From the NCBI RefSeq assembly GCF_030732845.1, contig NZ_JASHKA010000007.1, positions 1-64,000 of the forward strand: DNA of 64,000 nucleotides, given 5' to 3'. The stretch comes from Roseibium sp. MMSF_3544 (lineage in GTDB: Bacteria > Pseudomonadota > Alphaproteobacteria > Rhizobiales > Stappiaceae). Positions 1-64,000 of this stretch are shown here, piece after piece. The notes under the pieces are model-generated. The model saw only the letters and a list, made by a program, of their open reading frames with translations. It did not search any database and was not told the origin of the DNA. The position numbers were made by a program, and so were the translations under genes. Each line of letters opens with the position of its first letter. Position 1 is the stretch's first letter.

Positions 1-657
1 GGTCTGCCAGGGGTGGGTGGTGCCGTAACTCGTGCGGTTGGGATTGTAATGCACTGTGGTATCGCATCCCGATCCCGGGTTGCCGCTTGAATCGACCATG
101 CCGTTGTTATTGAAGCCGGTGACCTGGTTCCCGCCGCTGGTTTCAACAATCGTGATGGTCTTGCCGGAGCGATGCATATCGTTCAAGAGTTTTGCGCCTG
201 ACGGCGTCTGCGCGATCTTGGCAAGCGCCTGAACGGTCTTTTCCCTGAACTCTTCGGTGCCCTGGATCTGGATGGACGGGCCGACGTTGGTCGTGCCGAC
301 CGGGCCGGGTCCGGCACCCGCTCCTCCTCCAGCGCCGCCGCCACCTCCACCGCCGCCCTGAGTGCCGATAAGCACATTGGGCAGCCCCGTGACGATCGAT
401 CCGCCTTTCAAGGTCAGATCCGTCATTCGGGCGGCTGGCAGTTTCTCAACCAGGACCGTCCAGGCGCCAGTTATGATCGGATCGCCTCCGATTGGAGGCG
501 GAGGACCCAGGCAAAGGCACAGGTCGGTAACGCGTGCCTGAGGCATCTTGCCGGTCCAAACGGTCCATGCGCCCTTCCAGACAATAGGAACTGGGAACCC
601 GAAGGTCATCGGGCAGATATGGCTATCGAAAATAATCCGGGCTGCAGGAAATCTCAT
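1..657 (-). CDS. PAAR-domain type VI secretion effector, 3' end outside window
   Basis: The gene runs off the left edge, so only 219 codons are visible. The start MRFPAARIIFDSHICPM resembles PAAR/DUF4150 spike-tip proteins, which cap VgrG and carry fused effectors through the type VI system. Residues 1-100 form the PAAR-like part with two GAW-containing repeats. A glycine-rich linker follows at about 101-118, then a separate domain with GSGCDTTVHYNPN near residue 205. That motif resembles the M91 (NleD-like) metallopeptidase family; the catalytic HExxH, if present, would lie outside the window. I chose the ATG at 657 rather than the internal ATG at 609 because the upstream residues complete the usual PAAR N-terminus. 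Its start lies inside a direct repeat. PAAR call firm; M91 call tentative. Confidence 0.75.
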   Translation of the reverse strand, partial: MRFPAARIIFDSHICPMTFGFPVPIVWKGAWTVWTGKMPQARVTDLCLCLGPPPPIGGDPIITGAWTVLVEKLPAARMTDLTLKGGSIVTGLPNVLIGTQGGGGGGGGAGGGAGAGPGPVGTTNVGPSIQIQGTEEFREKTVQALAKIAQTPSGAKLLNDMHRSGKTITIVETSGGNQVTGFNNNGMVDSSGNPGSGCDTTVHYNPNRTSYGTTHPWQT

Positions 658-749
658 GGAAAAACCAGCTTTTCAAAAAATCTTGCGAAAAGTGTCTGCC
701 GAGATGTGCTTTCAGTCAATGCCGCTGCGTCACACTTTGAGTGATTGCC
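641..749. repeat. Direct repeat, copy A
   Basis: About 109 bp that align with 1508-1617 at roughly 75-80% identity by eye, in the same orientation. On the minus strand it covers the leader and first codons (MRFPA) of the PAAR gene. Copy B lies on the other side of the Coa1-like gene. Confidence 0.8.
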
Positions 750-791
750 CGGCTGCCGATGCTGTGCCCAAAAAGACCAGTTCGACGAGTT

Positions 792-1400
792 TCACTGGCG
801 AAGCACGTCGATCGCCGAACCACCTTTGTCCAATGTCAGATTGAGCTGGCGGACAGTCCAGTTGCCGTTTTCCAGCGTCGAATAGGAAAAGGCTCTGGCG
901 CTGCCAAGGTCACCTTCAACAGGAATGGAGAGTGATGCCTCTCCGGTGCCTCCGCCTGAATATGAAATGCTTCCCGCGACAAACCATCCGGCGACAATAT
1001 TGTCACCAAGTTGTTCCGCGACGACGGGATTTGATTGAAGCTGTTCCATTGTCAATTGGTAGGCGTCAGATCCCTTGATTACGGACTGCACCAAGAAAAC
1101 AATGCCAACCGTCAGAAGAAAGAAGAACCCGAGGACGACAAATCCGGCAATCGCCCATTTGCGTTGCGTGCTGCGAAAATGGTCCAGGTCACGCCAGGTA
1201 CGGTTTCGCCAGGCCCAACGGCTGCCGCGCGCACCCAGAACGAAAATCATCACGATGTTCACAAGCGGAACAAACATCAGCAACGCAATGAAGACGCTGT
1301 TGCCGATGCCCCAAATCCAGTTCAGCAGAAATGCGCCCCAGTTCCAGCGATCAAATTCGGCAGGCAATTCAGCGGGGGTGTTCAAAGGTTCCTTGCTCAA
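792..1400 (-). CDS. Coa1/Tim21-like membrane protein
   Basis: A 202-residue protein. Hydrophobic stretches near residues 15-60 (WNWGAFLLNWIWGIGNSVFI and the following segment) and around 90-115 are followed by an exported domain ending in a pattern typical of the cytochrome oxidase assembly Coa1 family: GWFVAGSIS, GEASLSIPVEGDLG, then a Trp-containing strand. I chose the TTG at 1400 because AAGGAGAG lies just upstream on the minus strand; a longer reading from an upstream ATG has no such site. The gene sits between two copies of a direct repeat, between kptA and the PAAR gene. Whether it has a respiratory role or serves the neighbouring effector, for example as an immunity protein, cannot be told from sequence. 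Confidence 0.65.
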   Translation of the reverse strand: MSKEPLNTPAELPAEFDRWNWGAFLLNWIWGIGNSVFIALLMFVPLVNIVMIFVLGARGSRWAWRNRTWRDLDHFRSTQRKWAIAGFVVLGFFFLLTVGIVFLVQSVIKGSDAYQLTMEQLQSNPVVAEQLGDNIVAGWFVAGSISYSGGGTGEASLSIPVEGDLGSARAFSYSTLENGNWTVRQLNLTLDKGGSAIDVLRQ

Positions 1401-1507
1401 AATTCTCTCCTTAAAAAACAAAAAAAGTCCGTCAAACCAATTCTTTGTTTGGACGTTCGGGAAAGCTCCAATCCGGCTCAAAAAACTTGAAACATCAGGC
1501 AACACAG

Positions 1508-1617
1508 GTTGCAGGAAATCTCATGGAAAATCCGGTCTTTTGAAAAATCTTGGGTCAAGTCTCCGCCGAGCCGTTTCTCCAGTCAATGCCGGTGCGTCAC
1601 ACGTTGCGCGATTGTTC
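1508..1617. repeat. Direct repeat, copy B (decayed PAAR leader)
   Basis: Second copy of the repeat at 641-749. It takes in the last codons of kptA and the following spacer. On the minus strand it retains the ATGAGATTTCCTGCA start seen in the PAAR gene (MRFPA), but the reading frame closes after nine codons, so this copy looks like a relic of a PAAR gene start. Confidence 0.75.
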
Positions 1618-2148
1618 TGAAAGGAATGTCACGGGAACCCAATCGGTGAGCCAGACATTGTTGTCCGTTCGGTAGAATGTGTACCCGTTCAGGGCCATTT
1701 CGCCGGACTTTACGAGCAAGACGACGGGTTTCCCGTGTCGCCGTCCAACCCTGGTGGCGGTTTCGCGATCCGCCGACAGATGAACATGATGCCGTTTCAT
1801 CGGCTTCAGGCCTTCGCTCAGGATCGAAGGCAGAAACCGCTCGGCAGTTCCGTGAAAGAGACTTTCGGGAGGCGTTACCGGGATCAGCCCGAGCTCGATC
1901 TGGAGTGAGTGGCCTTGCCTTGCACGTATGGACCGGCCGTCGGCAGAGAGCTCGAACCGCTGCTTGTCATTTTCGGCAATGACCGCATGGAGGCGTTCGA
2001 TATCGCACACAAGACCCTTTCGATGAAGCGCCTCAAGGAGGGCGCTCACATCGGTCCAGCCACTCTCGGTTAGTGTCAATCCGGCATCGTCCGGCCGGTG
2101 CCGGAGCCAGAAGGACATCTGTTTTGAAATTGTTTTGTCAGTACTCAT
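1597..2148 (-). CDS. kptA: RNA 2'-phosphotransferase (Tpt1/KptA)
   Basis: A 183-residue protein of normal length for the family. It transfers the 2'-phosphate at an RNA splice junction to NAD+, giving ADP-ribose 1'',2''-cyclic phosphate. Family features are visible in order: SKQMSFWLRHRP near residue 8-19, SGWTDVSALL near 29, FELSADGRSIRARQGHS near 65-80, LFHGTAERFLPSI near 97-109, and HHVHLSADRETATRVGRRHG near 119-138. Bacterial substrates are unclear because most bacteria lack tRNA splicing. Two odd tRNA-like sequences lie 1.8 kb away. The last codons fall inside repeat copy B. Confidence 0.92.
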   Translation of the reverse strand: MSTDKTISKQMSFWLRHRPDDAGLTLTESGWTDVSALLEALHRKGLVCDIERLHAVIAENDKQRFELSADGRSIRARQGHSLQIELGLIPVTPPESLFHGTAERFLPSILSEGLKPMKRHHVHLSADRETATRVGRRHGKPVVLLVKSGEMALNGYTFYRTDNNVWLTDWVPVTFLSEQSRNV

Positions 2149-2179
2149 TCTTGTCGTTCAATTTTTTTGCAATAGCGCC

Positions 2180-2290
2180 GTCCCGGCCTTGGGCCGGGAC
2201 CTTCGGACCAAACCTTGAGCTGGCCCCGGCTCGGGGCCGGGGCGGCCAAAAGCGTGGTTTGAGGGCTCCGGCTCAAGGCCGGGCCGGCTG
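2180..2290. repeat. Cluster of GC-rich intergenic palindromes
   Basis: Three nested palindromes lie in tandem: 2180-2200 (GTCCCGGCCTTGGGCCGGGA core), 2223-2243 (gccccggc/gccggggc) and about 2265-2287 (ggctccgg/ccgggccgg). They resemble the dispersed GC-rich palindromic units common between genes in alphaproteobacteria. No gene is visible here. Confidence 0.6.
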
Positions 2291-2314
2291 GTTGCAAAGG
2301 TCCTAGAAAATGAG

Positions 2315-2340
2315 AACGGCGCAGGGTGCCCCGCGCCGTT
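2315..2340 (-). terminator. Hairpin after the SPFH gene
   Basis: A perfect 8 bp stem, AACGGCGC/GCGCCGTT, with a 10-base loop lies six bases past the stop of the SPFH gene. On the minus strand it is followed by CTCATTTTC, a modest T-rich tail. Confidence 0.65.
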
Positions 2341-2345
2341 CAGTT

Positions 2346-3500
2346 TTAGTCCACACTGTCCTCGCGCAGCCTGACGAGGTCGTTCATCAGGCCTCCGGTT
2401 CCGTTGTGGACCGTCAGGCGGTCCACCTTGCCGGCGATCGACTCCAGCGCTTCCAGTTCCTTCAGCCGCAGCATGACCGGGTTATCGGCCATGACCTTGG
2501 CGGTGTTCAGAAGCGAACGGGTTGCGTTCGTTTCTTCACGGCGGCGGATCACGTTGGCTTCGGCTTCCTTTTCAGCCGTCACCACCTTGTTGAGGATCTC
2601 ACGCATTTCGCCCGGCAGGATCACGTCCTTCAGAACGATATCGGAGACCTCGATCCCGATCGTGGCCATGTCGGCCTTGATCTTCGCCGTTGCTTCCGCA
2701 TTGACCTCACCCTTTCGTTCAAGGATCTGGTCAAGCTTCAGTGCACCGAGCTGCTTGCGGAACACCATCTGCAGGGCCCGGTGCAGCGTGTCGGTGAAGT
2801 CCTTCACTTCCTGCGCCGCCTTGACCGGATCGACCACACGGAATTCCGCGGACAGGTTGATCCGGATGGTGACGCGGTCGAGGGTCAGGACCTCCTGACC
2901 GGTGACGTCAAGGCTCTGCCGCTTCAGGTCGATGAGCCGCTGGGTAACCGTGCGGCCTGCCTTCCAGAAAGCGTGAATACCGGCGTTCAGCGTCCGCTCA
3001 AGGACACCGTCAACGAAGAGCAGCGCAACGCTGCCTTCGGTGACCGGTACGATCACGAACTGCTGTGTCTGCTTGGCATCGCCAAGCCGGCGCATCAGCT
3101 TCTGGGAAAGCTGCGGTTCAGCCTGGGTGTCGACCAGTTCAGACGTCCACGGACCTGCGTCGGTCCAAAGGACAAGACGCTGGTCGGGAACCAGAACAGT
3201 GTAGACACGGCCGTCCCGTTCGACGACGGCGACCTCTCCGGGCTTCGTCCTGACGACAGTCAGGTGCTTTTCAGCCACGTCGGGAAGCTTATCGAAAAGC
3301 GCTTTCTCATAACCGGACCGGAACTCGGGGGTCGCCAGCGACTGACGCTCGATCACCAGTGTGCCGCGCCCAGTCTTAAGGCTGTGCTCACCCGGCCCGA
3401 GGATGCCCTGGAGCTTACCTTTAACGAGGTGAAGCGCCCTTTCGTTTTCGGAAACTATAACGCGGGTCCGCCCGCGGATTCTTTCGAGAAAAGTCGTCAT
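2346..3500 (-). CDS. Slipin-type SPFH/band 7 protein
   Basis: A 384-residue SPFH family protein. The band 7 domain lies at about residues 175-330, with VEGVL-like strands, TLDRVTIRINLSAEFRV, and the typical helical AEATAKIKADMATIGIEV and KVVTAEKEAEANVIRRREE regions. The N-terminal 170 residues are a family-specific extension. There is no strong N-terminal transmembrane helix. These proteins form membrane-associated oligomers thought to organise lipid domains or control proteases. GGAAGGA precedes the ATG. It appears monocistronic and ends at a hairpin. I cannot assign a substrate or partner. Confidence 0.85.
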   Translation of the reverse strand: MTTFLERIRGRTRVIVSENERALHLVKGKLQGILGPGEHSLKTGRGTLVIERQSLATPEFRSGYEKALFDKLPDVAEKHLTVVRTKPGEVAVVERDGRVYTVLVPDQRLVLWTDAGPWTSELVDTQAEPQLSQKLMRRLGDAKQTQQFVIVPVTEGSVALLFVDGVLERTLNAGIHAFWKAGRTVTQRLIDLKRQSLDVTGQEVLTLDRVTIRINLSAEFRVVDPVKAAQEVKDFTDTLHRALQMVFRKQLGALKLDQILERKGEVNAEATAKIKADMATIGIEVSDIVLKDVILPGEMREILNKVVTAEKEAEANVIRRREETNATRSLLNTAKVMADNPVMLRLKELEALESIAGKVDRLTVHNGTGGLMNDLVRLREDSVD

Positions 3501-3968
3501 TTCAATAGTCCTTCCATGGCTCTAAGGCACTTGGCTGTCCTTTCTTCAGGTTGATGTTCGGTTGGGGGTGAGTGGAATCCGGAGCGCTCTATTTTGAGCC
3601 CCCCGGGGTGAAAAACGTGATGTCGTGGTGCAATTTCTGACCGAAACCCCGTTCCCGTCTGCAGAATTGCTCCCGTTTTGATTTCAAGAGACCTGAAGAG
3701 AGCACGAGGGCTCCCGACGGGTTCCTGCCCAGAGGGCCTTGCGGCGGATTGGCGGGGCGCGCTCATTCGAAAACGGGCGGTACCGGCTAATGCGCGGCGC
3801 GGTCTTGACCAGGGACCGGGCGAGGGCGCCTGGCGTCGGCGGTCCGGTTTTTCCACCCGAAGGCGAAAAGAGCCGGCCTGCGTCTGCAAGCTCCCTTCAA
3901 ATCCCAAATTTTAATCAGCGTTCAAAGCTGCTGGCTTAAGAGGCCAGTTCGGCTTGGCAGGCCGGTTT
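3501..3968. other. Intergenic stretch without a convincing gene
   Basis: About 470 bp between the SPFH gene and the tRNA-like pair. Open frames here have arginine/proline-rich, low-complexity translations typical of GC-rich non-coding DNA. I see no ribosome site linked to a plausible protein. Confidence 0.6.
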
Positions 3969-4035
3969 TGGAGTGGGAATCGAACCCACGACAGTCGAAG
4001 TGAAATCCGATGCTCTAACCAAACTGAGCTATCCG
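3969..4035 (-). pseudogene. tRNA-like sequence lacking a paired acceptor arm
   Basis: On the minus strand a D-arm (GCTC/GAGC), a five-pair anticodon stem with a six-base loop TTTCAC, and a perfect T-arm (GTGGG TTCGATT CCCAC) can be drawn. The sequence ends TCCA right after the T-arm, so the 3' acceptor strand is missing, and the anticodon loop is one base short. It begins directly after the CCA of the next tRNA-like element. This may be a degenerate tRNA or a tRNA mimic. A standard functional tRNA is unlikely. Confidence 0.55.
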
Positions 4036-4111
4036 TGGAACACATGACAGGAGTCGAACCTGTGACCTTCGGGCAACATGCCCGATGCTCTACCTGCTGA
4101 GCTACACGCGC
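4036..4111 (-). tRNA. Atypical tRNA-like gene, identity unclear
   Basis: A 76-base cloverleaf on the minus strand. The acceptor stem GCGCGTG/CATGTGT pairs over seven positions but with three G-U pairs. The D-arm is GCTC AGCAGGTA GAGC, the anticodon stem TCGGG/CCCGA, and the T-arm ACAGG TTCGACT CCTGT; TCCA is encoded at the 3' end. The loop CATGTTG has A instead of the near-universal U33; by position the anticodon would be TGT (Thr). Its 3' end abuts the second tRNA-like element. It could be a divergent or decayed tRNA. Confidence 0.5.
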
Positions 4112-4479
4112 TGGCAACCGATACGACAGAGCAGCATCCGGACGTGAAGTCGGCAGGGCCGGATCACGCGGGCGGCAAAAAACAGCCTGACCGTTGACGT
4201 CTGCGCCAGTCTCCTGATCGGTGGCAGGGTGATACTGCAGATTGACCGTCAAGTTCAAGTGACAATTTCATGACGCAACAAAGTTGGTGCAAAAAGATCA
4301 CTTTATGTTGCTAATTTGCAACTATGCGAATTCGTGGTGATTTGATGGGCGGTGAAACGCGCCCTGCCGGTCAACCGTCCGGAACACTTTGTAAACCAGC
4401 GCGCCTCGCGGCCCTTGCGCGAGACTTACGCGAAAGGCACACTCGCCGCCCAGTTGCAAATCAAGCCTCGCGAGATGTC
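4112..4479. other. Intergenic stretch upstream of the NTF2-like gene
   Basis: No gene is supported. The part around 4255-4325 is AT-rich and is the likely promoter region for the plus-strand gene that follows. The upstream open frame from 4324 has a translation unlike a folded protein and is not taken as its N-terminus. Confidence 0.5.
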
Positions 4480-4914
4480 ATGCCGAACAAGCAGTCCCGC
4501 TTTCTGATCGACACTTATTTTGCCGCCTTCAACGCGGGCGACACCAAGAAGATGGAAAGCCTTGTCACCGAGGATCTGGTCCACGATGTCAACCAGGGAG
4601 AACGCCGGCACGGCAAGGACAAGTTCTGGTCCTTCAACGTGCACATGACCCGCTGCTACAAGGAGCGGCTGTCGGACATCGTACTCTTCGTCAATGAGGA
4701 AGGGACGCGCGCGGCAGCGGAGTTCATCGTCCACGGGACCTATATCGGCACCGACGAGGGCTTGCCGCCCGCGAACGGTCAGACCTACAAGTTGCCCGCA
4801 GGCAGCTTCTTCGAGATCCGCAACGGCCAGATCTCCCGCATTACCACCTACTACAATCTCCAGAACTGGATTGACCAGGTGAAGGGCGAAGGCGGTGACG
4901 AGGCGGTGGGCTGA
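4480..4914 (+). CDS. NTF2-like (ketosteroid isomerase-related) protein
   Basis: A 144-residue protein of the SnoaL/NTF2-like superfold, matching the ketosteroid-isomerase-related group. Key stretches are YFAAFNAGDTKKMESLVTED near residue 12-31, a short HDVNQGE strand, then GTRAAAEFIVHGTYIGTDEG and LPAGSFFEIRNGQISRITTY at the end. I chose the ATG at 4480 because homology-like sequence begins there, although the ribosome site is weak. No pathway neighbour is evident. Confidence 0.75.
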   Translation: MPNKQSRFLIDTYFAAFNAGDTKKMESLVTEDLVHDVNQGERRHGKDKFWSFNVHMTRCYKERLSDIVLFVNEEGTRAAAEFIVHGTYIGTDEGLPPANGQTYKLPAGSFFEIRNGQISRITTYYNLQNWIDQVKGEGGDEAVG

Positions 4915-4962
4915 GGCTGGCCTTGAGAACACAATTTTGAGCTGGAAACGCATCGCATGACG

Positions 4963-5004
4963 CCATCCTTCGAGACGACCCTTTCGGTTCTCCTCAGGAT
5001 GAGG
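4963..5004. repeat. Dispersed intergenic repeat, copy 1
   Basis: CCATCCTTCGAGAC, about 13 bases, then CCTCAGGATGAGG. The same two blocks with the same spacing occur inverted at 5158-5198. The pattern is known as a widespread intergenic repeat in alphaproteobacterial genomes. Confidence 0.75.
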
Positions 5005-5157
5005 TTGGAGACTGTGGTAAAGCTGGTCGTTGCCTTTCCAGGCGAATGCAGCAAATGCTAGGGACCGATCCGGATCCCAGATTGGCTTTCGGCTTCGTCC
5101 CTTTGTCCGAATAGACCATTCCGTTCAGTTCAGGTCTTTCAACTTCAATCCAACCTA

Positions 5158-5198
5158 CCTCATCCTGAGGAAGCGCAGAGCGCTGTCTCGAAGGATGG
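5158..5198. repeat. Dispersed intergenic repeat, copy 2 (inverted)
   Basis: Inverted copy of 4963-5004: CCTCATCCTGAGG, spacer, GTCTCGAAGGATGG. The two copies could pair to form a long hairpin with a 150-base loop between the NTF2-like gene and the Usp gene. No gene lies between them. Confidence 0.75.
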
Positions 5199-5272
5199 GC
5201 GGCTGGCTCCAGAGTTCGCGACCTATCTCTCGAGGCTTCGCGGCGCGTTGCGCCTCAAGCCAAGGGGTTCAC

Positions 5273-6088
5273 CTAATGCGCCATGAAAACCGGAACAGGT
5301 GTGTCTCGGATGACGTCGGTGGTGACGCCGCCGATCAGGTCGTGGCTGAACTTGCTGTGTTCGTAGGCGCCCATGACGATCAGGCGCGCATCGGCTTCCT
5401 TTGCATGCGAAATGAGCGTGTTGGCTATGCTGCCCTGGCGTTTGACCGACTTGGCCTCGACGGTGATGCCGTGCCGCTCCATGTTGCGGACCATGCGCTC
5501 GGTCCCGCGCAGTTCATCGCCCACGGTCAGAAGGGTGACAGAGACCTTTTCAGACAGGATGTCCATGGCATCGCCGATGGCGCGGGCAGCGGAGCGCTTG
5601 CCGTCCCAGGCGACAACTGCTCTTTCGGCAAGACCGTCGGCCGTGTAACCGTCCGGCACGACCAGCACGGGCCTGCCGCTCCGCAGGGCGATCATGTCGG
5701 GATAGGCTGACATATGCGCCTCGTTGGCAAGGTTCGAATGCACACCCGTCACGACGAGATCGAACCCGCGCGCGAATTCGGACAGTGATCCATCCTTCTC
5801 GGTGATCAGATCAACAAATTCGAAGCTTCCTGCAAGACCTGCCTCCGACACCATGTTGGTGAAGCGTTCCTCGACTTCCTTGATTTGTTTGTTGTCAATT
5901 TCCATGAGGGTGGAAAGAAGTGACTGAGGTACCTGAAAACCGAACTTCTGTTCGATCAGAGCTCTGCCGTGACGCAACACTCCGGTGAGATGCGCATCGT
6001 GGTGTTTTGCGATCTTGATTGCATGTCTGAGTCCGCTGCCTCGCGCGGCTTCTCCGCTATAGGCGCACAATATTGATTTACAGGCCAT
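5273..6088 (-). CDS. Universal stress protein, two-domain type
   Basis: A 271-residue protein with two Usp folds in tandem. The N-terminal half begins KSILCAYSGEAARGSGLRHAIKIAKHH. The C-terminal half (about 150-271) has AVVAWDGKRSAARAIGDAM and the nucleotide-binding pattern VMGAYEHSKFSHDLIGGVT. Such proteins bind ATP and are induced by stress. The ATG follows GGAGAG. The gene is monocistronic, and its 3' side holds the paired intergenic repeats. Confidence 0.92.
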   Translation of the reverse strand: MACKSILCAYSGEAARGSGLRHAIKIAKHHDAHLTGVLRHGRALIEQKFGFQVPQSLLSTLMEIDNKQIKEVEERFTNMVSEAGLAGSFEFVDLITEKDGSLSEFARGFDLVVTGVHSNLANEAHMSAYPDMIALRSGRPVLVVPDGYTADGLAERAVVAWDGKRSAARAIGDAMDILSEKVSVTLLTVGDELRGTERMVRNMERHGITVEAKSVKRQGSIANTLISHAKEADARLIVMGAYEHSKFSHDLIGGVTTDVIRDTPVPVFMAH

Positions 6089-6265
6089 CTGTTCTCTCCG
6101 GCAGCGGTATCAGGATCAGAAGGCGCACTATGCCCGACCCAATGCCGATGGCATTGCGGTCGATCAATTGGCGCTTTCCAATTGAAGGCCTACAGTTTCA
6201 CGATACCCGTTTTCGGATCAAGCCTTTCGTTTCTGGCATCTTTTCCGGATTTTTCCCTGTGCTTC

Positions 6266-6592
6266 TCAACATTTACCAGCGGGCATGCAGCAGGCCATGA
6301 CGGTTGCATTGTTCTTGCAGCAGTCATTCAGGAGATAGCGCATCAGGGCGCCGACTGTTTCAAAGTCGATCCGGTAGGTAATCTGACGTGCCGACCTGCT
6401 GGAGACGACAAGTCCCGCGTCGGACATGTTCGACAGATGAAAGGAAGCGCGTGATGGCGTCGCGTCGACCGCCAACGCGATGTCGCCTGCGGAAAGACCC
6501 TCGCTGCCAGCTTCCACCAGGCGTTTGAGGATGCGCAGGCGCGTTGCGCTGGAGATCGAGGAAAAGGCTGCAAGAGCGCCGGTTTCATTCAT
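6266..6592 (-). CDS. ArsR-family repressor, arsenic-type
   Basis: A 108-residue winged-helix regulator: LRILKRLVEAGSEGLSAGDI and TPSRASFHLSNMSDAGLVVS are the HTH and wing. The C-terminus has adjacent cysteines (NDCCKNN, then ACCMPAGKC), as in ArsR proteins that sense As(III) through C-terminal cysteines. It diverges from a DUF6428 gene often found in arsenic loci. Two perfect palindromes sit in the shared promoter. Confidence 0.88.
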   Translation of the reverse strand: MNETGALAAFSSISSATRLRILKRLVEAGSEGLSAGDIALAVDATPSRASFHLSNMSDAGLVVSSRSARQITYRIDFETVGALMRYLLNDCCKNNATVMACCMPAGKC

Positions 6593-6612
6593 ATTTCAAA
6601 CTCTCTTGAAAT
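6593..6612. promoter_or_regulatory. ArsR operator candidate 1
   Basis: Perfect inverted repeat ATTTCAA-N6-TTGAAAT, directly against the arsR start codon. Confidence 0.75.
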
Positions 6613-6637
6613 GAGTGCTGGATTGTGCATTTAATAT

Positions 6638-6657
6638 ATTTCAAGATTATTTGAAAT
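6638..6657. promoter_or_regulatory. ArsR operator candidate 2
   Basis: Second perfect ATTTCAA-N6-TTGAAAT repeat, 45 bp centre-to-centre from the first and 14 bp before the DUF6428 start. Different spacer bases and identical arms point to two sites for one repressor controlling both divergent genes. Confidence 0.75.
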
Positions 6658-6671
6658 GAAAGGCTGCGCCG

Positions 6672-7145
6672 ATGACACCTCTATCCCTGCTTGAAACCCT
6701 GCAAGCTTTGCCTTCCGATCTGCCTCTCGTGTTCCGGACGGAGGAGGGTGCAATCGGCGATGGCTATCATGTAACCGAGCTGAAACTGGCGCAGATCAGC
6801 AGCATTGACTGCGGCGGCAGGCTTGCCGCGTGGACCGAGGCTGCGTTGCAGCTCCTGGACGGGAACGGTGGAGGTCATATGCCGGTTGGCAAATTTGCTG
6901 CAATTCTCAACCAGAGCATTGCCAGGGTGAAAGGGCTCGGCGACTGTCCCGTGCATGTGGAATTTGCACACGGAAACAAGGGTATGCGTCTTTACGACAT
7001 TGAACTGCCGGAGCTGCTGAGCGGGCAGGTCGAAGTCGCCCTCACCGAAACGCGCGCGAACTGCAAACCAGCTCTGGACTATGCGGCGGCAAACGAAGTC
7101 GCCCGCTGTTGCGGCTCAGGTGCGGCTGCCGCGTGTTGCGGTTGA
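6672..7145 (+). CDS. DUF6428 family protein
   Basis: A 157-residue protein starting SLLETLQALPSDLPLVF. The GYHVTELKLAQISSIDCGGR block near residue 32-51 and the Cys-rich tail (ARCCGSGAAAACCG) fit the DUF6428 family commonly linked to ArsR regulators. Its biochemical function is unknown. The C-terminal cysteine pairs suggest metal or metalloid binding, which is an inference. The two ArsR palindromes lie just upstream. Confidence 0.72.
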   Translation: MTPLSLLETLQALPSDLPLVFRTEEGAIGDGYHVTELKLAQISSIDCGGRLAAWTEAALQLLDGNGGGHMPVGKFAAILNQSIARVKGLGDCPVHVEFAHGNKGMRLYDIELPELLSGQVEVALTETRANCKPALDYAAANEVARCCGSGAAAACCG

Positions 7146-7157
7146 AAGAGCCTCGGA

Positions 7158-8066
7158 TCAGGTTTTTTCCCAGACTGGAGACCTGCCGATTTTCTCTAGC
7201 AGGAAATCTATGAAGACGCGCACTTTTGCGGTCAGCACGTTGGATTTCGGATAGACCAGCCACAGGACCGACTGGTCGTCCACCTCGTATTCGGGCAGGA
7301 CGCGTACCAGTGACCCTTCCTGAAGTTCAGCGTGAATGTTCCAGAGCGAGTTCATGGAAATGCCCGCGCCCGCAAGGGTGGCGAGTTTCAGGGACCGGCC
7401 ATCATCAGTGACGAGCCGGCATTGCGCGTCTCGCGGGTCGAATTGCGCAACTTCTCCGTCCTTGCCGACAAGTTGCCTCGGTGCCTTGCTTTGAAACGCG
7501 ATCAGGTCATGGCCGTTGAGATCGGACGGTGATTGTGGCGTTCCGCGTCTGGCAAGGTAGACAGGTGACGCACACAGAATGCGCGTATCCCTGGCCAGCT
7601 TTCGCCCTTTGAGGCTGCTGTCCTCGATGGCGGAGTTTCGAAGAGCAAGATCGAAGCTCCCCTCGATCAGGTCGAAGCGGGTGTCGGATAGTTTCAGGTC
7701 GAGGCTGATGCCCGGATACCGGTCCAGAAACTCCGGCAGCAATGGGACAATGTAAAGCTGTGCGAAGGTGCTCGATGCGGCAAATCTGAGCGTACCGGTT
7801 GCCTGCGGACGGGTGAGGCCGAGTGCGGCGCGGGCAGCGTCTTCCTGTGCGAGCATTTCCCTTGCGAAGGGCAAAAACTCCTCGCCCTCCGTCGACAGGG
7901 AAACTTTACGCGTCGAGCGATGCAACAGGTCGGACCCAAGGCTTTGCTCAAGCTTGGCTAAGCGGCTGCTTGCCACGGCAGGAGGCATTCCCAGATCCCG
8001 TCCGGCGGCGCTGATGTTGAGCTTTTCAGCCGCCAGTACAAAGAGGCGCAAGCTGTCAGTGTCCAT
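7158..8066 (-). CDS. LysR-family transcriptional regulator
   Basis: A 302-residue protein with an N-terminal HTH (LRLFVLAAEKLNISAAGRDLGMPPAVASSRLAKLEQSLG) and the usual LysR substrate domain from about residue 90 (GTLRFAASSTFAQLYIVPLLPEFL). It resembles the subgroup that regulates oxidoreductase genes. It diverges from the DUF1330/luciferase-like/SDR set and probably controls it from the palindrome at 8078-8093. Confidence 0.9.
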   Translation of the reverse strand: MDTDSLRLFVLAAEKLNISAAGRDLGMPPAVASSRLAKLEQSLGSDLLHRSTRKVSLSTEGEEFLPFAREMLAQEDAARAALGLTRPQATGTLRFAASSTFAQLYIVPLLPEFLDRYPGISLDLKLSDTRFDLIEGSFDLALRNSAIEDSSLKGRKLARDTRILCASPVYLARRGTPQSPSDLNGHDLIAFQSKAPRQLVGKDGEVAQFDPRDAQCRLVTDDGRSLKLATLAGAGISMNSLWNIHAELQEGSLVRVLPEYEVDDQSVLWLVYPKSNVLTAKVRVFIDFLLEKIGRSPVWEKT

Positions 8067-8077
8067 TTGATTATATC

Positions 8078-8093
8078 CAAAATCCGAATTTTG
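8078..8093. promoter_or_regulatory. Palindrome in the LysR/DUF1330 intergenic region
   Basis: CAAAAT-CCGA-ATTTTG, a perfect 6-4-6 inverted repeat 12 bp upstream of the LysR start. Candidate autoregulatory site. Confidence 0.5.
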
Positions 8094-8194
8094 AACTCAT
8101 GATTTGCGTATTTATATCGAATTTCAAGATTCTTATTTTGCGGTTCGACGCTGCGAAACACAGCGGCCCGGATCAGCAAAGAGGAACTTATGAC

Positions 8195-8497
8195 ATGGCA
8201 TACTACTCGGTTCTTGCAGTTACCCCGACCACTGAGGACTGGATCGCAGACTATATCGCTCCGGCCAACAGGCTTGTCGCGCAGTACGGCGGCAAATACC
8301 TGGCGCGCACGTCGTCGCACGAACAGCTGGAAGGCAGCACAGACGAAGCCGCGCTTCGCATCGTGATTGAATGGCCGTCGCGCGAGGCTGCGGTCAACTT
8401 CATGAACGACGCCGAATACGGCCCGCATCTGAAAGCCCGGACCGCCGGGTCAAACAGCTTCCACTTCCTTATCGAAGGCAAGGACGATCTCGCCTGA
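8195..8497 (+). CDS. DUF1330-like small protein
   Basis: A 100-residue protein with the dimeric alpha/beta fold suggested by YYSVLAVTPTTEDWIADYI, GGKYLART, LRIVIEWPSREAAVNFMND and EYGPHLKART, as in the DUF1330 family. AGAGGAAC lies nine bases before this ATG, which settles the start over longer frames. A terminator follows, so the downstream luciferase-like gene may need its own promoter or read-through. Confidence 0.82.
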   Translation: MAYYSVLAVTPTTEDWIADYIAPANRLVAQYGGKYLARTSSHEQLEGSTDEAALRIVIEWPSREAAVNFMNDAEYGPHLKARTAGSNSFHFLIEGKDDLA

Positions 8498-8517
8498 ACG
8501 GCTGAAGTTGACCAATG

Positions 8518-8546
8518 ACCGTCCCGTGTGTTGCGGGACGGTTTTC
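8518..8546 (+). terminator. Rho-independent terminator
   Basis: ACCGTCCCG/CGGGACGGT, a nine-pair stem with a 7-base loop followed by TTTT, 20 bases past the DUF1330 stop. Confidence 0.8.
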
Positions 8547-8590
8547 GGATACCCGATTTAGCCGTGGAATGGCGACGGCGAGAGGATGAA

Positions 8591-9571
8591 ATGCTAACGC
8601 GTGTGCAGACCCCTGGCTTCGAGCAGATCAATCGAGGCTACAATTCCGTATTTCAGCCGGGCCGGCTGACACTTGGTCTGGTGGTGCCGCTTGAGAATTA
8701 CAGTTCAAGTGCCGTGCCGGAAATGCAGCGCCACCTGGAGCGCGTCCAGCTTGCCGAGCGCCTTGGCTTTTCGTCGGTCTGGCTGCGCGACGTGCCCTTC
8801 AATGTGCCGTCCTTTGGGGATGCAGGACAGATGTTCGACCCGTTCGTCTACCTTGGTTATCTCGCGGCCGGAACCCGGTCGATCGCGCTTGGTGTCGCCA
8901 GCATCATCCTGCCGCTCCGTCATCCGGCGCATGTGGCAAAGGCGGCAGCAAGCGCGGATGTGCTGTCCGGCGGCCGGTTGCTTCTGGGTGTTGCCTCGGG
9001 CGACCGGCCCGAGGAATATCCTGCTCTCAACATGTCCTTCGAGTACCGGGGCCCCCGTTTTCGCGACAGCTTCGATTACATCCGCCACATGGCCGAACAG
9101 CAGCCGGATTTCAAAAGCGGGCAGGGCGCACCGAGCGGCGGGATGGACATGCTGCCAAAGCCGATTGCGGGCAAGCTGCCGATGCTGATCACCGGTGGCA
9201 GCCAGCAGGACCCGGGCTGGATTGCTGCAAACGGTGATGGCTGGATGACGTATCCGCGCCAGGTGAGCTTCCAGGAGAAGGCCATTTCCGACTACAGGAG
9301 CAAAGTCCGGGCGGAAGGCTCTTTTGACAAGCCGGTAATGCAGCCTTTGTACATTGATCTGGCGGACACAGCCGATGCTCCGGTGCAGCCGATCCACCTG
9401 GGTTTTCGTTTGGGTATCAACGCTCTGCGCAGCTATCTGAAAGGGCTCGAGGCCATCGGTGTCAATCATGTTGCTCTGAATTTGCGGTTCAACCACGCAA
9501 ATATCGAAACCACTCTGAACCGGCTCTCCGAAGAACTTCTGCCGGACTTTCAAGGACAGGAAAACCCGTGA
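8591..9571 (+). CDS. Luciferase-like (LLM class) flavin oxidoreductase
   Basis: A 326-residue TIM-barrel flavoprotein. LTLGLVVPLENY, AERLGFSSVWLRDVPF, TRSIALGVASIILPLRHPAHVAK and DVLSGGRLLLGVASGDRPEEY are typical of the LLM family, close to the BA3436-type subgroup. Members use reduced flavin to oxidise small organics; the substrate is unknown. The ATG at 8591 follows AGAGGA. Its stop overlaps the start of the SDR gene, so the two are translationally coupled. Confidence 0.85.
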   Translation: MLTRVQTPGFEQINRGYNSVFQPGRLTLGLVVPLENYSSSAVPEMQRHLERVQLAERLGFSSVWLRDVPFNVPSFGDAGQMFDPFVYLGYLAAGTRSIALGVASIILPLRHPAHVAKAAASADVLSGGRLLLGVASGDRPEEYPALNMSFEYRGPRFRDSFDYIRHMAEQQPDFKSGQGAPSGGMDMLPKPIAGKLPMLITGGSQQDPGWIAANGDGWMTYPRQVSFQEKAISDYRSKVRAEGSFDKPVMQPLYIDLADTADAPVQPIHLGFRLGINALRSYLKGLEAIGVNHVALNLRFNHANIETTLNRLSEELLPDFQGQENP

Positions 9572-10368
9572 TGTCAAAGACAATATTGGTGACTGGTGCG
9601 ACTGACGGTATCGGTCTTGAAACCGCAAAAGCACTGCATGACCAGGGACATTTTGTTCTGTTGCACGGCCGCAACGCCGGAAAACTTGAAAGCGCAAAAG
9701 CGGAGCTGCTGGCAACGCGTGCAAGCGGCGACGTGGAGACGTATCAAGCGGACTTTTCAAGGCTCGGCGATGTCGGCCGAATGGCTGAGGAGATCAAGTC
9801 CCGTCATTCAGGGCTTGATGTCCTGATCAACAATGCGGGGATACTGCGCGCTCCGAACGAGGTGACACAGGAAGGTCTCGACATTCGTTTTGTCGTCAAT
9901 CTTCTGGCGCCGGTTTTGCTCACGCGCGAGTTGCTGCCGCTGATGGACGCCTCGGGCCGGGTGGTGAACCTGTCGTCTGCTGCGCAGGCTCCGGTCAACC
10001 TTCAGGCACTCGCAGGAAAGCTTCGTCTTTCCGCGATGGACGCTTATGCGCAAAGCAAACTGGCGCTGACCATGTGGTCGCGACATCTGTCAGCGGAATT
10101 GGGCGCGCAGGGACCGGTCGTTGTCGCGGTCAATCCGGGTTCACTGCTCGCCAGCAAAATGGTCAAGGAAGGCTTTGGCCTTGCCGGTAATGATCTCGGG
10201 ATTGGCGTCGACATCCTGATGCGTGCCGCGCTGTCCGACGAATTCGCTTCCGCGCATGGCAAGTATTTCGATAACGACAGTGGCCGTTTCGCAAATCCGC
10301 ATTCGGATGGGCTGGATGACGACAAGGTGAGCGCGCTGGTTCGAGCGGTGGATGAAATTGTGGGGTGA
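9571..10368 (+). CDS. Short-chain dehydrogenase/reductase
   Basis: A 265-residue classical SDR: TGATDGIG cofactor motif near residue 8, NNAG near 88, and catalytic Ser and YAQSK near 137-155. It resembles retinol-dehydrogenase-like oxidoreductases. The ATG overlaps the LLM stop (TGATG), so they probably act on the same pathway under the LysR regulator. A GTG one codon earlier is the alternative start. Confidence 0.88.
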   Translation: MSKTILVTGATDGIGLETAKALHDQGHFVLLHGRNAGKLESAKAELLATRASGDVETYQADFSRLGDVGRMAEEIKSRHSGLDVLINNAGILRAPNEVTQEGLDIRFVVNLLAPVLLTRELLPLMDASGRVVNLSSAAQAPVNLQALAGKLRLSAMDAYAQSKLALTMWSRHLSAELGAQGPVVVAVNPGSLLASKMVKEGFGLAGNDLGIGVDILMRAALSDEFASAHGKYFDNDSGRFANPHSDGLDDDKVSALVRAVDEIVG

Positions 10369-10393
10369 GCTGAACACCAAGGTGTCTGCTCAC
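10365..10393. terminator. Bidirectional hairpin between convergent genes
   Basis: GTGAGC-ACACC pairs with GGTGT-GCTCAC across a two-base loop with small bulges. It overlaps the stop codons of the SDR and the FAD monooxygenase. Confidence 0.55.
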
Positions 10394-11997
10394 GCCCTGA
10401 ACATTCCCAGATGCTCGAAATATGTGGCGACACTCGCCAGATCTTTGCTGCGATAGGCGACGTAACCGTCAGGTCTGAGAAGATAGATGCATGGTCTGTC
10501 TGCAGCAAAGTTGCGATGCATCTTTCCTTGCCCGTCGACAATCACGTCGTGGTCTGCAAAAGGACCGCTGGTCTGTTTTGTGCTCACGACGTAAGGCTTC
10601 AGCCAGGACGCGAAGCGTTTTGAGATATCCGCAGCTCTTTGAATGTCGGCTGCCGGAGCGTCGTTCGAAACACCACAAAAGAGAAGCAGCCTGAACTGGT
10701 CGTCTGCAGGCAGTTTGAACAAGCTCGTGGCTTCGTTGTTGACAGCAAGGCCCTCCGCGTCGGGTGCCCGCGTTCCAGGCGCAGGACCGCCCCCGAAGTC
10801 ATCGTCGAGCGACAGGCTGAGCGGGCTTGCACCGTAGTCGAGATCGAGTTCCTGTAAATGGCGGGCGGCGTCTTTTTTCGCTGCCTCCGGCGTGAACAGG
10901 TTGGCGACAAACGTGTCCCGCTCCTCCTTAGACAGGTTCGCGTAGCTCTCCATCATGTTCGTGATTTTCCGAGTCGTTTCCACGACTTCGTTGGCGACAA
11001 TCCGGCGTTCACTTTCATAGCTGTCCAAGAGGTCGGCGGAAGCTTTCTGCTTCGCGACGAGCGCCAGTTTCCAGGCCAGATTGTGTGTATCCTGGATGCC
11101 GGTGTTCATACCCTGGCCAGCGAGCAGGCTGTGAACATGCGCAGCATCACCTGCAAGGAAGACCCTGTCCTCACGGTAGTGCGGTACAAGCCGGTAGCTG
11201 ATCCTGAAAAATCCCAGCCAATGCGGATCGTGCAAACGAAGGGTAGGCCCGCTCCTTTCGGTGACAATGGCCTGGAGCTCCTCCAAGGACGCTGCGCCCC
11301 CGGTTTCAGCATCCTTATTCAGGGTTGCGACAATGAAATGCCTGTTGCCCGGGAGCCGCGTGAACACATAGAGTTCGCCGCTGTCGTGAAAAAAGATGTG
11401 TCCCTTGTCTGCTTCCAGATCGTCGTCGCCATCGATCAAGACGTCTCCAAGGATGTAGGGAATGCCGTCGGCTTCGCCGGGAAAGTCCAGGCCGACGAAG
11501 TGGCGGACTGAGCTGTGCGCACCATCGCAGGCGATCACCCATTGAAAACGGCCGGTTTCCTGCCCAGCGCCGTCACGCTGGAGGGTGACGGTGACGCCGT
11601 CTTCATCCTGTGACAAGGCGGTGAGGGACACGTTGCGCTCCACTTCGACGCCCAGGCTGTTCAGATGGGTTTCCAAAGTGGCCTCGGTATGCGCCTGCGA
11701 TTGCGACATGCCGAAGGGAAACGGTGAGTCCACCGGCGCATGGGGGCTTTCGCCGAAGCGGGCACCGTCGCGATAAAAGGCAAGGCCGATTTCGGGAACA
11801 GACCCCACCGTTGCTTTTTCGTCGAGCCCGAGGCCCTGGAAGATTTCCAGCGTGCGCGAATGAATAAGGTTTGCCCTGACATGGGGATCAATTCCGGGCG
11901 ATTTGTCGATGCACCTCGTGGGTACACCGCGCCTTGCCAGTTCGGCAGCCATCATCAGGCCAGTGGTTCTTCCGCCGACAACCAATACCGTGTCCAT
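10390..11997 (-). CDS. FAD-dependent aromatic-type monooxygenase
   Basis: A 535-residue single-component flavoprotein hydroxylase (PheA/TfdB/MhpA-like). The DG motif (ACDGAHSSVRH, near 160) and GD motif (FLAGDAAHVHSLLAGQGMN, near 285) are intact, and a thioredoxin-like C-terminal domain follows. The N-terminal FAD-binding motif reads GGRTTG instead of GxGxxG, with Arg at the middle glycine. GGGAGGAG precedes the ATG at 11997. It may supply hydroxylation for the aromatic cluster to the right, but it is separated from that operon by the AraC gene. Confidence 0.87.
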   Translation of the reverse strand: MDTVLVVGGRTTGLMMAAELARRGVPTRCIDKSPGIDPHVRANLIHSRTLEIFQGLGLDEKATVGSVPEIGLAFYRDGARFGESPHAPVDSPFPFGMSQSQAHTEATLETHLNSLGVEVERNVSLTALSQDEDGVTVTLQRDGAGQETGRFQWVIACDGAHSSVRHFVGLDFPGEADGIPYILGDVLIDGDDDLEADKGHIFFHDSGELYVFTRLPGNRHFIVATLNKDAETGGAASLEELQAIVTERSGPTLRLHDPHWLGFFRISYRLVPHYREDRVFLAGDAAHVHSLLAGQGMNTGIQDTHNLAWKLALVAKQKASADLLDSYESERRIVANEVVETTRKITNMMESYANLSKEERDTFVANLFTPEAAKKDAARHLQELDLDYGASPLSLSLDDDFGGGPAPGTRAPDAEGLAVNNEATSLFKLPADDQFRLLLFCGVSNDAPAADIQRAADISKRFASWLKPYVVSTKQTSGPFADHDVIVDGQGKMHRNFAADRPCIYLLRPDGYVAYRSKDLASVATYFEHLGMFRA

Positions 11998-12100
11998 GGT
12001 GTCTCCTCCCAGCGTCATTAGACCCTTTCTCGGTCAGATTGGAAACATCCTGCTTGGCGGAGGGGTGATCCTAACCGCGCGCCCCGAAGAAGGGACCTGC

Positions 12101-12964
12101 CTAAGGCCAGTCTGAAAATTCACGCTTCAGCTCCGAGATGTCCTGGCTGTCCGGTCTTGAAACGATGGCGCGGTAAGCCCCTGGCGACATGTCGGTGCGG
12201 CGTTTGAAAAAGTGGCTGAAGCGGGTGGCGTCGGCAAAGCCGAGGTCCGCGGCTATCTTCTTGAGCGGCGCACCCGATTTCTCCAGCCGGGCTTTTGCCT
12301 CAGCGGTCAGGCGCTCATGGACAAGTTCCGCAGGGCTGCGCCCGGTCTCCCGCTTGCAGATCCTGTTGAGCCTGTCGTAGTCGATGTTCAGTTCTTCCGC
12401 GTATCTCGCAACCTTCCAATGGTCGCGGTAATGCAGTTCCACCAAATGCCGGAATCGGCTCAAAAGGCCTGTTGGCTCACCGGACTTTTGCCCCGGATCA
12501 GGCTGGTGAATGCGAAGCGCGATAATCAGTAGCAGTCGCAGATATGCCGCAAGCGACATGGGCGACTGCCGTTCGGCATCCTCCAGCTCGGCGCCAAACC
12601 AATCCATCAATGTCTGGACCTGCTGGAGCACCGGTCCATCCTGGAGCCTCACTTCGAAAGACTGCTCGACAAGCATGCGCAAATGGACCGATTCCGCGCG
12701 CGCTCCGATCGCATCGAGAACGCTTGTATCGCTCAGGCCAAGGATGGTGGCGCGCGCTCCTGCATTCAGATGAAGGATCGGGCGCTCGAGCGGCGGCCAA
12801 TAGCACAGTGCCGGACCCGACAGTTGCTGCTCGACACCCTCAATGCCGAGTTCACCCTGTTCCAGAAACAAGAGCGTTGAATTTGTCTCCGGAATGCGAA
12901 GCCTCAGCGACCGTTTGTGAAGGGCTTCCCGTTCGGTCTGTGCGCTCGCGTAATCGTTTTTCAT
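12101..12964 (-). CDS. AraC-family transcriptional regulator
   Basis: A 287-residue protein with an N-terminal cupin-like sensing part and a C-terminal double HTH from about residue 180 (HWKVARYAEELNIDYDRLNRICKRETGRSP, then IAADLGFADATRFSHFFKRRTDMSPGAYR). It diverges from the ALDH/ABC operon and is the likely activator. The shared promoter has an inverted repeat at 12989-13010. Confidence 0.9.
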   Translation of the reverse strand: MKNDYASAQTEREALHKRSLRLRIPETNSTLLFLEQGELGIEGVEQQLSGPALCYWPPLERPILHLNAGARATILGLSDTSVLDAIGARAESVHLRMLVEQSFEVRLQDGPVLQQVQTLMDWFGAELEDAERQSPMSLAAYLRLLLIIALRIHQPDPGQKSGEPTGLLSRFRHLVELHYRDHWKVARYAEELNIDYDRLNRICKRETGRSPAELVHERLTAEAKARLEKSGAPLKKIAADLGFADATRFSHFFKRRTDMSPGAYRAIVSRPDSQDISELKREFSDWP

Positions 12965-12988
12965 TCAGTTTTCCAAAAATCTAACAAC

Positions 12989-13010
12989 AAATGCCCAGAA
13001 ATGAGCATTT
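12989..13010. promoter_or_regulatory. Inverted repeat in the AraC/ALDH promoter
   Basis: AAATGC-N10-GCATTT, perfect arms, between the divergent regulator and the catabolic operon. Candidate regulator site. Confidence 0.5.
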
Positions 13011-13072
13011 AATGTATTTTGTCGCAATCGATAATAGAGAGCAAGGGAGGCCGGGCAAGACCCGGAAACGAA

Positions 13073-14497
13073 ATGGCAGTCACCAGTCAAGCGCCAGTTT
13101 CTGAGAATGAACCGGTCATCGAACGTGTGAGCCCGGTAAGCAGACGTGTCGTGAGCATCGAACGCGCACACGACAAATCGACATGCCTGAACTTCGCCGC
13201 GAGGGCGGCGTCGGCGTTCCCCGGCTGGTCCGCAAAACGAGCTTCGGAACGGGCGAAATATCTCATCGAAGCTGCCGATGTTCTTGAAAGACGACGCGAG
13301 GACTTTTCTTCGGCAATGATCGATGAAATCGGCGCGCCGCAGGACTGGTGCCACGAGAATGTCAGGTTTGCGGCTGACATGCTGCGTCAGGTCGCAACCT
13401 ATGCCGATGAAACAGAACGGGTCGAGGCGGTCCATGAAGACCGCGGCGTCGTCAGCAAAGCAACCCGGGTTCCCTGTGGTGTCTGCCTTGGTATTTCTCC
13501 TTGGAACGCACCGCTGATCCTCGGTATTCGGTCGGTCGCTGCGCCGCTCCTCTGCGGCAACACGGTTCTGCTGAAGGGCAGCGAATTCGCGCCCCGCGTC
13601 TTCCGGCTTCTAGGGGAGGTGTTGCAGGCATCTGGCATACCTGAAGACGTTGCGCGGGTCATTCTGACCCGAGCCGAAGACAGCGAAGAGATCGTCGAAG
13701 CTCTGATAGCCTCGCCGGTCGTCCGCCGCGTGAATTTTACCGGTTCGACCCGCGTAGGGCGGCTGGTGGCGGAATTGTGCGCGAAGCATCTGAAGCGGCC
13801 TTTGCTGGAGCTTGGCGGGCAGTCGACGATGCTTGTCCTGGACGATGCAGATGTCGAACTGGCCGCGGCCGCGGCACTCAAGGGGGCCTATCTCAACCAG
13901 GGCCAGATCTGCATGTCGACAGAGCGGCTGATCGTCGACGATGCGGTTGCCGATCAGCTTGTCGAGCGGATCGAAGCGGGGCGGAAAAACCTTCGGCATG
14001 GCGATCCAAACATCGCGGAGACGAAGGTCGGCCCTGTGATCAGCCTTGCGGCCGCCGAAAGACTGTCCGGTCTCATCAGCGATGCTGTTTCAAAAGGCGC
14101 TCATCTGGTTGGCGGTGGCCGTGTCAGAGACTGTTACCTGGAGCCGACGCTTCTGGACGGTGTCGAACCGGACATGCGGATCTATCGGGAGGAACTGTTC
14201 GGTCCGGTCCTGTCGGTCACGCGGGTTGCAAATGACCTTGAAGCCGTGACGGTCGCTAACGACGGCGAGTACGGCCTCGCGAGTGCTGTTTTCAGTTCGG
14301 ATCGAGACCGCGCGGAAGCCGTAGCGAGCCAGGTGCATAGCGGCATTTGCCACATCAACCGCTGCACGGTCGACGACAATCCCCATGCGCCCTTCGGAGG
14401 CGTCAAATCCAGCGGGTACGGCCGGTTCGGCGGCCGCTGGGCCATTCATGAATTCACGGAACTGCGCTGGATCTCCAGCGCTGCAGCAGACGGATAA
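13073..14497 (+). CDS. Aldehyde dehydrogenase, vanillin/salicylaldehyde-dehydrogenase-like
   Basis: A 474-residue NAD(P)+-dependent ALDH. The motifs GISPWNAPLILG, FTGSTRVGR, the general base Glu in LELGGQ and the nucleophile Cys in NQGQICMSTER are intact, as is EELFGPV near the end. It is closest in style to vanillin and salicylaldehyde dehydrogenases and to the second ALDH of the same operon. I chose the ATG at 13073; a TTG 54 bases upstream is possible but its translation looks unrelated. First gene of the operon. Confidence 0.88.
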   Translation: MAVTSQAPVSENEPVIERVSPVSRRVVSIERAHDKSTCLNFAARAASAFPGWSAKRASERAKYLIEAADVLERRREDFSSAMIDEIGAPQDWCHENVRFAADMLRQVATYADETERVEAVHEDRGVVSKATRVPCGVCLGISPWNAPLILGIRSVAAPLLCGNTVLLKGSEFAPRVFRLLGEVLQASGIPEDVARVILTRAEDSEEIVEALIASPVVRRVNFTGSTRVGRLVAELCAKHLKRPLLELGGQSTMLVLDDADVELAAAAALKGAYLNQGQICMSTERLIVDDAVADQLVERIEAGRKNLRHGDPNIAETKVGPVISLAAAERLSGLISDAVSKGAHLVGGGRVRDCYLEPTLLDGVEPDMRIYREELFGPVLSVTRVANDLEAVTVANDGEYGLASAVFSSDRDRAEAVASQVHSGICHINRCTVDDNPHAPFGGVKSSGYGRFGGRWAIHEFTELRWISSAAADG

Positions 14498-14529
14498 ACG
14501 TCTGCTTGCGGAAAACGGGAGGAAACCAA

Positions 14530-15747
14530 ATGACCTTAGAGATCAAACGCCGCTCACTTGTTATGGGCGCAGGTGCTGCGGTCGGATTGTCCATGCTGCT
14601 GACAACCACCGCGCTTGCCGCCGAACCGATCAAGATTGGCGTTGTCTCGCATCTGACCGGGCCATTGGCCGGCGGTGAAGCTGTCACCCACACGCCGAAC
14701 ATCGAGCTCTGGGCCAAACAGGTGAACGATCGCGGAGGACTGAAGGTCGACGGTGGCCAGCGGCCGGTTGAGATCATCACCTATGACGACAAGACCGATC
14801 CCGCCGAACACATCAAGGCAGTGCAGCGTCTTGCGACCCAGGACAAGGTCGATTTCATGCTCTCGCCCTACGGCACAGGGTTCAATATTGCTGCCGCGCC
14901 GATCTACGCGAAATATGAGTATCCGCTGATCGCAGTGAGCGCGATCACCGACAAGATCCCGGAGCTTTCCAAGCGTTTCCCGAACATGTTCTTCACGCTC
15001 GGCACGACGACAGGCTTTGTTGAAGGTGTTCGCGATACGCTGGTCAAGATGCGCGACGACGGCACCATCGGCAACAAGATCGCCATGGTGAACGTGGCCG
15101 ATGCGTTCGGTATCGAACTTGCGGACAAGGCGCGTCCAATTCTCTCCGAGGCGGGTTTCGAGATCGTCTACGACAAGTCCTACCCGCTCGGCACACCAGA
15201 CATTTCACCAGTGGTAAAGGGCGCCAAGGCTGCAGAACCGGACGCTTTCGTCGCCTGGTCCTATCCTCCCGACACGTTCGCCCTGACGGAACAGGCGATC
15301 ATTGAAGGTCTCGACGTGAGAGCGTTCTATACCGCTGTTGCCACATGCTTCCCGGCTTATGCGGATAAATTCGGCTCGAAGATTGAGGGCAACCTCGGCG
15401 CCGGCGGCGTGAACCCCGACACACCCGCAATGCAGGAGTACCGCAAGGCGCATAAGGAGGTGACGGGCAAGGAAGCCGATTACTGGGCGTCTGCGACTTA
15501 CTACGCCAGTCTGCAGATCCTCGAACAGGCGATCGAGAATGTCGGCACAATCGATCGCGCTGCGACCGTCGACTACATCAAGAACAACAGCTTCGACACG
15601 GTGATCGGGACTGTTTCCTTCGACGACAACAACAACTCGGAGAGATACTGGTCGGTCGGCCAGTGGCGCGACGGCGTCTTCCGGGCCGTGGCTGACACGG
15701 GAATGGGCGACTCGGTTCCGGCAGTTGCAAAGGAAGGCTGGAACTAA
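14530..15747 (+). CDS. Liv-type ABC transporter substrate-binding protein
   Basis: A 405-residue type I periplasmic binding protein (branched-chain amino-acid/aromatic group). The signal peptide has a twin arginine (KRRSLVMGAG) and ends near TTALAA. The mature protein starts IKIGVVSHLTGPLAGGE and has the usual ITYDDKTDPAEHIKAVQRL. GGGAGGAAA precedes this ATG. Within an operon of aromatic aldehyde and alcohol dehydrogenases the ligand is more likely an aromatic acid or alcohol than an amino acid; this is inferred from context. Confidence 0.9.
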   Translation: MTLEIKRRSLVMGAGAAVGLSMLLTTTALAAEPIKIGVVSHLTGPLAGGEAVTHTPNIELWAKQVNDRGGLKVDGGQRPVEIITYDDKTDPAEHIKAVQRLATQDKVDFMLSPYGTGFNIAAAPIYAKYEYPLIAVSAITDKIPELSKRFPNMFFTLGTTTGFVEGVRDTLVKMRDDGTIGNKIAMVNVADAFGIELADKARPILSEAGFEIVYDKSYPLGTPDISPVVKGAKAAEPDAFVAWSYPPDTFALTEQAIIEGLDVRAFYTAVATCFPAYADKFGSKIEGNLGAGGVNPDTPAMQEYRKAHKEVTGKEADYWASATYYASLQILEQAIENVGTIDRAATVDYIKNNSFDTVIGTVSFDDNNNSERYWSVGQWRDGVFRAVADTGMGDSVPAVAKEGWN

Positions 15748-15762
15748 GGCCTTCCTGTCTAC

Positions 15763-15788
15763 CCGCCCGGTGCCCTGATGCCGGGCGG
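15763..15788 (+). terminator. Intercistronic hairpin between binding protein and permease
   Basis: CCGCCCGG/CCGGGCGG, an eight-pair stem with a 10-base loop and no T-run. It may protect the upstream mRNA or partly stop transcription, so that more binding protein than permease is made. Confidence 0.5.
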
Positions 15789-15815
15789 CTCCTCAATCTT
15801 CAGGCAGATATTCAA

Positions 15816-16679
15816 ATGGACATCCTCATTTCGGGACTGCTCCTGGGCGGGACCTATGCCCTCATGGCTATGGGGCTCAATCTTCAATACGGCGTTGCGC
15901 GCATCATGAATCTTGCCAATGGCGAGATGCTGGTTCTCGGCGGTCTGGCGGCCTTCTGGCTGTTCACTACCGCTGCCGTCAGTCCACTTCTGACGGCCTT
16001 CGTCGTCGCGCCACTGGCCTTCGCAGGCAACTGGCTGATCTACCGCTACCTTTTGCTGCCGCTTGTCAGGCGCGCAAAGTCAACGGGACAGCTGGAAGTC
16101 GACTCGATCCTGGCGACATTCGGTATGAGCTTTGCGCTGGTTGGCATTATGGTTTCGATCCACGGCGAGTATTTCACCTATTCTTACCTGGCCGATCCCT
16201 TCTCGATCCTCGGCAGCACGGTTGCCCTCAACAGGTTTATCGCCTTTCTGGCGGCGGCCGCTATCGGCTTTGCACTCTACTACTGGCTCAACCACACCTA
16301 TGCGGGCACGGCTGTGCGTGCTGTCTCCGTGAGCACGGAGGCTGCGGGGCTTGTGGGCATCAATGTCGACAAAGTCTCGGCGATGGCGTTTGCACTCGGG
16401 GGCGCAGTGACGGCGGTCGGCGGTACGCTGATTTCCACCTTCATCACATTGGATGCATCCGTTGGTGTGATTTTCACCATGAAGGCGCTGATCATCATGA
16501 TCATGGGAGGTGTCGGTGACATCCGCGGTGCGGTGATTGCGGCGCTGATCCTTGGCCTTGTGGAGACCGCGGTTGCGACAATCATCGATCCCGGCCTGAC
16601 GCTTGCATCCGCCTATGTCATCTTTCTCGCGGTGCTGCTGTTCCGGCCGCAGGGACTGTTCGGGAGGCGGTCCTCATGA
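15816..16679 (+). CDS. Liv-type ABC permease, LivH-like
   Basis: A 287-residue integral membrane protein with about eight hydrophobic segments, starting GLLLGGTYALMAMGLNLQYGVARIMNLANGEM, the LivH signature. GGVGDIRGAVIAALILGLVET near the end is the permease loop that contacts the ATPase. Its last codons overlap the next permease, giving coupled translation. Confidence 0.9.
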   Translation: MDILISGLLLGGTYALMAMGLNLQYGVARIMNLANGEMLVLGGLAAFWLFTTAAVSPLLTAFVVAPLAFAGNWLIYRYLLLPLVRRAKSTGQLEVDSILATFGMSFALVGIMVSIHGEYFTYSYLADPFSILGSTVALNRFIAFLAAAAIGFALYYWLNHTYAGTAVRAVSVSTEAAGLVGINVDKVSAMAFALGGAVTAVGGTLISTFITLDASVGVIFTMKALIIMIMGGVGDIRGAVIAALILGLVETAVATIIDPGLTLASAYVIFLAVLLFRPQGLFGRRSS

Positions 16680-17602
16680 CGTCGGCTGAAACGGGTAAAC
16701 TGGCACTCGGCGCCGTCTGCGTTCTGGCTGCTGCGTCGGCCCCCTTCTTTTCCGACGGCTACTGGCTGTCGATCGCGACAACGGCAATGATGTACATTGC
16801 CCTGTCCACGAGCTGGGCACTCTTTTCCGGACCGACCCACCTGATTGCGCTGTCGACAGGTGCCTTCTTCGGGATCGGCGGTTATCTGGTCGGGTCCGGC
16901 ATGAGCGACTATGACCAGGGCTTCTGGACAATGGCGCTGATCGCGCCCTTGGTTGCGACGGTCCTGGCTTTGCTGATCGGTCTGGCGACACTGCGGTTGA
17001 AGGGCGTTTACTTCGTCATCTTCACGCTCGGCCTGTCTGAGATGATCCGCAACCTCGTCTCGTGGGTTCAGAACAATTTCCTCGGCTCGCGCGGTCTTTA
17101 TGTTCTGACCGATTTCACGGAAGCTCATATCTACTGGATGCTTCTGACCGTCGCGGCGGTGGTTTTCTTCTCCGGCTGGTGGGTCAACCGGTCACGGCTC
17201 GGTTTCGCGCTGCGGATCATCGGAAACGACGAGGAAGTCGCCAGGCATGTCGGCATCAATACGGCGTGGTCGAAGGTCATCCTGTTCATGACGACAGGCT
17301 TCTTTGCAGCCCTGGTCGGAGCGATTGTCGCACCGCGTTACTCTTACATTGAACCCAATGTCGTCTTTTCACCGCAGCTCAGTTTCCTGGTCGTGATCAT
17401 GGCGCTTCTTGGCGGTGTGCACCGTCTTTGGGGGCCGTTGCTTGGCGTGATCCCGTTCACCCTCATCTGGGAAGCCATCACCATCTCGTTTCCGGCCTCG
17501 ACCACACTCTTCCTCGGCCTGACCTTCTTGCTGATCGTCTATCTCATTCCGAACGGATTCGTGGGTGCATTTGAAACCGTCACCGGGAGGATCCGCAAAT
17601 GA
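16676..17602 (+). CDS. Liv-type ABC permease, LivM-like
   Basis: A 308-residue membrane protein with many hydrophobic helices. ALSTSWALFSGPTHLIALSTGAFFGIGGYL and TLRLKGVYFVIFTLGLSEMIRNLV are typical of LivM. GGVHRLWGPLLGVIPFTLIWE near 245-265 is the coupling-loop region. It overlaps both neighbours by four bases. Confidence 0.9.
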   Translation: MTSAETGKLALGAVCVLAAASAPFFSDGYWLSIATTAMMYIALSTSWALFSGPTHLIALSTGAFFGIGGYLVGSGMSDYDQGFWTMALIAPLVATVLALLIGLATLRLKGVYFVIFTLGLSEMIRNLVSWVQNNFLGSRGLYVLTDFTEAHIYWMLLTVAAVVFFSGWWVNRSRLGFALRIIGNDEEVARHVGINTAWSKVILFMTTGFFAALVGAIVAPRYSYIEPNVVFSPQLSFLVVIMALLGGVHRLWGPLLGVIPFTLIWEAITISFPASTTLFLGLTFLLIVYLIPNGFVGAFETVTGRIRK

Positions 17603-18330
17603 CACCGGGTGACACGATCCTGAAAGTAAATGATCTCACCAAGCGGTTTGGCGGATTGGTGGCGGTCAACGGGCTCTCCTTCGACGTGCAGGAACACGAG
17701 GTGATGGGCATCATCGGGCCGAACGGTTCGGGCAAGTCGACGACCATGAATCTGATCTCCGGGGCGTTGAAGGCAACCAGCGGATCAATTGTTCTGGAGG
17801 GGCACGACCTGACGCCGCTGCCGCCGCACAAGATTGCCCGTTTCGGCGTTGCCCGGACGTTTCAGCTTGTCCGTATTCTGCCGCAGCTGACCGTGATCGA
17901 AAACGTTGTTGCCGGCGCGGCGTTTGCCCATAAACCGCGATGGGGCGCGGAAGCGGAATCCTTTGCTGCGGCACTCCTTGACCGGCTTGAATTGGGAGAC
18001 AAGAAGGACCTCGGTATCGGGTCGCTGACTTACATCGACCAGAAGCGGCTTGAGCTTGCCAGAGCACTTGCGGCGGAGCCGGAAATCCTGCTGCTCGATG
18101 AATGGCTCGCCGGCCTGAACCCCAGCGAGCTTCAGATCGGTATCGAGCTGATCGCAAATCTGCGCAGGGAAGGCCGCACCATCATCCTCGTTGAGCATGT
18201 GATGGACGCAATCCGTTCCCTCTGCGACCGCTGCATCGTGATGAACTCGGGGGTGAAGATCGCCGAAGGCACGCCCGCAGACGTCCTTTCAGACCCGGAT
18301 GTCATCCGGGCTTACCTGGGAGACGACTGA
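17599..18330 (+). CDS. Liv-type ABC ATPase, LivG-like, unusual signature
   Basis: A 243-residue ATPase. Walker A is GPNGSGKSTT near residue 37. Walker B reads LLLDEWLAGLNPSEL, with Trp where Pro is usual. The ABC signature that is normally LSxGQ is SLTYIDQKRLELARAL, so the small residues expected after the serine are altered. Its partner LivF has a regular signature, so the dimer may have one degenerate ATP site. Stop and next start share a base. Confidence 0.88.
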   Translation: MTPGDTILKVNDLTKRFGGLVAVNGLSFDVQEHEVMGIIGPNGSGKSTTMNLISGALKATSGSIVLEGHDLTPLPPHKIARFGVARTFQLVRILPQLTVIENVVAGAAFAHKPRWGAEAESFAAALLDRLELGDKKDLGIGSLTYIDQKRLELARALAAEPEILLLDEWLAGLNPSELQIGIELIANLRREGRTIILVEHVMDAIRSLCDRCIVMNSGVKIAEGTPADVLSDPDVIRAYLGDD

Positions 18331-19079
18331 TGCTGACAATTTCCAATCTGACGGTTTCTTACGGCCTGCATCGGGCCCTCGGCGACGTTTCCCTCAACGT
18401 TTCCGCGGGTGAGATCGTTGTCATGCTCGGCGCAAACGGAGCCGGGAAAAGCACCTTGTTGCGCAGCGTTGCCGGCATTTGTGAAGGCCAGACCGGTGGC
18501 CGCATCGACCTCAGCGGCAAGGATATCCTGACTCGCAAATCGGATGAGATCGTGGAGGCCGGGATCGCGTTTGTACCCGAAGGCAGGGGCATATTCGGCG
18601 ATCTGACCGTTTGGGAGAACCTGATGCTGGGCGCCTATTCGGAAAGGGGCAGGCGCGGCAAGACGAAGAATCTGGACTGGGTCCTGGAACTCTTCCCCAA
18701 GCTCAAGGAGCGCAAGAGCCAGCTGGCACGGACGATGTCGGGCGGTGAGCAGCAGATGGTGGCAATCGGCCGGGCGATGATGGCAAATCCGGAAATCCTG
18801 ATGCTGGACGAACCGTCCCTGGGACTGTCACCACTCCTGTGCAAGGAGCTGTTCGAAAACCTGTCGCATATCCGGGAGACAGGCATGGGCGTGCTCCTGG
18901 TCGAACAGAACGCCAAGCAAAGTCTGGCCATCGCCGACCGAGGATACCTGATCGAAAACGGAGAGATCACCGGCGAGAACACCGCAGCAGCGATGTTGAC
19001 CGATCCCGCCGTGCAGGCGGCCTATCTGGGTGGTGGTGCTGGTTCAGAAAACCGATCTCAAGGAGGCGAAGATGGTTGA
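18330..19079 (+). CDS. Liv-type ABC ATPase, LivF-like
   Basis: A 249-residue ATPase: Walker A GANGAGKSTLL near 36, a canonical signature TMSGGEQQMVAIGRAMM near 137, Walker B LMLDEPSLGLSPLL. Typical LivF. Its 3' end overlaps the next gene's start, whose ribosome site (AAGGAGG) lies inside the livF-like coding sequence. Confidence 0.9.
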   Translation: MLTISNLTVSYGLHRALGDVSLNVSAGEIVVMLGANGAGKSTLLRSVAGICEGQTGGRIDLSGKDILTRKSDEIVEAGIAFVPEGRGIFGDLTVWENLMLGAYSERGRRGKTKNLDWVLELFPKLKERKSQLARTMSGGEQQMVAIGRAMMANPEILMLDEPSLGLSPLLCKELFENLSHIRETGMGVLLVEQNAKQSLAIADRGYLIENGEITGENTAAAMLTDPAVQAAYLGGGAGSENRSQGGEDG

Positions 19080-19851
19080 AGGCAAGAAGATCATTGTCAC
19101 CGGTGCAGCATCGGGCATCGGCGAAGAGACTGCCAGACAGTTGAAAGCCGGGGGTGCCGAGGTCATCGCCGTTGACCGCGACGAGCCACGCGTCGATGTC
19201 GATGCGTTTCACAAGGTGGACCTGACGGATGAAGCAGCCGTCGATGCATTGATCGAGACCCTGAAGCCGGTCAACGCCGACGGCCTTGCCAATATTGCGG
19301 GCGTACCGCCGACAGCACCGCCCGAAGTGGTCGTAACCGCCAATCTCGTCGCGTTGAAAAAGCTGACGCTTGGCCTTGTGCAACACCTTGCCGACAACGC
19401 TTCCATCGTGAACCTCGCCTCGCTCGCGGGTATAGGCTGGGAAGGCGCGGTCGACCGGATCAAGGCCGCAGACGAGCTGAGCTATGCCGGTGTTTCGGAA
19501 TTCTGTGACGCGAACAACATCACGCCGGACAATAGCTATTTCTTCACGAAACAGGCGCTGGTTGCCTGGACGCATGAATTGCGCTGGGTGTGGCGCGACC
19601 GCGGTATTCGAATGAACGCCGTCAGTCCCGGCCCGGTCAACACTCCGATCCTGAAAGACTTCCTGGAGACGCTCGGCGAGCGCGCGGAGGAGGACATGAA
19701 AATCATGGACCGTCCCGGAACGCCCGCCGATATCGCGCCGGTGGTGGTGTTTCTGCTCGGTAACGGGTCTGTCTGGCTGCGCGGGGCCAACATCGCAGCC
19801 GACGGCGGCATGCGCGCCCATATCGACGCCACATCCAACGGGCTCACCTGA
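19072..19851 (+). CDS. SDR, coniferyl-alcohol-dehydrogenase-like
   Basis: A 259-residue SDR beginning KKIIVTGAASGIGEETARQL. The active-site region is atypical of generic SDRs: an insertion with SYAGVSEFCDANNITPDNSY precedes YFFTKQALVAWTHELRWVW. This layout fits the CalA/3-alpha-hydroxysteroid-dehydrogenase-like group. The predicted job is oxidation of an aromatic allylic alcohol to the aldehyde that the flanking ALDHs would then oxidise. The start follows AAGGAGG and overlaps the ATPase gene. Confidence 0.78.
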   Translation: MVEGKKIIVTGAASGIGEETARQLKAGGAEVIAVDRDEPRVDVDAFHKVDLTDEAAVDALIETLKPVNADGLANIAGVPPTAPPEVVVTANLVALKKLTLGLVQHLADNASIVNLASLAGIGWEGAVDRIKAADELSYAGVSEFCDANNITPDNSYFFTKQALVAWTHELRWVWRDRGIRMNAVSPGPVNTPILKDFLETLGERAEEDMKIMDRPGTPADIAPVVVFLLGNGSVWLRGANIAADGGMRAHIDATSNGLT

Positions 19852-19873
19852 GCCAAGACATGAAGAGATCAAA

Positions 19874-21319
19874 ATGAAAATTTCCATGCTGATTGGTGGC
19901 GCCGACGTTTCCGCGCGCGAAAACCGAACCTTCGAACGGCACGATCCTGTGACCGGGGACGTCGCAACCATTGCTCCGGCAGCTTCAGTCGAAGACGCAA
20001 GGACGGCCGCCGGGGCAGCCGGCAAAGCCTATCCGGAGTGGTCGGCGACCGCTCCAGCCCTGCGACGCAGTCTGCTGCTCAAGGCGGCCGACGCACTGGA
20101 TGCTATGGCTCCGGAAATTACCAGTACCGCGACCGCAGAAACGGGCGCGACGGCACCCTGGATCGGCTTCAACTGCATGCTCGGTGCGGGCATGTTGCGC
20201 GAGGCGGCGTCGATGACAACTCAGATCACCGGTGAGGTCATCCCTGCCAACAAGCCCGGCACATTGGCAATGGCGCAGCGAAAACCGCTTGGTGTCTGTC
20301 TCGGCATCGCCCCGTGGAATGCTCCGGTCATTCTTGGCGTGCGTGCCATCGCGATGGCGATCGCCTGCGGGAACACCGCGATCCTGAAAGCATCGGAACT
20401 GTGCCCGGCGACCCATCTTGCAATCGGCGAAGCCTTCCGCCGCGCCGGGTTTCCCGATGGCGTTCTGAACGTCGTCACCAATGCCCCGGAAGATGCCGCC
20501 GATGTGGTTTCGGCACTGATCAGTGCGCCGGAGGTCAGGCACATCAATTTCACGGGCTCGACGTCCGTCGGCCGGATTATTGCCCAGAAGGCGGCAACAC
20601 ATCTCAAGCCTGTTCTTTTGGAACTGGGTGGAAAGGCACCCATGGTCGTTCTGGACGATGCCGATCTGGACGGCGCTGTGAATGGTGCCGCCTTTGGCGC
20701 CTTCATGAACCAGGGCCAGATCTGCATGTCGACGGAACGGATCATTGTCCACCAGGGCATAGCCGAAAAGTTCGTTGAAGCCCTGGCGGCGAAAGCGGCA
20801 GCGCTTCCCGCAGGCAATCCGCGTGAAAAGGTGGTGCTCGGGTCTCTCGTGACGCGGGAAGCTGCCGAAAAAATGGACGCGCTCATGGAGGATGCGACTG
20901 CCAAGGGCGGCCATGTCGTCGCCGGCGGCAAACGAGACGGCGCCATTGTGGAGGCGACGCTGATCGACAACGTCACGCCGGACATGCGCATCTACGCCGA
21001 AGAGAGCTTCGGTCCGGTGAAATCGATCATCCGGGTTGCAGACGATGACGAGGCAATACGTGTAGCCAACGACACCGAGTATGGGCTCTCCGCCGCTGTC
21101 TACAGCTCTGACATCCAGCGGGCACGTTACGTCGCTGACCGGATCGAAAGCGGCATCTGCCACATCAACGGTCCGACCGTCGGAGACGAAGCCCAGATGC
21201 CGTTTGGCGGCGTAAAGGACTCCGGTTACGGCCGCTTCGGCGGCAGGGCAGGCGTCGACTCGTTCACCTCGATCCGCTGGGTCACGATTGAAGACCCGCA
21301 CCAGCACTATCCGTTCTAA
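19874..21319 (+). CDS. Aldehyde dehydrogenase, vanillin-dehydrogenase-like
   Basis: A 481-residue ALDH. GIAPWNAPVILGVRAIAMAI, FTGSTSVGR, LELGGKAP and NQGQICMSTERI contain the cofactor site, the base and the catalytic Cys. EESFGPVKSI and MPFGGVKDSGYGRFGG complete the fold. The protein is clearly related to the operon's first ALDH and equally close to vanillin dehydrogenases. Two such enzymes in one operon suggest two aldehyde intermediates or overlapping specificities. Confidence 0.9.
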   Translation: MKISMLIGGADVSARENRTFERHDPVTGDVATIAPAASVEDARTAAGAAGKAYPEWSATAPALRRSLLLKAADALDAMAPEITSTATAETGATAPWIGFNCMLGAGMLREAASMTTQITGEVIPANKPGTLAMAQRKPLGVCLGIAPWNAPVILGVRAIAMAIACGNTAILKASELCPATHLAIGEAFRRAGFPDGVLNVVTNAPEDAADVVSALISAPEVRHINFTGSTSVGRIIAQKAATHLKPVLLELGGKAPMVVLDDADLDGAVNGAAFGAFMNQGQICMSTERIIVHQGIAEKFVEALAAKAAALPAGNPREKVVLGSLVTREAAEKMDALMEDATAKGGHVVAGGKRDGAIVEATLIDNVTPDMRIYAEESFGPVKSIIRVADDDEAIRVANDTEYGLSAAVYSSDIQRARYVADRIESGICHINGPTVGDEAQMPFGGVKDSGYGRFGGRAGVDSFTSIRWVTIEDPHQHYPF

Positions 21320-21341
21320 TTCAGCACAGAAGGGATTTCCC

Positions 21342-21725
21342 ATGAGCGATCTTGAGCAGAACAAGCAGAACGTTACCGCGTTTTATGAAATGATGTTCAA
21401 CGACTGCCGCCCACGTGAAGCCATCGAGACCTATGCCGGCGCGGACTACATTCAGCACAATCCGCATGTCGGCGACGGCAAGGAGGCTTTCATTGCCTAT
21501 TTCGAAGAAATGGCAGCCGGGTATCCGGGCAAGAGGGTCGTGATCAAACGGGCATTTGCGGAGGGCAATCACGTTGTCCTGCACTGCCACCAGATCTGGC
21601 CGGAAGGCCTGGAATACGCCGGTATCGACATCTTCCGGCTGGACGAGAACGGCAAGATTGTCGAACACTGGGACGTACTCCAGGAACTGCCCGCCACCAG
21701 CAAGAACGACAACGGCATGTTCTGA
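21342..21725 (+). CDS. SnoaL-like protein
   Basis: A 127-residue SnoaL/NTF2-like protein: NVTAFYEMMFNDCRPREAIETY, YIQHNPHVGDGKEAFIAYF, and DIFRLDENGKIVEHWDVLQ. Last gene of the catabolic operon, 22 bases after the ALDH. Family members include cyclases and isomerases, and many are of unknown function; here it may act on a pathway intermediate. Confidence 0.82.
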   Translation: MSDLEQNKQNVTAFYEMMFNDCRPREAIETYAGADYIQHNPHVGDGKEAFIAYFEEMAAGYPGKRVVIKRAFAEGNHVVLHCHQIWPEGLEYAGIDIFRLDENGKIVEHWDVLQELPATSKNDNGMF

Positions 21726-21850
21726 AGGTGCAGATACGGGGTGGGGGTTACACGAAGGCACCGATGAGAGGCCAGTGGGCGACCGTCAATCGTCTCAGCG
21801 CCGGTTGTATGGCTGCTTCCTCGTAGACGCGCCAGACGCAACTTCGGAGG

Positions 21851-22795
21851 TCATGTGTTGATCTCGGAAAGATATCGTTCCGCGTCAAGAGCGGCCATAC
21901 AGCCCATGCCCGCGCTTGTTACAGCTTGCCGATAGACACTGTCGGTCAGGTCGCCTGCTGCAAAGACACCGGGAACCGATGTTTCGGTGCCGTTCCCCGT
22001 CAGTTTCACATAACCGCTGTCCAATAACTCTATGGAGTTTTTGAACAATTCTGTCGCCGGTGAGTGTCCGATCGCGACAAACACGCCCTGGCAATCCAGT
22101 GCACGCACCTTTTGGGTGGTCGCGTCCCTGACTTTCACCCCGGTCACACCGAGAGGTGTCTCCTGACCGGTCACTTCTTCAAGGGTGTGGTTCCAGAGAA
22201 CGTTAATTTTCCCGTTCTTGAACAGCCGGTCCTGAAGAACCTTTTCCGCCCGGAGCTTGTCGCGCCGGTGGATCAAGGTCACCCTGGATGCAAAGTTCGT
22301 CAGAAATAAAGCCTCTTCAACTGCTGTGTTCCCGCCTCCGACAACCACGACATCCTGTCCGCGAAAAAAGAAACCGTCGCAGGTGGCACATGCTGATACG
22401 CCAAAGCCCTTGAATTTCTCCTCTGAGGGAAGTCCAAGCCAATTTGCCGTCGCACCTGTCGACAGAATGACCGCATCGGCGCTCAGGCTGAGGCCGCCTT
22501 CGGACTGTGCCGTAAAAGGGCGGGTGGACAAATCAAGGCGGGTTATGTGGTCAGTTACCACTTCACAACCCGTTTCCTTGCAGTGGGCCTCCATCCGGAC
22601 CATCAGGTCAGGCCCCTGGACGGAGGTATCTCCTGGCCAATTTTCCACATCTGTCGTGGTTGCAAGTTGACCACCGGATTCGTGACCCTGAACCAAGATT
22701 GGCTCCAACATCGCACGGCTTGCATAAATGCCAGCCGTGTATCCTGCCGGGCCGGATCCAATGATCAGCAGCTTTGTGTGTTTGACGCTCGTCAT
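21851..22795 (-). CDS. trxB: Thioredoxin reductase
   Basis: A 314-residue NADPH-dependent flavoprotein. FAD-binding [16 protein letters not shown] near residue 13, the redox motif CATC near 136-139, NADPH-binding [16 protein letters not shown] near 154, and [31 protein letters not shown] at the C-terminus are intact. It lies 83 bases after the TRAP permease gene on the same strand, so it could be co-transcribed with the TRAP operon, which would be an unusual link. Confidence 0.93.
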
Positions 22796-22878
22796 GACCG
22801 CATACGCCTCTCAAATCGCGTTGTTGATTTGCCTTCGCTGGGCATGGCTTTCACGGAACCTGAAAACGCATGGTGGGG

Positions 22879-24177
22879 CTAATACATCGCAAGCCAGGGC
22901 AGGGCCCACAAAACGCACAGCACAAGCACCTGGATGCAGACGAAAGGAAGATAGGACCGGAAGATCTTCTCCAGTTTTATATGCGGCGGGGTTACTGTTT
23001 TCATATAAAAAGCCGCAGTTCCCAGAGGCGGTGTCATGTATCCGATCTGGCAGGCGATCGCGAACATGACGCCGAACCAGATCAGGTCATAGCCGAGGCC
23101 CGAGGCGATCGGCGCAAACACCGGAACGGTCAGAAGGGCGATCGAGGTGCCGTCCATGAAAAGGCCGAGAAGACACCAGATAACTAAAATGGAGCCCATG
23201 AGGACGGCCCGTGAAAGGTCGGAATCGAGATAGAGCTTCTCGATGAACGTCGTTCCGCCGAGAAAATTGTAGACGCCAATCAGGGAAATTGCTCCAAAGA
23301 CGAGCCAAAGCACGATCCCGGAAGTTTCGATCGTCTGCATCGACGCCTTGCGGAGCGTTTCAAAGTTGAGCCGCCCACGCAGCGCCGTGACCACGATCAT
23401 TGCTGCGGCCCCAAGCGCGGCTGCCTCGGTAACGGCGGCAATACCCAGATAAATGCTTCCGAGCACTCCGCCGCCGACGAGCAGTGGCGGCACAAGGCGG
23501 AAAAGGATGGAGAGGACCTCTCCACGGGAAGGGCGTTCGCGGCCTGTGGGAGGTCCGAGTTTGGGATTAATTGTGCAGCGTCCCATGATGTAAAGGATAT
23601 AGAGAGATCCTAGCAGCAGGCCCGGGACGACGGCTGCCTTGAAGAGATCTCCAACCGCGACATTGGCAATGAGGCCAAAGAAGATGAGATTGATGCTTGG
23701 CGGGATCATTGTGCCCAACGAGCCGCCGGCGCCTATTGTTCCGATCGCGAGGTTCTCATCATAGCCGTGCCGCAGCAATTGGGGCAGGGCCAGCATTCCC
23801 AAAAGCATGATCTCACCGCCAATGACGCCGGTCATCGAAGCGAGAATGACCGCGACGATCATCGTCATGACCGCCAATCCGCCCGGCATCGCCCCTCCAA
23901 GAAGACTCATTCCATTGAACAGGTCATCGGCAATGCCGCTTTTTTCCATGAGCGTTGCCATGAAAATGAAGAATGGCAACGACACCAGAACATAGGTGTT
24001 GATGAAGCTGAAAATACGTCCTGACATCAGCACCAGAAGCTGCAAATTGTCCGGATCGAAGAGGAACACCGTGGCAACGATGCCGGTGGCAACCCCGATC
24101 GGTACGCCGATCAACATCAGCACAATCACCGACCCAAACAGCAGTATGGAGATCAGCTCAATGGGCATCGTGGCCAC
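22879..24177 (-). CDS. TRAP transporter large permease (DctM)
   Basis: A 432-residue protein with about 12 hydrophobic segments. GGSLGTMIPPSINLIFFG and the C-terminal MTPPLGTAAFYMK are DctM signatures. It imports organic anions driven by a sodium gradient together with the small subunit and periplasmic protein encoded upstream. It overlaps the small-subunit gene by 20 bases. It resembles the FcbT3-type group; substrate not known. Confidence 0.92.
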   Translation of the reverse strand: MATMPIELISILLFGSVIVLMLIGVPIGVATGIVATVFLFDPDNLQLLVLMSGRIFSFINTYVLVSLPFFIFMATLMEKSGIADDLFNGMSLLGGAMPGGLAVMTMIVAVILASMTGVIGGEIMLLGMLALPQLLRHGYDENLAIGTIGAGGSLGTMIPPSINLIFFGLIANVAVGDLFKAAVVPGLLLGSLYILYIMGRCTINPKLGPPTGRERPSRGEVLSILFRLVPPLLVGGGVLGSIYLGIAAVTEAAALGAAAMIVVTALRGRLNFETLRKASMQTIETSGIVLWLVFGAISLIGVYNFLGGTTFIEKLYLDSDLSRAVLMGSILVIWCLLGLFMDGTSIALLTVPVFAPIASGLGYDLIWFGVMFAIACQIGYMTPPLGTAAFYMKTVTPPHIKLEKIFRSYLPFVCIQVLVLCVLWALPWLAMY

Positions 24178-24703
24178 TCCGCCCGTTTCTTTGCGCCGAC
24201 AGTGTTCGCTTGAACTCCAGAATTGCCTGCGCCAGGAACAAAAGGCAGGCTAACGCAAAGATCACCCGAAGAGCTGCCGGAATGGGCACGTCCCAGGTTC
24301 CGGGAAATGTTTCCGGCCGCCATTCGCCGCCCCGGAACCGGTAAGTCGCCTCATAGGCCTGGATTGAAGCAGCGTAGGCGAGCGTCAGCCCCCAGAGCAC
24401 CGTAAGAGCCGAGCTGAGCAGGTCTGCCAACCTGCAGCCGGCTGGAGGCAACCTGTCATACAAAAACGTGACCCGGATCAGCTTCCGCTGTTGCAGGACA
24501 TAGGGCCCTGCCAGAACAAATGATATGGCCGCAAATGAAACCGCGGTATTGAAGACCCAGTTCGTCGGGGCATTGAAAACATACCGGGCGAGGACCTCGT
24601 AGGCCGACACAAGAATTGCGGGCACGATCATCAGCGCGGCAATCTTTCCGGCACCAAGAGACAATCGATCAATCAGGGTCAGATCCACGATTTTCAGCTC
24701 CAA
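24158..24703 (-). CDS. TRAP transporter small permease (DctQ)
   Basis: A 181-residue protein with four predicted transmembrane helices. VLARYVFNAPTNWVFNTAVSFAAISFVLAGPYVLQQRKLIRV is the typical DctQ central region. It acts as the membrane partner of the large permease. Confidence 0.88.
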   Translation of the reverse strand: MELKIVDLTLIDRLSLGAGKIAALMIVPAILVSAYEVLARYVFNAPTNWVFNTAVSFAAISFVLAGPYVLQQRKLIRVTFLYDRLPPAGCRLADLLSSALTVLWGLTLAYAASIQAYEATYRFRGGEWRPETFPGTWDVPIPAALRVIFALACLLFLAQAILEFKRTLSAQRNGRSGHDAH

Positions 24704-24781
24704 ATCGCCGATAGTTCACTGTGGAGCGCGAGGCACGTTATGAAGGCGCCCCGCGCGTAGAAACTGTTGCCGGAAGGGGCG

Positions 24782-25789
24782 TTACAGCAAGTTCAGCTTT
24801 TCCATGCAGGCAATGTGAAGATCATAGGCTTTTTGCGCGCTGCCGCTGTCTGATGCGTATTCCTTGACAGCTTCCGCAGCGAGTGCGCGGAACTTCTGTC
24901 TGTCTTCGACGGACCAGTCGTGAACGGTGACGCCAAGATCCTGCATGCCGCCGAGTGCTTCCTGGTCTTCAAGGAAAGTGACCTGGGCCAGATCGGTTGC
25001 AAACTGGTTTGCAGCAACCTCAACGATCGCCTTCAAATCGTCATCCAATGCGTCCCATTTTTTGGAGCTGAACGAGATTTCAAAAGCAGGCATCGAGGTT
25101 ATGCTTGGATAAATAGTGTGCTTGGCGAACTCGTGCAGTCCAGCCTGCAGATTTGTGCCGAGTGTGCTGTAATCCGTCGCATCCACCAGTCCTGAACTCA
25201 GTGCTTCAAAGACCTCGCTGCCAGGCAAGGTCACGACACTCACGCCCGCGGCAGAAAACACAGACCCAACGACGCCGCCAGGTGCCCGCATTTTTATGCC
25301 TTCCATGGCGCCAATTCCCGGCAGCGGGATATTTGATGGGATCGCTTCAGGTTGCCAGAAGGCGGTGCCAACCAGATGAGCGCCATATTCGCCGTACAGC
25401 TCGCCCAGCATTTCCTTGCCGCCACACTGATCGTAAAACATTTTGAACTGATCAGGAGTTTCGTAACCCGCCATGAAATGACCCAGGACGGCAAAGGCCT
25501 TGTCCTGGCCGGCAAAATAGCCAACGGACGCAAAGTGACCGTCCAACAGGCCCTTGCCAATCGCATCGAGCGTCTCGCTGGCGTCGACCACCGCTCCATC
25601 AGGCAGAATTTCAATCGTAAGCCGGCCCCCTGACATCAGGCCGACATTTTCAGCGAACTTCTCCAGCTGCTGGTTCGCGGACGAGCCGGCGGAGACCACG
25701 GACTGAATCCGCAAGTTTTCTGCACTGGCGGTGGATACTGCACCCAGTATCAGGATGGCGCTGCAGGCACTTACTAGAACAGTTTTCAT
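24782..25789 (-). CDS. TRAP transporter substrate-binding protein (DctP)
   Basis: A 335-residue periplasmic protein with signal peptide MKTVLVSACSAILILGAVSTASA. ADGAVVDASETLDAIGKGLLDGHFA-type sequence and the binding-site arginine region IKMRAPGGVVGSVF fit DctP proteins of the mannitol/chloroaromatic subgroup. GGGGAAG precedes the ATG. First gene of the operon. A perfect TATTGCATGCAATA palindrome lies 92 bases upstream, a likely site for the nearby GntR regulator. Confidence 0.9.
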   Translation of the reverse strand: MKTVLVSACSAILILGAVSTASAENLRIQSVVSAGSSANQQLEKFAENVGLMSGGRLTIEILPDGAVVDASETLDAIGKGLLDGHFASVGYFAGQDKAFAVLGHFMAGYETPDQFKMFYDQCGGKEMLGELYGEYGAHLVGTAFWQPEAIPSNIPLPGIGAMEGIKMRAPGGVVGSVFSAAGVSVVTLPGSEVFEALSSGLVDATDYSTLGTNLQAGLHEFAKHTIYPSITSMPAFEISFSSKKWDALDDDLKAIVEVAANQFATDLAQVTFLEDQEALGGMQDLGVTVHDWSVEDRQKFRALAAEAVKEYASDSGSAQKAYDLHIACMEKLNLL

Positions 25790-26195
25790 TTTGATTCTTC
25801 CCCTCTTCGGAAAAGGCCGGGCCCCTCCTGACCCTCCTTTTGAAACGCAAAAGCGTCACAAGATGAATTCTTGATTATCATATTGCATGCAATAGTCAAT
25901 CTTTGAAAGATAAGTTTGACTCTGCCCTTTATAATTCGTGAATTTTTCACTTTTGTACAAGGTGTATTGTAATAAGCTTTTCATAAGCGTCTGACAAAAT
26001 TGACTTTTTAAATGAAAGAATTAACTGGAAATGGCAATCACCCGACGGCATTTGAATGTAAGAGAGTCGATTTACAAATTTAAACAATATATTCTGAAAA
26101 CAATATAAACTATTGTTTTTAATGTTTTTTAAAAACTTGTAAAAAAAACAATAGCTGATATATTCGCCTCCGAATTTGGTTCAGGAGAGCTGATC
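25790..26195. other. AT-rich divergent promoter region
   Basis: About 400 bp, much richer in A/T than the rest of the window, between dctP and the glutaredoxin-DinB gene. It contains the 25881-25894 palindrome and, at 26084-26125, two AAACAATATA direct repeats followed by an imperfect AAACAATATA/CTATTGTTT inverted pair. No open frame of note. It probably holds both promoters. Confidence 0.6.
25881..25894. promoter_or_regulatory. Perfect palindrome, candidate GntR operator
   Basis: TATTGCATGCAATA, 14 bp, upstream of dctP. FCD-type GntR regulators often bind short palindromes of this size. Confidence 0.5.
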
Positions 26196-26990
26196 ATGAC
26201 AACTCAGGGAGGAGGGGCTTCCACGCACGATATCGCGGTGTATTGGCAGCCAGGGTGCAGTAGTTGCTTGAGAACAAAGGAGTTTCTTACAAGAAACGGT
26301 GTCGCGTTCGAGTCCAGGAACGTTCTGGCTGATGAGACGGCGTTCGAAGAACTGGCCCGGCTTGGTATTCGCCGCGTGCCGATCGTTGTTCACGGTGACA
26401 AGTGGGCGGATGGGCAGGTTCTGGCAGATGTCGCCGAGCTTTGTGGAATTTCGCTCGGGAGGCGCGAGACCGTTTCTCCTTTAGAGCTGGGAGAACGCAC
26501 CCTCTCGGTGCTGGATGCGACGATCGCAAACACTCGATGCTTGCCGGAGGAAAAACTTCAGGATCTGCTCCCAAATCGGCCGCGCAGTTATGCCGACCTC
26601 GTCTACCACATCGTCAATATTGTTGACGCCTATCTGGAGCACGAAGAGGGTCAGCCATTGGTCTATGAATCGTATTTCCGCACACCAGCTTCCGATTTGA
26701 TGACCACGAGAGCATTGAGTGAATACGGCGAAGATGTGCGCAACCGTTTTGACGGGCTTTTGCAATCCTTTCAACCGGACACCGACTGGGGTGCATCTGC
26801 AAACGTCTATTACGGCACGCAGACCTTGCATGAGTTTCTTGAGCGCACGACATGGCATTCCATGCAGCACGCAAGGCAACTCGTATGGGTCCTTGAAAAC
26901 CTGAGCATTGAACCTGCCGCCAAAATTGACTCCGGCCTCATGGCGAACCTGCCAATGCCGGAGAATGTCTGGGATGACGCCAACGATTGA
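26196..26990 (+). CDS. Glutaredoxin-DinB fusion protein
   Basis: A 264-residue two-domain protein. Residues 10-85 are glutaredoxin-like with the redox motif C21-S-S-C24 (WQPGCSSCLRTKEFL) and the cis-proline in RRVPIVV near 61. Residues 100-260 look like a DinB four-helix bundle; H138, H221 and H225 (VYHIVNIV, WHSMQHARQL) match the metal-binding His triad. DinB-like enzymes include thiol-dependent transferases and isomerases, so the fused glutaredoxin could supply or recycle a thiol cofactor; this is inference. CAGGAGAGC precedes the ATG. Confidence 0.78.
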   Translation: MTTQGGGASTHDIAVYWQPGCSSCLRTKEFLTRNGVAFESRNVLADETAFEELARLGIRRVPIVVHGDKWADGQVLADVAELCGISLGRRETVSPLELGERTLSVLDATIANTRCLPEEKLQDLLPNRPRSYADLVYHIVNIVDAYLEHEEGQPLVYESYFRTPASDLMTTRALSEYGEDVRNRFDGLLQSFQPDTDWGASANVYYGTQTLHEFLERTTWHSMQHARQLVWVLENLSIEPAAKIDSGLMANLPMPENVWDDAND

Positions 26991-27115
26991 GTGACTGCCT
27001 TGCCGGATCTGTAAACGACAGGCTCATCTGCGCGGATTACTGTTTCCAATTCGCTCCCAAGCTATTGTAAGTTGGACTCAAATTAGCGTTGAAACCAGGT
27101 TGGTGAGGTTCGGCA

Positions 27116-27790
27116 ATGGCCGTTGTTTCCAAGAAAATCACTCAGGCCATTCGGGACAAGATCCTGAGTGGAGAGTTTCTTCCTGGAGAACACTTGCGCG
27201 AACAGCCGCTGGCAGAAATGTTCAAGGCTTCCAGAACGCCGGTGCGTGTCGCGTTGACTGCGAACGCGCAGGATGGGTTGTTGGAATATGAGCCCAACAA
27301 GGGTTTTCTGGTCCGGTCCGTTAGTCACGATGATGTCCGGCAAGCCTTTGAGATGCGGTCCCTGGTTGAGGGGGCGGTGTGCCGCCGTGTGGCGGAAAGA
27401 GGCATGTCCTTGGAGGCCGAGCGGGAAGCCAGATACGCATTGGAACTCGTCGACAAGCTGACCGACAAGAATTCCGTGGTGGATTCGGATCTGCGCAGCC
27501 AGTGGCGCACGCATAACCAAAAATTCCATTCGGCCATTCTGTCGAGTTCAGACAACAAGTTCTTCGACAATGCTCTCGAGGACGTCAAAAAAATCCCATC
27601 CGTGTTTCCTCCGGTCATCGGGCACTACACGCTCAATGACTTGAGAACATTCAATGACCAGCACCGGATGATTCTCGAATGCATCTTGAGGCGCAGCGGT
27701 ATGCGCGCCGAGGCGCTCATGAAAGAGCATATTTTTTCAGCCTATTCGACTGTCAGCAAAAATTTCGATGACGGCGTCTTCTTTTCGTAA
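27116..27790 (+). CDS. GntR-family regulator, FCD type
   Basis: A 224-residue protein: N-terminal winged helix (ITQAIRDKILSGEFLPGEHLREQPLAEMFKASRTPVRVAL) and an all-helical FCD sensing domain from residue 75 (DDVRQAFEMRSLVEGAVCRRVAERG). FCD His/Asn ligands (HNQKFHSAIL, QHRMILECI) are visible. It most likely controls the nearby TRAP operon and perhaps the glutaredoxin-DinB gene. Confidence 0.88.
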   Translation: MAVVSKKITQAIRDKILSGEFLPGEHLREQPLAEMFKASRTPVRVALTANAQDGLLEYEPNKGFLVRSVSHDDVRQAFEMRSLVEGAVCRRVAERGMSLEAEREARYALELVDKLTDKNSVVDSDLRSQWRTHNQKFHSAILSSSDNKFFDNALEDVKKIPSVFPPVIGHYTLNDLRTFNDQHRMILECILRRSGMRAEALMKEHIFSAYSTVSKNFDDGVFFS

Positions 27791-28059
27791 GGCGAGCGCC
27801 CGGAATGCGCATCGCAGCACCGGTTCCGATCTTTTGGGAACACGTGCGATGACCGAACTCCCGGTAGAAACTTTCACACGTGTGAACAGGTAAAACCTGC
27901 CTCTTTTCTTAATTGGCGCGGTGATGCCAGTCTCGGCGTGGCAGTTTGCGCAAGAGGCTCTTTTCCGTTGATCAGTTTCGGTCGAAGCCATCTGCTCCTG
28001 AGTACCCGACGGGGTCATTTCCCAGGAAAGTACAGTCCTTGACAAGCTTCAAGAAACTA
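27791..28059. other. Intergenic stretch with an isolated palindrome
   Basis: No gene is supported. A perfect 14 bp palindrome TTCACACGTGTGAA sits at 27873-27886, away from either flanking promoter. Confidence 0.5.
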
Positions 28060-28081
28060 TATAACTAGAAATATAGTTATA
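28039..28081 (+). promoter_or_regulatory. Promoter and ArsR operator of the permease operon
   Basis: TTGACA at 28039-28044 is followed by a TATAAC-like -10. The -10 lies within a perfect inverted repeat TATAACTA-N6-TAGTTATA at 28060-28081. A repressor bound here would block the polymerase. The gene that follows encodes an ArsR protein, so autoregulation is likely. Confidence 0.75.
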
Positions 28082-28096
28082 TTGAATGAGGCGAGA

Positions 28097-28414
28097 ATGG
28101 TACTTGAGGAAGCTGCGCAGGGGTTTGCGGCGCTAGGCTCGGAAGCCCGTTTGCAGGTGGTGTTGACTTTGGTGAAGGCGGGGCAGAAGGGCCTGACGGT
28201 TGGAGACATCCAATCCCGGACCGGCATGGCCGCGTCGACACTTGCGCATCATCTGAAGTTTCTTTCCTCGGCCGGGCTGGTTCATCAGGAAAAGGACGGC
28301 AGGTCCGTCATCAACCGGGCGGCGTTCGATCACCTGGAAGGCCTTGCCGGGTACATTCTCAAGGAATGCTGCGCTGACGAAAACGGCTGCGAGCCGCAGG
28401 CGGGGAAGGGGTAA
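28097..28414 (+). CDS. ArsR-family repressor
   Basis: A 105-residue winged-helix protein: FAALGSEARLQVVLTLVKAGQKGLTVGDIQSRTGMAASTLAHHLKFLSSAGLV. The C-terminus has LKECCADENGC, a vicinal cysteine pair plus a third cysteine as in metalloid-sensing ArsR proteins. I prefer the ATG at 28097, preceded by GAGGCGAGA; a TTG 15 bases upstream is possible. It is followed six bases later by the permease gene. Confidence 0.87.
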   Translation: MVLEEAAQGFAALGSEARLQVVLTLVKAGQKGLTVGDIQSRTGMAASTLAHHLKFLSSAGLVHQEKDGRSVINRAAFDHLEGLAGYILKECCADENGCEPQAGKG

Positions 28415-28419
28415 CTGGA

Positions 28420-29541
28420 ATGTCCGATACGCTGGAACGCATCGAGATCGACCCGGGCTCGGGAACGGCAAGTGGTGGTTCTTCGGGAAGCGCGTGTTGT
28501 GCGGCACCCGAAGCCAAATCCAAATGGTCCTGGAAAAGCTTTCCGGGCAGGAATTACATCCTCTCGACCTGGACAATTGTTATCGGCGGCCCCTTGCTGG
28601 TTCTTCTGCTCGACCAGGTCCAGTTTGTTCCCTTCGTCAGTTTTGCAGTCAAGGCGTTCCTTGGAACGCTGCCGTATATTGCTTTTGCAGTTGCGCTGAT
28701 CGCGTGGCTCAAGGCAGCCGGAGCAGAAGCTTATGTGGGCAAAGCCTTTGAAGGCCGCGAAACGCAGGCGATTTTTCTCGCTGCCCTTTTCGGCGGCCTT
28801 GCCCCTTTTTGTTCCTGCGAAGTCATCCCATTCATTGCCGGGCTGCTGGCCGTCGGCGCGCCGCTTTCGGCAATCATGGCGTTCTGGCTGTCGTCACCAC
28901 TCATTGATCCACCGACACTGCTGATCACCGCAGGTGCGCTTGGATGGCCATTCGCCATCGGCAAGGCGGTCTTTGCCGTCGCGCTCGGTCTTTTCGGAGG
29001 CTTCCTTGTTTCCGTGTTGCTGAAGACCGGTGTGTTTTCCAACCCCGTCAAGATCGGATCTTCGGCAAGCGGCTGCGGGTGCGGCGCTTCCCCCAAGACA
29101 GGCCGTCCGGTCTGGAAATTCTGGGGCGAAGCCGAGCGCACCGACAAGTTTTTCGAAGAACTCAAGGCCAACGCCTTCTTTCTGGTGAAGTGGCTGGCGC
29201 TGGCCTATGTGCTGGAAGCTGCGCTTGTGACTTATGTCCCGGCCAACCTGATTGCCGGTGTGGTCGGCGGTGAAGGCGTCGGATCGATCGCGATTTCCGC
29301 TCTCGTCGGCATGCCTGCTTACCTGAACAGCTATGTCGCACCGCCACTTCTGGCCGGTCTCATGGAACAGGGCATGAGCGCGGGCGCTGCCATGGCCTTC
29401 ATGATTGCCGGTGCCGTCAGCTCCATTCCCGCCATGGCCGCGGTCTGGTCACTGGTGAAGCCGCAGGTCTTTGCGACTTATCTCGGACTTGGTTTCGTGG
29501 GCGCGGTTCTGTCCGGCCTGATCTTCCAGCTCGTTATCTGA
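28420..29541 (+). CDS. ArsP/DUF318-family permease
   Basis: A 373-residue membrane protein with about eight to ten hydrophobic helices. The family motif APFCSCEVIPFIAGLL near residue 128 and the second-half counterpart SALVGMPAYLNSYVAPPLLAGLM are present. Extra cysteines occur in the N-terminal tail (SACCAAPE) and in a cytoplasmic loop (SGCGCGAS). Relatives export trivalent organoarsenicals (ArsP) or metals (SO_0444 type). With an As-type ArsR in front, metalloid efflux is the best guess. Confidence 0.85.
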   Translation: MSDTLERIEIDPGSGTASGGSSGSACCAAPEAKSKWSWKSFPGRNYILSTWTIVIGGPLLVLLLDQVQFVPFVSFAVKAFLGTLPYIAFAVALIAWLKAAGAEAYVGKAFEGRETQAIFLAALFGGLAPFCSCEVIPFIAGLLAVGAPLSAIMAFWLSSPLIDPPTLLITAGALGWPFAIGKAVFAVALGLFGGFLVSVLLKTGVFSNPVKIGSSASGCGCGASPKTGRPVWKFWGEAERTDKFFEELKANAFFLVKWLALAYVLEAALVTYVPANLIAGVVGGEGVGSIAISALVGMPAYLNSYVAPPLLAGLMEQGMSAGAAMAFMIAGAVSSIPAMAAVWSLVKPQVFATYLGLGFVGAVLSGLIFQLVI

Positions 29542-29551
29542 GGACGGACAG

Positions 29552-30400
29552 ATGCAGACTTCAGTTTCGGTAACTGTCGCGCCACATGAAGACGCGTCCC
29601 GGAAATTGCTCGTTCCCGTCGGACTGCCGACCCCCTACCAGATGCCGGTTCATTTCGACGTCTCCGGCGGCAGCTTCAATCTGACGGGCGAAGAGACGAC
29701 AGGCCAGATCGTCGCCGTTGTCGCACCGGAGCCCGGACAGGCCGTCGAAGTCCGCTACACGTTCCGGGAACGCGGACCCGGCTATCCGGACGCCATCTTC
29801 ACACCGCACCGGAACAGATTTACGCAAGCAGCAGAAACTCTTGTTTTCGATGCGATCAACATCTCTGAAGCACAGCCGGACGGGCATGCGGCGATCCAGG
29901 CCCTGGTGAATTCGGCAGCGGAAAAATTCCGCTACGCCCATCCCGAGGCGCGCTTCAACGACGGGTGCGACGAAGTTCCATACCTTGCCTGCGGTCTGAC
30001 CGAGGGGTCCTGCATCGACATAAACACCTACCTGATCGCGTCTCTGAGGGCGGCGGGTTATGAGGCCGGCTACATCACCGGATATTTCTTTCCCGAAGAG
30101 AAGAACGGATGCTGTCAGGACGCCCATTGCTGGGTGGTGACGCGACATCAAGGTGTTGTCCTGGAGTGGGACATTGCCCATCACCTGAAGATGGGCACGC
30201 GTAACGTTTGCTGCGGTCTCAATCCCAAGCCGGGCGACCGCGTCGCGGTCGCGCATTCCATGGGGCTCACCTTTCCCGAACTCGGCATCGTCTGCGAAAA
30301 ACTGATCAGCGAGCCGGCCTGGATTTCTGGCGAGGGCCGTTTCGAGAAGTCGGACGTGACGATCAGGCGCACGATCCAGTCATCCGAGGCTGTAGCCTGA
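29552..30400 (+). CDS. Transglutaminase-like protein
   Basis: A 282-residue protein. A beta-rich N-terminal region is followed by a transglutaminase/papain-like core: C154 (EGSCIDINTYLIASLRAAG), H192 (QDAHCWVV) and D207 (LEWDIAHH) form a plausible triad. Additional cysteines (GCCQ, NVCCG) are notable. It starts 10 bases after the permease, so it belongs to the ArsR operon. A protease or amidase acting on a thiol or metalloid conjugate is conceivable but unproven. Confidence 0.75.
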   Translation: MQTSVSVTVAPHEDASRKLLVPVGLPTPYQMPVHFDVSGGSFNLTGEETTGQIVAVVAPEPGQAVEVRYTFRERGPGYPDAIFTPHRNRFTQAAETLVFDAINISEAQPDGHAAIQALVNSAAEKFRYAHPEARFNDGCDEVPYLACGLTEGSCIDINTYLIASLRAAGYEAGYITGYFFPEEKNGCCQDAHCWVVTRHQGVVLEWDIAHHLKMGTRNVCCGLNPKPGDRVAVAHSMGLTFPELGIVCEKLISEPAWISGEGRFEKSDVTIRRTIQSSEAVA

Positions 30401-30410
30401 AATCCGGCAA

Positions 30411-31100
30411 TCAGCCGCGCTTGCGGCTGAACACCATTTTCTGGTTGCCGAGTTTTTCCTGAGGACCCGTCCAGGCGTAGGCCAGAAGCGCCGGTTCAAG
30501 TTTCGACACCGTGATCCGGTGGGTGTGCTCCGGCGGGTTGAAGATCATCGAGCCGGGCGCATAGACCCCCTGGTGGTTCTCCGAGACGGCGCCGGACAGG
30601 CAGATGTAACTCTCCGAAATGCCGCTGTGGGCATGGGAGGGATAAACACAGCCCGGTGCAAACAGCACAAGGCCGAGAATGACTTCCGTCGTGAGCACGG
30701 GACCATTGGGTCCGCACAGCTCCGCGTAGGCGTAGCTTTTGCTAAGTCCTCTTGGCACTTTTTCGTAGCCGTATTGCCAGGCAAGGTTTCCCTGGACGCT
30801 TTCAATCGCGCGGATAAGCGGTGCCGTTCTTTCGAGCCTGCCTTCGTCCAAAGCACGTTTCAGATGCGCCGTGACCGGTTTTTGGGCAGGCTCGCCGAAG
30901 CGGATGACCGTCTTCGCTCTGCTGACCCGGCTGATCGCCTCACGAACGGTGCGCTGGTGAGCCCGGATCTTGTCGCTCCCGCCCGACGACAAGAACCGGT
31001 ACACCTCGTAGAATTCCCGTAGCAGATATCCCCAGTCCGGGTAATCGGACAGGAATTCCGGTGCCAATTCCTGCTCGTCTGTCTTGCCGTCTTCCAACAC
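30411..31100 (-). CDS. dddL: DMSP lyase, DddL-like cupin
   Basis: A 229-residue protein. DMSP lyases cleave dimethylsulfoniopropionate to dimethyl sulfide and acrylate. The N-terminal helix region (YLLREFYEVYRFLSSGGSDKIRAHQ) and the cupin block near residues 145-200 fit DddL: FAPGCVYPSHAHSGISESY with H156, H158, E163 and Y165, then GSMIFNPPEHTHRI with H192 and H194. These are the metal-site and catalytic residues of the DddL/Q/W/K cupins; the length and N-terminus favour DddL. It is convergent with the transglutaminase-like gene and 150 bases downstream of ridA. Confidence 0.87.
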   Translation of the reverse strand: MLEDGKTDEQELAPEFLSDYPDWGYLLREFYEVYRFLSSGGSDKIRAHQRTVREAISRVSRAKTVIRFGEPAQKPVTAHLKRALDEGRLERTAPLIRAIESVQGNLAWQYGYEKVPRGLSKSYAYAELCGPNGPVLTTEVILGLVLFAPGCVYPSHAHSGISESYICLSGAVSENHQGVYAPGSMIFNPPEHTHRITVSKLEPALLAYAWTGPQEKLGNQKMVFSRKRG

Positions 31101-31251
31101 GTGTGCCTCTTACGCCGTTTCCCGATCTCGTGCTTCCATAACACCCAGGTCCGGGGTTCGGGCAAGCAGGATTTACGCCAAACGACGCGAGTTCTTTGCG
31201 ATGCCGGTTCAGGCGCAACGGAGTGCCGCAACACCGAGGTTTGTTCTGAAC

Positions 31252-31638
31252 CTAAAGCGGCTTGTAGGCGACCACGTCAATTTCGACCTTGGCATCGACC
31301 ATCAGCTGGGAGCGGACGGTTGAGCGCGCAGGCGCACCATCGGGAAAGTAGCCCGCGTAAATCCGGTTGAAGGTCCAGAAGTCCCTTGTGTCATCAAGCC
31401 AGACATTGACCTTTGCCACATCGTCCAATGTGCACCCGGCTTTCTTCAAAACTGCGACGACATTGTCCATTGTGCGTTTGGTCTGGGCTTCGATCCCGCC
31501 AGGTTCGATCTCGCCTTTTTCGTTCATTGCCACCTGACCGGAAATGAATACGAAATCGCCTGCGCGCACGGCCGGTGAAAAGGGCAGGTTCTGTCCACCC
31601 GCTCCGGTGCGTTCAACACCGATACGTTCGATTGGCAT
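31252..31638 (-). CDS. RidA-family protein (reactive imine/enamine deaminase)
   Basis: A 128-residue RidA/YjgF protein: PFSPAVRAGDFVFISGQVAMNEKGEI, AQTKRTMDNVVAVLKKAGCTLDDVAKVNVWLDD, and APARSTVRSQLMVDAKVEIDVVAY with the substrate-binding Arg and the terminal Glu. RidA proteins hydrolyse 2-aminoacrylate-type products of PLP enzymes. It directly follows a PLP-dependent amino-acid enzyme, which fits a clean-up role. Confidence 0.92.
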   Translation of the reverse strand: MPIERIGVERTGAGGQNLPFSPAVRAGDFVFISGQVAMNEKGEIEPGGIEAQTKRTMDNVVAVLKKAGCTLDDVAKVNVWLDDTRDFWTFNRIYAGYFPDGAPARSTVRSQLMVDAKVEIDVVAYKPL

Positions 31639-31689
31639 AAGTGTCTCCTGACTTGCTTTTGCTGAAGATTGAGCCTTCTGTCGGTCCGC

Positions 31690-32748
31690 TCACCAGACCT
31701 GGCCGCGCGCGGCGACCGGTAAGGGGCCGAGGACATCGGTGCCGCGAATGCTTTCGACATGCTCCAGCATGTTGGCAACGACACAGGCATGATTGGGAAC
31801 GATCCGCAGTCTTTCACCCACCGCAAGGTTGATCGGCCCGGATGAGACGACGCGACCGTGTTCCTCGCTGAGCTGGTCTATCGAAAGATCCTCGCGGCCC
31901 AGTACATGTCCGTGCCCCTGAAGGCCGAACAGATCGGTTGTCAGTACCTTCGACCCGGCATCCACGATCGCATGAGTTTCGGAGGGAACCGACACGACGG
32001 TTGCCAGCACCGTCAGTGCGCAATCCTGCCAGCTGCAATTGCCCCGGGTCACAAGCGAGCGGTCATTGTAAACGTAAGTGCCGATCCGATGTTCCGTGAC
32101 CGGGGCTGCGAGATGGGCTTGCCACATATCCTGCGATCCGCCGGAAGACACACGGGGAACCTTGATCCCGTCTTTTTCGATCAGGTCTTTTGCCCGGCTC
32201 AGCCAGTCGGCTGCTTCGGTGAAACCGCCGAACGCGGGAAAGGTCATCAAGCCGGCAAAGCTCAATCCGGGCAACTCCGTGATCCGGCGCGCCAGTCTTG
32301 CCGCATCCTCCGGTGTCGCGACACCACAGCGATCAGCCCCGGTGTTGCATTCCACGAGCACTGAAAGTGGATCGGACGCATCTGCGAAGGCCTGGCTCAA
32401 GCCCTCTGCAACAACATCGCTGTCGGCGACGACCGACAGACTGACTTTCTCGGCGAGCGCGCGCAGACGTTTTGTCTTTCTCTCGCCGACGATGTTGTAG
32501 GTGATCAGAACGTCCTCGATGCCGCCTTCGGCGACCATCGCTTCAGCTTCGCTGACCTTCTGGCAGGTGATCCCGACGGCGCCTTGCGCAAGTTGGTATT
32601 TGGCCAGCGAGGGCAGCTTATGGGTCTTGATATGGGGGCGCAGTTTCAGTCCGTGGGTGTCGCAATACGCCTGGTATTTGCGGATATTGGCCTCGGCAAC
32701 ATCGAGGTCGACAAGGACGGCGGGCGTGTCGAGGGTCTCGAAGATCAT
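31690..32748 (-). CDS. D-threonine aldolase / D-serine dehydratase-like PLP enzyme
   Basis: A 352-residue fold type III PLP enzyme. The PLP lysine is in LRPHIKTHK near residue 41. TFPAFGG, SSGGSQDMW and GTYVYNDRS form the phosphate-binding side. The C-terminal NHACVVANML carries the His-x-Cys metal ligands of the DSD1/D-threonine aldolase group. It likely cleaves or dehydrates a D-configured beta-hydroxy amino acid. It overlaps the M81 gene by four bases. Confidence 0.87.
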   Translation of the reverse strand: MIFETLDTPAVLVDLDVAEANIRKYQAYCDTHGLKLRPHIKTHKLPSLAKYQLAQGAVGITCQKVSEAEAMVAEGGIEDVLITYNIVGERKTKRLRALAEKVSLSVVADSDVVAEGLSQAFADASDPLSVLVECNTGADRCGVATPEDAARLARRITELPGLSFAGLMTFPAFGGFTEAADWLSRAKDLIEKDGIKVPRVSSGGSQDMWQAHLAAPVTEHRIGTYVYNDRSLVTRGNCSWQDCALTVLATVVSVPSETHAIVDAGSKVLTTDLFGLQGHGHVLGREDLSIDQLSEEHGRVVSSGPINLAVGERLRIVPNHACVVANMLEHVESIRGTDVLGPLPVAARGQVW

Positions 32749-34211
32749 GCAAATTCCTCTTGATGGGGATTGTCTACCATTGGCCAGAGCGCACGCTTCA
32801 GACGCGTATAGGCAGTCCGGCGCGGATCGTTAGGATAGGGCCCATCAACGGCGGCATAAAGGATTTCTCCCGCAAGAGGTGCAAATGCTCCGTGAAAATG
32901 ATTTGTCGACTTGACGATCAGGATGCGTTTTGCGCCGATATCAATGCCGAGATTAGTGAAGAGGTCCGGCGAGAAAGCCTGGGACCGGTTGGAATTCAGC
33001 ACGATATCGAGATCTCCGATCCGAATGGCAGCGCTGTTTCCAAGTGGTACGACCGATGCGCCGAAGCGCTGGACGGCGTTTTCGACAAGCGCGGTGACCT
33101 TGACCCTGGCATCGATGGGTTGACCGGCATGTGCCGAGGTTTTGCCGCCGAAGCGAAGATCGAGTTCGGCACCTTCCCCGGCTGCGAAACACAGGCGGAC
33201 CGCCATCGGGTCCCAGATCGTTCCAAGGGCAACCCCTTTCAGGTTCTGGTCCAGAACATGCTGCAGCAAAATGGTGGAGTCGCCGGCAACACCGCCACCG
33301 GGATTGTCCCAGACATCGGCGATGACAACCGGTGGTGCGTTGCTTTCATCGGCCCGTTGCAGTGCATCGAGTGGTGCCAGGAAGTCCGGTGCGGCACGAC
33401 CGCGAAATCCGAAAAGCTCCATGCCGAGCTCGCGGGCGAGCGCATCGCCTTTTGGCCGGTCTCCATCGGTTGTGACAATGACCTTGGCGCCAAGATCGGG
33501 TGAATCGCCTGCCATGAAACCGTGAATGATGGAGGCCGACAGGATTTGGCCGGACCGTTCCAACTGCCGCAGCCTGTCGATGAAGCCGCGCATCGGCTGT
33601 GTGCTGGTTGGAAGCACGTCGATCATGCGCACGTCAAAGACACTGGTTTCCGGTCTGATCTCTCCGCGCACGGCGCGAAGTGTCAGGTCGACACATGTTT
33701 CGCCGGCCTCAACGAAATCCGTATGCGGGAACTCCTTGAAAACGGTAATGACGTCGGCATTTCTGACGCGTTTTTCACTCAAGTGGCTGTGCGGGTCGAA
33801 GCTGGCTCCAATGCGGCACTGGGGCCCGACAATCTGTCTGGCTGCCTCCAGGAGTTCGCCTTCACAGTCGACAGAGCCGTCGGCGATCATGGCGCCGTGC
33901 AGCCCGAAGATGGCCGCATCAAGGGGGAGGGCGGCTTTGAGCTGATCAAGGACTTCGTTTTTCAGGCGCTGCCAGGTGCCCGCGCTGACAAGGCCCCCGG
34001 GTTCGGCCCAGGTTGCGGTGCCCTCTACCAATTCGATTTCGCCGCTTGCTGCGCGATTCCGCAGAGCCGGAAAAATGGCGCTGCACAGGGTCGGTGTTTC
34101 CGGATGTCGTCCGGGAGGGGCATAAAAGCTCTGTTGGAAATCCGAGAAGTCAGTTCGCAAGGGAGAAAACGTATTGGTTTCGGTTGCGACAGACGCACAA
34201 AAAACGCGCAT
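32745..34211 (-). CDS. M81 family metallopeptidase (microcystinase C-like)
   Basis: A 488-residue protein of the MlrC/M81 family. SVATETNTFSP at the N-terminus, LHGAMIADGSVDCEGELL, SFDPHSHLSEKR and DVWDNPGGGVAGDST hold the predicted zinc ligands. MlrC cleaves small peptides in microcystin breakdown; most relatives are in amino-acid or peptide uptake operons such as this one. It probably hydrolyses a small amide or peptide imported by the TRAP system. Confidence 0.87.
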   Translation of the reverse strand: MRVFCASVATETNTFSPLRTDFSDFQQSFYAPPGRHPETPTLCSAIFPALRNRAASGEIELVEGTATWAEPGGLVSAGTWQRLKNEVLDQLKAALPLDAAIFGLHGAMIADGSVDCEGELLEAARQIVGPQCRIGASFDPHSHLSEKRVRNADVITVFKEFPHTDFVEAGETCVDLTLRAVRGEIRPETSVFDVRMIDVLPTSTQPMRGFIDRLRQLERSGQILSASIIHGFMAGDSPDLGAKVIVTTDGDRPKGDALARELGMELFGFRGRAAPDFLAPLDALQRADESNAPPVVIADVWDNPGGGVAGDSTILLQHVLDQNLKGVALGTIWDPMAVRLCFAAGEGAELDLRFGGKTSAHAGQPIDARVKVTALVENAVQRFGASVVPLGNSAAIRIGDLDIVLNSNRSQAFSPDLFTNLGIDIGAKRILIVKSTNHFHGAFAPLAGEILYAAVDGPYPNDPRRTAYTRLKRALWPMVDNPHQEEFA

Positions 34212-34283
34212 GAAAACCCCAGGTCAGTAGGAAAAGTCGGCGAGGGGAGCCGGAGCACCCCCCGCCTGGGAGGACCGCTGAAA

Positions 34284-35330
34284 TCAGTTCAGGTAGCTGC
34301 TGTTGTTGGCGGCGTCGACTTCTCCCTTGAAGAGGGTCAGAAGTTCGGTCGCCTTCGCATCAAGATTTTCAGCCACATGGGTTTCGAACGCCGGTTGGGT
34401 TGCGCTCGCCATTGCCTTGCGTTGGTCGTCGGTGAGAGCGGTCACCTCGATCTTGTCCATGAGGCCGGCAAGACCACGATCGGACGCCTCGATGATGCGG
34501 GAGAGGCCCCGGCTGGCAGCGACGCAGTTTTCCGCCGCGACACGCAGTGTGTTCTGCTCGGCTTCGCTCAATCCTTCGAAGAAGGCGCGATTGACCATGA
34601 AGGTGTAGGGCGAAAACAGGTGGTTGGTGAGTGTCATGTATTTCTGGACTTCCGCGAAGTTCGCGAAGGAGATGATCGGCACAGGGTTCATCTGACCGTC
34701 GATGACACCCGTCTGCAGTCCGGAGTAAACCTCACCCCAGCTGAGCGGATAGGCTTCGGCGCCCAGAGCCTGGACAATTTTCTGGTGCGAGGGCAGGGTC
34801 ATCGTCCGGATGCGGATGCCGTCGAAGTCATCAAGATCGGCAATCGGCCGCTGCGAGTTGGTCACGGCAAAGAAACCGCCCGTGTCTGGGAAGCCGAGCA
34901 CCACGACGTCACCAAGGGCTTCTTCAATGTCTGCTGCAAGCGCTTCACCGAAGGGGCCGTCGAAGACAGCGTAGGTCGAGGCGTTGTTGGCAAACGCAAA
35001 GGGCAGATTGAGAACGTCGATCCGCGGATAGTAGCTGGCGAGCGCGCCGGTCGATGTCAGCGTCGCCTGAATAACGCCATCGCGAACCTGCTGGACGTGT
35101 TCGGCCGCGGAGCCGAGCTGGTTGGAGCCGAAGACCTCAACCGTCACACTGCCGTTGGTGTCCGCGGCAACGATATTGGAAAAGACTGCAGTGCAGGCGT
35201 GAGCCGGGTTTTCAAACGGATCTGTCTTGTTGTCATGGCCGAAACGGATCACGCCGCCTTCTGCCAATGCTGTGGTTACCGTCAGCGCTGCGATAGCGCC
35301 TGCGACGAGCCCTACTTTCAATGTCTTCAT
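34284..35330 (-). CDS. TRAP transporter substrate-binding protein (DctP)
   Basis: A 348-residue periplasmic protein with signal peptide MKTLKVGLVAGAIAALTVTTALA. The central FDGIRIRTMTLPSHQKIVQALGAEAYPLSWGEVYSGLQTGVIDGQ carries the conserved carboxylate-binding Arg and the DctP signature. It is the third gene of the QMP operon, so the binding protein comes last, and it precedes the M81 gene. Confidence 0.92.
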   Translation of the reverse strand: MKTLKVGLVAGAIAALTVTTALAEGGVIRFGHDNKTDPFENPAHACTAVFSNIVAADTNGSVTVEVFGSNQLGSAAEHVQQVRDGVIQATLTSTGALASYYPRIDVLNLPFAFANNASTYAVFDGPFGEALAADIEEALGDVVVLGFPDTGGFFAVTNSQRPIADLDDFDGIRIRTMTLPSHQKIVQALGAEAYPLSWGEVYSGLQTGVIDGQMNPVPIISFANFAEVQKYMTLTNHLFSPYTFMVNRAFFEGLSEAEQNTLRVAAENCVAASRGLSRIIEASDRGLAGLMDKIEVTALTDDQRKAMASATQPAFETHVAENLDAKATELLTLFKGEVDAANNSSYLN

Positions 35331-35357
35331 AAGTACCTCCTCTGTTGAAGACGTGGC

Positions 35358-36644
35358 CTATTGGGCAAATCCGAAGGCGCGCGGCAGCAGCAGCGCCGCG
35401 TCCTCCCAGAATGCAAACAGGAACAGGATGGTGATTTCTGCGATCAGGAACGGCATCAGCTTCACTGCGATCCGTTCGAGCTTTTCGCCTGTGACCGAGG
35501 ACAGGACGAACAGGCAGGCGCCGACGGGCGGCGTCATGAGCGAAATGTTCAAAGCCAGGACGAAGATGATGCCGGCATGGATCGGCTCCAGCCCGATCTG
35601 CTCGGTAAGCGGAACCAGAACAGGGGCCAGGATGATCAGGATCGCGGTAATGTCCATGACCATGCCGACGAGCAACAGGATCCCGATGACAATGGCGATC
35701 ACGGCATAGGGGTTTTCGGAGATCCCGAGAACGGTTCCGGCAAGCATTTGCGGAATGCGTTCAAAACTCATCCACCAGCCGAGGATGCCGGCAAAGGCGA
35801 TGATCACGAAGATGACGCCGGTGATCCGCGCCGTGCGCACGAGCATCGAATAGAAATTGCGAACGGTCAGCGTGCGATAGACGAAAATTCCGATGAAGAG
35901 CGCATAAGCGACCGCGATTGATGCAGCTTCGGTCGGCGTAACGACGCCACCGAGAATGCCGCCCAGGATGATGACGGGCATCAACAATGCGGTGATCGAC
36001 GAGACGAACGTTTTCCAAACTTCGCTCAAGCTCGCACCGCGCGCTGCCTTCGGGAGGTTCTCGCGCTTGCCGCCGATCACGATGACGGCCATGCATACGA
36101 GACAGATGACGAGACCGGGCAGGATACCGGCGGCGAACAGACCGCCGATCGAAACGCCCATGAGTGATCCGTAGACCACCATCAGCCCTGAAGGCGGGAT
36201 TGTCGGACCTATGATTGAACCGGCGGCGGTGACCGCGCAGGCATAGTCGCGGGAGTACCCTTCCTTTTCCATCGCCGGAACGAGCGTTCGGCCAAAGGCG
36301 GCCGCGTCGGCGGTTGCTGAACCGGTCAGCCCGGCAAAGAACACGGAGGCCAGCATGTTGGTGTGCGCGAGCCCGCCCCTGAACCGGCCTACCAGAACCT
36401 GCGCCAGTTTCACCAGCCGGTCGGTAATACCGATGCCGTTCATGATCTCGCCTGCGAGAATGAAGAAAGGCATGGCCAGGAAAGGGAAGATGTTCAGGCC
36501 GTTAAAGATCTTGCTCGGGCCGATGGCGAGGAAATTCGGACCACCTCCCATGTCGATGAGGCCGACAACACCGGCAAGTCCAATGGCAAAGCCGATGGGC
36601 ATACCGAACAGGATCAGAAGAACGAAGGTAACGGCAACAATCAT
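35358..36644 (-). CDS. TRAP transporter large permease (DctM)
   Basis: A 428-residue membrane protein with around 12 hydrophobic segments. AGSIIGPTIPPSGLMVVYG and SLMTPPVGACLFVLS are the two halves of the DctM signature. It overlaps the small-subunit gene by four bases. Confidence 0.93.
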   Translation of the reverse strand: MIVAVTFVLLILFGMPIGFAIGLAGVVGLIDMGGGPNFLAIGPSKIFNGLNIFPFLAMPFFILAGEIMNGIGITDRLVKLAQVLVGRFRGGLAHTNMLASVFFAGLTGSATADAAAFGRTLVPAMEKEGYSRDYACAVTAAGSIIGPTIPPSGLMVVYGSLMGVSIGGLFAAGILPGLVICLVCMAVIVIGGKRENLPKAARGASLSEVWKTFVSSITALLMPVIILGGILGGVVTPTEAASIAVAYALFIGIFVYRTLTVRNFYSMLVRTARITGVIFVIIAFAGILGWWMSFERIPQMLAGTVLGISENPYAVIAIVIGILLLVGMVMDITAILIILAPVLVPLTEQIGLEPIHAGIIFVLALNISLMTPPVGACLFVLSSVTGEKLERIAVKLMPFLIAEITILFLFAFWEDAALLLPRAFGFAQ

Positions 36645-37144
36645 GCGCTTGCCTCCGCTGCCTGGTCGAGCTGCAGGCCCTGATCCCGAACCAGAACAAG
36701 AGCCAGTTGAACGATTGCAAGAAACGCAGAAGTGGGTATCGCCCAGAAGAAGGGCTCCAGCGTTGCGCCGAAGATCATGGCCTGTCGCGTTGCTCCGCTT
36801 TGGGCAAAGCCGATGCCGAACCAGAACACGTAAAAGAACAGTGCGATGGCAAGTAGGTCGATGACTATCAGCACCACTCGGCGGAACCAGGCGGGCAGCG
36901 TCATCAAAAAGGATGTCAGGCCGATGTGTTCGCGGCGGGCAATGCCCGACGAGACCGCCAGCATGGCGGCCCAGATCATCAGATAGCGAGCGAGGGTTTC
37001 CGGCCAGGGCAGCTGCCAGTGAAACCAGTAGCGATCGATGACGCCAATCCAGACATCAATCACCAGTGCCAGCATCAGCAACGCGACAATCGCCTCGATG
37101 GCACGGTTCAGTCTGCGGCTGATTCCTTCTGCCAGAGTTTTCAA
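36641..37144 (-). CDS. TRAP transporter small permease (DctQ)
   Basis: A 167-residue protein with four hydrophobic helices and the DctQ pattern IDRYWFHWQLPWPETLARYLMIWAAMLAVSSGIARREHIGL. First gene of the operon; its promoter faces the divergent RpiR gene. Confidence 0.9.
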   Translation of the reverse strand: MKTLAEGISRRLNRAIEAIVALLMLALVIDVWIGVIDRYWFHWQLPWPETLARYLMIWAAMLAVSSGIARREHIGLTSFLMTLPAWFRRVVLIVIDLLAIALFFYVFWFGIGFAQSGATRQAMIFGATLEPFFWAIPTSAFLAIVQLALVLVRDQGLQLDQAAEASA

Positions 37145-37276
37145 ACTGCCACCCTCCCAAATGAAACTCCGTTAGATAATTTCTTGGAGAAAGCCCAAAA
37201 GTCAAGCCAAATTTGTCATTTAATTACAAAAATGCGTTTTAACACGCTGCGAATGGCGTCAATATTGACCGATTTT

Positions 37277-37291
37277 TGTAACTGAGTTACA
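37277..37291. promoter_or_regulatory. Candidate RpiR operator
   Basis: TGTAAC-TGA-GTTACA, a perfect inverted repeat 18 bases before the RpiR start in the divergent promoter. A related TTTGT/ACAAA pair lies at about 37212-37230. Confidence 0.55.
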
Positions 37292-37309
37292 GAATGGGCA
37301 GGAGGAAAC

Positions 37310-38224
37310 ATGCAGGCAAGGTTGAAAGTTGATGACGGTCTCGGTCACGCGGCCGTTGACGTATTGTCCAATTTGAAAAAGTCCGACGGACAGCTTTCCG
37401 CGCGTGAGCAGAAGGTTGCTAATTTCGTCTCGTCCAACCTGGAGCGTATCAGTTCCATGACGATTGCCGAGGTGGCACAGGCTTGCGATGTAAGCTCGCC
37501 GACGGTGGTTCGCTTCTGCCGCACCATGGGCTGTGACGGTTTCCGGGAGTTCAAGATCCGCCTTGCCCAGAACCTTGCCGTCAGTCTGCAGTATCTCGAC
37601 GTTGGTGACCGGTCCGAACCGGAGACCGGTTCCGGAATTCTCGACCAGGTCATCGGGGCTCTGTCGGCATCACTCAATGTGATGCGGCGTCAACTGGACG
37701 GGGAGGCGTTTGAAGCAGCAAAAAACCACATCGCCGGCGCCAGAACGTTACTCGTCGGCGGCATCGGCGGAGGTTCGTCAATGCTTGCTCAGGAAACGTC
37801 AAACCGTCTGTTTCGCCTGGGCATCCCGGTTGCTGCCGTCTCCGACAGTTATCTATTGCAGATGCGCGCCGCGACCCTTTCGAAGTCCGATGTGATCCTC
37901 CTGATTTCCTCCAGCGGAGAAGCCGACGAAGTGTTGAGCGCGGCAGAAATTGCGGGTGGCTATGGCGCGACAACCCTTGCCATCACCAAGTCGGAGAGTA
38001 CGCTTGCCCGCAGTGTGGAATGCGCGCTTGAGATCGATCTTCCGGAAGACCCGGACATTTATAAACCGACCGCGTCCCGTTACGCCTATCTGGTCATAAT
38101 CGACGCGCTCGCCATGGCAGTGGCGCAGTTGAGGTCTGATGACACAACGGAAAACCTGCGCCGGATAAGAGCATCCCTGACGGCCTATCACGGACGCACC
38201 GGACCGCAGCCGCTCGGCGACTAA
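37310..38224 (+). CDS. MurR/RpiR-family regulator with SIS domain
   Basis: A 304-residue protein: N-terminal HTH (SAREQKVANFVSSNLERISSMTIAEVAQACDVSSPTVVRFCRTMGCDGFREFKIRLAQ) and a C-terminal SIS domain from about 135 (ARTLLVGGIGGGSSMLAQETSNRLFRLG, LLISSSGEADEVLSAAEIA). SIS domains usually bind phosphosugars, yet the regulated genes handle amino-acid-like compounds. GGAGGAAAC precedes the ATG. Confidence 0.9.
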   Translation: MQARLKVDDGLGHAAVDVLSNLKKSDGQLSAREQKVANFVSSNLERISSMTIAEVAQACDVSSPTVVRFCRTMGCDGFREFKIRLAQNLAVSLQYLDVGDRSEPETGSGILDQVIGALSASLNVMRRQLDGEAFEAAKNHIAGARTLLVGGIGGGSSMLAQETSNRLFRLGIPVAAVSDSYLLQMRAATLSKSDVILLISSSGEADEVLSAAEIAGGYGATTLAITKSESTLARSVECALEIDLPEDPDIYKPTASRYAYLVIIDALAMAVAQLRSDDTTENLRRIRASLTAYHGRTGPQPLGD

Positions 38225-38466
38225 ATGGCTCAGGAGTTGATTCCAGTGTCAAGAATAGATCATTGATAAATTTGCATGATTTTCTTATCCGGCTTTTGAT
38301 TTTTTGAGGGCGCCAATGGGTTGCCTTCATGTGAATTCTCAACGGCTTCAACCGTCGTGTCAGCGCTTAAATGGCACATGACCGGCATGCGTGAATGGCG
38401 GCAAATCGCCCCTTGCGCACAGCGTTCCTCCGGCTAAATTGCCGGAACACATCGCAAGGTTTTTTC

Positions 38467-39564
38467 ATGACAATACTCGTTGTCGGAGCCGGTATTTCCG
38501 GCCTTTCCACCGCCTGGGCCCTGACGAAGCGCGGCATTCCGGTCACGCTTTTCGAACAGGGCCCGGTCCCGAATCCGCTCTCGGCTTCCGGCGATCAGCA
38601 CCGGATCATCCGGCGGGCCTATGGCGGGCAGGGCGGCTATCAGCGCCGGATCGGCGACGCCTATGCAGCCTGGGACGAGATGTGGTCAGATCTAGGAAAG
38701 AAACACTTAGTCGATACCGGCTTCATGGTGATGTCCCAAACCGAAGACGACGGCGGCGAAGACTACAGACGTGGCCTTGTTGCGGGCGGATATCCGTTCC
38801 AGGAACTGACGCCGGACGAAACAGGAGAGCGCTTCCCTTACGTTGATCCGGCAACCATCCGCTATGGCCTGTTGAGCGAAGAGGGCGGAGTGCTGCTGTG
38901 CCAGAAGATCGCGGCAGACCTTCGCGACTGGCTGCGCGCCAACGGCGCGAGCGTACGCGAAAAAGCCGAGGTCATTGCCGTCGACCCGTCGGCAGGATCT
39001 GTGACGCTGGCGGATGGCAGCAGCCACAGCGGGGATCATGTCATCGTCACCTCCGGTGCCTGGACGCTCGGGCTGTTTCCGAAACTGGGTGTAAGCCTGA
39101 CGACCTATCGTACGGCCGTTGTCTATCTGTCACCGCCGAAGGATTTGCGCGACGCATGGCAGAGATCACCCGCCATCCTCGATCCGGGCGGGCCGGTCGA
39201 CGGTTACATTCTCCCGCCGGTCGCCGGGACCGGTCTGAAATTCGGAGCAGGTATTCATAAATACAAAGCCGGGCCGAACCAGGACCGTGTGGCGAAAGAC
39301 GGTGAGGGGGAGACTTTACGCAATCATTTCGCGCCACCCTTTGCCAGGATCGAAGAGTATCGTGTCGACGATGTGGTGACCTGCGCCTATACGTTCACGT
39401 CCGACGAGCACTTTTTCGTCAAGACCGAGGACAGGGCCACCGTTGTTTCGGCCTGCTCCGGGCACGGATACAAGTTCGGCGCCGTGGTCGGACAAAAGCT
39501 TGCTGAGGGCATCGTGTCGAAGGATTTGGAGGCCACCCGTTTGTGGCTGGAAGCGCGAGACTGA
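38467..39564 (+). CDS. Sarcosine-oxidase-like FAD amine oxidase
   Basis: A 365-residue DAO-fold oxidase. VVGAGISGLSTAWALTKRG binds FAD at the N-terminus. TCAYTFTSDEHFFV near residue 306 has the cysteine that holds FAD covalently in monomeric sarcosine oxidase and N-methyltryptophan oxidase. SACSGHGYKFGAVVGQ closes the site. It probably oxidises an N-methyl or primary amine. I chose the ATG at 38467 because the FAD strand starts there. Monocistronic. Confidence 0.85.
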   Translation: MTILVVGAGISGLSTAWALTKRGIPVTLFEQGPVPNPLSASGDQHRIIRRAYGGQGGYQRRIGDAYAAWDEMWSDLGKKHLVDTGFMVMSQTEDDGGEDYRRGLVAGGYPFQELTPDETGERFPYVDPATIRYGLLSEEGGVLLCQKIAADLRDWLRANGASVREKAEVIAVDPSAGSVTLADGSSHSGDHVIVTSGAWTLGLFPKLGVSLTTYRTAVVYLSPPKDLRDAWQRSPAILDPGGPVDGYILPPVAGTGLKFGAGIHKYKAGPNQDRVAKDGEGETLRNHFAPPFARIEEYRVDDVVTCAYTFTSDEHFFVKTEDRATVVSACSGHGYKFGAVVGQKLAEGIVSKDLEATRLWLEARD

Positions 39565-39813
39565 TCAAAGTCGGTATCGATGGTCGGCACACCGCAGTTG
39601 TTTTCGAGAACGGCGCTCCGCGCGTTGAAGAAGAGGCAGTCGGGCAGCCTGACAACGGTTCTACGATGGGACTCTGAGACGGAGGCTTTGCCGCTCAACG
39701 AAGCGAGTTCCGAAGTGGCAATCATACCAGCCGGTAGCGGTTCTAAAGTGACCTGGTCTTTTTGATCGTCGCGTAAAGTTCGGACGTGTCGGTTGGCTGA
39801 TGGGGCTCTCACC

Positions 39814-41157
39814 TTAATCCGCCGGCAATTGTGTGCCCTTTGCGGTAAACGCCCTTATTGCTCCGGTGGCAGTGATGTCGACCTTCGCCTCCCGGCGGCA
39901 CCAGACCGCGGCAAACACGTGCTCGATCAGCACGAAGCCCGCCATGGTAAGGGCAATACCCATCAGGCCGCCGAGCCATCCGAAAAGAACGAGTGCTGCC
40001 GCGTAGACCGCATATAGAAACGAGCGATAGATCAGGAAGAAACGTTCCCCGCCGCTGATCATCAACGTGCTGGTCCCGAGACCGAAGAAGGCCATCACGA
40101 CGGTCTGGCTGGCCACGGCCAGCATGAGGAGGGGCGAGACTTCGAACGCCGGATTGAAGATCTTCACCACATAGGGTGATAACGGAACCAGAATGGCTGT
40201 TCCTATCAAAGACAGCACAAACGTGACCACGGCAAATGCGCTCAGGATCTGTTGCGCACCGTGGCGGTCGCCTTCTCGAAGACGCTCTGCCACCATCGGC
40301 ATCGCGTAGGTTTCCATGCTGATCTGAGGAAGATTGAGGAGCATTGCCAGCCGGAACAGGACAAAGAAGAGAGCCACTTCTTCAAGTCCCAGAACGAAGC
40401 CGACAATGACGACTTCAATGTGAAGCGCCACCGCGGTCATGAGACCGTTCAGGCCGAAGTAAACCGACTCACGGTTCCAGGTTGACGCGGTTGGCTCGAC
40501 TTTTCCCGGCTCCGCCGGCTTTTGGTAGCGGTGCCTTGCGTCGCGAACAAAAAAGTGGGCTTGCAAGGCAACGGCAAGTGCCAGGCAAGCTGCAACCAGG
40601 ATCAGCGCGTTTTCACCGTTCAGGGACAGACCAGACAGCACCGCCATCCAGATTGCCGCGGTTGCAAAGGGACGCCAGAAATTTTCGCGCGGGATCAGAG
40701 CCAACTTCAATTGATTGCGCGCTCGAAAGTAACTCTGAAAATACTCGCTCGCCATGAAGACGGACGCGAAAATCAGAACCGCAAGCACAGCCCCGGACTG
40801 CAGCGGACCAAGTCCCGAGGCCACGGCGCTTAATCCCGCAACCCAGGCAATTCCGGCTGCGATCGCCTGCCACTTTACGTTTCGCGCGACCAAGAGTTGA
40901 TTGTTGAGATCTCCCGGCAGATCCTCTCGATGAAGGTGCTTGACGACCAGCGTGGTTTGGCCGCTGGTCAAGACCAGCCCAAGAGCACTGGCAATCGAAA
41001 AAAGCAATGCATAAAGACCATACTCAGCAGCGGGAAGCACCCGTGCGAGTGAAATAATCAGAGCGAAACTGAAAACGGTGCTCAAGCCTCGGCTCACCAG
41101 CGTGAGGAAAAGCCTCCTGACGTCGATGCGGCCTGCTACCCGCTCAAGAAGTGACAT
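39814..41157 (-). CDS. Polysaccharide flippase (Wzx/oligosaccharide exporter-like)
   Basis: A 447-residue membrane protein with about 12 hydrophobic helices. It starts RLFLTLVSRGLSTVFSFALIISLARVLPAAEYGLYAL, the typical start of Wzx-like flippases of the MOP superfamily. The predicted role is to move a lipid-linked sugar across the inner membrane. It diverges from a JmjC-like and a FemAB-like gene, but no glycosyltransferase is present. Confidence 0.85.
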   Translation of the reverse strand: MSLLERVAGRIDVRRLFLTLVSRGLSTVFSFALIISLARVLPAAEYGLYALLFSIASALGLVLTSGQTTLVVKHLHREDLPGDLNNQLLVARNVKWQAIAAGIAWVAGLSAVASGLGPLQSGAVLAVLIFASVFMASEYFQSYFRARNQLKLALIPRENFWRPFATAAIWMAVLSGLSLNGENALILVAACLALAVALQAHFFVRDARHRYQKPAEPGKVEPTASTWNRESVYFGLNGLMTAVALHIEVVIVGFVLGLEEVALFFVLFRLAMLLNLPQISMETYAMPMVAERLREGDRHGAQQILSAFAVVTFVLSLIGTAILVPLSPYVVKIFNPAFEVSPLLMLAVASQTVVMAFFGLGTSTLMISGGERFFLIYRSFLYAVYAAALVLFGWLGGLMGIALTMAGFVLIEHVFAAVWCRREAKVDITATGAIRAFTAKGTQLPAD

Positions 41158-41326
41158 CGGCGCTCCACGTGAACGATGCGAAGGCGGCCAAGCATGTGCT
41201 GTTCTTCATTTAAATACTTCTTTAACCCAAAACGAGAACTTTGCGATTCTCTCTATCGCGCTAGGGGATTCTAAACAAATAAATACTAAGTATCTGTGTG
41301 TAGCAGTGCGTGTAGGAGGTTGGTTT

Positions 41327-42229
41327 TTGTTAACTGATCTGAGGAACATTTCGGAGAAGTGGGGCGAGGGAATTGCGGAAGTTCAGCATGACCTGAGCGA
41401 AAACGCTCTCTTTTCCCTGGAATCTCTGGCGGAACTGATCCGGCAGAACCCGGATTGCGTGAGTGAAGCGGCGACGATGAACAACAGCCGCGAAGATGCC
41501 AGTACCTGGCGAGACGCAGGCATAGCCAATGCTCCGTCGAACGAGCTTATCGACGCGATACAGAACGGAAGTATCTGGGCCAATCTTGGCAAGATAGGTG
41601 AGCGGGACAGCAGGTATCAAACAGTTGTCGATCAGATCATGGATCAGATCGAAAACGAGGTTCCCGGGCTTGCCACGTTCAATCGGCAGATCGGCATTTT
41701 GATTTCTTCACCGAATGCGCGGGTATTCTACCATGCAGATGTGCCTGGCCAGGCGCTCTTGCATATCAGCGGTGAAAAGCGGATCTGGCTGTATCCGGGT
41801 GAGGAGCCTTTCCTGAACCAGCGCGACTTTGAGAAAGTGGTCACGCACAGCACCGCCGAAGAAATCACATACGATCCGTCGTTCGAAAAGGTTGCGACAG
41901 TCTACGACCTGACGCCGGGAGCAGGCCTTTTCTGGCCGCTCAACTGGCCACATCGCGTCGTTAACGGCAATACGGTCAATATCTCCGCTACAGTCGAGTA
42001 CAGCACGAAGACGACACGGCGGCATTTCAATGTGAACTATGCAAACGGAATGCTGAGCCACGTTTTCGGTTACCGGCCGAGGTCTCAGGCCGTCGAGGGC
42101 CCGGGTTTCTGGTCAAAGGTGATGATGAGTTATGCCTTGCGCCGGAGCGGTATCGGGCCACGTTTGGTTCAATCCATGTCCAAAACGGACACGCGTTCGA
42201 ATACGGCGGTTCCCGAGACCACGTCATAG
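41327..42229 (+). CDS. JmjC/cupin-like oxygenase-fold protein
   Basis: A 300-residue protein. FYHADVPGQALLHISGEKRIWLYPG near residue 133 and LFWPLNWPHRVVNGNTVNISATVEY near 205 give the His-x-Asp...His layout of Fe(II)/2-oxoglutarate JmjC-type hydroxylases. I chose the TTG at 41327 because TAGGAGG lies seven bases upstream; longer ATG frames run into the divergent flippase gene. Substrate unknown; the next gene encodes a FemAB-like acyltransferase. Confidence 0.7.
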   Translation: MLTDLRNISEKWGEGIAEVQHDLSENALFSLESLAELIRQNPDCVSEAATMNNSREDASTWRDAGIANAPSNELIDAIQNGSIWANLGKIGERDSRYQTVVDQIMDQIENEVPGLATFNRQIGILISSPNARVFYHADVPGQALLHISGEKRIWLYPGEEPFLNQRDFEKVVTHSTAEEITYDPSFEKVATVYDLTPGAGLFWPLNWPHRVVNGNTVNISATVEYSTKTTRRHFNVNYANGMLSHVFGYRPRSQAVEGPGFWSKVMMSYALRRSGIGPRLVQSMSKTDTRSNTAVPETTS

Positions 42230-42346
42230 AAACACCTGATGAGCGTTGCATGGCTGTCTGTCGTTATTGAGGTAGTAGGGACGACAGAACAGCCTGCTCG
42301 GTCAAGAAAGAGGTGTTGGGTTATTTGATTTCATGAAGAGAGGGTC

Positions 42347-43519
42347 ATGAAACAAAATCGATTTTCAATTGAGTGTTTTTCGTCGATTGACGACCAGTGT
42401 CTTGTAGACGCCTGGAACAGGCTTGCGGAAACCGGAACGGGGACTGCGTTTCAAAGCTATGATTACGTGTCTGCCGTGCACAACGCCTTTTTTGAAAGCG
42501 GGTCGCACAAACCGCATTACGTTGCATTGCGCGACCAGGCCGACAATCGAATTGTTCTCATCATGTCCATGGTCGAGAGAAGGCGGCTGAATCTCCGTAT
42601 TCTGGAAACCCTGGACTACGACGTGATCGACTACGCCAGACCGATCTACTGTCCAGACGTGTTTTCCGAAAGCACCGCGGCAGACCAGGCAACAATCGCA
42701 TTTTTGGAGTATGCCTCCAAGTTCGATGTTCTGAAGTCCAAGAACTGGAGCATCGGCGCCGGTGCGCTGGAAGGTGTACAGCCGCTTCTCGACAAGTCGC
42801 CGCGCACCTGCGAAGTGACTTACAGCGTACCCCTCCTGGCAGAACAATTTGAGAGCTATCGGAAAAGCAACAGCGCGTTCAAACAGTCTCTGAAGAAGAT
42901 GCGTCGAATGAAGAAGGAGTTCGGCGCTGAAATTGACTATTTCACGGAAACGGGCGACATCGATGCGGCCTTCGACAAAATGTTCGAGCATCGCCGCGTC
43001 CGCTTTCAGGCCATCGGGAAGATGGATGGCATGGCCGACCCCCGGCGGCAGAAACTGTTTCGTTCTATCGCTCGTCAAAGATGCCCGAAGAAAGAAGCGT
43101 TGTTTCTGGGTATCCGTATCAATGACGACTGGATCGCGACCAGCTTCGCCTTGATTCAAAACGGCGTCATGAATGCGCAGCTGTCATCTTTTGCCGACGG
43201 TCCTTGGTCGCGCCACTCTCCCGGTGTCGTAACCATGGCGCTGGAAATCGAATGGGCCTATGCAAACGGTTTGAGCACCTACAATCTGGGCCCCGGAAAA
43301 GCCAACTACAAAGGACGCTTCGGGGTCGATGAGTTGCACAGAGTGATTGTGAAAGAACCGATGTCGCCGGTCGGTACCCTTTATCTGGCTGCGCACAGAA
43401 CGAAGCGTGGGCTAAAGGATGCGGTCAAGAAGACCTTGTCGATATTGCCGGATTATAAGTTGCCCAAAACCGGAGACGGTTCCTCTTTTAAGGGCCAGAC
43501 GCAATCATTAGGCATTTGA
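42347..43519 (+). CDS. FemAB/BioF2-like acyltransferase (CelD-like)
   Basis: A 390-residue protein of the GNAT-fold BioF2/CelD group. An N-terminal GNAT half (DAWNRLAETGTGTAFQSYDYVSAVHNAFF) is followed by a C-terminal GNAT half with FKQSLKKMRRMKKEFGAEIDYFTE and STYNLGPGKANYKGRFGVDE. Such proteins occur in polysaccharide clusters and may acylate sugars or lipids. Probably co-regulated with the JmjC-like gene 118 bases upstream. Confidence 0.8.
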   Translation: MKQNRFSIECFSSIDDQCLVDAWNRLAETGTGTAFQSYDYVSAVHNAFFESGSHKPHYVALRDQADNRIVLIMSMVERRRLNLRILETLDYDVIDYARPIYCPDVFSESTAADQATIAFLEYASKFDVLKSKNWSIGAGALEGVQPLLDKSPRTCEVTYSVPLLAEQFESYRKSNSAFKQSLKKMRRMKKEFGAEIDYFTETGDIDAAFDKMFEHRRVRFQAIGKMDGMADPRRQKLFRSIARQRCPKKEALFLGIRINDDWIATSFALIQNGVMNAQLSSFADGPWSRHSPGVVTMALEIEWAYANGLSTYNLGPGKANYKGRFGVDELHRVIVKEPMSPVGTLYLAAHRTKRGLKDAVKKTLSILPDYKLPKTGDGSSFKGQTQSLGI

Positions 43520-43578
43520 ACGGAAGCAATCGAGGCCAGTGCCTTGTCTGTGCCGGAGCCCGAATTGCTTTTGCAGGT

Positions 43579-44586
43579 TCACAACCTTAGCCGAACGCCT
43601 TTTCCTGAGGTCAGGCGTTTTGTGTCAGGGCGCGCCTCGCGCTGCAGGACGTAGATTCCGCTGACAATGATGACCGCGATCCCTGAAAAGGTGAGCGGCG
43701 AAGGCACTTCCGACCAGACCAGAAAGCCCCAGAAGACCGCAAGCGGCATCGCGACGAATTCGAAAGGCGCCACCACGCTGACGGGCGCAACCCTGTATCC
43801 TTGCGAAAGGCAATAGAAGCCGAAGGCCGCGATCACACCGCAAATCGCAATCAGGAACATGTCGCCGGACGTCGGCAACACCCATCCGCGAAGCAAAAAG
43901 TCGATGCTCGGGTGATAGGACGCTGCGCCATACCCGGATCCCAGGAACAGTCCTGCCAGCCCGCTGACGGCGATAAAGCTCAGCATCGCGTAGAACGCGA
44001 GCGATGGTCCGGTCTGATTTCTGCCGATGTGACGCGTAATTATGATGCTGATTGCGTATGCCAAAGCCGCCAGAGCGGGCAGGAGCATTTCCATGGAAAC
44101 AGCTCCGTCGGTAGGACGCACGATCATCATAACCCCAATGAAGCCTGCGAGAACGGCGGCAAGGCGCCGAACGCCCACTGTTTCCCTCAGGAACAGAACC
44201 GACAACAGCGTAACGATCAACGGGGCCACGAAAAAGAGCGCGGTTGAAACGGCAAGCGGCAGTGCCTGCAACGCCATGTAGTACAAGGTGTAGGAGGTGA
44301 GGGCCAGGACGCCGCGCAGGATGTTCAGCCAGGGATGAGCCACTCTCAGTGTCTGCAATCCACCGCTGAACATAACGAAGACGAAAATGGGTATGATCGC
44401 GACGAGCCCCCGGATGAACATGATCTGAAAACCGGGATAGGTATCGCCGAGCACTCTGATGAAAACATCCTGGATGCTGAAGACGCCGATGCCCAGCGTG
44501 ATCAGTACAATTCCTTGAACTGATGCATCCGTTCCCGATTGCGGCATTGCCGCTTTGAGCAGATTGGCGTTGGGATTGGAAGCCAT
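43579..44586 (-). CDS. EamA/DMT-family exporter
   Basis: A 335-residue membrane protein with ten predicted helices and two EamA repeats (GIGVFSIQDVFIRVLGDTYPGFQIMFIRGLVAIIPIF; FYCLSQGYRVAPVSVVAPFEFVAMPLAVFWGFLVWSEVP). Likely exports amino acids or other metabolites. It diverges from a LysR gene that is the probable regulator. Confidence 0.9.
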   Translation of the reverse strand: MASNPNANLLKAAMPQSGTDASVQGIVLITLGIGVFSIQDVFIRVLGDTYPGFQIMFIRGLVAIIPIFVFVMFSGGLQTLRVAHPWLNILRGVLALTSYTLYYMALQALPLAVSTALFFVAPLIVTLLSVLFLRETVGVRRLAAVLAGFIGVMMIVRPTDGAVSMEMLLPALAALAYAISIIITRHIGRNQTGPSLAFYAMLSFIAVSGLAGLFLGSGYGAASYHPSIDFLLRGWVLPTSGDMFLIAICGVIAAFGFYCLSQGYRVAPVSVVAPFEFVAMPLAVFWGFLVWSEVPSPLTFSGIAVIIVSGIYVLQREARPDTKRLTSGKGVRLRL

Positions 44587-44705
44587 GCCGGAACCACCGT
44601 CTCGAATAAGCTGAGAGGCGAATGATGAGCTTCAACAGTCAATCTGAAAAACGAAATTGTATGATAGGATCAATCGAATATTCCGATTAGAGAACGTACT
44701 CCCGC

Positions 44706-45557
44706 ATGACGCTTGACCAGATCAAAACCTTTCTCGTCCTGGCAAAGACCGGGAATTTCAATCGAACGGCCGACATTTTGAACGTCACCCAGTCGACCGT
44801 GAGTGCACGGTTGAAAATGCTCGAGCAGGCTTTGGGTCATGCGCTTTTGATACGTGAGCATTCCGGATGCCGATTGACCGCTGCAGGTCATCAGTTCCTG
44901 TCTCACGCTGCCAACATTCAGATGTTTTGGCAAAAATCACTGCAAACCGTGACGCTGCGGCCGGAGTTTCGCGGCGTCCTGACGCTGGGAACGCAGGTCA
45001 GCTTCTGGGACAGTCTGGTTGTCGACTGGATGGCCTGGATGCGCCGGCAGGCCCCTGATATCGCGCTCGACATCCAGGCGGACTATTCCGTTGCCCAGAT
45101 GTCGAAATTGTCCGATGGCCTGATGGATATCGGTATCATGTATCAGCCACGGCACACGACCGGATTGACGATCGAAAAGCTGCTGGATGACGAACTTGTT
45201 CTTGTGAGTACCAGAGAGCGGGAGATGTCGTCAGGCTGGATTGAGGACTTTGTGTTCGTGGACTGGGGCGACGTTTATCTGGAGGCACACGCTGCAGCGT
45301 TTCCGGACGCGGAAACGGCTGCCGTAACCGTCGGACTTGGTGCCCTGGGGCTGCAGTACATCCTGCAGTTCGGCGGATCGGGCTATTTCCCGCTGAGGGT
45401 CGTCAGGGAGCTGCTCGACGAGAGAAAGCTGTTCCGGCTGGATGCGGCCCCGTTGCTGAAAAGGCCAGCCTATCTGGTCTACAGAAACGACCCGATTGAT
45501 GCCGCAGCTGTGGAAACGGCCATAAAGGGTCTCAGGCAGATTGCGGGCAATGTGTAA
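44706..45557 (+). CDS. LysR-family regulator
   Basis: A 283-residue protein: IKTFLVLAKTGNFNRTADILNVTQSTVSARLKMLEQALGHALLIRE is the LysR HTH, and the substrate domain follows from about 90. Its gene is 119 bases from the divergent DMT exporter start. Confidence 0.9.
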   Translation: MTLDQIKTFLVLAKTGNFNRTADILNVTQSTVSARLKMLEQALGHALLIREHSGCRLTAAGHQFLSHAANIQMFWQKSLQTVTLRPEFRGVLTLGTQVSFWDSLVVDWMAWMRRQAPDIALDIQADYSVAQMSKLSDGLMDIGIMYQPRHTTGLTIEKLLDDELVLVSTREREMSSGWIEDFVFVDWGDVYLEAHAAAFPDAETAAVTVGLGALGLQYILQFGGSGYFPLRVVRELLDERKLFRLDAAPLLKRPAYLVYRNDPIDAAAVETAIKGLRQIAGNV

Positions 45558-45562
45558 GCCGC

Positions 45563-46435
45563 TCAGGCCTTTGCCCGGCCTTCCTCGACCGCGTCCAGGA
45601 TGAATTTTGGCAGCGCGAACGCGGCCGCATGAACCTCGGGCGTATAGTAGGTCGTTTCAAAACCTGCCGAGCCGAAGCGTTCTTCCAGGACGGACACAGC
45701 GTGCCTGCGCAAGTCGGGATTGTCGGTTGCCCAGCCGAGGGTCATGTGACCGCCGAAATAGGTCGGGATCGCCGCGATATAGGCGGCGGCATCCTTGAAG
45801 ATGCGTGCGAACCGCTCGACGCTTGTCACCAGTTCGTCCCTTTGCAGGAACGGCACGCCGTTCTGGGTGACTAGAACGCCACCCGCTGTCAGCAAGCGGT
45901 GAATGTTGCGATAGAATTCTTCTGAAAAAAGCACCGCGCCAGGCCCATGCGGATCCGTGCTGTCGACGATCACAACGTCAAAGCGGCGCTCGGTTTCGGC
46001 CGTGAATTGCATGCCGTCGGCGATCACCAACTCAAAGCGTGGATCGTCGAGAACACCCTGGTTGAAATCACCGAAATGCTCTCTTGAAAAATCGACGACC
46101 GATGCATCGATTTCGACCTGGACCAGCTTTTCGACCGATGCGTGCTTGAGCACCTCCTCGGCCAGGCCGCAGTCCCCTCCGCCGACAATCAGAACGGTCT
46201 TGGCAGCGCCATGGGCAAGGATCGGCACATGCGACATCATCTCGTGGTAGATGAATTCGTCAGCCGTCGTGACCTGTGTCACCCCGTCCAGCATCAGCAC
46301 CTTGCCAAAGACCGGATTGGAAAAGAGCACCAGATCCTGGTGCTCGGTTTTTTCCTGATAAAGTATTTCGTCGCAGCCGTAGCTGACCTGAACGCCGGGA
46401 TAGAGGGTTTCGTTGAAAACCAGGCCGTTTTTCAT
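45563..46435 (-). CDS. speE: Spermidine synthase
   Basis: A 290-residue aminopropyltransferase that makes spermidine from putrescine and decarboxylated SAM. QVSYGCDEILYQEKTEHQDLVLF, VMLDGVTQVTTADEFIYHEMMSHVP, VLIVGGGDCGLAEEVLKH and VDSTDPHGPGAVLFSEEFYRN are the decarboxy-SAM and putrescine sites with the catalytic Asp. It overlaps speD by four bases, so both steps are made together. Confidence 0.95.
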   Translation of the reverse strand: MKNGLVFNETLYPGVQVSYGCDEILYQEKTEHQDLVLFSNPVFGKVLMLDGVTQVTTADEFIYHEMMSHVPILAHGAAKTVLIVGGGDCGLAEEVLKHASVEKLVQVEIDASVVDFSREHFGDFNQGVLDDPRFELVIADGMQFTAETERRFDVVIVDSTDPHGPGAVLFSEEFYRNIHRLLTAGGVLVTQNGVPFLQRDELVTSVERFARIFKDAAAYIAAIPTYFGGHMTLGWATDNPDLRRHAVSVLEERFGSAGFETTYYTPEVHAAAFALPKFILDAVEEGRAKA

Positions 46436-46989
46436 TCGGCTGCTTCCAGCGTGTGCGGCTTGGACAGCTGGTGGGCGACTTCCCGTCCGCGCAGCAGTTC
46501 GGAGACCGCTGTTTTGCCTGGATTGAACGCCTTCTCAAGCACCGCAACGCACTTTTCCGGCTGCGCGTCACCGCACATGAAAACGTCGAAAGCTGCGTAT
46601 CCGGCCTCCGGCCAAGTGTGCACGGAAATGTGGCTCTCCGCGAGCACGGCCACGCCGGACACACCCGTCGGTTCGAACGGATGCAGGTGAATGTGCAACA
46701 GTGTCGCCCCGGCTTCTTCGACACAGGTGCGCAGCGCCTGTTCGACATGGGGCAGGTCATCGAGCCTTTCGGCATCGTAAAGATCAATTATCAGATGCGC
46801 ACCAGCGCAGTGGATCCCTTCCTTCTGAATGAAGTGATCCAGGCGGTCGTCTGCGTAAACGCCAGCGACCGCGGTCGAAACGTTTTCTTCCTTCTGGGTG
46901 GTGCTTCTCGGCTCGGCAACGCTGTTTGCGTCTTCTGCTACACGAGCCTCCAAGTCCATCCCCAGTTCGAAGAGGGCGTTGCTTTCCAT
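46432..46989 (-). CDS. speD: S-adenosylmethionine decarboxylase proenzyme
   Basis: A 185-residue pyruvoyl enzyme. The self-cleavage site ESHIS in AESHISVHTWPEAGYAAFDVFMCG and the catalytic His and Cys are clear. The catalytic part starts near residue 65 (HCAGAHLIIDLYDAERL); the first 60 residues are an unusual acidic extension with no recognisable domain. GGGAG precedes the ATG at 46989. A longer frame from 47067 is less likely. Confidence 0.9.
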   Translation of the reverse strand: MESNALFELGMDLEARVAEDANSVAEPRSTTQKEENVSTAVAGVYADDRLDHFIQKEGIHCAGAHLIIDLYDAERLDDLPHVEQALRTCVEEAGATLLHIHLHPFEPTGVSGVAVLAESHISVHTWPEAGYAAFDVFMCGDAQPEKCVAVLEKAFNPGKTAVSELLRGREVAHQLSKPHTLEAAE

Positions 46990-47172
46990 ATCGCTCTCCC
47001 AAACCAGCAGATGTCCCCGGGATATTTCCGGAGCGCACTCCTTACAGAAAAGGGTGTTTAATCTCAATGGGAAATCTGCAAAATCTTTCTAAAGAATCTC
47101 GTGAAAGTTGTGCGCATTCCGCGCATTGACATCTCGCTGGTCAAATCCTGTTGCCGTTAGAGAGGGTTAGTT

Positions 47173-47760
47173 GTGACGCTTCAGATCAAGAATTTAAGCG
47201 GCGAAGATTTAAAAAACGTTTTGGGCGATCTCGCCAGATTGCGGATATCAGTCTTTCACGACTGGCCCTATCTCTACGAAGGGTCGATGGAATACGAGGC
47301 GAAGTACCTTCAGCGCTATCTGGAGACGGACGGGGCGTTGATCGTTGGCGCCTATGATGGCAGCAAGCTGGTTGGTGCGGCGACCGGAGAACCCCTTGGA
47401 GATGAGTTCGAAGCCTTCCAGGCGCCGCTAAAGGAACGGGGCTATGATCCCGACAAAATCTTCTATCTGGCGGAATCCGTGCTTGAACCTGCTTATCGCG
47501 GTCACGGAATTGGGCACCGGTTTTTCGATGAGCGCGAGGCCCATGCGCGAAGGCTGGGTTATGACCAGGCTGCCTTTTGTGCCGTCATTCGTCCCGACAA
47601 TCACCCGATGAAGCCTGAAAACTATCGGCCCCTTGATCCTTTCTGGAAGAAACGCGGTTACGAGAAACTGCAAGACGCCATCGTGACCTTCCCCTGGTTG
47701 GACATCGGCGAACATGAAGAGACCGAAAAGCCCATGCAGGTGTGGTACAGACGTTTGTGA
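47173..47760 (+). CDS. GNAT-family acetyltransferase
   Basis: A 195-residue protein with GTG start after AGAGGG. The acetyl-CoA site is AESVLEPAYRGHGIGHRFFDEREAHARRLGYD near residue 98-130, and the C-terminal YRPLDPFWKKRGYEKLQD closes the fold. Substrate unknown. Confidence 0.85.
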   Translation: MTLQIKNLSGEDLKNVLGDLARLRISVFHDWPYLYEGSMEYEAKYLQRYLETDGALIVGAYDGSKLVGAATGEPLGDEFEAFQAPLKERGYDPDKIFYLAESVLEPAYRGHGIGHRFFDEREAHARRLGYDQAAFCAVIRPDNHPMKPENYRPLDPFWKKRGYEKLQDAIVTFPWLDIGEHEETEKPMQVWYRRL

Positions 47761-48020
47761 CGGGCTGTAAGTCGATTTTTTTGGCATCGAGCCGCAGTCC
47801 GCCCGTGAATCGCGATCGCGAACCCGACTGAGCAATCGTGATTATTGCGAATATCCAATCATCTTTTGTCGAGCGCGTTGGCAACCTCCTGCTGACTTGA
47901 AGCGTTCATACGCCCGCAATTTGCGAGTTGCCTTCATTAAAGTGACGGGACAGCGGCAAGCGAGGCTTTTTCGCGTGCTTGCTTTCGTTCATGATTGAGA
48001 AAACGGAAAGACTGTGCGCA

Positions 48021-48899
48021 ATGACTGGAACTGCCAGGCGAGTGACCATGAGGCTGGACGCAGCCCCCGGTAGCGGGATGGTTTTTCGTGTGCTCGCTGT
48101 CGCGTTTTTGGTCTGCCTGGCTGTTGCAATGGCCGGACCAGCGAAATCGCAAGAATTGAGGCTCATCACATCACCCTGGCCACCATCCAATTTCGTCGGG
48201 CCGGACGGATCTCCTGCAGGCATCAGCATTGACGTCATCGAAGCGCTGAAGGAAAAGCTCCAGCTCGATACGCCTGTCGAAATACTGCCTTGGGCACGGG
48301 GCTACCTGATTGCACAATCCGAGCCGAACGTGATGCTGTTTACCGCGGGGCGCACGGAAGAGCGGGTCAGCAATGGCTTCCATTTCATCGGTCCAGTCGT
48401 GATGTGGACCCATGCGCTGATGGCAAAAAGCGGCGCGAACCTGTCAATTGACGATCTGGATGCCGTGAAAGCTCAAGACCTCACCGTTGCCGGCGTACGC
48501 GGATCCTGGCAGATGCGCTTGCTAGAGGAAGCTGGCGTTCAGACCGTCGATACGGAAAACCACGAAACCGGTGCCCGGATGCTTTTGGCCGAGCGTGTCG
48601 ATCTCTGGATTACCTCCAGTCTCCAGGCCTCTGTGATTTTGAAAGATCTGGGCGAAGACGCAGACCGGGTGGAACCGGTTCACGCAGTCCGGCGGTCACC
48701 GTCCTTCCTGATGATCTCAAAGGGTAGCGATCCGGACGTCATTGCCCGCTGGGAAAATGCCTATCTTGACCTGAAGCAGACGGATTTTTTTGAGAACGCG
48801 GCAAAGAAGTGGAGCGAGCAGCTTGGAATTTCGCTGCGTTTCAGCTCTGAGGACGGTCTCTCCGCAATATCGAACCCTCAGGACAAGACAGGCTCCTGA
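48021..48899 (+). CDS. Periplasmic solute-binding protein, amino-acid type (orphan)
   Basis: A 292-residue protein of the SBP_bac_3 family. After a basic N-region and a signal helix (VFRVLAVAFLVCLAVAMAGPA), the mature part has LRLITSPWPPSNFVGPDGSPAGISIDVIEALKEKL and ARMLLAERVDLWI. No permease or ATPase lies nearby, so it may have a sensory or orphan role. I chose the ATG at 48021, nine bases after GGAAAGA; later ATGs are possible. Confidence 0.75.
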   Translation: MTGTARRVTMRLDAAPGSGMVFRVLAVAFLVCLAVAMAGPAKSQELRLITSPWPPSNFVGPDGSPAGISIDVIEALKEKLQLDTPVEILPWARGYLIAQSEPNVMLFTAGRTEERVSNGFHFIGPVVMWTHALMAKSGANLSIDDLDAVKAQDLTVAGVRGSWQMRLLEEAGVQTVDTENHETGARMLLAERVDLWITSSLQASVILKDLGEDADRVEPVHAVRRSPSFLMISKGSDPDVIARWENAYLDLKQTDFFENAAKKWSEQLGISLRFSSEDGLSAISNPQDKTGS

Positions 48900-48911
48900 G
48901 CGTGGCTCAGG
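48895..48911. terminator. Hairpin between convergent genes
   Basis: CCTGAGC-GTG-GCTCAGG, a seven-pair stem overlapping the stop of the binding-protein gene and lying 30 bases from the MerR gene stop. No strong T-run. Confidence 0.5.
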
Positions 48912-48940
48912 CTCTAGCAAACTTTCTTTCGAATTTCCCG

Positions 48941-49282
48941 CTACAGCGTTTCAAGATCCGTCTGAAGAAAGGATATGACGCTTCGGATCTGGTTTTCCCG
49001 GTCCTGAAGCTCAGCGATTTTCGCACGAAAAACTTCTTTGGCCACGTCCTTGTCACAAGATCCTTCCATTGCGTTGGCGATGTCCTTGAGGTCGGCAATC
49101 GACATACCCGCTTCGCGCGCCTTTGTCAGAAATCCGAGCCTGAACAGACTTTCTTCCGGATAATCCCGGTAATTGTTGGTGTCGCTGTTGCCGGGCGTTG
49201 AAACAATAAGCCCGTTTCGTTCGTAAAAGCGGATCGTGTCACGCGTGACACCGGACCTTTCGGCGAGTTCACCGATTTTCAT
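48941..49282 (-). CDS. MerR-family regulator
   Basis: A 113-residue protein: MKIGELAERSGVTRDTIRFYERNGLI is the MerR HTH, followed by FRLGFLTKAREAGMSIADLKDIANAM and a dimerisation coiled coil. One cysteine (EGSCDKD) lies near the effector region. It diverges from an FAD reductase gene, and a perfect palindrome lies in the spacer. GGAG is six bases before this ATG. Confidence 0.88.
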   Translation of the reverse strand: MKIGELAERSGVTRDTIRFYERNGLIVSTPGNSDTNNYRDYPEESLFRLGFLTKAREAGMSIADLKDIANAMEGSCDKDVAKEVFRAKIAELQDRENQIRSVISFLQTDLETL

Positions 49283-49294
49283 CATTAACTCCAA

Positions 49295-49309
49295 ACCATG
49301 GACAATGGT
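49295..49309. promoter_or_regulatory. Candidate MerR operator
   Basis: ACCAT-N5-ATGGT, a perfect inverted repeat between the divergent MerR and reductase genes. Confidence 0.55.
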
Positions 49310-49396
49310 CTATTGTTTTTTGTTTTATCATGATTAGATGGGAATCGTTACAGATTTTGCAATCGTCCGACACAGCAGACCTGGGAAGATCGAGAC

Positions 49397-50497
49397 ATGT
49401 CCAGTCGTATCGTTATCATCGGAGGCGGGTATCTCGGCTCCGAACTTGCCAAGTCGCTGGAGCAAGAGGCCGAGGTGACGCTGATAGAGCGGGCACCCTA
49501 TTTTGTTCATGCGCCCGCCATGATCCGGGCCGTCACAGATCCTGCCATTCTTGAACGCGCTTTTATTCCCTACGACAAGTTGCTGACGCGGGGGGCGTTC
49601 GTTCAGGGCACCGCTAGTGCCATTGATGCGCAAGGCGTAACTTTGGAGGACGGGTCGCGCGTTGAGGGCGATTATGTTGTCGTTGCGACCGGATCGAGAA
49701 ACAGCCTTCCCTTCAAGCCGGTCGACGGCGATGTGGAAGCCTTGCGAGAGGCCAATGCCCGCGTGCATGCGCAACTGGTCTCGGCAAAGACCGTCGCGAT
49801 TGTCGGCGCTGGTGCCGTCGGCATCGAGTTGGCCGGCGAGATTGCGCATGCAATGCCGGACAAAAGCATAATCCTCGTCTGCAACACGGACAGACTGATG
49901 CCGGTAAAGCCGGCAACATTGGGCAGATCTCTCAAGCAGAAGCTGGAAGCAGCAGGTGTTGAGATCATTTTCGGCGCAAAAGCGGAAAACCTTGAGCACA
50001 CAGACGAGCCCTATGCCGGTATTCTTGACCTTTCAAGCGGCCGTGAGCTGTTGGCGGATCTCATTTTTCCGGTCGTTGGATCGCATGCGAACACACGTCT
50101 TTTGGAAACTTTGCCGGATATCCGGAAATCTCGCTCCGGCCGCTTCGCGACCGACGGCCGGATGCGTCCCTCGAGCTTGCCGAATGTGTTTGCAGCCGGC
50201 GACGTCGTGGACAATGGAGACGCGATGACGATCGTTGCGATCACACGGCAAGTGCCCTGGCTCGCCAAAACGCTGCGAGCGTTGATGAGCGGCAGAGCCA
50301 TCGAGGACATCAAGCCCTACGCACCCTGGGGCAGGGCGCCCATTCTGTTGCCGCTCGGGCCGGTGATCGGTAGCTCGTTCCTGGTTTTGTTTACGGCCGG
50401 AAACTGGGTGACCAGCAAGATCAAGGGTGCGGATATGTTCTTGACAAAATACCGGAAAAACCTCGGAGCGGCGTCGAACGCACGCGCGAAATCCTGA
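49397..50497 (+). CDS. FAD/NAD(P)-dependent oxidoreductase, FSP1/NDH-2-like
   Basis: A 366-residue two-dinucleotide-domain flavoprotein: VIIGGGYLGSELAKSLEQEAEVTLIER near residue 5 binds FAD, VAIVGAGAVGIELAGEIAH near 133 binds NAD(P)H, and NVFAAGDVVDNGDAMT near 270 is the second FAD contact. The closest group is FSP1/AIFM2-like quinone reductases. The C-terminal hydrophobic APILLPLGPVIGSSFLVLF may touch the membrane. Probably controlled by the divergent MerR protein, suggesting a redox or electrophile response. Confidence 0.85.
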   Translation: MSSRIVIIGGGYLGSELAKSLEQEAEVTLIERAPYFVHAPAMIRAVTDPAILERAFIPYDKLLTRGAFVQGTASAIDAQGVTLEDGSRVEGDYVVVATGSRNSLPFKPVDGDVEALREANARVHAQLVSAKTVAIVGAGAVGIELAGEIAHAMPDKSIILVCNTDRLMPVKPATLGRSLKQKLEAAGVEIIFGAKAENLEHTDEPYAGILDLSSGRELLADLIFPVVGSHANTRLLETLPDIRKSRSGRFATDGRMRPSSLPNVFAAGDVVDNGDAMTIVAITRQVPWLAKTLRALMSGRAIEDIKPYAPWGRAPILLPLGPVIGSSFLVLFTAGNWVTSKIKGADMFLTKYRKNLGAASNARAKS

Positions 50498-50575
50498 CGG
50501 GTCTCTTGGCTGGTCCGGACGGAGGGCCTCTCCGGAGCGGCTTCGGCACACTCCGGAAAGGACCAGTTTCTTCCG

Positions 50576-51337
50576 TTACTTCAACGCCCAGCGGATAGTG
50601 ACATTGGCGGCGATTGTTTCCTCACCCGCTTCGATCGGAACCGCTTCGGCGCTCGCAGCCATCATGCTTTCAGCGCGCATCATCAAAGGGCGCGGCATCT
50701 GGGTGCCGGTTTCTGAAATGGTGATGATGTTGCCGAGTTCGACACCCGCTGCAGCGGCGAAAACCTCCGCCTTGTGGCGTGCGGCTTCGACGGCTCTCTT
50801 GCGGGCTTCGTCGAGCTTTTCGTTCGGATCGCTGACTTCGAACCGGATGCCATCGACGGAGTTGGCGCCGCTGTCGACGACGAGCGTCAGAAGGCCGCCG
50901 AGTTTGGCCAGATCGCGGACATTGACTTCGACACCGTTGCGGACCTCGTAGCCGATAATGTTCGGCTGGCGATCCGAGTTGCCGGTGATGCGCTCATATC
51001 GAGGATAGATTCCAAATCCCCTTGTCTGGATGTCTCTGGCTTCAATGCCGGCGCCCTTGATCGCGTCAATCACCTTGGAAATCGCCGCCGAATTTTCAGA
51101 CAACGCATCGGCGGCCGTCTTGGCAGTCGAAACCACATTGGTGGAGATCACCGCCATGTCGGGGGCGACAGAAACCGTGCCGCGTCCGTCCATGGTGATG
51201 CTGCCCACCGCGACCGGCGTTTCCTGGGCCTGGGCGGCACCGGTCGTCAACATGGCTGCGCCAAGCATGGCGGCAAGCGCGAACTTGCGCGCAAAGGCAA
51301 ACGGATTGGCCTGATAATTGGTTATTGGTCCGGTCAT
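50576..51337 (-). CDS. SIMPL-domain (DUF541) periplasmic protein
   Basis: A 253-residue protein with an N-terminal signal sequence ending in AAQAQE. GRGTVSVAPDMAVISTNVVSTAKTAADALSENSAAISKVIDAIKGAG is typical of DUF541 (YggE-like) proteins, some linked to oxidative stress. Function uncertain. Confidence 0.88.
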   Translation of the reverse strand: MTGPITNYQANPFAFARKFALAAMLGAAMLTTGAAQAQETPVAVGSITMDGRGTVSVAPDMAVISTNVVSTAKTAADALSENSAAISKVIDAIKGAGIEARDIQTRGFGIYPRYERITGNSDRQPNIIGYEVRNGVEVNVRDLAKLGGLLTLVVDSGANSVDGIRFEVSDPNEKLDEARKRAVEAARHKAEVFAAAAGVELGNIITISETGTQMPRPLMMRAESMMAASAEAVPIEAGEETIAANVTIRWALK

Positions 51338-51454
51338 GCGGAGGTCCTTTCAAGACATTGTGACTTGGCCGGGAAGATTGTTGGCCATTGAGGCATGGAT
51401 AAGGCTTGCCGGTTCAGCTTTCGTTCATTTTCAAGGGCTTCGACGCAGAGCTTG

Positions 51455-52525
51455 TCACCCGGCACCAGCCGGCGGGTCGCTTTCCCGAATGCCGACATCG
51501 CCGGTTTCGGACAGGAGGACGGCAATTGGCCTTGATCCTTCGAAACGCGCACAGACGATGACGATCATCACGGTCAGCGGAACGCACAGGACCATGCCGA
51601 CGATCCCCCAAATCGCCCCCCAGAAGGCAAGCGACAGCATGATCACAAGACCTGACAGGTTGAGGTTGGACCCCATCAATCTCGGTTCGATCAGGTTACC
51701 GACCGCAAACTGGATGAGCCCCAGGCCGGTGGCAATGGCAAAGAATGGCGCCAGCGTGTCGTAATAGACGATCGCCAGAAGGCTCGGGAAAATCACACCG
51801 ATCAGCGAGCCGATGGTCGGAATGTAGTTGAGCACGAAGGCGATGAAGCCGAAGAGGGCCGCGTAGGGCAGGCCGATCAGGATCAGGACGAGGCTGGTGA
51901 GGACACCAGTCGCAACCGAAACGGCGGTTTTGATCGAGAAATAATGCATGATCGAGCGGTTGATCTCCGCGCGGATCGCGAAGGCGGCCTTGGCGCGCTC
52001 GGGCGAGGCGAACAGCCGCTCAAACTTTCTGTCGAAGGTGGATTGTTCCAGAACCAGGAACAAGACGTAGATGAAAACCAGGCTGGCGGATCCGGCAAGC
52101 GTGGTGACGAGGCTGGCACCGGCGGTGACCATGCGCGGGACCACGGAGTCGGGCAAAAGATCCTTCATTTCAATCGGATCGTTCAGATCCAGATGCGACG
52201 AAATCTGGTTGAAGAGTTCTTCAAGACGCCTCTGATAGGTCGGCGCGTCCTGGGCAAGCTGGGAAAGGTTGACCGCGACGATATCGAGCACGACGGTCGA
52301 GACCGCGAAGATCGTCAGCAACGAGAGGGTGAAGCATACGAGCCCGGGCAGGCGCCACCGGCCGATCGGGATCTTTTCAAAGACGTGCGCCAGTGAATTG
52401 ATCATATACCAGACGATGAGCGCAATGACGAAGGGGAGCAGGAGCGAGCGGCCGACCACAAGCAGCCACCCGATCATGCAAACCAGGAGAACGGTCAGCG
52501 TCAAGGACACAAGGGGACTTCGCAT
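51455..52525 (-). CDS. AI-2E family transporter
   Basis: A 356-residue membrane protein with about eight hydrophobic helices. LLPFVIALIVWYMINSLAHVFEK at the start and the C-terminal GNLIEPRLMGSNLNLSGLVIMLSLAFWGAIWGIVGMVLCVPL are the AI-2E/PerM signatures. Relatives export autoinducer-2 or act as Na+/H+ antiporters. GGAG precedes the ATG at 52525; an ATG 54 bases upstream gives a less typical N-terminus. Confidence 0.87.
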   Translation of the reverse strand: MRSPLVSLTLTVLLVCMIGWLLVVGRSLLLPFVIALIVWYMINSLAHVFEKIPIGRWRLPGLVCFTLSLLTIFAVSTVVLDIVAVNLSQLAQDAPTYQRRLEELFNQISSHLDLNDPIEMKDLLPDSVVPRMVTAGASLVTTLAGSASLVFIYVLFLVLEQSTFDRKFERLFASPERAKAAFAIRAEINRSIMHYFSIKTAVSVATGVLTSLVLILIGLPYAALFGFIAFVLNYIPTIGSLIGVIFPSLLAIVYYDTLAPFFAIATGLGLIQFAVGNLIEPRLMGSNLNLSGLVIMLSLAFWGAIWGIVGMVLCVPLTVMIVIVCARFEGSRPIAVLLSETGDVGIRESDPPAGAG

Positions 52526-52849
52526 TGCGGCTCCGGTTCCGATAATTCGTGTGATTCTGGCAACATGGAACGCACCCATTTAGACCCCATGCGGCACCGG
52601 AACGGAAGCCGGTTTCTCCAAGAAGGCATTGATCGGAACAGCAAAAGCAGGCGGGAGATGCCGTCGGCGATGCTCACCGATGTCGTTCGCGCAATCGGCC
52701 AATCCTTCGGTCGATCGATCGGGTGACGGGAGAGCAACGCGTTTCCAAGACCTTTTTAAGCTTCCCGCCGCAAAGCACTTGCTCCGGCCTCAGGCCGTGG
52801 TATAGGGGAAACCGTGCACGGCAGAGCTTATGTGTCAAAGCCGTGCCGT
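52526..52849. other. Intergenic stretch upstream of tRNA-Ile
   Basis: About 320 bp between the AI-2E gene and the tRNA. No gene is supported. The last 60 bases probably contain the tRNA promoter. Confidence 0.5.
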
Positions 52850-52926
52850 GGGCCTGTAGCTCAATTGGTTAGAGCCGTCCGCTCATAACGGATTGGTTGG
52901 GGGTTCGAGTCCCTCCGGGCCCACCA
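52850..52926 (+). tRNA. tRNA-Ile (CAT anticodon)
   Basis: A 77-base cloverleaf with encoded CCA. Acceptor GGGCCTG/CGGGCCC, D-arm GCTC/GAGC, anticodon loop CTCATAA with U33 and CAT anticodon, T-arm GGGGG TTCGAGT CCCTC. The body resembles tRNA-Ile2, whose C34 is changed to lysidine to read AUA, rather than initiator or elongator tRNA-Met. No integrase or duplicated 3' end is seen nearby. Confidence 0.9.
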
Positions 52927-53073
52927 TTTTTCCTATGTATCTGAATTCAAATCGAAATATTGGGTGTTTCACGCCTGAATGCTCGGGTGTCGCCAGCGTT
53001 CGGCGGACATGTGTCGTTTTGCTCTTTTTGCCGGACTCTCCGCAATCGAATATCCCAGTTGCCTGATCGCGCA

Positions 53074-53090
53074 ATGTTATATAGTAACGT
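53074..53090 (+). promoter_or_regulatory. Zur-box-like site upstream of zur
   Basis: ATGTTATATAGTAACGT. The GTTATA/AGTAAC arms fit alphaproteobacterial Zur boxes. It matches the site at 61036-61052 in 14 of 17 positions. It lies 33 bases before the zur start. Confidence 0.7.
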
Positions 53091-53122
53091 AATCGCAGAA
53101 GCAGGATCGCTGGAGGCACTTG

Positions 53123-53524
53123 ATGAATACGCGGGGAGAAATGTGGCAGGCAGAGATCCTTCGGGTTCTGAACCGGCACCATACTCCGATTTCAGCTTAT
53201 GACGTTCTGGAAACCTTGCGCGAGACCCATGAAAAAATCTCGCCGCCGACGATTTACCGTGCGCTGTCGGCGCTGACGAAACGCGGGCGTGTGCATCGAG
53301 TGGAATCCCTAAACGCCTTTATTGCCTGCCAGTGCGGCCAGCACCAGCACACATCGATCCTGTCAATTTGTGAAGACTGTGGCGCTGTCGAGGAGAGCGT
53401 CGCCCCAAAGATTCTGAAAGACCTTTCGAGCGTGATCGGAAAATCCGGATTTTCTCCAATGCGTCATGTGATCGAAGTGCACGGCACATGTGCTTCCTGT
53501 GGTTCGAGGAAGGCACAGTCATGA
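53123..53524 (+). CDS. zur: Zinc uptake regulator, Fur family
   Basis: A 133-residue Fur-family repressor. The winged helix is EILRVLNRHHTPISAYDVLETLRE and ISPPTIYRALSALTKRGRVHRVESLNAF. Zur-type metal ligands are in ACQCGQHQHTSI, and the structural-zinc cysteine pairs are ICEDCG and GTCASCG. GGAGG precedes the ATG. It sits ahead of znuCBA, which supports Zur over Fur. The box upstream suggests it represses its own operon when zinc is plentiful. Confidence 0.92.
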   Translation: MNTRGEMWQAEILRVLNRHHTPISAYDVLETLRETHEKISPPTIYRALSALTKRGRVHRVESLNAFIACQCGQHQHTSILSICEDCGAVEESVAPKILKDLSSVIGKSGFSPMRHVIEVHGTCASCGSRKAQS

Positions 53525-53649
53525 GCGCCCAAAAATCACTGCGACTGCTGCTCGTTGGAGCGGGTGCCCGGCTCATCGGTGCGGTTATTGTTGTGGCCGC
53601 ACTCTGGGCCGGCTTTTACTGGGCAACATCGACACCGGGGGCCTTATGA
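53521..53649 (+). CDS. 42-residue membrane protein between zur and znuC
   Basis: A short frame starting MSAQKSLRLLLVGAGARLIG and ending ATSTPGAL. It has a basic N-terminus and one hydrophobic segment of about 20 residues (VIVVAALWAGFYW core). Its ATG overlaps the zur stop and its stop overlaps the znuC start, so it fills the 121-base zur-znuC spacer exactly and would couple their translation. It has no family I recognise. It could be a small subunit or regulator of the ZnuBC transporter, or just a coupling leader. Confidence 0.6.
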   Translation: MSAQKSLRLLLVGAGARLIGAVIVVAALWAGFYWATSTPGAL

Positions 53650-54389
53650 CATCTGCTCTCGCGTTCAAAGACCTCACGTTAGGCTATGACCGGCTTCCTG
53701 CCGTGCAACAGCTTCGGGCCGATATTGCGGAAGGCAGCCTTACGGCGATCGTTGGACCAAACGGCGCCGGCAAGTCGACATTGCTCAAGGGCGTGACGGG
53801 CGCGCTGGCGCCCTTGCAAGGTAAGGTGGATCTCGGTTCGCTGGAGCGCGACGACATTGCCTATCTGCCGCAGCAGTCCGACATCGACCGTTCTTTCCCT
53901 CTGTCTGTGGTCGATCTCGTGGCCATGGGATTGTGGCGTGAGATCGGGCCATTCGGCTGGCTCGGCAAAAAGCAGCGGGCGCGCGTCGATGCCGCCATTG
54001 CGTCCGTGGGTCTGACAGGGCTTGAGTCGCGTCCGATCGGCTCGCTGTCCGGCGGCCAAATGCAACGCGCACTTTTTGCAAGGCTTCTCCTGCAGGACGC
54101 TCATCTGGTGCTGCTGGATGAACCCTTCACCGCAATCGATGCCCGTACGATGGCCGATCTTATCGAAGTTGTTCGCAGTTGGCACAAGGAAGGACGCACG
54201 GTCCTGGCTGTGCTGCATGATGCGGAAACCGTTCGTGCTCACTTTCCCGAAACGCTTATGCTGGCGCGCGAACTCGTGGCACACGGGCCGACCGAACAGG
54301 TGATGACCGCTGAAAACCAGTTTCGTGCCCGCCAGATGTGCGAGGCGTGTGCCGGGCCACCTCACGTTTGTGGGCGGGATGCGGCATGA
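53646..54389 (+). CDS. znuC: Zinc ABC transporter ATPase
   Basis: A 247-residue ATPase. Walker A GPNGAGKSTLLKG near residue 38, signature SLSGGQMQRALFARLL near 136, Walker B LVLLDEPFTAIDARTM near 157 and the switch His in AVLHD are intact. The C-terminal CEACAGPPHVCGRD has three cysteines that may sense or bind zinc. It powers high-affinity zinc import with ZnuB and ZnuA. The start overlaps the stop of the 42-residue ORF. Confidence 0.93.
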   Translation: MTSALAFKDLTLGYDRLPAVQQLRADIAEGSLTAIVGPNGAGKSTLLKGVTGALAPLQGKVDLGSLERDDIAYLPQQSDIDRSFPLSVVDLVAMGLWREIGPFGWLGKKQRARVDAAIASVGLTGLESRPIGSLSGGQMQRALFARLLLQDAHLVLLDEPFTAIDARTMADLIEVVRSWHKEGRTVLAVLHDAETVRAHFPETLMLARELVAHGPTEQVMTAENQFRARQMCEACAGPPHVCGRDAA

Positions 54390-55255
54390 TCTGGGAAGCT
54401 GTCATTCAACCGTTCGCCGATTTCGGCTTCATGCGGCGCGCACTGCTCGGATGTATCGCGGTCTCGCTGGGCGCGACGCCTGTGGGCGTGTTTTTGATGC
54501 TCCGGCGCATGAGCCTGACCGGAGATGCGATGGCTCACGCAATCCTGCCGGGGGCCGCCGTCGGTTTCCTCGTGGCGGGGCTATCGCTCGGCGCCATGAC
54601 CATTGGCGGACTGATCGCCGGGATGGCCGTGGCGCTTTTGTCTGGCCTCGTGACCCGCGTGACGGCCTTGCGCGAAGATGCCAGCCTGGCAGCGTTCTAT
54701 CTTATCTCCCTTGCGCTTGGCGTTCTGATTGTTTCCACGCGCGGCAGCAATGTTGATCTGATGCATGTGCTGTTCGGCACGGTTCTGGCGCTTAACGACG
54801 CGGCGCTCATCCTGTTGTGCTCAATCGCCAGCATTTCGGTTCTGATCCTTGCTGTCCTGTTCAGACCGCTTGTTCTGGAATGTGCGGACCCGCAGTTCCT
54901 GCGCTCCGTCAGCCGGCTCAGCGCTGTCACACATTTTACCTTCCTCTCGCTCGTGGTGTTGAACCTCGTTGGCGGTTTTCACGCCCTCGGTACGCTCATG
55001 GCCGTTGGGATCATGATCTTGCCGGCCGCTGCCGCGCGCTTCTGGGCCAACAGCATCGGCGGGTTGATCTTTGTCGCGATCGCCGTCGCATTTCTGTCGA
55101 GCCTGAGCGGCCTTTTGCTTTCTTACCACTACAGCTTGCCGTCCGGGCCAGCGATCATCCTCGTAGCCGGGATCGTCTACGCGGTGTCCCTGGTGCTTGG
55201 TCCGGCAGGTGGTCTCATCGCACAGGTGCTGCCACGCCGGCCCTTGCAGAACTGA
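54386..55255 (+). CDS. znuB: Zinc ABC transporter permease
   Basis: A 289-residue membrane protein of the ABC-3 (metal) permease family with about eight helices. LGATPVGVFLMLRRMSLTGDAMAHAILPGAAVGFL near the start and GGFHALGTLMAVGIMILPAAAARFW near 205-230 are family signatures. Its ATG overlaps the znuC stop. Confidence 0.93.
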   Translation: MIWEAVIQPFADFGFMRRALLGCIAVSLGATPVGVFLMLRRMSLTGDAMAHAILPGAAVGFLVAGLSLGAMTIGGLIAGMAVALLSGLVTRVTALREDASLAAFYLISLALGVLIVSTRGSNVDLMHVLFGTVLALNDAALILLCSIASISVLILAVLFRPLVLECADPQFLRSVSRLSAVTHFTFLSLVVLNLVGGFHALGTLMAVGIMILPAAAARFWANSIGGLIFVAIAVAFLSSLSGLLLSYHYSLPSGPAIILVAGIVYAVSLVLGPAGGLIAQVLPRRPLQN

Positions 55256-55266
55256 AAGGAAATTTC

Positions 55267-56529
55267 ATGAAGTCCCGCAGAACCGTCCTGAGGTCCGCGA
55301 CCGCTCTTGTCGCTCTCTCCCTGATGTCCCCAACGATCGCTTGGGCAGATGATCATAAGCATGTTGTCGCGACCTTCTCCGTCCTGGGCGACATGGTCGA
55401 GCGTATCGGCGGCGATCATATCGAGTTGACCACTCTGGTCGGCCCGGATGGCGACGCGCACGTCTACCAGCCGACTCCCCAGGACGCACGCGCCGTGAGC
55501 GAAGCGGATGTGCTGATTGTAAACGGACTTGAGTTTGAGGGCTGGCTGGAGCGCTTGTCCGAGGCGGCAGACTTCAAGGGAACGCTTGTCGTTGCCACGA
55601 CCGGCATCGAGGCCATTCCTTTTGAAGAGGGCGACGACCACGACGACCACGACGACCATGACGACCATGGTGATGATCACGCCGAAGCCGAGCATGATCA
55701 CGACGACCACGATCACGAAAAACATGCGGATCATGACGACCACGATCATGAAAAGCATGAGGAACACGCAGAGGCTGAACACGATCACGACCATGATCAC
55801 GAAAAACATGCGGATCATGATGACCACGATCATGAAAAGCATGAGGAACATGCCGAAGCCGAGCACGACCACGACGATCACGATCACGAAAAACATGCGG
55901 ACCATGACGACCACGATCATGACAAGCATGAGGAACATGCCAAGGCAGAAGATGGTCACGATGACCACGCTGGCCACGACCACCACGGTCACAATCATGG
56001 GGCGTTTGACCCGCATGCTTGGCAGAGCCTCGACAATGCGGTGATCTATGTCGACAACATCACTGCCGCGCTCGCAAAGGCCGACCCAGCTCATGCAGGC
56101 GTTTTCTACGAAAACCGCGAAGCTTACGTCGCAGAGATCAAGGCGCTCGAAGCTGAAATCGACGCGATGATCGCAGCCGTACCCGAAGATCGCCGGACGG
56201 TCGTCACGTCCCATGATGCCTTTGGCTATTTTGCAGACCATTACGGACTGACATTCGAAGCACCGCAGGGCCTCAGCACGGAAAGCGAGCCGTCAGCCGC
56301 TGATGTTGCCGAGCTGATCACCCAGATCCGCGAAGACGGCATCTCTGCCGTGTTCGTGGAGTCGATTACCGACAACCGGCTGCTCGAGCAGATTGCAAAC
56401 GAGACAGGTGCGACGATCGGCGGGACGCTTTACTCGGATGCGCTGTCGGGCGGTGACGGCCCGGCTGGAACGTATCTCGACATGATGCGTCACAACGCAA
56501 AGACATTGTCGGACGCGCTCGGGTCCTGA
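55267..56529 (+). CDS. znuA: Zinc ABC transporter substrate-binding protein with giant His loop
   Basis: A 420-residue periplasmic zinc-binding protein, about 100 residues longer than usual. The signal sequence has SRRTVLRSA, a twin-arginine-like motif. GDAHVYQPTPQDARAV holds the first zinc His. A His/Asp/Glu loop at about residues 122-240 carries three 28-29-residue repeats. GAFDPHAWQSLDN and VTSHDAFGYFADHYGL hold the further zinc His residues, and TLYSDALS the last ligand Asp. The loop probably captures zinc in the periplasm and passes it to the cleft. Confidence 0.94.
   Translation: MKSRRTVLRSATALVALSLMSPTIAWADDHKHVVATFSVLGDMVERIGGDHIELTTLVGPDGDAHVYQPTPQDARAVSEADVLIVNGLEFEGWLERLSEAADFKGTLVVATTGIEAIPFEEGDDHDDHDDHDDHGDDHAEAEHDHDDHDHEKHADHDDHDHEKHEEHAEAEHDHDHDHEKHADHDDHDHEKHEEHAEAEHDHDDHDHEKHADHDDHDHDKHEEHAKAEDGHDDHAGHDHHGHNHGAFDPHAWQSLDNAVIYVDNITAALAKADPAHAGVFYENREAYVAEIKALEAEIDAMIAAVPEDRRTVVTSHDAFGYFADHYGLTFEAPQGLSTESEPSAADVAELITQIREDGISAVFVESITDNRLLEQIANETGATIGGTLYSDALSGGDGPAGTYLDMMRHNAKTLSDALGS
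55678..55953 (+). repeat. In-frame tandem repeats coding the ZnuA His loop
   Basis: Units of 87, 84 and 87 bp at 55678-55764, 55765-55848 and 55849-55935, then a partial fourth. Each encodes HAEAEHDHDDHDHEKHADHD and the following nine residues with few changes. Unit 2 lacks one codon. High identity suggests recent expansion and possible length variation between strains. Confidence 0.85.
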
Positions 56530-56556
56530 GGCGACATGAGGTCGTGACTTTGGCGA

Positions 56557-56601
56557 GACCGGTCGTTCTGCGATCCTGAACGGTGGCAGTGACGACCGGT
56601 C
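56557..56601 (+). terminator. Hairpin between znuA and the alcohol dehydrogenase gene
   Basis: GACCGGTCGT/ACGACCGGTC, a perfect ten-pair stem with a 25-base loop, 27 bases after znuA, followed by CGTCCTTTC. It may end the znu transcript or act as an attenuator before the dehydrogenase. Confidence 0.5.
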
Positions 56602-56646
56602 CGTCCTTTCAAAACTTTTGCATTCATCTATTCAGGGAGGTCCAAA

Positions 56647-57810
56647 ATGAAAACGCGTGCTGCCATTGCCTGGGCACCGAACCAACCGCTCGAAATCGAG
56701 GAAATTGACCTCGAAGGTCCCAGAGAGGGAGAGGTGCTTGTCCGGATCGTGACGACAAGTCTCTGCCACACGGATGTTTTCACCCTTTCGGGTGAAGACC
56801 CGGAGGGCCTGTTTCCGTGCATCCTCGGCCATGAAGGCTGTGGTATCGTCGAAGAGGTTGGCAAGGGTGTCACGTCGGTCGCACCGGGCGACCATGTCAT
56901 TCCGCTCTACATCCCGGAAGATCCCGATTGCCCCTATATCAAGTCGGGCAAAACCAATCTTTGCCAGACGATCCGCAAGACCCAGGGCGCGGGGCTGATG
57001 CCGGACGGCACGTCGCGCTTTTCCTACAAGGGCAAGCAGATCCTTCACTACATGGGCACCAGCACGTTCAGCGAATACACCGTGCTGCCTGAAATCTCAG
57101 TTGCAAAGATCACCAAGGACGCGCCGCTTTCCAAGGCCTCCGTTATGGGCTGTGCGGTTCCGACCGGTATCGGCGCTGTGCGCAACACCGCAAAGGTCGA
57201 AGCCGGTGCGACGGTTGCTGTCTTCGGCCTTGGGGCGGTCGGCATGGCGGTGATCCAGGGCGCGGTGCTGAACGGTGCTTCCAAGATCATCGGCATTGAC
57301 ATCAATACGGCAAAGTTCCCGCTTGCGAAGGCGCTCGGGGCCACTGAATGCCTCAATCCGAAGGACTATGACACGCCGATCCAGAACGTCCTGGTCGAGA
57401 TGACCAATGGCGGCCTGGACTACACATTCGAGGCGGTTGGAAATGTCGAGTTGATGCGCTCCGCCCTTGAAGCATGCCACAAAGGCTGGGGTGAGTGCAC
57501 GGTGATCGGCGTTGCCGGCGCCGGACAGGAGATCGCAACACGACCCTTCCAGCTGGTCACCGGCCGGGTGTGGCGCGGGACGGCCTTTGGCGGTGTCCTG
57601 GGCCGCAGCCAATTGCCGGGAATGGTCGATGAATGGCTGCGAGGCGATTTCAGCGTGGATCCCTATATCACGCATCACATGAACCACGAGCAGATCAACA
57701 CGGCGTTTGATCTTCTCAAAGCAGGCGAGTCGATCCGGTCGGTCATTCATTTCCGCCCGAGCGACACAATGACGGTCAATTCGCTTCCCGGGAAAATTGT
57801 TCCGGCTTAA
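56647..57810 (+). CDS. Class III alcohol dehydrogenase paralog lacking full structural zinc site
   Basis: A 387-residue protein of the S-(hydroxymethyl)glutathione dehydrogenase family (FrmA/AdhC), which oxidises the formaldehyde-glutathione adduct. Catalytic zinc ligands are kept: C40 (SLCHTD), H62 (GHEG) and C169 (GCAVPTG). In the structural lobe the usual four cysteines are reduced: [17 protein letters not shown] gives D92, C95, I98, C106, so two of four are gone without change in length. NAD-binding [10 protein letters not shown] and GIDIN are intact. GGGAGG precedes the ATG. Next to znuA, this fits a form needing one zinc instead of two. Confidence 0.9.
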
Positions 57811-57841
57811 GGCGAAACCGTTCCCTCTATAGGGGTCTCAT

Positions 57842-57878
57842 GAGCAGCGGGCCGGGTGTCTTGCACCGCCCGCTGCTC
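57842..57878. terminator. Strong hairpin between convergent genes
   Basis: GAGCAGCGGGC/GCCCGCTGCTC, an eleven-pair perfect stem with a 15-base loop, 32 bases after the dehydrogenase stop. No T-run, but the stem is strong enough to act for both convergent units. Confidence 0.6.
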
Positions 57879-57998
57879 AACCGCTTCAAGGAAAGAGTCT
57901 GCTTCCTTGCAGTGTCTGCACCCTCAGCGCCTCGCGCCGAATATCAGATCGGGCGCCTTTCTTCGTTGGCTCGGTGTTAAGGGCGATAGCCCTTCTGA

Positions 57999-58274
57999 TC
58001 ATGCCTTCACGTCCGCCGCTTCGGCGACATCCGCCTTTGTCACGTCAGCCATCGTCGTGTGAACCCGGATCGTAACGATGGGCTTGTCCGGTTCCAGCAC
58101 GCCGATCACTGTTTCGATGTCGGGACAACCTTCTTCACGGCAGGCGAGTTCAGCGACGGTGATCGCTGTATCTTCCGGCAGCTGCATCAGCTCACGAACC
58201 CAGCCCTTTATTTCCGTCGACCTGTTTTTCAACCGCGTGAATTTTGGTGCGAGCGGATTGTGGAACCTTGTCAT
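57999..58274 (-). CDS. 91-residue protein coupled to COG0523 GTPase
   Basis: A small protein starting MTRFHNPLAPKFTRLKNR, with ITVAELACREEGCPDIETVIGVL near residue 40-62 and KPIVTIRVHTTMADVTKADV at the end. Two cysteines in an ACREEGCP arrangement could bind metal or form a disulfide. Its ATG overlaps the stop of the upstream GTPase gene. I do not recognise a characterised family. Context says it works with the zinc GTPases, perhaps as an effector or target. Confidence 0.72.
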   Translation of the reverse strand: MTRFHNPLAPKFTRLKNRSTEIKGWVRELMQLPEDTAITVAELACREEGCPDIETVIGVLEPDKPIVTIRVHTTMADVTKADVAEAADVKA

Positions 58275-59260
58275 TCCGCAGCAACTCCTCGCGGAACGAC
58301 ACACTGCCGGAAGCCGTCTTCGATGGCATCGCGCGGCAGATCGCGTCCAATGAAGACGAGCCGGGAGGTCCGTGGTTCGTCCGCTTTCCAGGGCCTTTGA
58401 TGATCGCCTTCCAGCAGCATGTGAACACCTTGCATCACAAAGCGGTCGTCATCGTTGTCAAACGCGATGATCCCCTTCATGCGCAACATGTCGGGGCCAT
58501 GATTTTGTGCGATCGCCTGCATCCAGGGAAAGAACCTTTCCGGATCGAGCGGAGCGTCGCTCACAAGCGAGAAACTCGTGACGTGATCGTCGTGGTCGTG
58601 ATCATGGAAATGCTTTAAGAACTCCGGTTCGATTTCAAGCACCCGGTCCAGATCGAAGGCATTGCGCCCAAGAATTTCATCAAGCGCCACCTGGCAGCGT
58701 TCGCTGTCGTGGATCTGTGCCGTCGGATTGATCCTGCGGATCCGTTTTGCGACTTCGGCGCGTTCCTCACTGCTGACAAGATCGATCTTGTTCAGAAGGA
58801 CAATATCGGCAAAGGCCAATTGTTCCTGGGCTTCATGTGCCTTGTCGATTTCCTCCAGCAAATGCTTGGCATCAACGACGGTCACAATCGCATCAAGCTT
58901 GGTCTTGGATTGCACGTCTTCATCAACAAAGAAGGTCTGGGCAACCGGAGCCGGATCGGCCAGTCCTGTCGTTTCGATCAGGATCGCGTCAAAATGGTTA
59001 CGTCGTTTCATCAAGCCTTCGATGATGCGGATAAGGTCACCGCGCACCGTGCAGCAGATACAGCCGTTGTTCATTTCAAAGACTTCTTCGTCCGCATCCA
59101 CAACGAGATCGTTGTCGATGCCGACATCGCCGAATTCATTGACGATGACCGCGTATTTCTTGCCGTGGTTTTCAGAAAGTATGCGGTTGAGCAAGGTGGT
59201 TTTACCTGCGCCCAGGTAACCGGTGAGCACGGTGACAGGTGTTCTCTGCAAAGCGTTCAT
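58271..59260 (-). CDS. COG0523 zinc metallochaperone GTPase (first)
   Basis: A 329-residue G3E GTPase. Walker A GYLGAGKTTLLNRIL near residue 15, the zinc-binding motif CICC in NNGCICCTVRGDLIRII near 70, and NKID near 160. A His/Asp stretch HFHDHDHDDH lies near 225, and a CobW C-terminal domain follows. COG0523 proteins such as ZagA/ZigA hand zinc to client enzymes in zinc shortage. GGAGG precedes the ATG at 59260. Both ends overlap neighbours. Confidence 0.92.
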   Translation of the reverse strand: MNALQRTPVTVLTGYLGAGKTTLLNRILSENHGKKYAVIVNEFGDVGIDNDLVVDADEEVFEMNNGCICCTVRGDLIRIIEGLMKRRNHFDAILIETTGLADPAPVAQTFFVDEDVQSKTKLDAIVTVVDAKHLLEEIDKAHEAQEQLAFADIVLLNKIDLVSSEERAEVAKRIRRINPTAQIHDSERCQVALDEILGRNAFDLDRVLEIEPEFLKHFHDHDHDDHVTSFSLVSDAPLDPERFFPWMQAIAQNHGPDMLRMKGIIAFDNDDDRFVMQGVHMLLEGDHQRPWKADEPRTSRLVFIGRDLPRDAIEDGFRQCVVPRGVAAE

Positions 59261-60435
59261 TGCGACCTCCGAGAAATACTGGTGAGGGTTGAGAAGGCTC
59301 GGGTAAACGAAGCCCAAAAGGCGTTGCCTGCCTTTTTGAAGGACCCGGAAAAGGAAAACGGAACGGCGTCGATAACGGCTGTGAACAGTGCGCGCACCGG
59401 CTCGGGATCGACACCGTCGGTGATGAAGACGAGCCGGGTGCGGCGGTCCTCGTCGGGCCAGGCCGGGAGCCGAACGGGTCTGGAAACGACATGTTGCACC
59501 GCATGGACAATCAGCGGTTCCTCAGGCGTGGCTTCAGTCGAGACGATCCCTTTGACACGGAGCAGGCGCTGCCCTGCCGAATCCTGCAGGAGGGAAAGAA
59601 ACCGGCGAAACTTCTGCTCGGGCAGGGGAGTGTCACTGACAATGCTGAAGGTGCGAATACCGGCCCCGTGTCTGAGTTGGCCATTTTTCTGGTCGGTCCG
59701 GGTGGCGTGACCTGCTTCAAGCGCCAGCGCGGCTTCCAATGCCAGCCACCCGGCAACATCTTCTCCGCGATCCAAGACGGCGTAGGGTCTTGGAGAAAAC
59801 AAGGCTGAGACATCTGCTGACTGACGATCCAGGATCTCGGCGCTTGCGTTGAGTTCTCGCAGTTCGTTCGAAAGAGCTGCGAAATCCGCTGGCGTCTCCA
59901 GATTGCTCGCCAGGTCCGTCTTCGTCAGGACGATCCGATCGGCGAAAGCGATCTGTTTGAGCGCTTCGAAGTGGTTTTCAACCGAACTTGCACCTGCAAC
60001 CGCATCGAACAGCGTCACAACCCCGGCTAGATAAAACTCAATGGATTTGGCGTCACCTTGCGGTTGCTCAGTCCCGTTTTTTTCGCCAGAGAGTGCGTTG
60101 ACCAGCGGAGCCGGATCACCAAGCCCGCTCATCTCGACAATCACGCGCGAGAATTTGCCCGTCACGCCCTCCAAAGCGGCGCTGCTGAGATCCTGAAGCG
60201 TTTGGTGGATGTCTGTCGTGTCCGAGCAGCACAGGCAGCCTGTCGAAACCTGGCTGATTGTCGTTTCCCCCCGGCGCACGAGCAGGTGATCGACCGGCAC
60301 TTCCCCGAATTCGTTGATGATAACGGCTGTATCCTGAACCGACGGATCATTCAAAAACGTGTTCAACAAGGTTGACTTGCCCGAACCGAGAAATCCGCTC
60401 AGCAAAATGACAGGTATGCGGCCGGGGGTGTTCAT
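59257..60435 (-). CDS. COG0523 zinc metallochaperone GTPase (second)
   Basis: A 392-residue G3E GTPase: SGFLGSGKSTLLNTFL near residue 14, CLCC in STGCLCCSDTTDIHQTL near 70, and VLTKTDLA near 170. It differs clearly from its neighbour and lacks the His stretch, so the pair probably serves different clients. I chose MNTPGRIPV at 60435; a longer reading to 60477 adds a basic tail unlike the family. Stop overlaps the next GTPase start. Confidence 0.9.
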   Translation of the reverse strand: MNTPGRIPVILLSGFLGSGKSTLLNTFLNDPSVQDTAVIINEFGEVPVDHLLVRRGETTISQVSTGCLCCSDTTDIHQTLQDLSSAALEGVTGKFSRVIVEMSGLGDPAPLVNALSGEKNGTEQPQGDAKSIEFYLAGVVTLFDAVAGASSVENHFEALKQIAFADRIVLTKTDLASNLETPADFAALSNELRELNASAEILDRQSADVSALFSPRPYAVLDRGEDVAGWLALEAALALEAGHATRTDQKNGQLRHGAGIRTFSIVSDTPLPEQKFRRFLSLLQDSAGQRLLRVKGIVSTEATPEEPLIVHAVQHVVSRPVRLPAWPDEDRRTRLVFITDGVDPEPVRALFTAVIDAVPFSFSGSFKKAGNAFWASFTRAFSTLTSISRRSQ

Positions 60436-60492
60436 GAAGGTCCAGTCACTTGGTCTAGTGCGCCTTTTCGCATTCAAAGCTCCACGCTGGCT

Positions 60493-60915
60493 TCAAACGC
60501 AGCGTGAGGAGTGGTGTCCGGTGATCAGCCAGCGCGACCCGATCTCTTCGAAGGTGAACAGAAAGCGCGCGGGCACGGTTTCATCCCCGGCGGGCCGATG
60601 AAAGCAAAACGTGTAAATGCCGCCAATCGCGACAGTGCAGCGAATGCGGTCGGTTCTTATTTTCTCAAAGTCGATCGCGCAGTCAGGGCCGCCATCGGTC
60701 AAGAAAAATTCGAAATAGCGGCGGCGCCCGTCCTCCGTGACAACGATTTCGTTGGACAAGGTGGGTACGAGAATTGCGTCTGGAGCATAAAGATCCAGGA
60801 TCTCATCGATCCGACCCGATGCCACAGCTTCCGTCCATTTTGTCATGGTTGCGCGCGCGTGTTCCAAAGGCGAACGTTCACGATTATTTGCGTGGTTAGC
60901 CAGGCTCTGTTCCAA
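60493..60915 (-). CDS. SnoaL/SgcJ-like protein in the zinc operon
   Basis: A 140-residue NTF2-like protein: EHARATMTKWTEAVASGRIDEILDLYAPDAILVPTLSN and ARFLFTFEEIGSRWLITGHHSS, typical of the SgcJ/EcaC group. I chose the TTG at 60915, preceded by AGGGG, because residues before the later ATG (60846) fit the family. It is the first gene of the minus-strand operon with the two GTPases. The conserved GHHSS end may bind metal, but a zinc role is inferred only from location. Confidence 0.75.
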   Translation of the reverse strand: MEQSLANHANNRERSPLEHARATMTKWTEAVASGRIDEILDLYAPDAILVPTLSNEIVVTEDGRRRYFEFFLTDGGPDCAIDFEKIRTDRIRCTVAIGGIYTFCFHRPAGDETVPARFLFTFEEIGSRWLITGHHSSRCV

Positions 60916-61035
60916 ATTTTGCCCCTATTTTCACCCAACGATCCTGCCGGCGACACGGTATCGGAAACGTTTGATCCGGCACTTTGTCGCGCTTGACCGG
61001 AATCGGCGGGTGCGCCATTTCCATCTTGAAATGTT

Positions 61036-61052
61036 ATGTTATATCGTATCAT
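61036..61052. promoter_or_regulatory. Zur-box-like site between divergent zinc operons
   Basis: ATGTTATATCGTATCAT, sharing 14 of 17 positions with the site before zur. It lies about 120 bases upstream of the minus-strand GTPase operon and 129 bases upstream of folE, so one site could control both. Confidence 0.65.
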
Positions 61053-61180
61053 GTCCAAATCAAGGAAGTTCGATTTTGCTTATCCCGAAGGAAAGAACGG
61101 CCTTCAGAAGGGCTCTATCTGAAACGGGCGATAGCGTGAGTGATCCAGTGTCCGGATTTTTGCGCAAGCGCGCTCATTGA

Positions 61181-61882
61181 ATGCCGCGCCAAGACAAAGC
61201 AACTCAGCCCGGAAAATCAACGACAGAGGTTTTGAATAGTATGACTTATGCTGCGAGTGTTGCGGCCATGGCAGAGTACAGAAAAGAACACGGGATCCGG
61301 CCTTCGCGCGCGGATGCTGAAGCTGCTGTCCGTGTTTTGCTGGAATGGAGTGGCGATGATCCCGATCGCGAGGGATTGGTCGATACACCGTCCCGCGTTG
61401 TGCGCGCCTATGAAGAATTTTTCGAGGGATACAAGATCGATCCGGCGGAGCTGCTTGCCCGCACATTCGAAGAGACAGCCGACTACGACGATTTGATCGT
61501 GCTTCGGAACATGCGGCTGGAGTCGCATTGCGAACATCACGTTGTGCCGATTATCGGGAAAGTGCACGTGGCGTATCTTCCGGCAAACCGGGTTGTCGGC
61601 ATCAGCAAAATTGCGCGTGTTGTGGAGGTTTATGCCAAGCGTCTTCAGATCCAGGAGACGCTCACGTCCCAGATTGCCGACACGATTCAGGAAGTGCTTC
61701 AACCCCGCGGCGTTGCCGTCGTTATCGAAGCAGCGCACATGTGCATGACCACCCGCGGGGTCAAGAAACCGGGTGTATCCATGCTGACGCGGCGGCTTCT
61801 CGGCGCCTTTCAAACGGATCCGGAGCTCCGCAGGGACTTCCTCTCCTCTGTCGCGGTGGCCAGCGGAGGGCAGGGCGCGTGA
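61181..61882 (+). CDS. folE: GTP cyclohydrolase I
   Basis: A 233-residue enzyme making 7,8-dihydroneopterin triphosphate from GTP, the first step to folate. The zinc ligands are all present: Cys and His in [21 protein letters not shown] and Cys in [16 protein letters not shown]. So this is the zinc-dependent type, not the metal-flexible FolE2. Its position beside COG0523 GTPases suggests a copy loaded by a chaperone under zinc shortage. ATG at 61181 has a weak ribosome site; internal ATGs at 61240 and 61270 are possible. Confidence 0.92.
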
Positions 61883-62355
61883 CGGACAACAAACCTTTTG
61901 CGAACCGGATTTCCGTCGAACAGGTCGAAGAAGGTGCGCTGCTGGCGCCCAAATTCGACGGAAACGGTCTTTTGCCCGTCGTCACCACCGACGCTGAGAC
62001 AGGCGAGGTGTTGATGATGGGCGTCATGAACGAAGAAGCCCTGCTTCGAACGATCCGATCAGGTGAAGCGCATTACTGGAGCCGCAGCCGAAAGTGCCTT
62101 TGGCACAAGGGAGCGACAAGCGGGCTTGTCCAGAAGGTTGTCGAAATCCGAATTGACGACGATCAGGACGCGGTCTGGCTGCGCGTCGCCGTTGAAGGTG
62201 GTGCCAGCTGCCACGTCGGCTACCGCTCCTGCTTTTATCGTGCGGTTCCGGTGACGACAGATGAGGGGCCGATCGAATTGAGCTTCAAGGAGACAGAGAA
62301 GGCCTTCGACCCGGTCGAGGTCTATGGTGACGCTCCAAACCCAACCCAGTTGTGA
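61879..62355 (+). CDS. hisI: Phosphoribosyl-AMP cyclohydrolase
   Basis: A 158-residue HisI enzyme of histidine synthesis. [32 protein letters not shown] opens the fold, [13 protein letters not shown] binds substrate, [12 protein letters not shown] holds the Mg-binding acids, and [13 protein letters not shown] has the zinc cysteines. The GTG start overlaps the folE stop. No other his genes are nearby, so this is probably a second copy placed in the zinc regulon, a pattern known for hisI paralogs near COG0523 genes. Confidence 0.92.
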
Positions 62356-62361
62356 TGGCTG

Positions 62362-62417
62362 TTCGCCGGGAAAACGGACATTCGCTCACTATGGGCGTGT
62401 GTCCGTATCCCGGCGAA
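62362..62417. terminator. Long hairpin between hisI and the His-rich gene
   Basis: TTCGCCGGG/CCCGGCGAA plus ACGGACA/TGTCCGT, sixteen pairs with a small internal loop and a 19-base apical loop. Lies between convergent genes and probably stops transcription both ways. Confidence 0.6.
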
Positions 62418-62462
62418 GATTACGCAAAGACTGTCTTACTTCCTTGCGCCCGCGAAAAGCAG

Positions 62463-62816
62463 TCAGACGACCTCGACCGGGCCGTGATCGTCACAGTGAC
62501 CGTTATGCGGGTGATGCAGGCGGCCGTTCACCAGGTAGCAGATATGGTCGCCATGTGGCACTGCTTCGTGGCCACAGCCAGGGCCATGAACGTGATCCGG
62601 ATCGTGGCCAAGTTCACTGGAGCCAACCGGAGCGCATCCGCCGGGATTGGTCGCTGAGACCTCTATGACATGTTCTTCCACGTGATCTCCATCCTGGTGA
62701 TGAAGGTGACCGTCGTGGAGATAGTCGACATGGTCTCCGTGGCGAATGCCGGTGTGGCCGCAATTGGGTCCGTGCACGTGATCGTGGTTGGGGTCGTCGT
62801 TGTGGTCGCTGGTCAT
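62463..62816 (-). CDS. Two-repeat His/Cys-rich metal-binding protein
   Basis: A 117-residue protein made of two similar units, residues 10-45 and 71-107. Each follows HVHGPxCGH, four residues, HGDH, two residues, YL, then LHH. Each contains one CGH and many histidines. No signal peptide. It likely binds zinc or a similar ion in the cytoplasm as a buffer. Its ATG overlaps the stop of the SmtB-type sensor gene, so the sensor and the binder are made together. Confidence 0.8.
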   Translation of the reverse strand: MTSDHNDDPNHDHVHGPNCGHTGIRHGDHVDYLHDGHLHHQDGDHVEEHVIEVSATNPGGCAPVGSSELGHDPDHVHGPGCGHEAVPHGDHICYLVNGRLHHPHNGHCDDHGPVEVV

Positions 62817-63202
62817 GAATTCTCTCCTTGGTCTTCCAAATCTGTCGCGGTGTCTTCAGCCGCATGGTCCAGAATGTCGCGCAAAAGATGCGCCACGTGA
62901 TGGTCTGCAAGCGCGTAGTAGATGTGTTTGGCTTCACGCCGCCGCGTCACAAGCCGGGCTGAATGAAGAAGTTTGAGACGTGCGGATACCGTTGCGACTT
63001 TCTCATCTTCTTCTGCCGCCAGCTCGGTGACGCATCTTTCGCCACTTGCCAGCAACACCAGGATGCGCAGGCGCGCCGTATCTCCTGCAGCGCGTAGCAT
63101 CATGGCCGCGCTTTCGACGGTCGCCATTGCAGGCAAGGTCAGGGGCGGGCGTTTCTGGTGACTGCTTTCGTCGCAGCTCGGTACGTCAGAATGATCGGTC
63201 AT
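62813..63202 (-). CDS. SmtB/CzrA-type zinc-sensing ArsR repressor
   Basis: A 129-residue repressor. The HTH is CVTELAAEEDEKVATVSARLKLLHSARLV. The alpha-5 site has D100-x-H102-x10-H113-x2-E116 (DHHVAHLLRDILDHAAE), exactly the zinc-binding spacing of SmtB, CzrA and ZiaR. It thus releases DNA when zinc is high. It controls its own operon and perhaps the facing metallothionein gene through the inverted repeat at 63216-63237. Confidence 0.93.
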   Translation of the reverse strand: MTDHSDVPSCDESSHQKRPPLTLPAMATVESAAMMLRAAGDTARLRILVLLASGERCVTELAAEEDEKVATVSARLKLLHSARLVTRRREAKHIYYALADHHVAHLLRDILDHAAEDTATDLEDQGENS

Positions 63203-63215
63203 CTCATTATTCTGT

Positions 63216-63237
63216 CATTCAATGGATTGATAGAATG
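63216..63237. promoter_or_regulatory. Candidate SmtB-type operator
   Basis: CATTC-N12-GAATG, an imperfect AT-rich dyad 14 bases before the repressor start and 160 bases before the metallothionein gene. Dimensions fit ArsR/SmtB sites. Confidence 0.5.
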
Positions 63238-63397
63238 TCATAGGCAAAGCTGTCTCTCAAGCAAAATCGGAGCCTCGATCGAAATCGTCTCCTCCGATCT
63301 CGGGTCGGGGCTGAAAAATTTCTTTGCGGAAAGTGTAAGGATCGCGCTCCGGCGTCCGTCATATGACCAGGTACACCAAAAAACCACGGAGAAACCA

Positions 63398-63556
63398 ATG
63401 GCCGGTTCCAAGTCATGCGCCTGCGAGAATTGCCCCCCTTCCTGCAATTGCGCGCAGAGAACGCCCGGGGACCAGGGGTGTTGTTGCGGTGACAAGTGCA
63501 CCTGCAAGGACTGTACTTGCGGGCCTGAGTGCGGGTGTCCAAACAGGGCGAAATGA
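63398..63556 (+). CDS. Metallothionein
   Basis: A 52-residue protein with 14 cysteines, arranged as CxC, CxxC and CCC clusters (SCACENC, CNC, GCCCGDKCTCKDCTCGPECGC). It has no hydrophobic core and is a bacterial metallothionein that holds several Zn(II) or Cu(I)/Cd(II) ions. CGGAGAAACC precedes the ATG. The longer upstream frame from 63158 is not coding by style. It faces the SmtB gene and probably shares its control. Confidence 0.9.
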   Translation: MAGSKSCACENCPPSCNCAQRTPGDQGCCCGDKCTCKDCTCGPECGCPNRAK

Positions 63557-63570
63557 GCTAGATTCTGGCT

Positions 63571-64000
63571 ATGCCGGAGTTTGATCCAAATGCGTGCGTT
63601 GCCTCCGCATTGCGGTCCCATCGGGGGGACTTGATGCGGTATGTGTCGTCCCGGGTGCCTCCGGGCGACGTGGAAGACGTGCTTCAACTTGCGGCGCTGC
63701 GTGCCATTGAAAGGGCCGGGGACCTTCGGGACCCGGCGTTGGTTCTGCGTTGGCTTTATCGCGTTCACGCCAATGTCGCGATCGACCTCAGCCGCAAGAA
63801 TGCGAGCGAGCGGCGCTTGCGCGAGGCAATGGCAGTCGAGGACGAACCTGTCGAGAGCCGGGACAAACCCGTTTGTGGCTGCAGTGTCGCGCTCGCTCGG
63901 CAGCTCGGCAGCAACTACGCTTCGATCCTCGACCTCGTCGACATTTCCGGTAAATCACTCAACCAGGCGGCAGAGGCTCTCAATATTTCCGTCAACAACG
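63571..64000 (+). CDS. ECF sigma factor with internal Cys-x-Cys, 3' end outside window
   Basis: 143 codons visible. Region 2 is RYVSSRVPPGDVEDVLQLAALRAIERAGDLRDPALVLRWLYRV, followed by a linker with KPVCGCSVALARQL (C102, C104), then region 4 (LDLVDISGKSLNQAAEALNISVNN). It starts 14 bases after the metallothionein stop and is probably co-transcribed. The Cys pair between regions 2 and 4 could sense metal or redox state directly, as in metal-responsive ECF factors. The rest of region 4 and any anti-sigma gene lie outside. Confidence 0.8.
   Translation, partial: MPEFDPNACVASALRSHRGDLMRYVSSRVPPGDVEDVLQLAALRAIERAGDLRDPALVLRWLYRVHANVAIDLSRKNASERRLREAMAVEDEPVESRDKPVCGCSVALARQLGSNYASILDLVDISGKSLNQAAEALNISVNN

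Follow-up and report, generated by a model that had tools for sequence, protein, structure and literature searches.

In the smtB-zur operon of Mycobacterium the sensors of zinc surplus and zinc starvation are adjoining, and in the smtAB system of Synechococcus an SmtB-type repressor gene is divergent from a metallothionein gene. Clusters of COG0523 and Zur genes linked to starvation (Haas 2009, PMC2770081) include HisI and FolE2 among their zinc-enzyme paralogues; in the parts of that study considered here nine enzyme families are covered, alcohol dehydrogenase is not among them, and the HisI paralogues keep their zinc residues. Other close systems are AztABCD of Paracoccus denitrificans (PMC5387054) and the sigma factors CorE and CorE2 (PMC8999054).

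In the 64-kb window (the whole stretch of DNA analysed, from Roseibium sp. MMSF_3544), a zinc block extends from 53074 to 64125, its last gene, for a sigma factor, passing the end of the window. Its genes start with zur and a zinc importer of the ABC type, followed by a paralogue of class III alcohol dehydrogenase (ADH), two COG0523 GTPases and folE2-hisI2; the far part comprises a sensor of the SmtB type, HisRep (a protein with two His/Cys repeats), MT (a metallothionein-like gene) and an ECF sigma factor resembling CorE:

53074..53088, minus-strand reading GTTACTATATAACAT, candidate Zur site 5' of zur-aztABC, differing at one position from the published Zur site of P. denitrificans znuA
53123..53524, +, zur, Fur family (Pfam FUR 56.9 bits), start ATG 53123
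53646..54389, +, aztA, zinc ABC ATPase (ABC_tran; NCBIfam AztA 228 bits, cut-off 220)
54386..55255, +, aztB, permease, start ATG 54386 (ABC-3; AztB 270 bits, cut-off 280)
55267..56529, +, aztC, zinc-binding protein, start ATG 55267 (ZnuA family; AztC 303 bits, cut-off 350)
56647..57810, +, adhC2, class III ADH paralogue (TIGR02818 637 bits, cut-off 544)
57999..58304, −, small101, about 101 residues, closes the GTPase operon, start uncertain
58271..59260, −, cobW1, COG0523 GTPase (Pfam cobW and CobW_C), GCICC motif, His-rich stretch
59257..60477, −, cobW2, COG0523 GTPase (Pfam cobW and CobW_C), GCLCC motif
60493..60915, −, SnoaL/NTF2-like protein (Pfam SnoaL_3), opens the GTPase operon
61033..61050, Zur-like sites that overlap one another, in the promoter region between divergent folE and snoaL, 14/15 match to the P. 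denitrificans znuA site
61181..61882, +, folE2, FolE paralogue (Pfam GTP_cyclohydroI), second copy at C29
61879..62355, +, hisI2, HisI paralogue (PRA-CH), Cys of the D-C-D motif replaced by Asp
62463..62816, −, HisRep, His/Cys two-repeat protein, candidate zinc buffer
62813..63202, −, smtB, ArsR/SmtB repressor (HTH_5; NCBIfam HTH_metalloreg 71 bits, cut-off 55)
63207..63240, candidate SmtB operator, core ATTCTA-N8-TTGAAT on the minus strand at 63217-63236, about 34 bp 5' of smtB
63334..63360, +, ECF-type promoter candidate of MT-sigma, TGTAAG-N17-CGTC
63398..63556, +, MT, metallothionein-like protein by sequence, 52 residues with 14 Cys
63571..64000, continuing to 64125, +, CorE-like ECF sigma factor (Pfam Sigma70_r2 and r4_2)

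Every gene named in an earlier note on this DNA was found, by profile search or, for MT and HisRep, from the sequence itself. The block is not a chance grouping, since other genomes contain it too, whole or as modules, and it holds three kinds of candidate sensor site, namely Zur-like sites, an ATTCTA-N8-T(A/T)GAAT operator and an ECF-like promoter candidate. The candidate sites for Zur, SmtB and the sigma factor are distinct, which points to three sensor circuits side by side. We read the locus as an island for zinc homeostasis that is both mobile and modular and combines these circuits (probability about 0.7), building on the gene content, candidate sites, ligand losses and co-inheritance that are observed. 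Its parts look to be of known kinds; what looks new is an unnamed zinc-linked family, HisRep, and, in detail, enzyme copies cheaper in zinc (AdhC2 and HisI2). Among open-licence PMC papers, none recognisable as an account of HisRep, of a zinc-thrift AdhC2 or of the lost HisI2 ligand was found. Unlike the Mycobacterium operon, the locus has separate promoters and operators and the effector genes of both arms. With the COG0523/Zur clusters, as far as the sections of the 2009 study used here describe them, it has in common zur, a zinc ABC importer, COG0523 GTPases and zinc-enzyme paralogues under Zur (here candidate sites), but it differs from them by AdhC2, by a HisI2 lacking one ligand and by the adjoining SmtB and sigma surplus modules.

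The uptake genes had been labelled znuCBA. A zinc ABC transporter is indeed present, but the Azt models fit better than the Znu ones: AztA scores above its curated cut-off and AztB and AztC below theirs, and ZnuC (89 bits), ZnuB (74 bits) and ZnuA (70 bits) all score well below theirs. The best NCBIfam model for the zur product is Zur, at 113 bits under a cut-off of 167, and the His-rich loop of aztC is encoded by about three copies of an 84–87 bp tandem repeat. Compared with what is described in the part of PMC5387054 considered here, AztA, AztB and AztC are likewise the best profiles and the Zur sites are nearly identical, whereas at the Roseibium locus no aztD lies beside aztC, which is followed by adhC2, and azt is linked to zur, adhC2 and folE2-hisI2. 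The accessible text of a P. denitrificans RNA-seq paper makes no mention of a dehydrogenase.

The starvation genes appear to carry candidate Zur sites at the expected promoters. Taking at most two mismatches to any of five published Paracoccus Zur sites, only two locations were found in the window, 5' of zur and between folE and snoaL, both 14/15 identical to a Paracoccus site, and none of 20 simulated windows contained such sites. The promoter fragment carrying this Paracoccus site is reported to shift with Zur. The site at 53074 is also present in two related genomes (G065 and G067), and the folE/snoaL site occupies an identical alignment column in 8/8 genomes; in the genome of Roseibium sp. 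MMSF_3544 no site was found immediately 5' of aztA or adhC2. We relied on the match to the Paracoccus site because the genome-wide motif scan was weak: a relaxed search with GTTATGTTATAAC, allowing one mismatch, gave three sites, versus two for a reversed-pattern control.

In AdhC2, two of the four structural-zinc Cys are replaced (the first and third, by D and I), while the catalytic zinc ligands C/H/C are retained. At least two of the four are missing in all 18 AdhC2 copies, versus 0/61 canonical enzymes, and on plasmids AdhC2 lies next to zinc-starvation genes in 6/6 loci inspected, only three of which are unbiased, the other three having been reached via their hisI2. AdhC2 is a testable candidate for a zinc-thrift enzyme, a formaldehyde dehydrogenase that apparently binds a single zinc per subunit instead of two. 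HisI2, whose metal site is altered, is a further such candidate, its zinc-site Cys being Asp in 15/15 intact paralogues and Cys in 45/45 housekeeping copies (Asp in 0/45). In FolE2 the C/H/C residues that we take to be the zinc ligands are intact throughout the 18 paralogue rows, which represent 13 distinct loci, and it matches FolE I models; this speaks against a zinc-independent FolE_IB/FolE2, a non-IA enzyme that lacks the IA zinc site, and weakens a pure zinc-sparing story.

Both GTPases have the cobW and CobW_C domains and the GCxCC motif by which COG0523 GTPases are recognised. The real start of cobW2 may be ATG 60435, since the matches of several relatives begin at residue 15; its orthologues (66–75% identity) occur in eight more genomes among 87 searched. 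The core hisI-folE-snoaL-cobW2-cobW1-small101 is whole in 8/9 orthologous loci, the ninth being cut by a contig end. For small101, which comes after cobW1 or cobW2 in relatives, no model matched in Pfam, NCBIfam or PHROGs.

We infer the directions of response and the identity of the metal as follows. In zinc sufficiency Zn-Zur would repress zur-aztABC, possibly with adhC2, and the divergent folE2-hisI2 and snoaL-cobW2-cobW1-small101; when zinc drops, the importer would be made and the GTPases would allocate zinc. AdhC2, without structural zinc, and HisI2, with its altered zinc site, may need less zinc or another metal and, together with the extra FolE, could sustain formaldehyde detoxification and histidine and folate synthesis in famine.

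Conservation of the whole block had been proposed as a test. A check across related genomes showed the block to be modular rather than a single conserved unit; the uptake/saving and surplus sets are inherited together, albeit rearranged. Leaving MT-sigma aside, one further genome (G065) preserves the 53–63 kb gene order; in G067 it is scarred by a deletion that left an in-frame adhC'-'hisI scar, so the long block once existed there; and in G060 all modules are present, split over two contigs. The same 4/45 congeneric genomes have zur-aztABC and HisRep (traced by HisRep and by aztB at 94% identity or more), a co-occurrence whose chance probability would be 6.7e-6 for independent genomes, an assumption that does not hold here; on a rough tree (455 columns) the distribution needs three changes. 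The tRNA-Met at 52850 was considered as an island attachment site and rejected, its last 14 bases having no exact copy elsewhere in the window or up to contig position 90000.

The variable order, the two separate contigs of G060, the phage-type integrase lying about 0.4 kb from its sigma gene, and the lack of HisRep in eight plasmid stretches (L222-L229) with AdhC2 and/or HisI2 (tblastn, E 1e-15) would all suit modules that are mere neighbours, gathered by recombination into a metal-gene island whose starvation, detoxification and sigma parts act independently. We consider this uncoupled arrangement possible, if rather less than probable, since HisRep and aztB single out one and the same set of four Roseibium genomes despite being unlinked in G060, and HisRep adjoins znu/zur/COG0523 genes in Paraburkholderia and in G417. 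The island reading is that starvation and surplus circuits travel together while being reshuffled.

On the surplus side, the genes had been placed under a sensor acting opposite to Zur, and this is supported for smtB-HisRep, which seems to have an operator unlike the Zur sites. SmtB has the motif D-x-H-x10-H-x2-E, presumably the alpha5 zinc motif of SmtB-type sensors, as do 6/6 HisRep-linked ArsRs; alpha5 sites serve Co/Ni/Cd sensors too. The operator sequence was found 5' of smtB in 4/4 Roseibium loci and in the ArsR-HisRep operon of Pantoea, with 0/500 shuffles equally good in each of these five loci; it is absent from Pediococcus ArsR, where 393/500 shuffles were equally good. SmtB would keep smtB-HisRep repressed as long as its alpha5 site is empty of zinc; once that site is filled, HisRep would take up the excess, probably buffering it reversibly, which would be useful because a derepressed importer can overshoot on re-feeding.

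HisRep has 117 residues, with 24 His and 5 Cys, in two repeats identical at 20/38 positions. An alignment of 16 members has 20 invariant columns, of which 13 are His (30 invariant columns among the 14 less divergent members). The family matches no Pfam or NCBIfam model and ranges over Proteobacteria, Firmicutes, Actinobacteria and one viral contig; a fold search was dropped as the predicted structure was poor (pLDDT 48). No convincing Zur-like site was found 5' of HisRep in the 16 members, the best match, in Pantoea with two mismatches, overlapping the operator region before ArsR. In 9/18 loci, inspected partly by eye, there is no evident zinc-linked neighbour, so HisRep need not belong to this circuit everywhere; same-family genome G028 has HisRep without azt, and smtB was not found there. 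Tentatively, and at somewhat under even odds, HisRep would define a zinc-buffer family that has gone unrecognised and crosses phyla; loaded under an SmtB-type sensor and co-inherited with the importer, it would act as a 'zinc bank', stocked when zinc is plentiful and drawn on in famine, next to the ligand-losing AdhC2 and HisI2. Such a widespread, unmodelled family could be a zinc reserve.

Alternatively, HisRep-SmtB and MT-sigma may detoxify a toxic metal (Cd, Co, Cu or excess Zn) rather than hold a reserve, an explanation that we judge plausible yet short of likely. Metallothioneins bind Cd and Cu, HisRep sits ahead of a CDF efflux gene in G286, and in the part of PMC8999054 considered Myxococcus CorE senses Cu and CorE2 Cd/Zn; against this, zinc-importer and COG0523 genes are co-inherited with it, and no metal-efflux family was among the scanned proteins of the block.

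MT, which matched no Pfam or NCBIfam model and is named for its Cys content only, probably belongs with the sigma factor to a circuit separate from that of SmtB, so that the proposed control of the storage genes by the opposite-acting sensor would not extend to them. This is because MT-sigma has its own candidate promoter and no SmtB operator nearby in G060. That MT and smtB form a divergent pair like the cyanobacterial smtAB, with MT under SmtB, agrees with their divergence around the operator in Roseibium sp. MMSF_3544 but is very unlikely and was rejected, as the operator core is about 34 bp from smtB versus 161 bp from MT, MT has its own promoter candidate, neither smtB nor a match to the operator turned up in the 18-kb MT stretch of G060, and the stretches around smtB in G065, G067 and G060 gave no MT match (E 1e-4). 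The locus also differs from smtAB in that MT is paired with the sigma gene and the smtB operon carries HisRep. The TGTAAG-N17-CGTC promoter candidate is the sole such site in the window, and its motif and spacing are repeated 5' of MT in G060 (2/2 loci). The sigma factor is CorE-like in having a CxC linker (KPVCGCS) and a Cys-rich C-terminus (CGVTSPSSCNDCKCAYEGCC), as described for CorE and CorE2 in the available part of PMC8999054, from which it differs in that its gene lies 14 bp behind a metallothionein gene. It may be metal-activated through its own Cys domains and would probably transcribe itself and MT. In G060 the MT copy is 81% identical and the sigma factor 79%, with both Cys features retained, and MT-sigma lies close to zur-azt-adhC2 in 2/2 family genomes having the sigma factor.

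The window is the start of a 297-kb contig of the 6.88-Mb genome. The zinc locus (53074 to 64125) is real and mostly as the earlier note described it, but its parts are modular and mobile instead of forming one fixed block, and it has three sensor circuits, not two. The gene list was confirmed after these amendments: the start of zur is at 53123, the importer resembles Azt, and the gene for the sigma factor runs to 64125, beyond the window. The two arms, starvation (Zur-linked genes) and surplus (smtB and the gene for the His/Cys two-repeat protein, HisRep), are of known kinds; the novel content is their adjacency, the paralogues AdhC2 (class III alcohol dehydrogenase) and HisI2 with lost ligands, and the HisRep family, which is without a model.

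Orthologues of the COG0523 gene cobW2 (at least 66% identity) occur in 9 of 87 genomes, this one included, and the core hisI-folE-snoaL-cobW2-cobW1-small101 is complete in eight of these, the ninth (G066) ending at a contig end. The closest named records of the COG0523 GTPase are from Roseibium sp. MMSF_3412 (72% identical) and a Roseibium MAG (70%; three loci found). The order zur-aztABC-adhC2-core-HisRep-smtB is intact in this genome and in the relative G065. In G067, sister to G065, an in-frame adhC'-'hisI fusion (stretch L059, 1738-2217) shows that the middle of the block was lost by an internal deletion, and in G060 smtB-HisRep lies on the opposite side of the core, with zur-azt on a separate contig. 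Two more distant clusters resemble it: in G053 zur-aztABC (azt genes 45-64% identical) adjoins cobW2-cobW1-small101, and in G071 zur stands with a zinc ABC transporter, cobW and folE2-hisI2; neither cluster has HisRep or smtB matches. Within the genus, aztB (at least 94%) and HisRep co-occur in the same four genomes, a pattern taking three changes on a two-gene tree, against eight for the core. The flanks are common to G065 and G067 and differ among this genome, G060 and that pair. Such synteny is consistent with linked modules having been transferred or lost repeatedly. The 101-aa product of small101 (57999-58304), also without a family model, is encoded behind COG0523 genes in several genera (also in genomes G007, G008, G009 and G010).

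Using as reference five Paracoccus denitrificans Zur sites tabulated in the available part of PMC5387054 (a sixth, weak norC site was left out), we found Zur-like sites with at most two mismatches at two places in the 64 kb:

53074-53088, before zur
61036-61050, between folE and snoaL

Twenty simulated windows contained none at up to one mismatch. The second site occupies the same alignment column in 8/8 genomes; its shuffle frequencies per single genome are modest (0 to 8%), and the strength of this predicted site is its common position rather than those frequencies. We detected no Zur site immediately upstream of aztA or of adhC2 in this genome, and adhC2, 117 bp from aztC, may be transcribed by read-through. 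A tandem repeat of 84-87 bp (55671-55969, about three copies) encodes the His-rich loop of AztC, whose length may vary among strains.

AdhC2 retains the catalytic C/H/C, but its structural positions 1 and 3 are D and I. These two positions are replaced in all 18 copies (at least 75% identity; the G067 scar was excluded, its motif lying beyond the break), one of which has also lost position 2, and the four Cys are kept in all 53 other genus ADH matches and in 8 other matches from the order. Six of nine plasmid records at 80-90% identity were inspected (three Paracoccus, Gluconobacter, Sagittula, Tritonibacter; three opened via their hisI2), and in all six adhC2 adjoins zigA/COG0523, hisI2, folE, Fur or zinc ABC genes. 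The accessible portion of a review on Zur speaks in general terms of ADH paralogues that are free of zinc (PMC6103462), and the word "alcohol" is absent from that of Haas 2009 (PMC2770081).

The second folE-hisI pair of the genome is on another contig (C29). HisI2 has Asp in place of the Cys of the housekeeping D-C-D motif, which we take to be one of three zinc ligands, in 10/10 intact genus copies and in the five HisI2 opened on alphaproteobacterial plasmids (among 35 records matched, not all of HisI2 type). That Cys aligns with a Cys of the solved structure 1zps; the G067 remnant has Asn there, and all three Cys are kept in 45/45 housekeeping copies of the genus. According to the part of Haas 2009 available (PMC2770081), the zinc residues are retained in HisI paralogues of gamma- and betaproteobacteria. 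FolE2 retains its zinc ligands. Housekeeping hisI and folE adjoin each other in one stretch (L099, 4166-5252), so folE2-hisI2 may stem from duplication of the pair.

The alpha5 zinc-site pattern is present in the window SmtB and in the HisRep-partner ArsRs of G065, G060, G067, Pantoea and Pediococcus (6/6). Among 17 regions tested, a candidate operator, ATTCTA-N8-T(A/T)GAAT, starts 32-34 bp upstream of smtB in 4/4 Roseibium loci, and a perfect copy lies 26 bp upstream of the annotated ArsR on a Pantoea plasmid (0/500 shuffles as good in each of the five). The Pediococcus locus (393/500) and 11 HisRep loci lacking ArsR (98 to 499 of 500) do not have it.

HisRep comprises two repeats, with 20 invariant columns across 16 members, a number that rises to 30 when only the 14 less divergent members are compared. 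For the window protein, Pfam and NCBIfam gave no hit and PHROGs only one at E 0.2; Pfam likewise gave none for four other members. The family occurs in 5/87 family genomes, 6/398 phylum genomes, 15 plasmid records (seven opened) and one viral contig (IMG/VR; L143, 3977-4324; 67% identical) with phage-like neighbours by eye, and may thus travel by phage. Its neighbours at 18 loci, judged partly by eye, include ArsR in six and zinc uptake or COG0523 genes in six (the four Roseibium loci being counted under both), a cation-efflux gene in one and no evident zinc gene in nine. From composition, regulator type and neighbouring genes, we infer that HisRep is probably a zinc buffer. One genome from the same order has a cation-efflux (CDF) gene after HisRep on the same strand (L094, 9269-10384). 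A one-repeat Rhodococcus relative (L108, 4971-5120) is annotated "zinc transporter permease", implausibly for 49 aa.

A CxC linker and a Cys-rich tail, the features by which the available part of PMC8999054 defines CorE-like factors, are present in the sigma factor, whose gene is spaced 14 bp from the metallothionein-like gene (MT). The sigma factor was found in 2/87 family genomes (E 1e-25) and in none of 384 other genomes of the class (E 1e-30, with up to eight first-look candidates scored in each genome). In G060, MT (81% identical) and sigma (79%) come after zur-aztABC-adhC2 and a D-lactate-dehydrogenase-like gene (named by eye), and adjoin a phage-type integrase (L091, 9300-10517). A candidate promoter, TGTAAG-N17-CGTC, precedes MT in both genomes and is the sole such site in the window.
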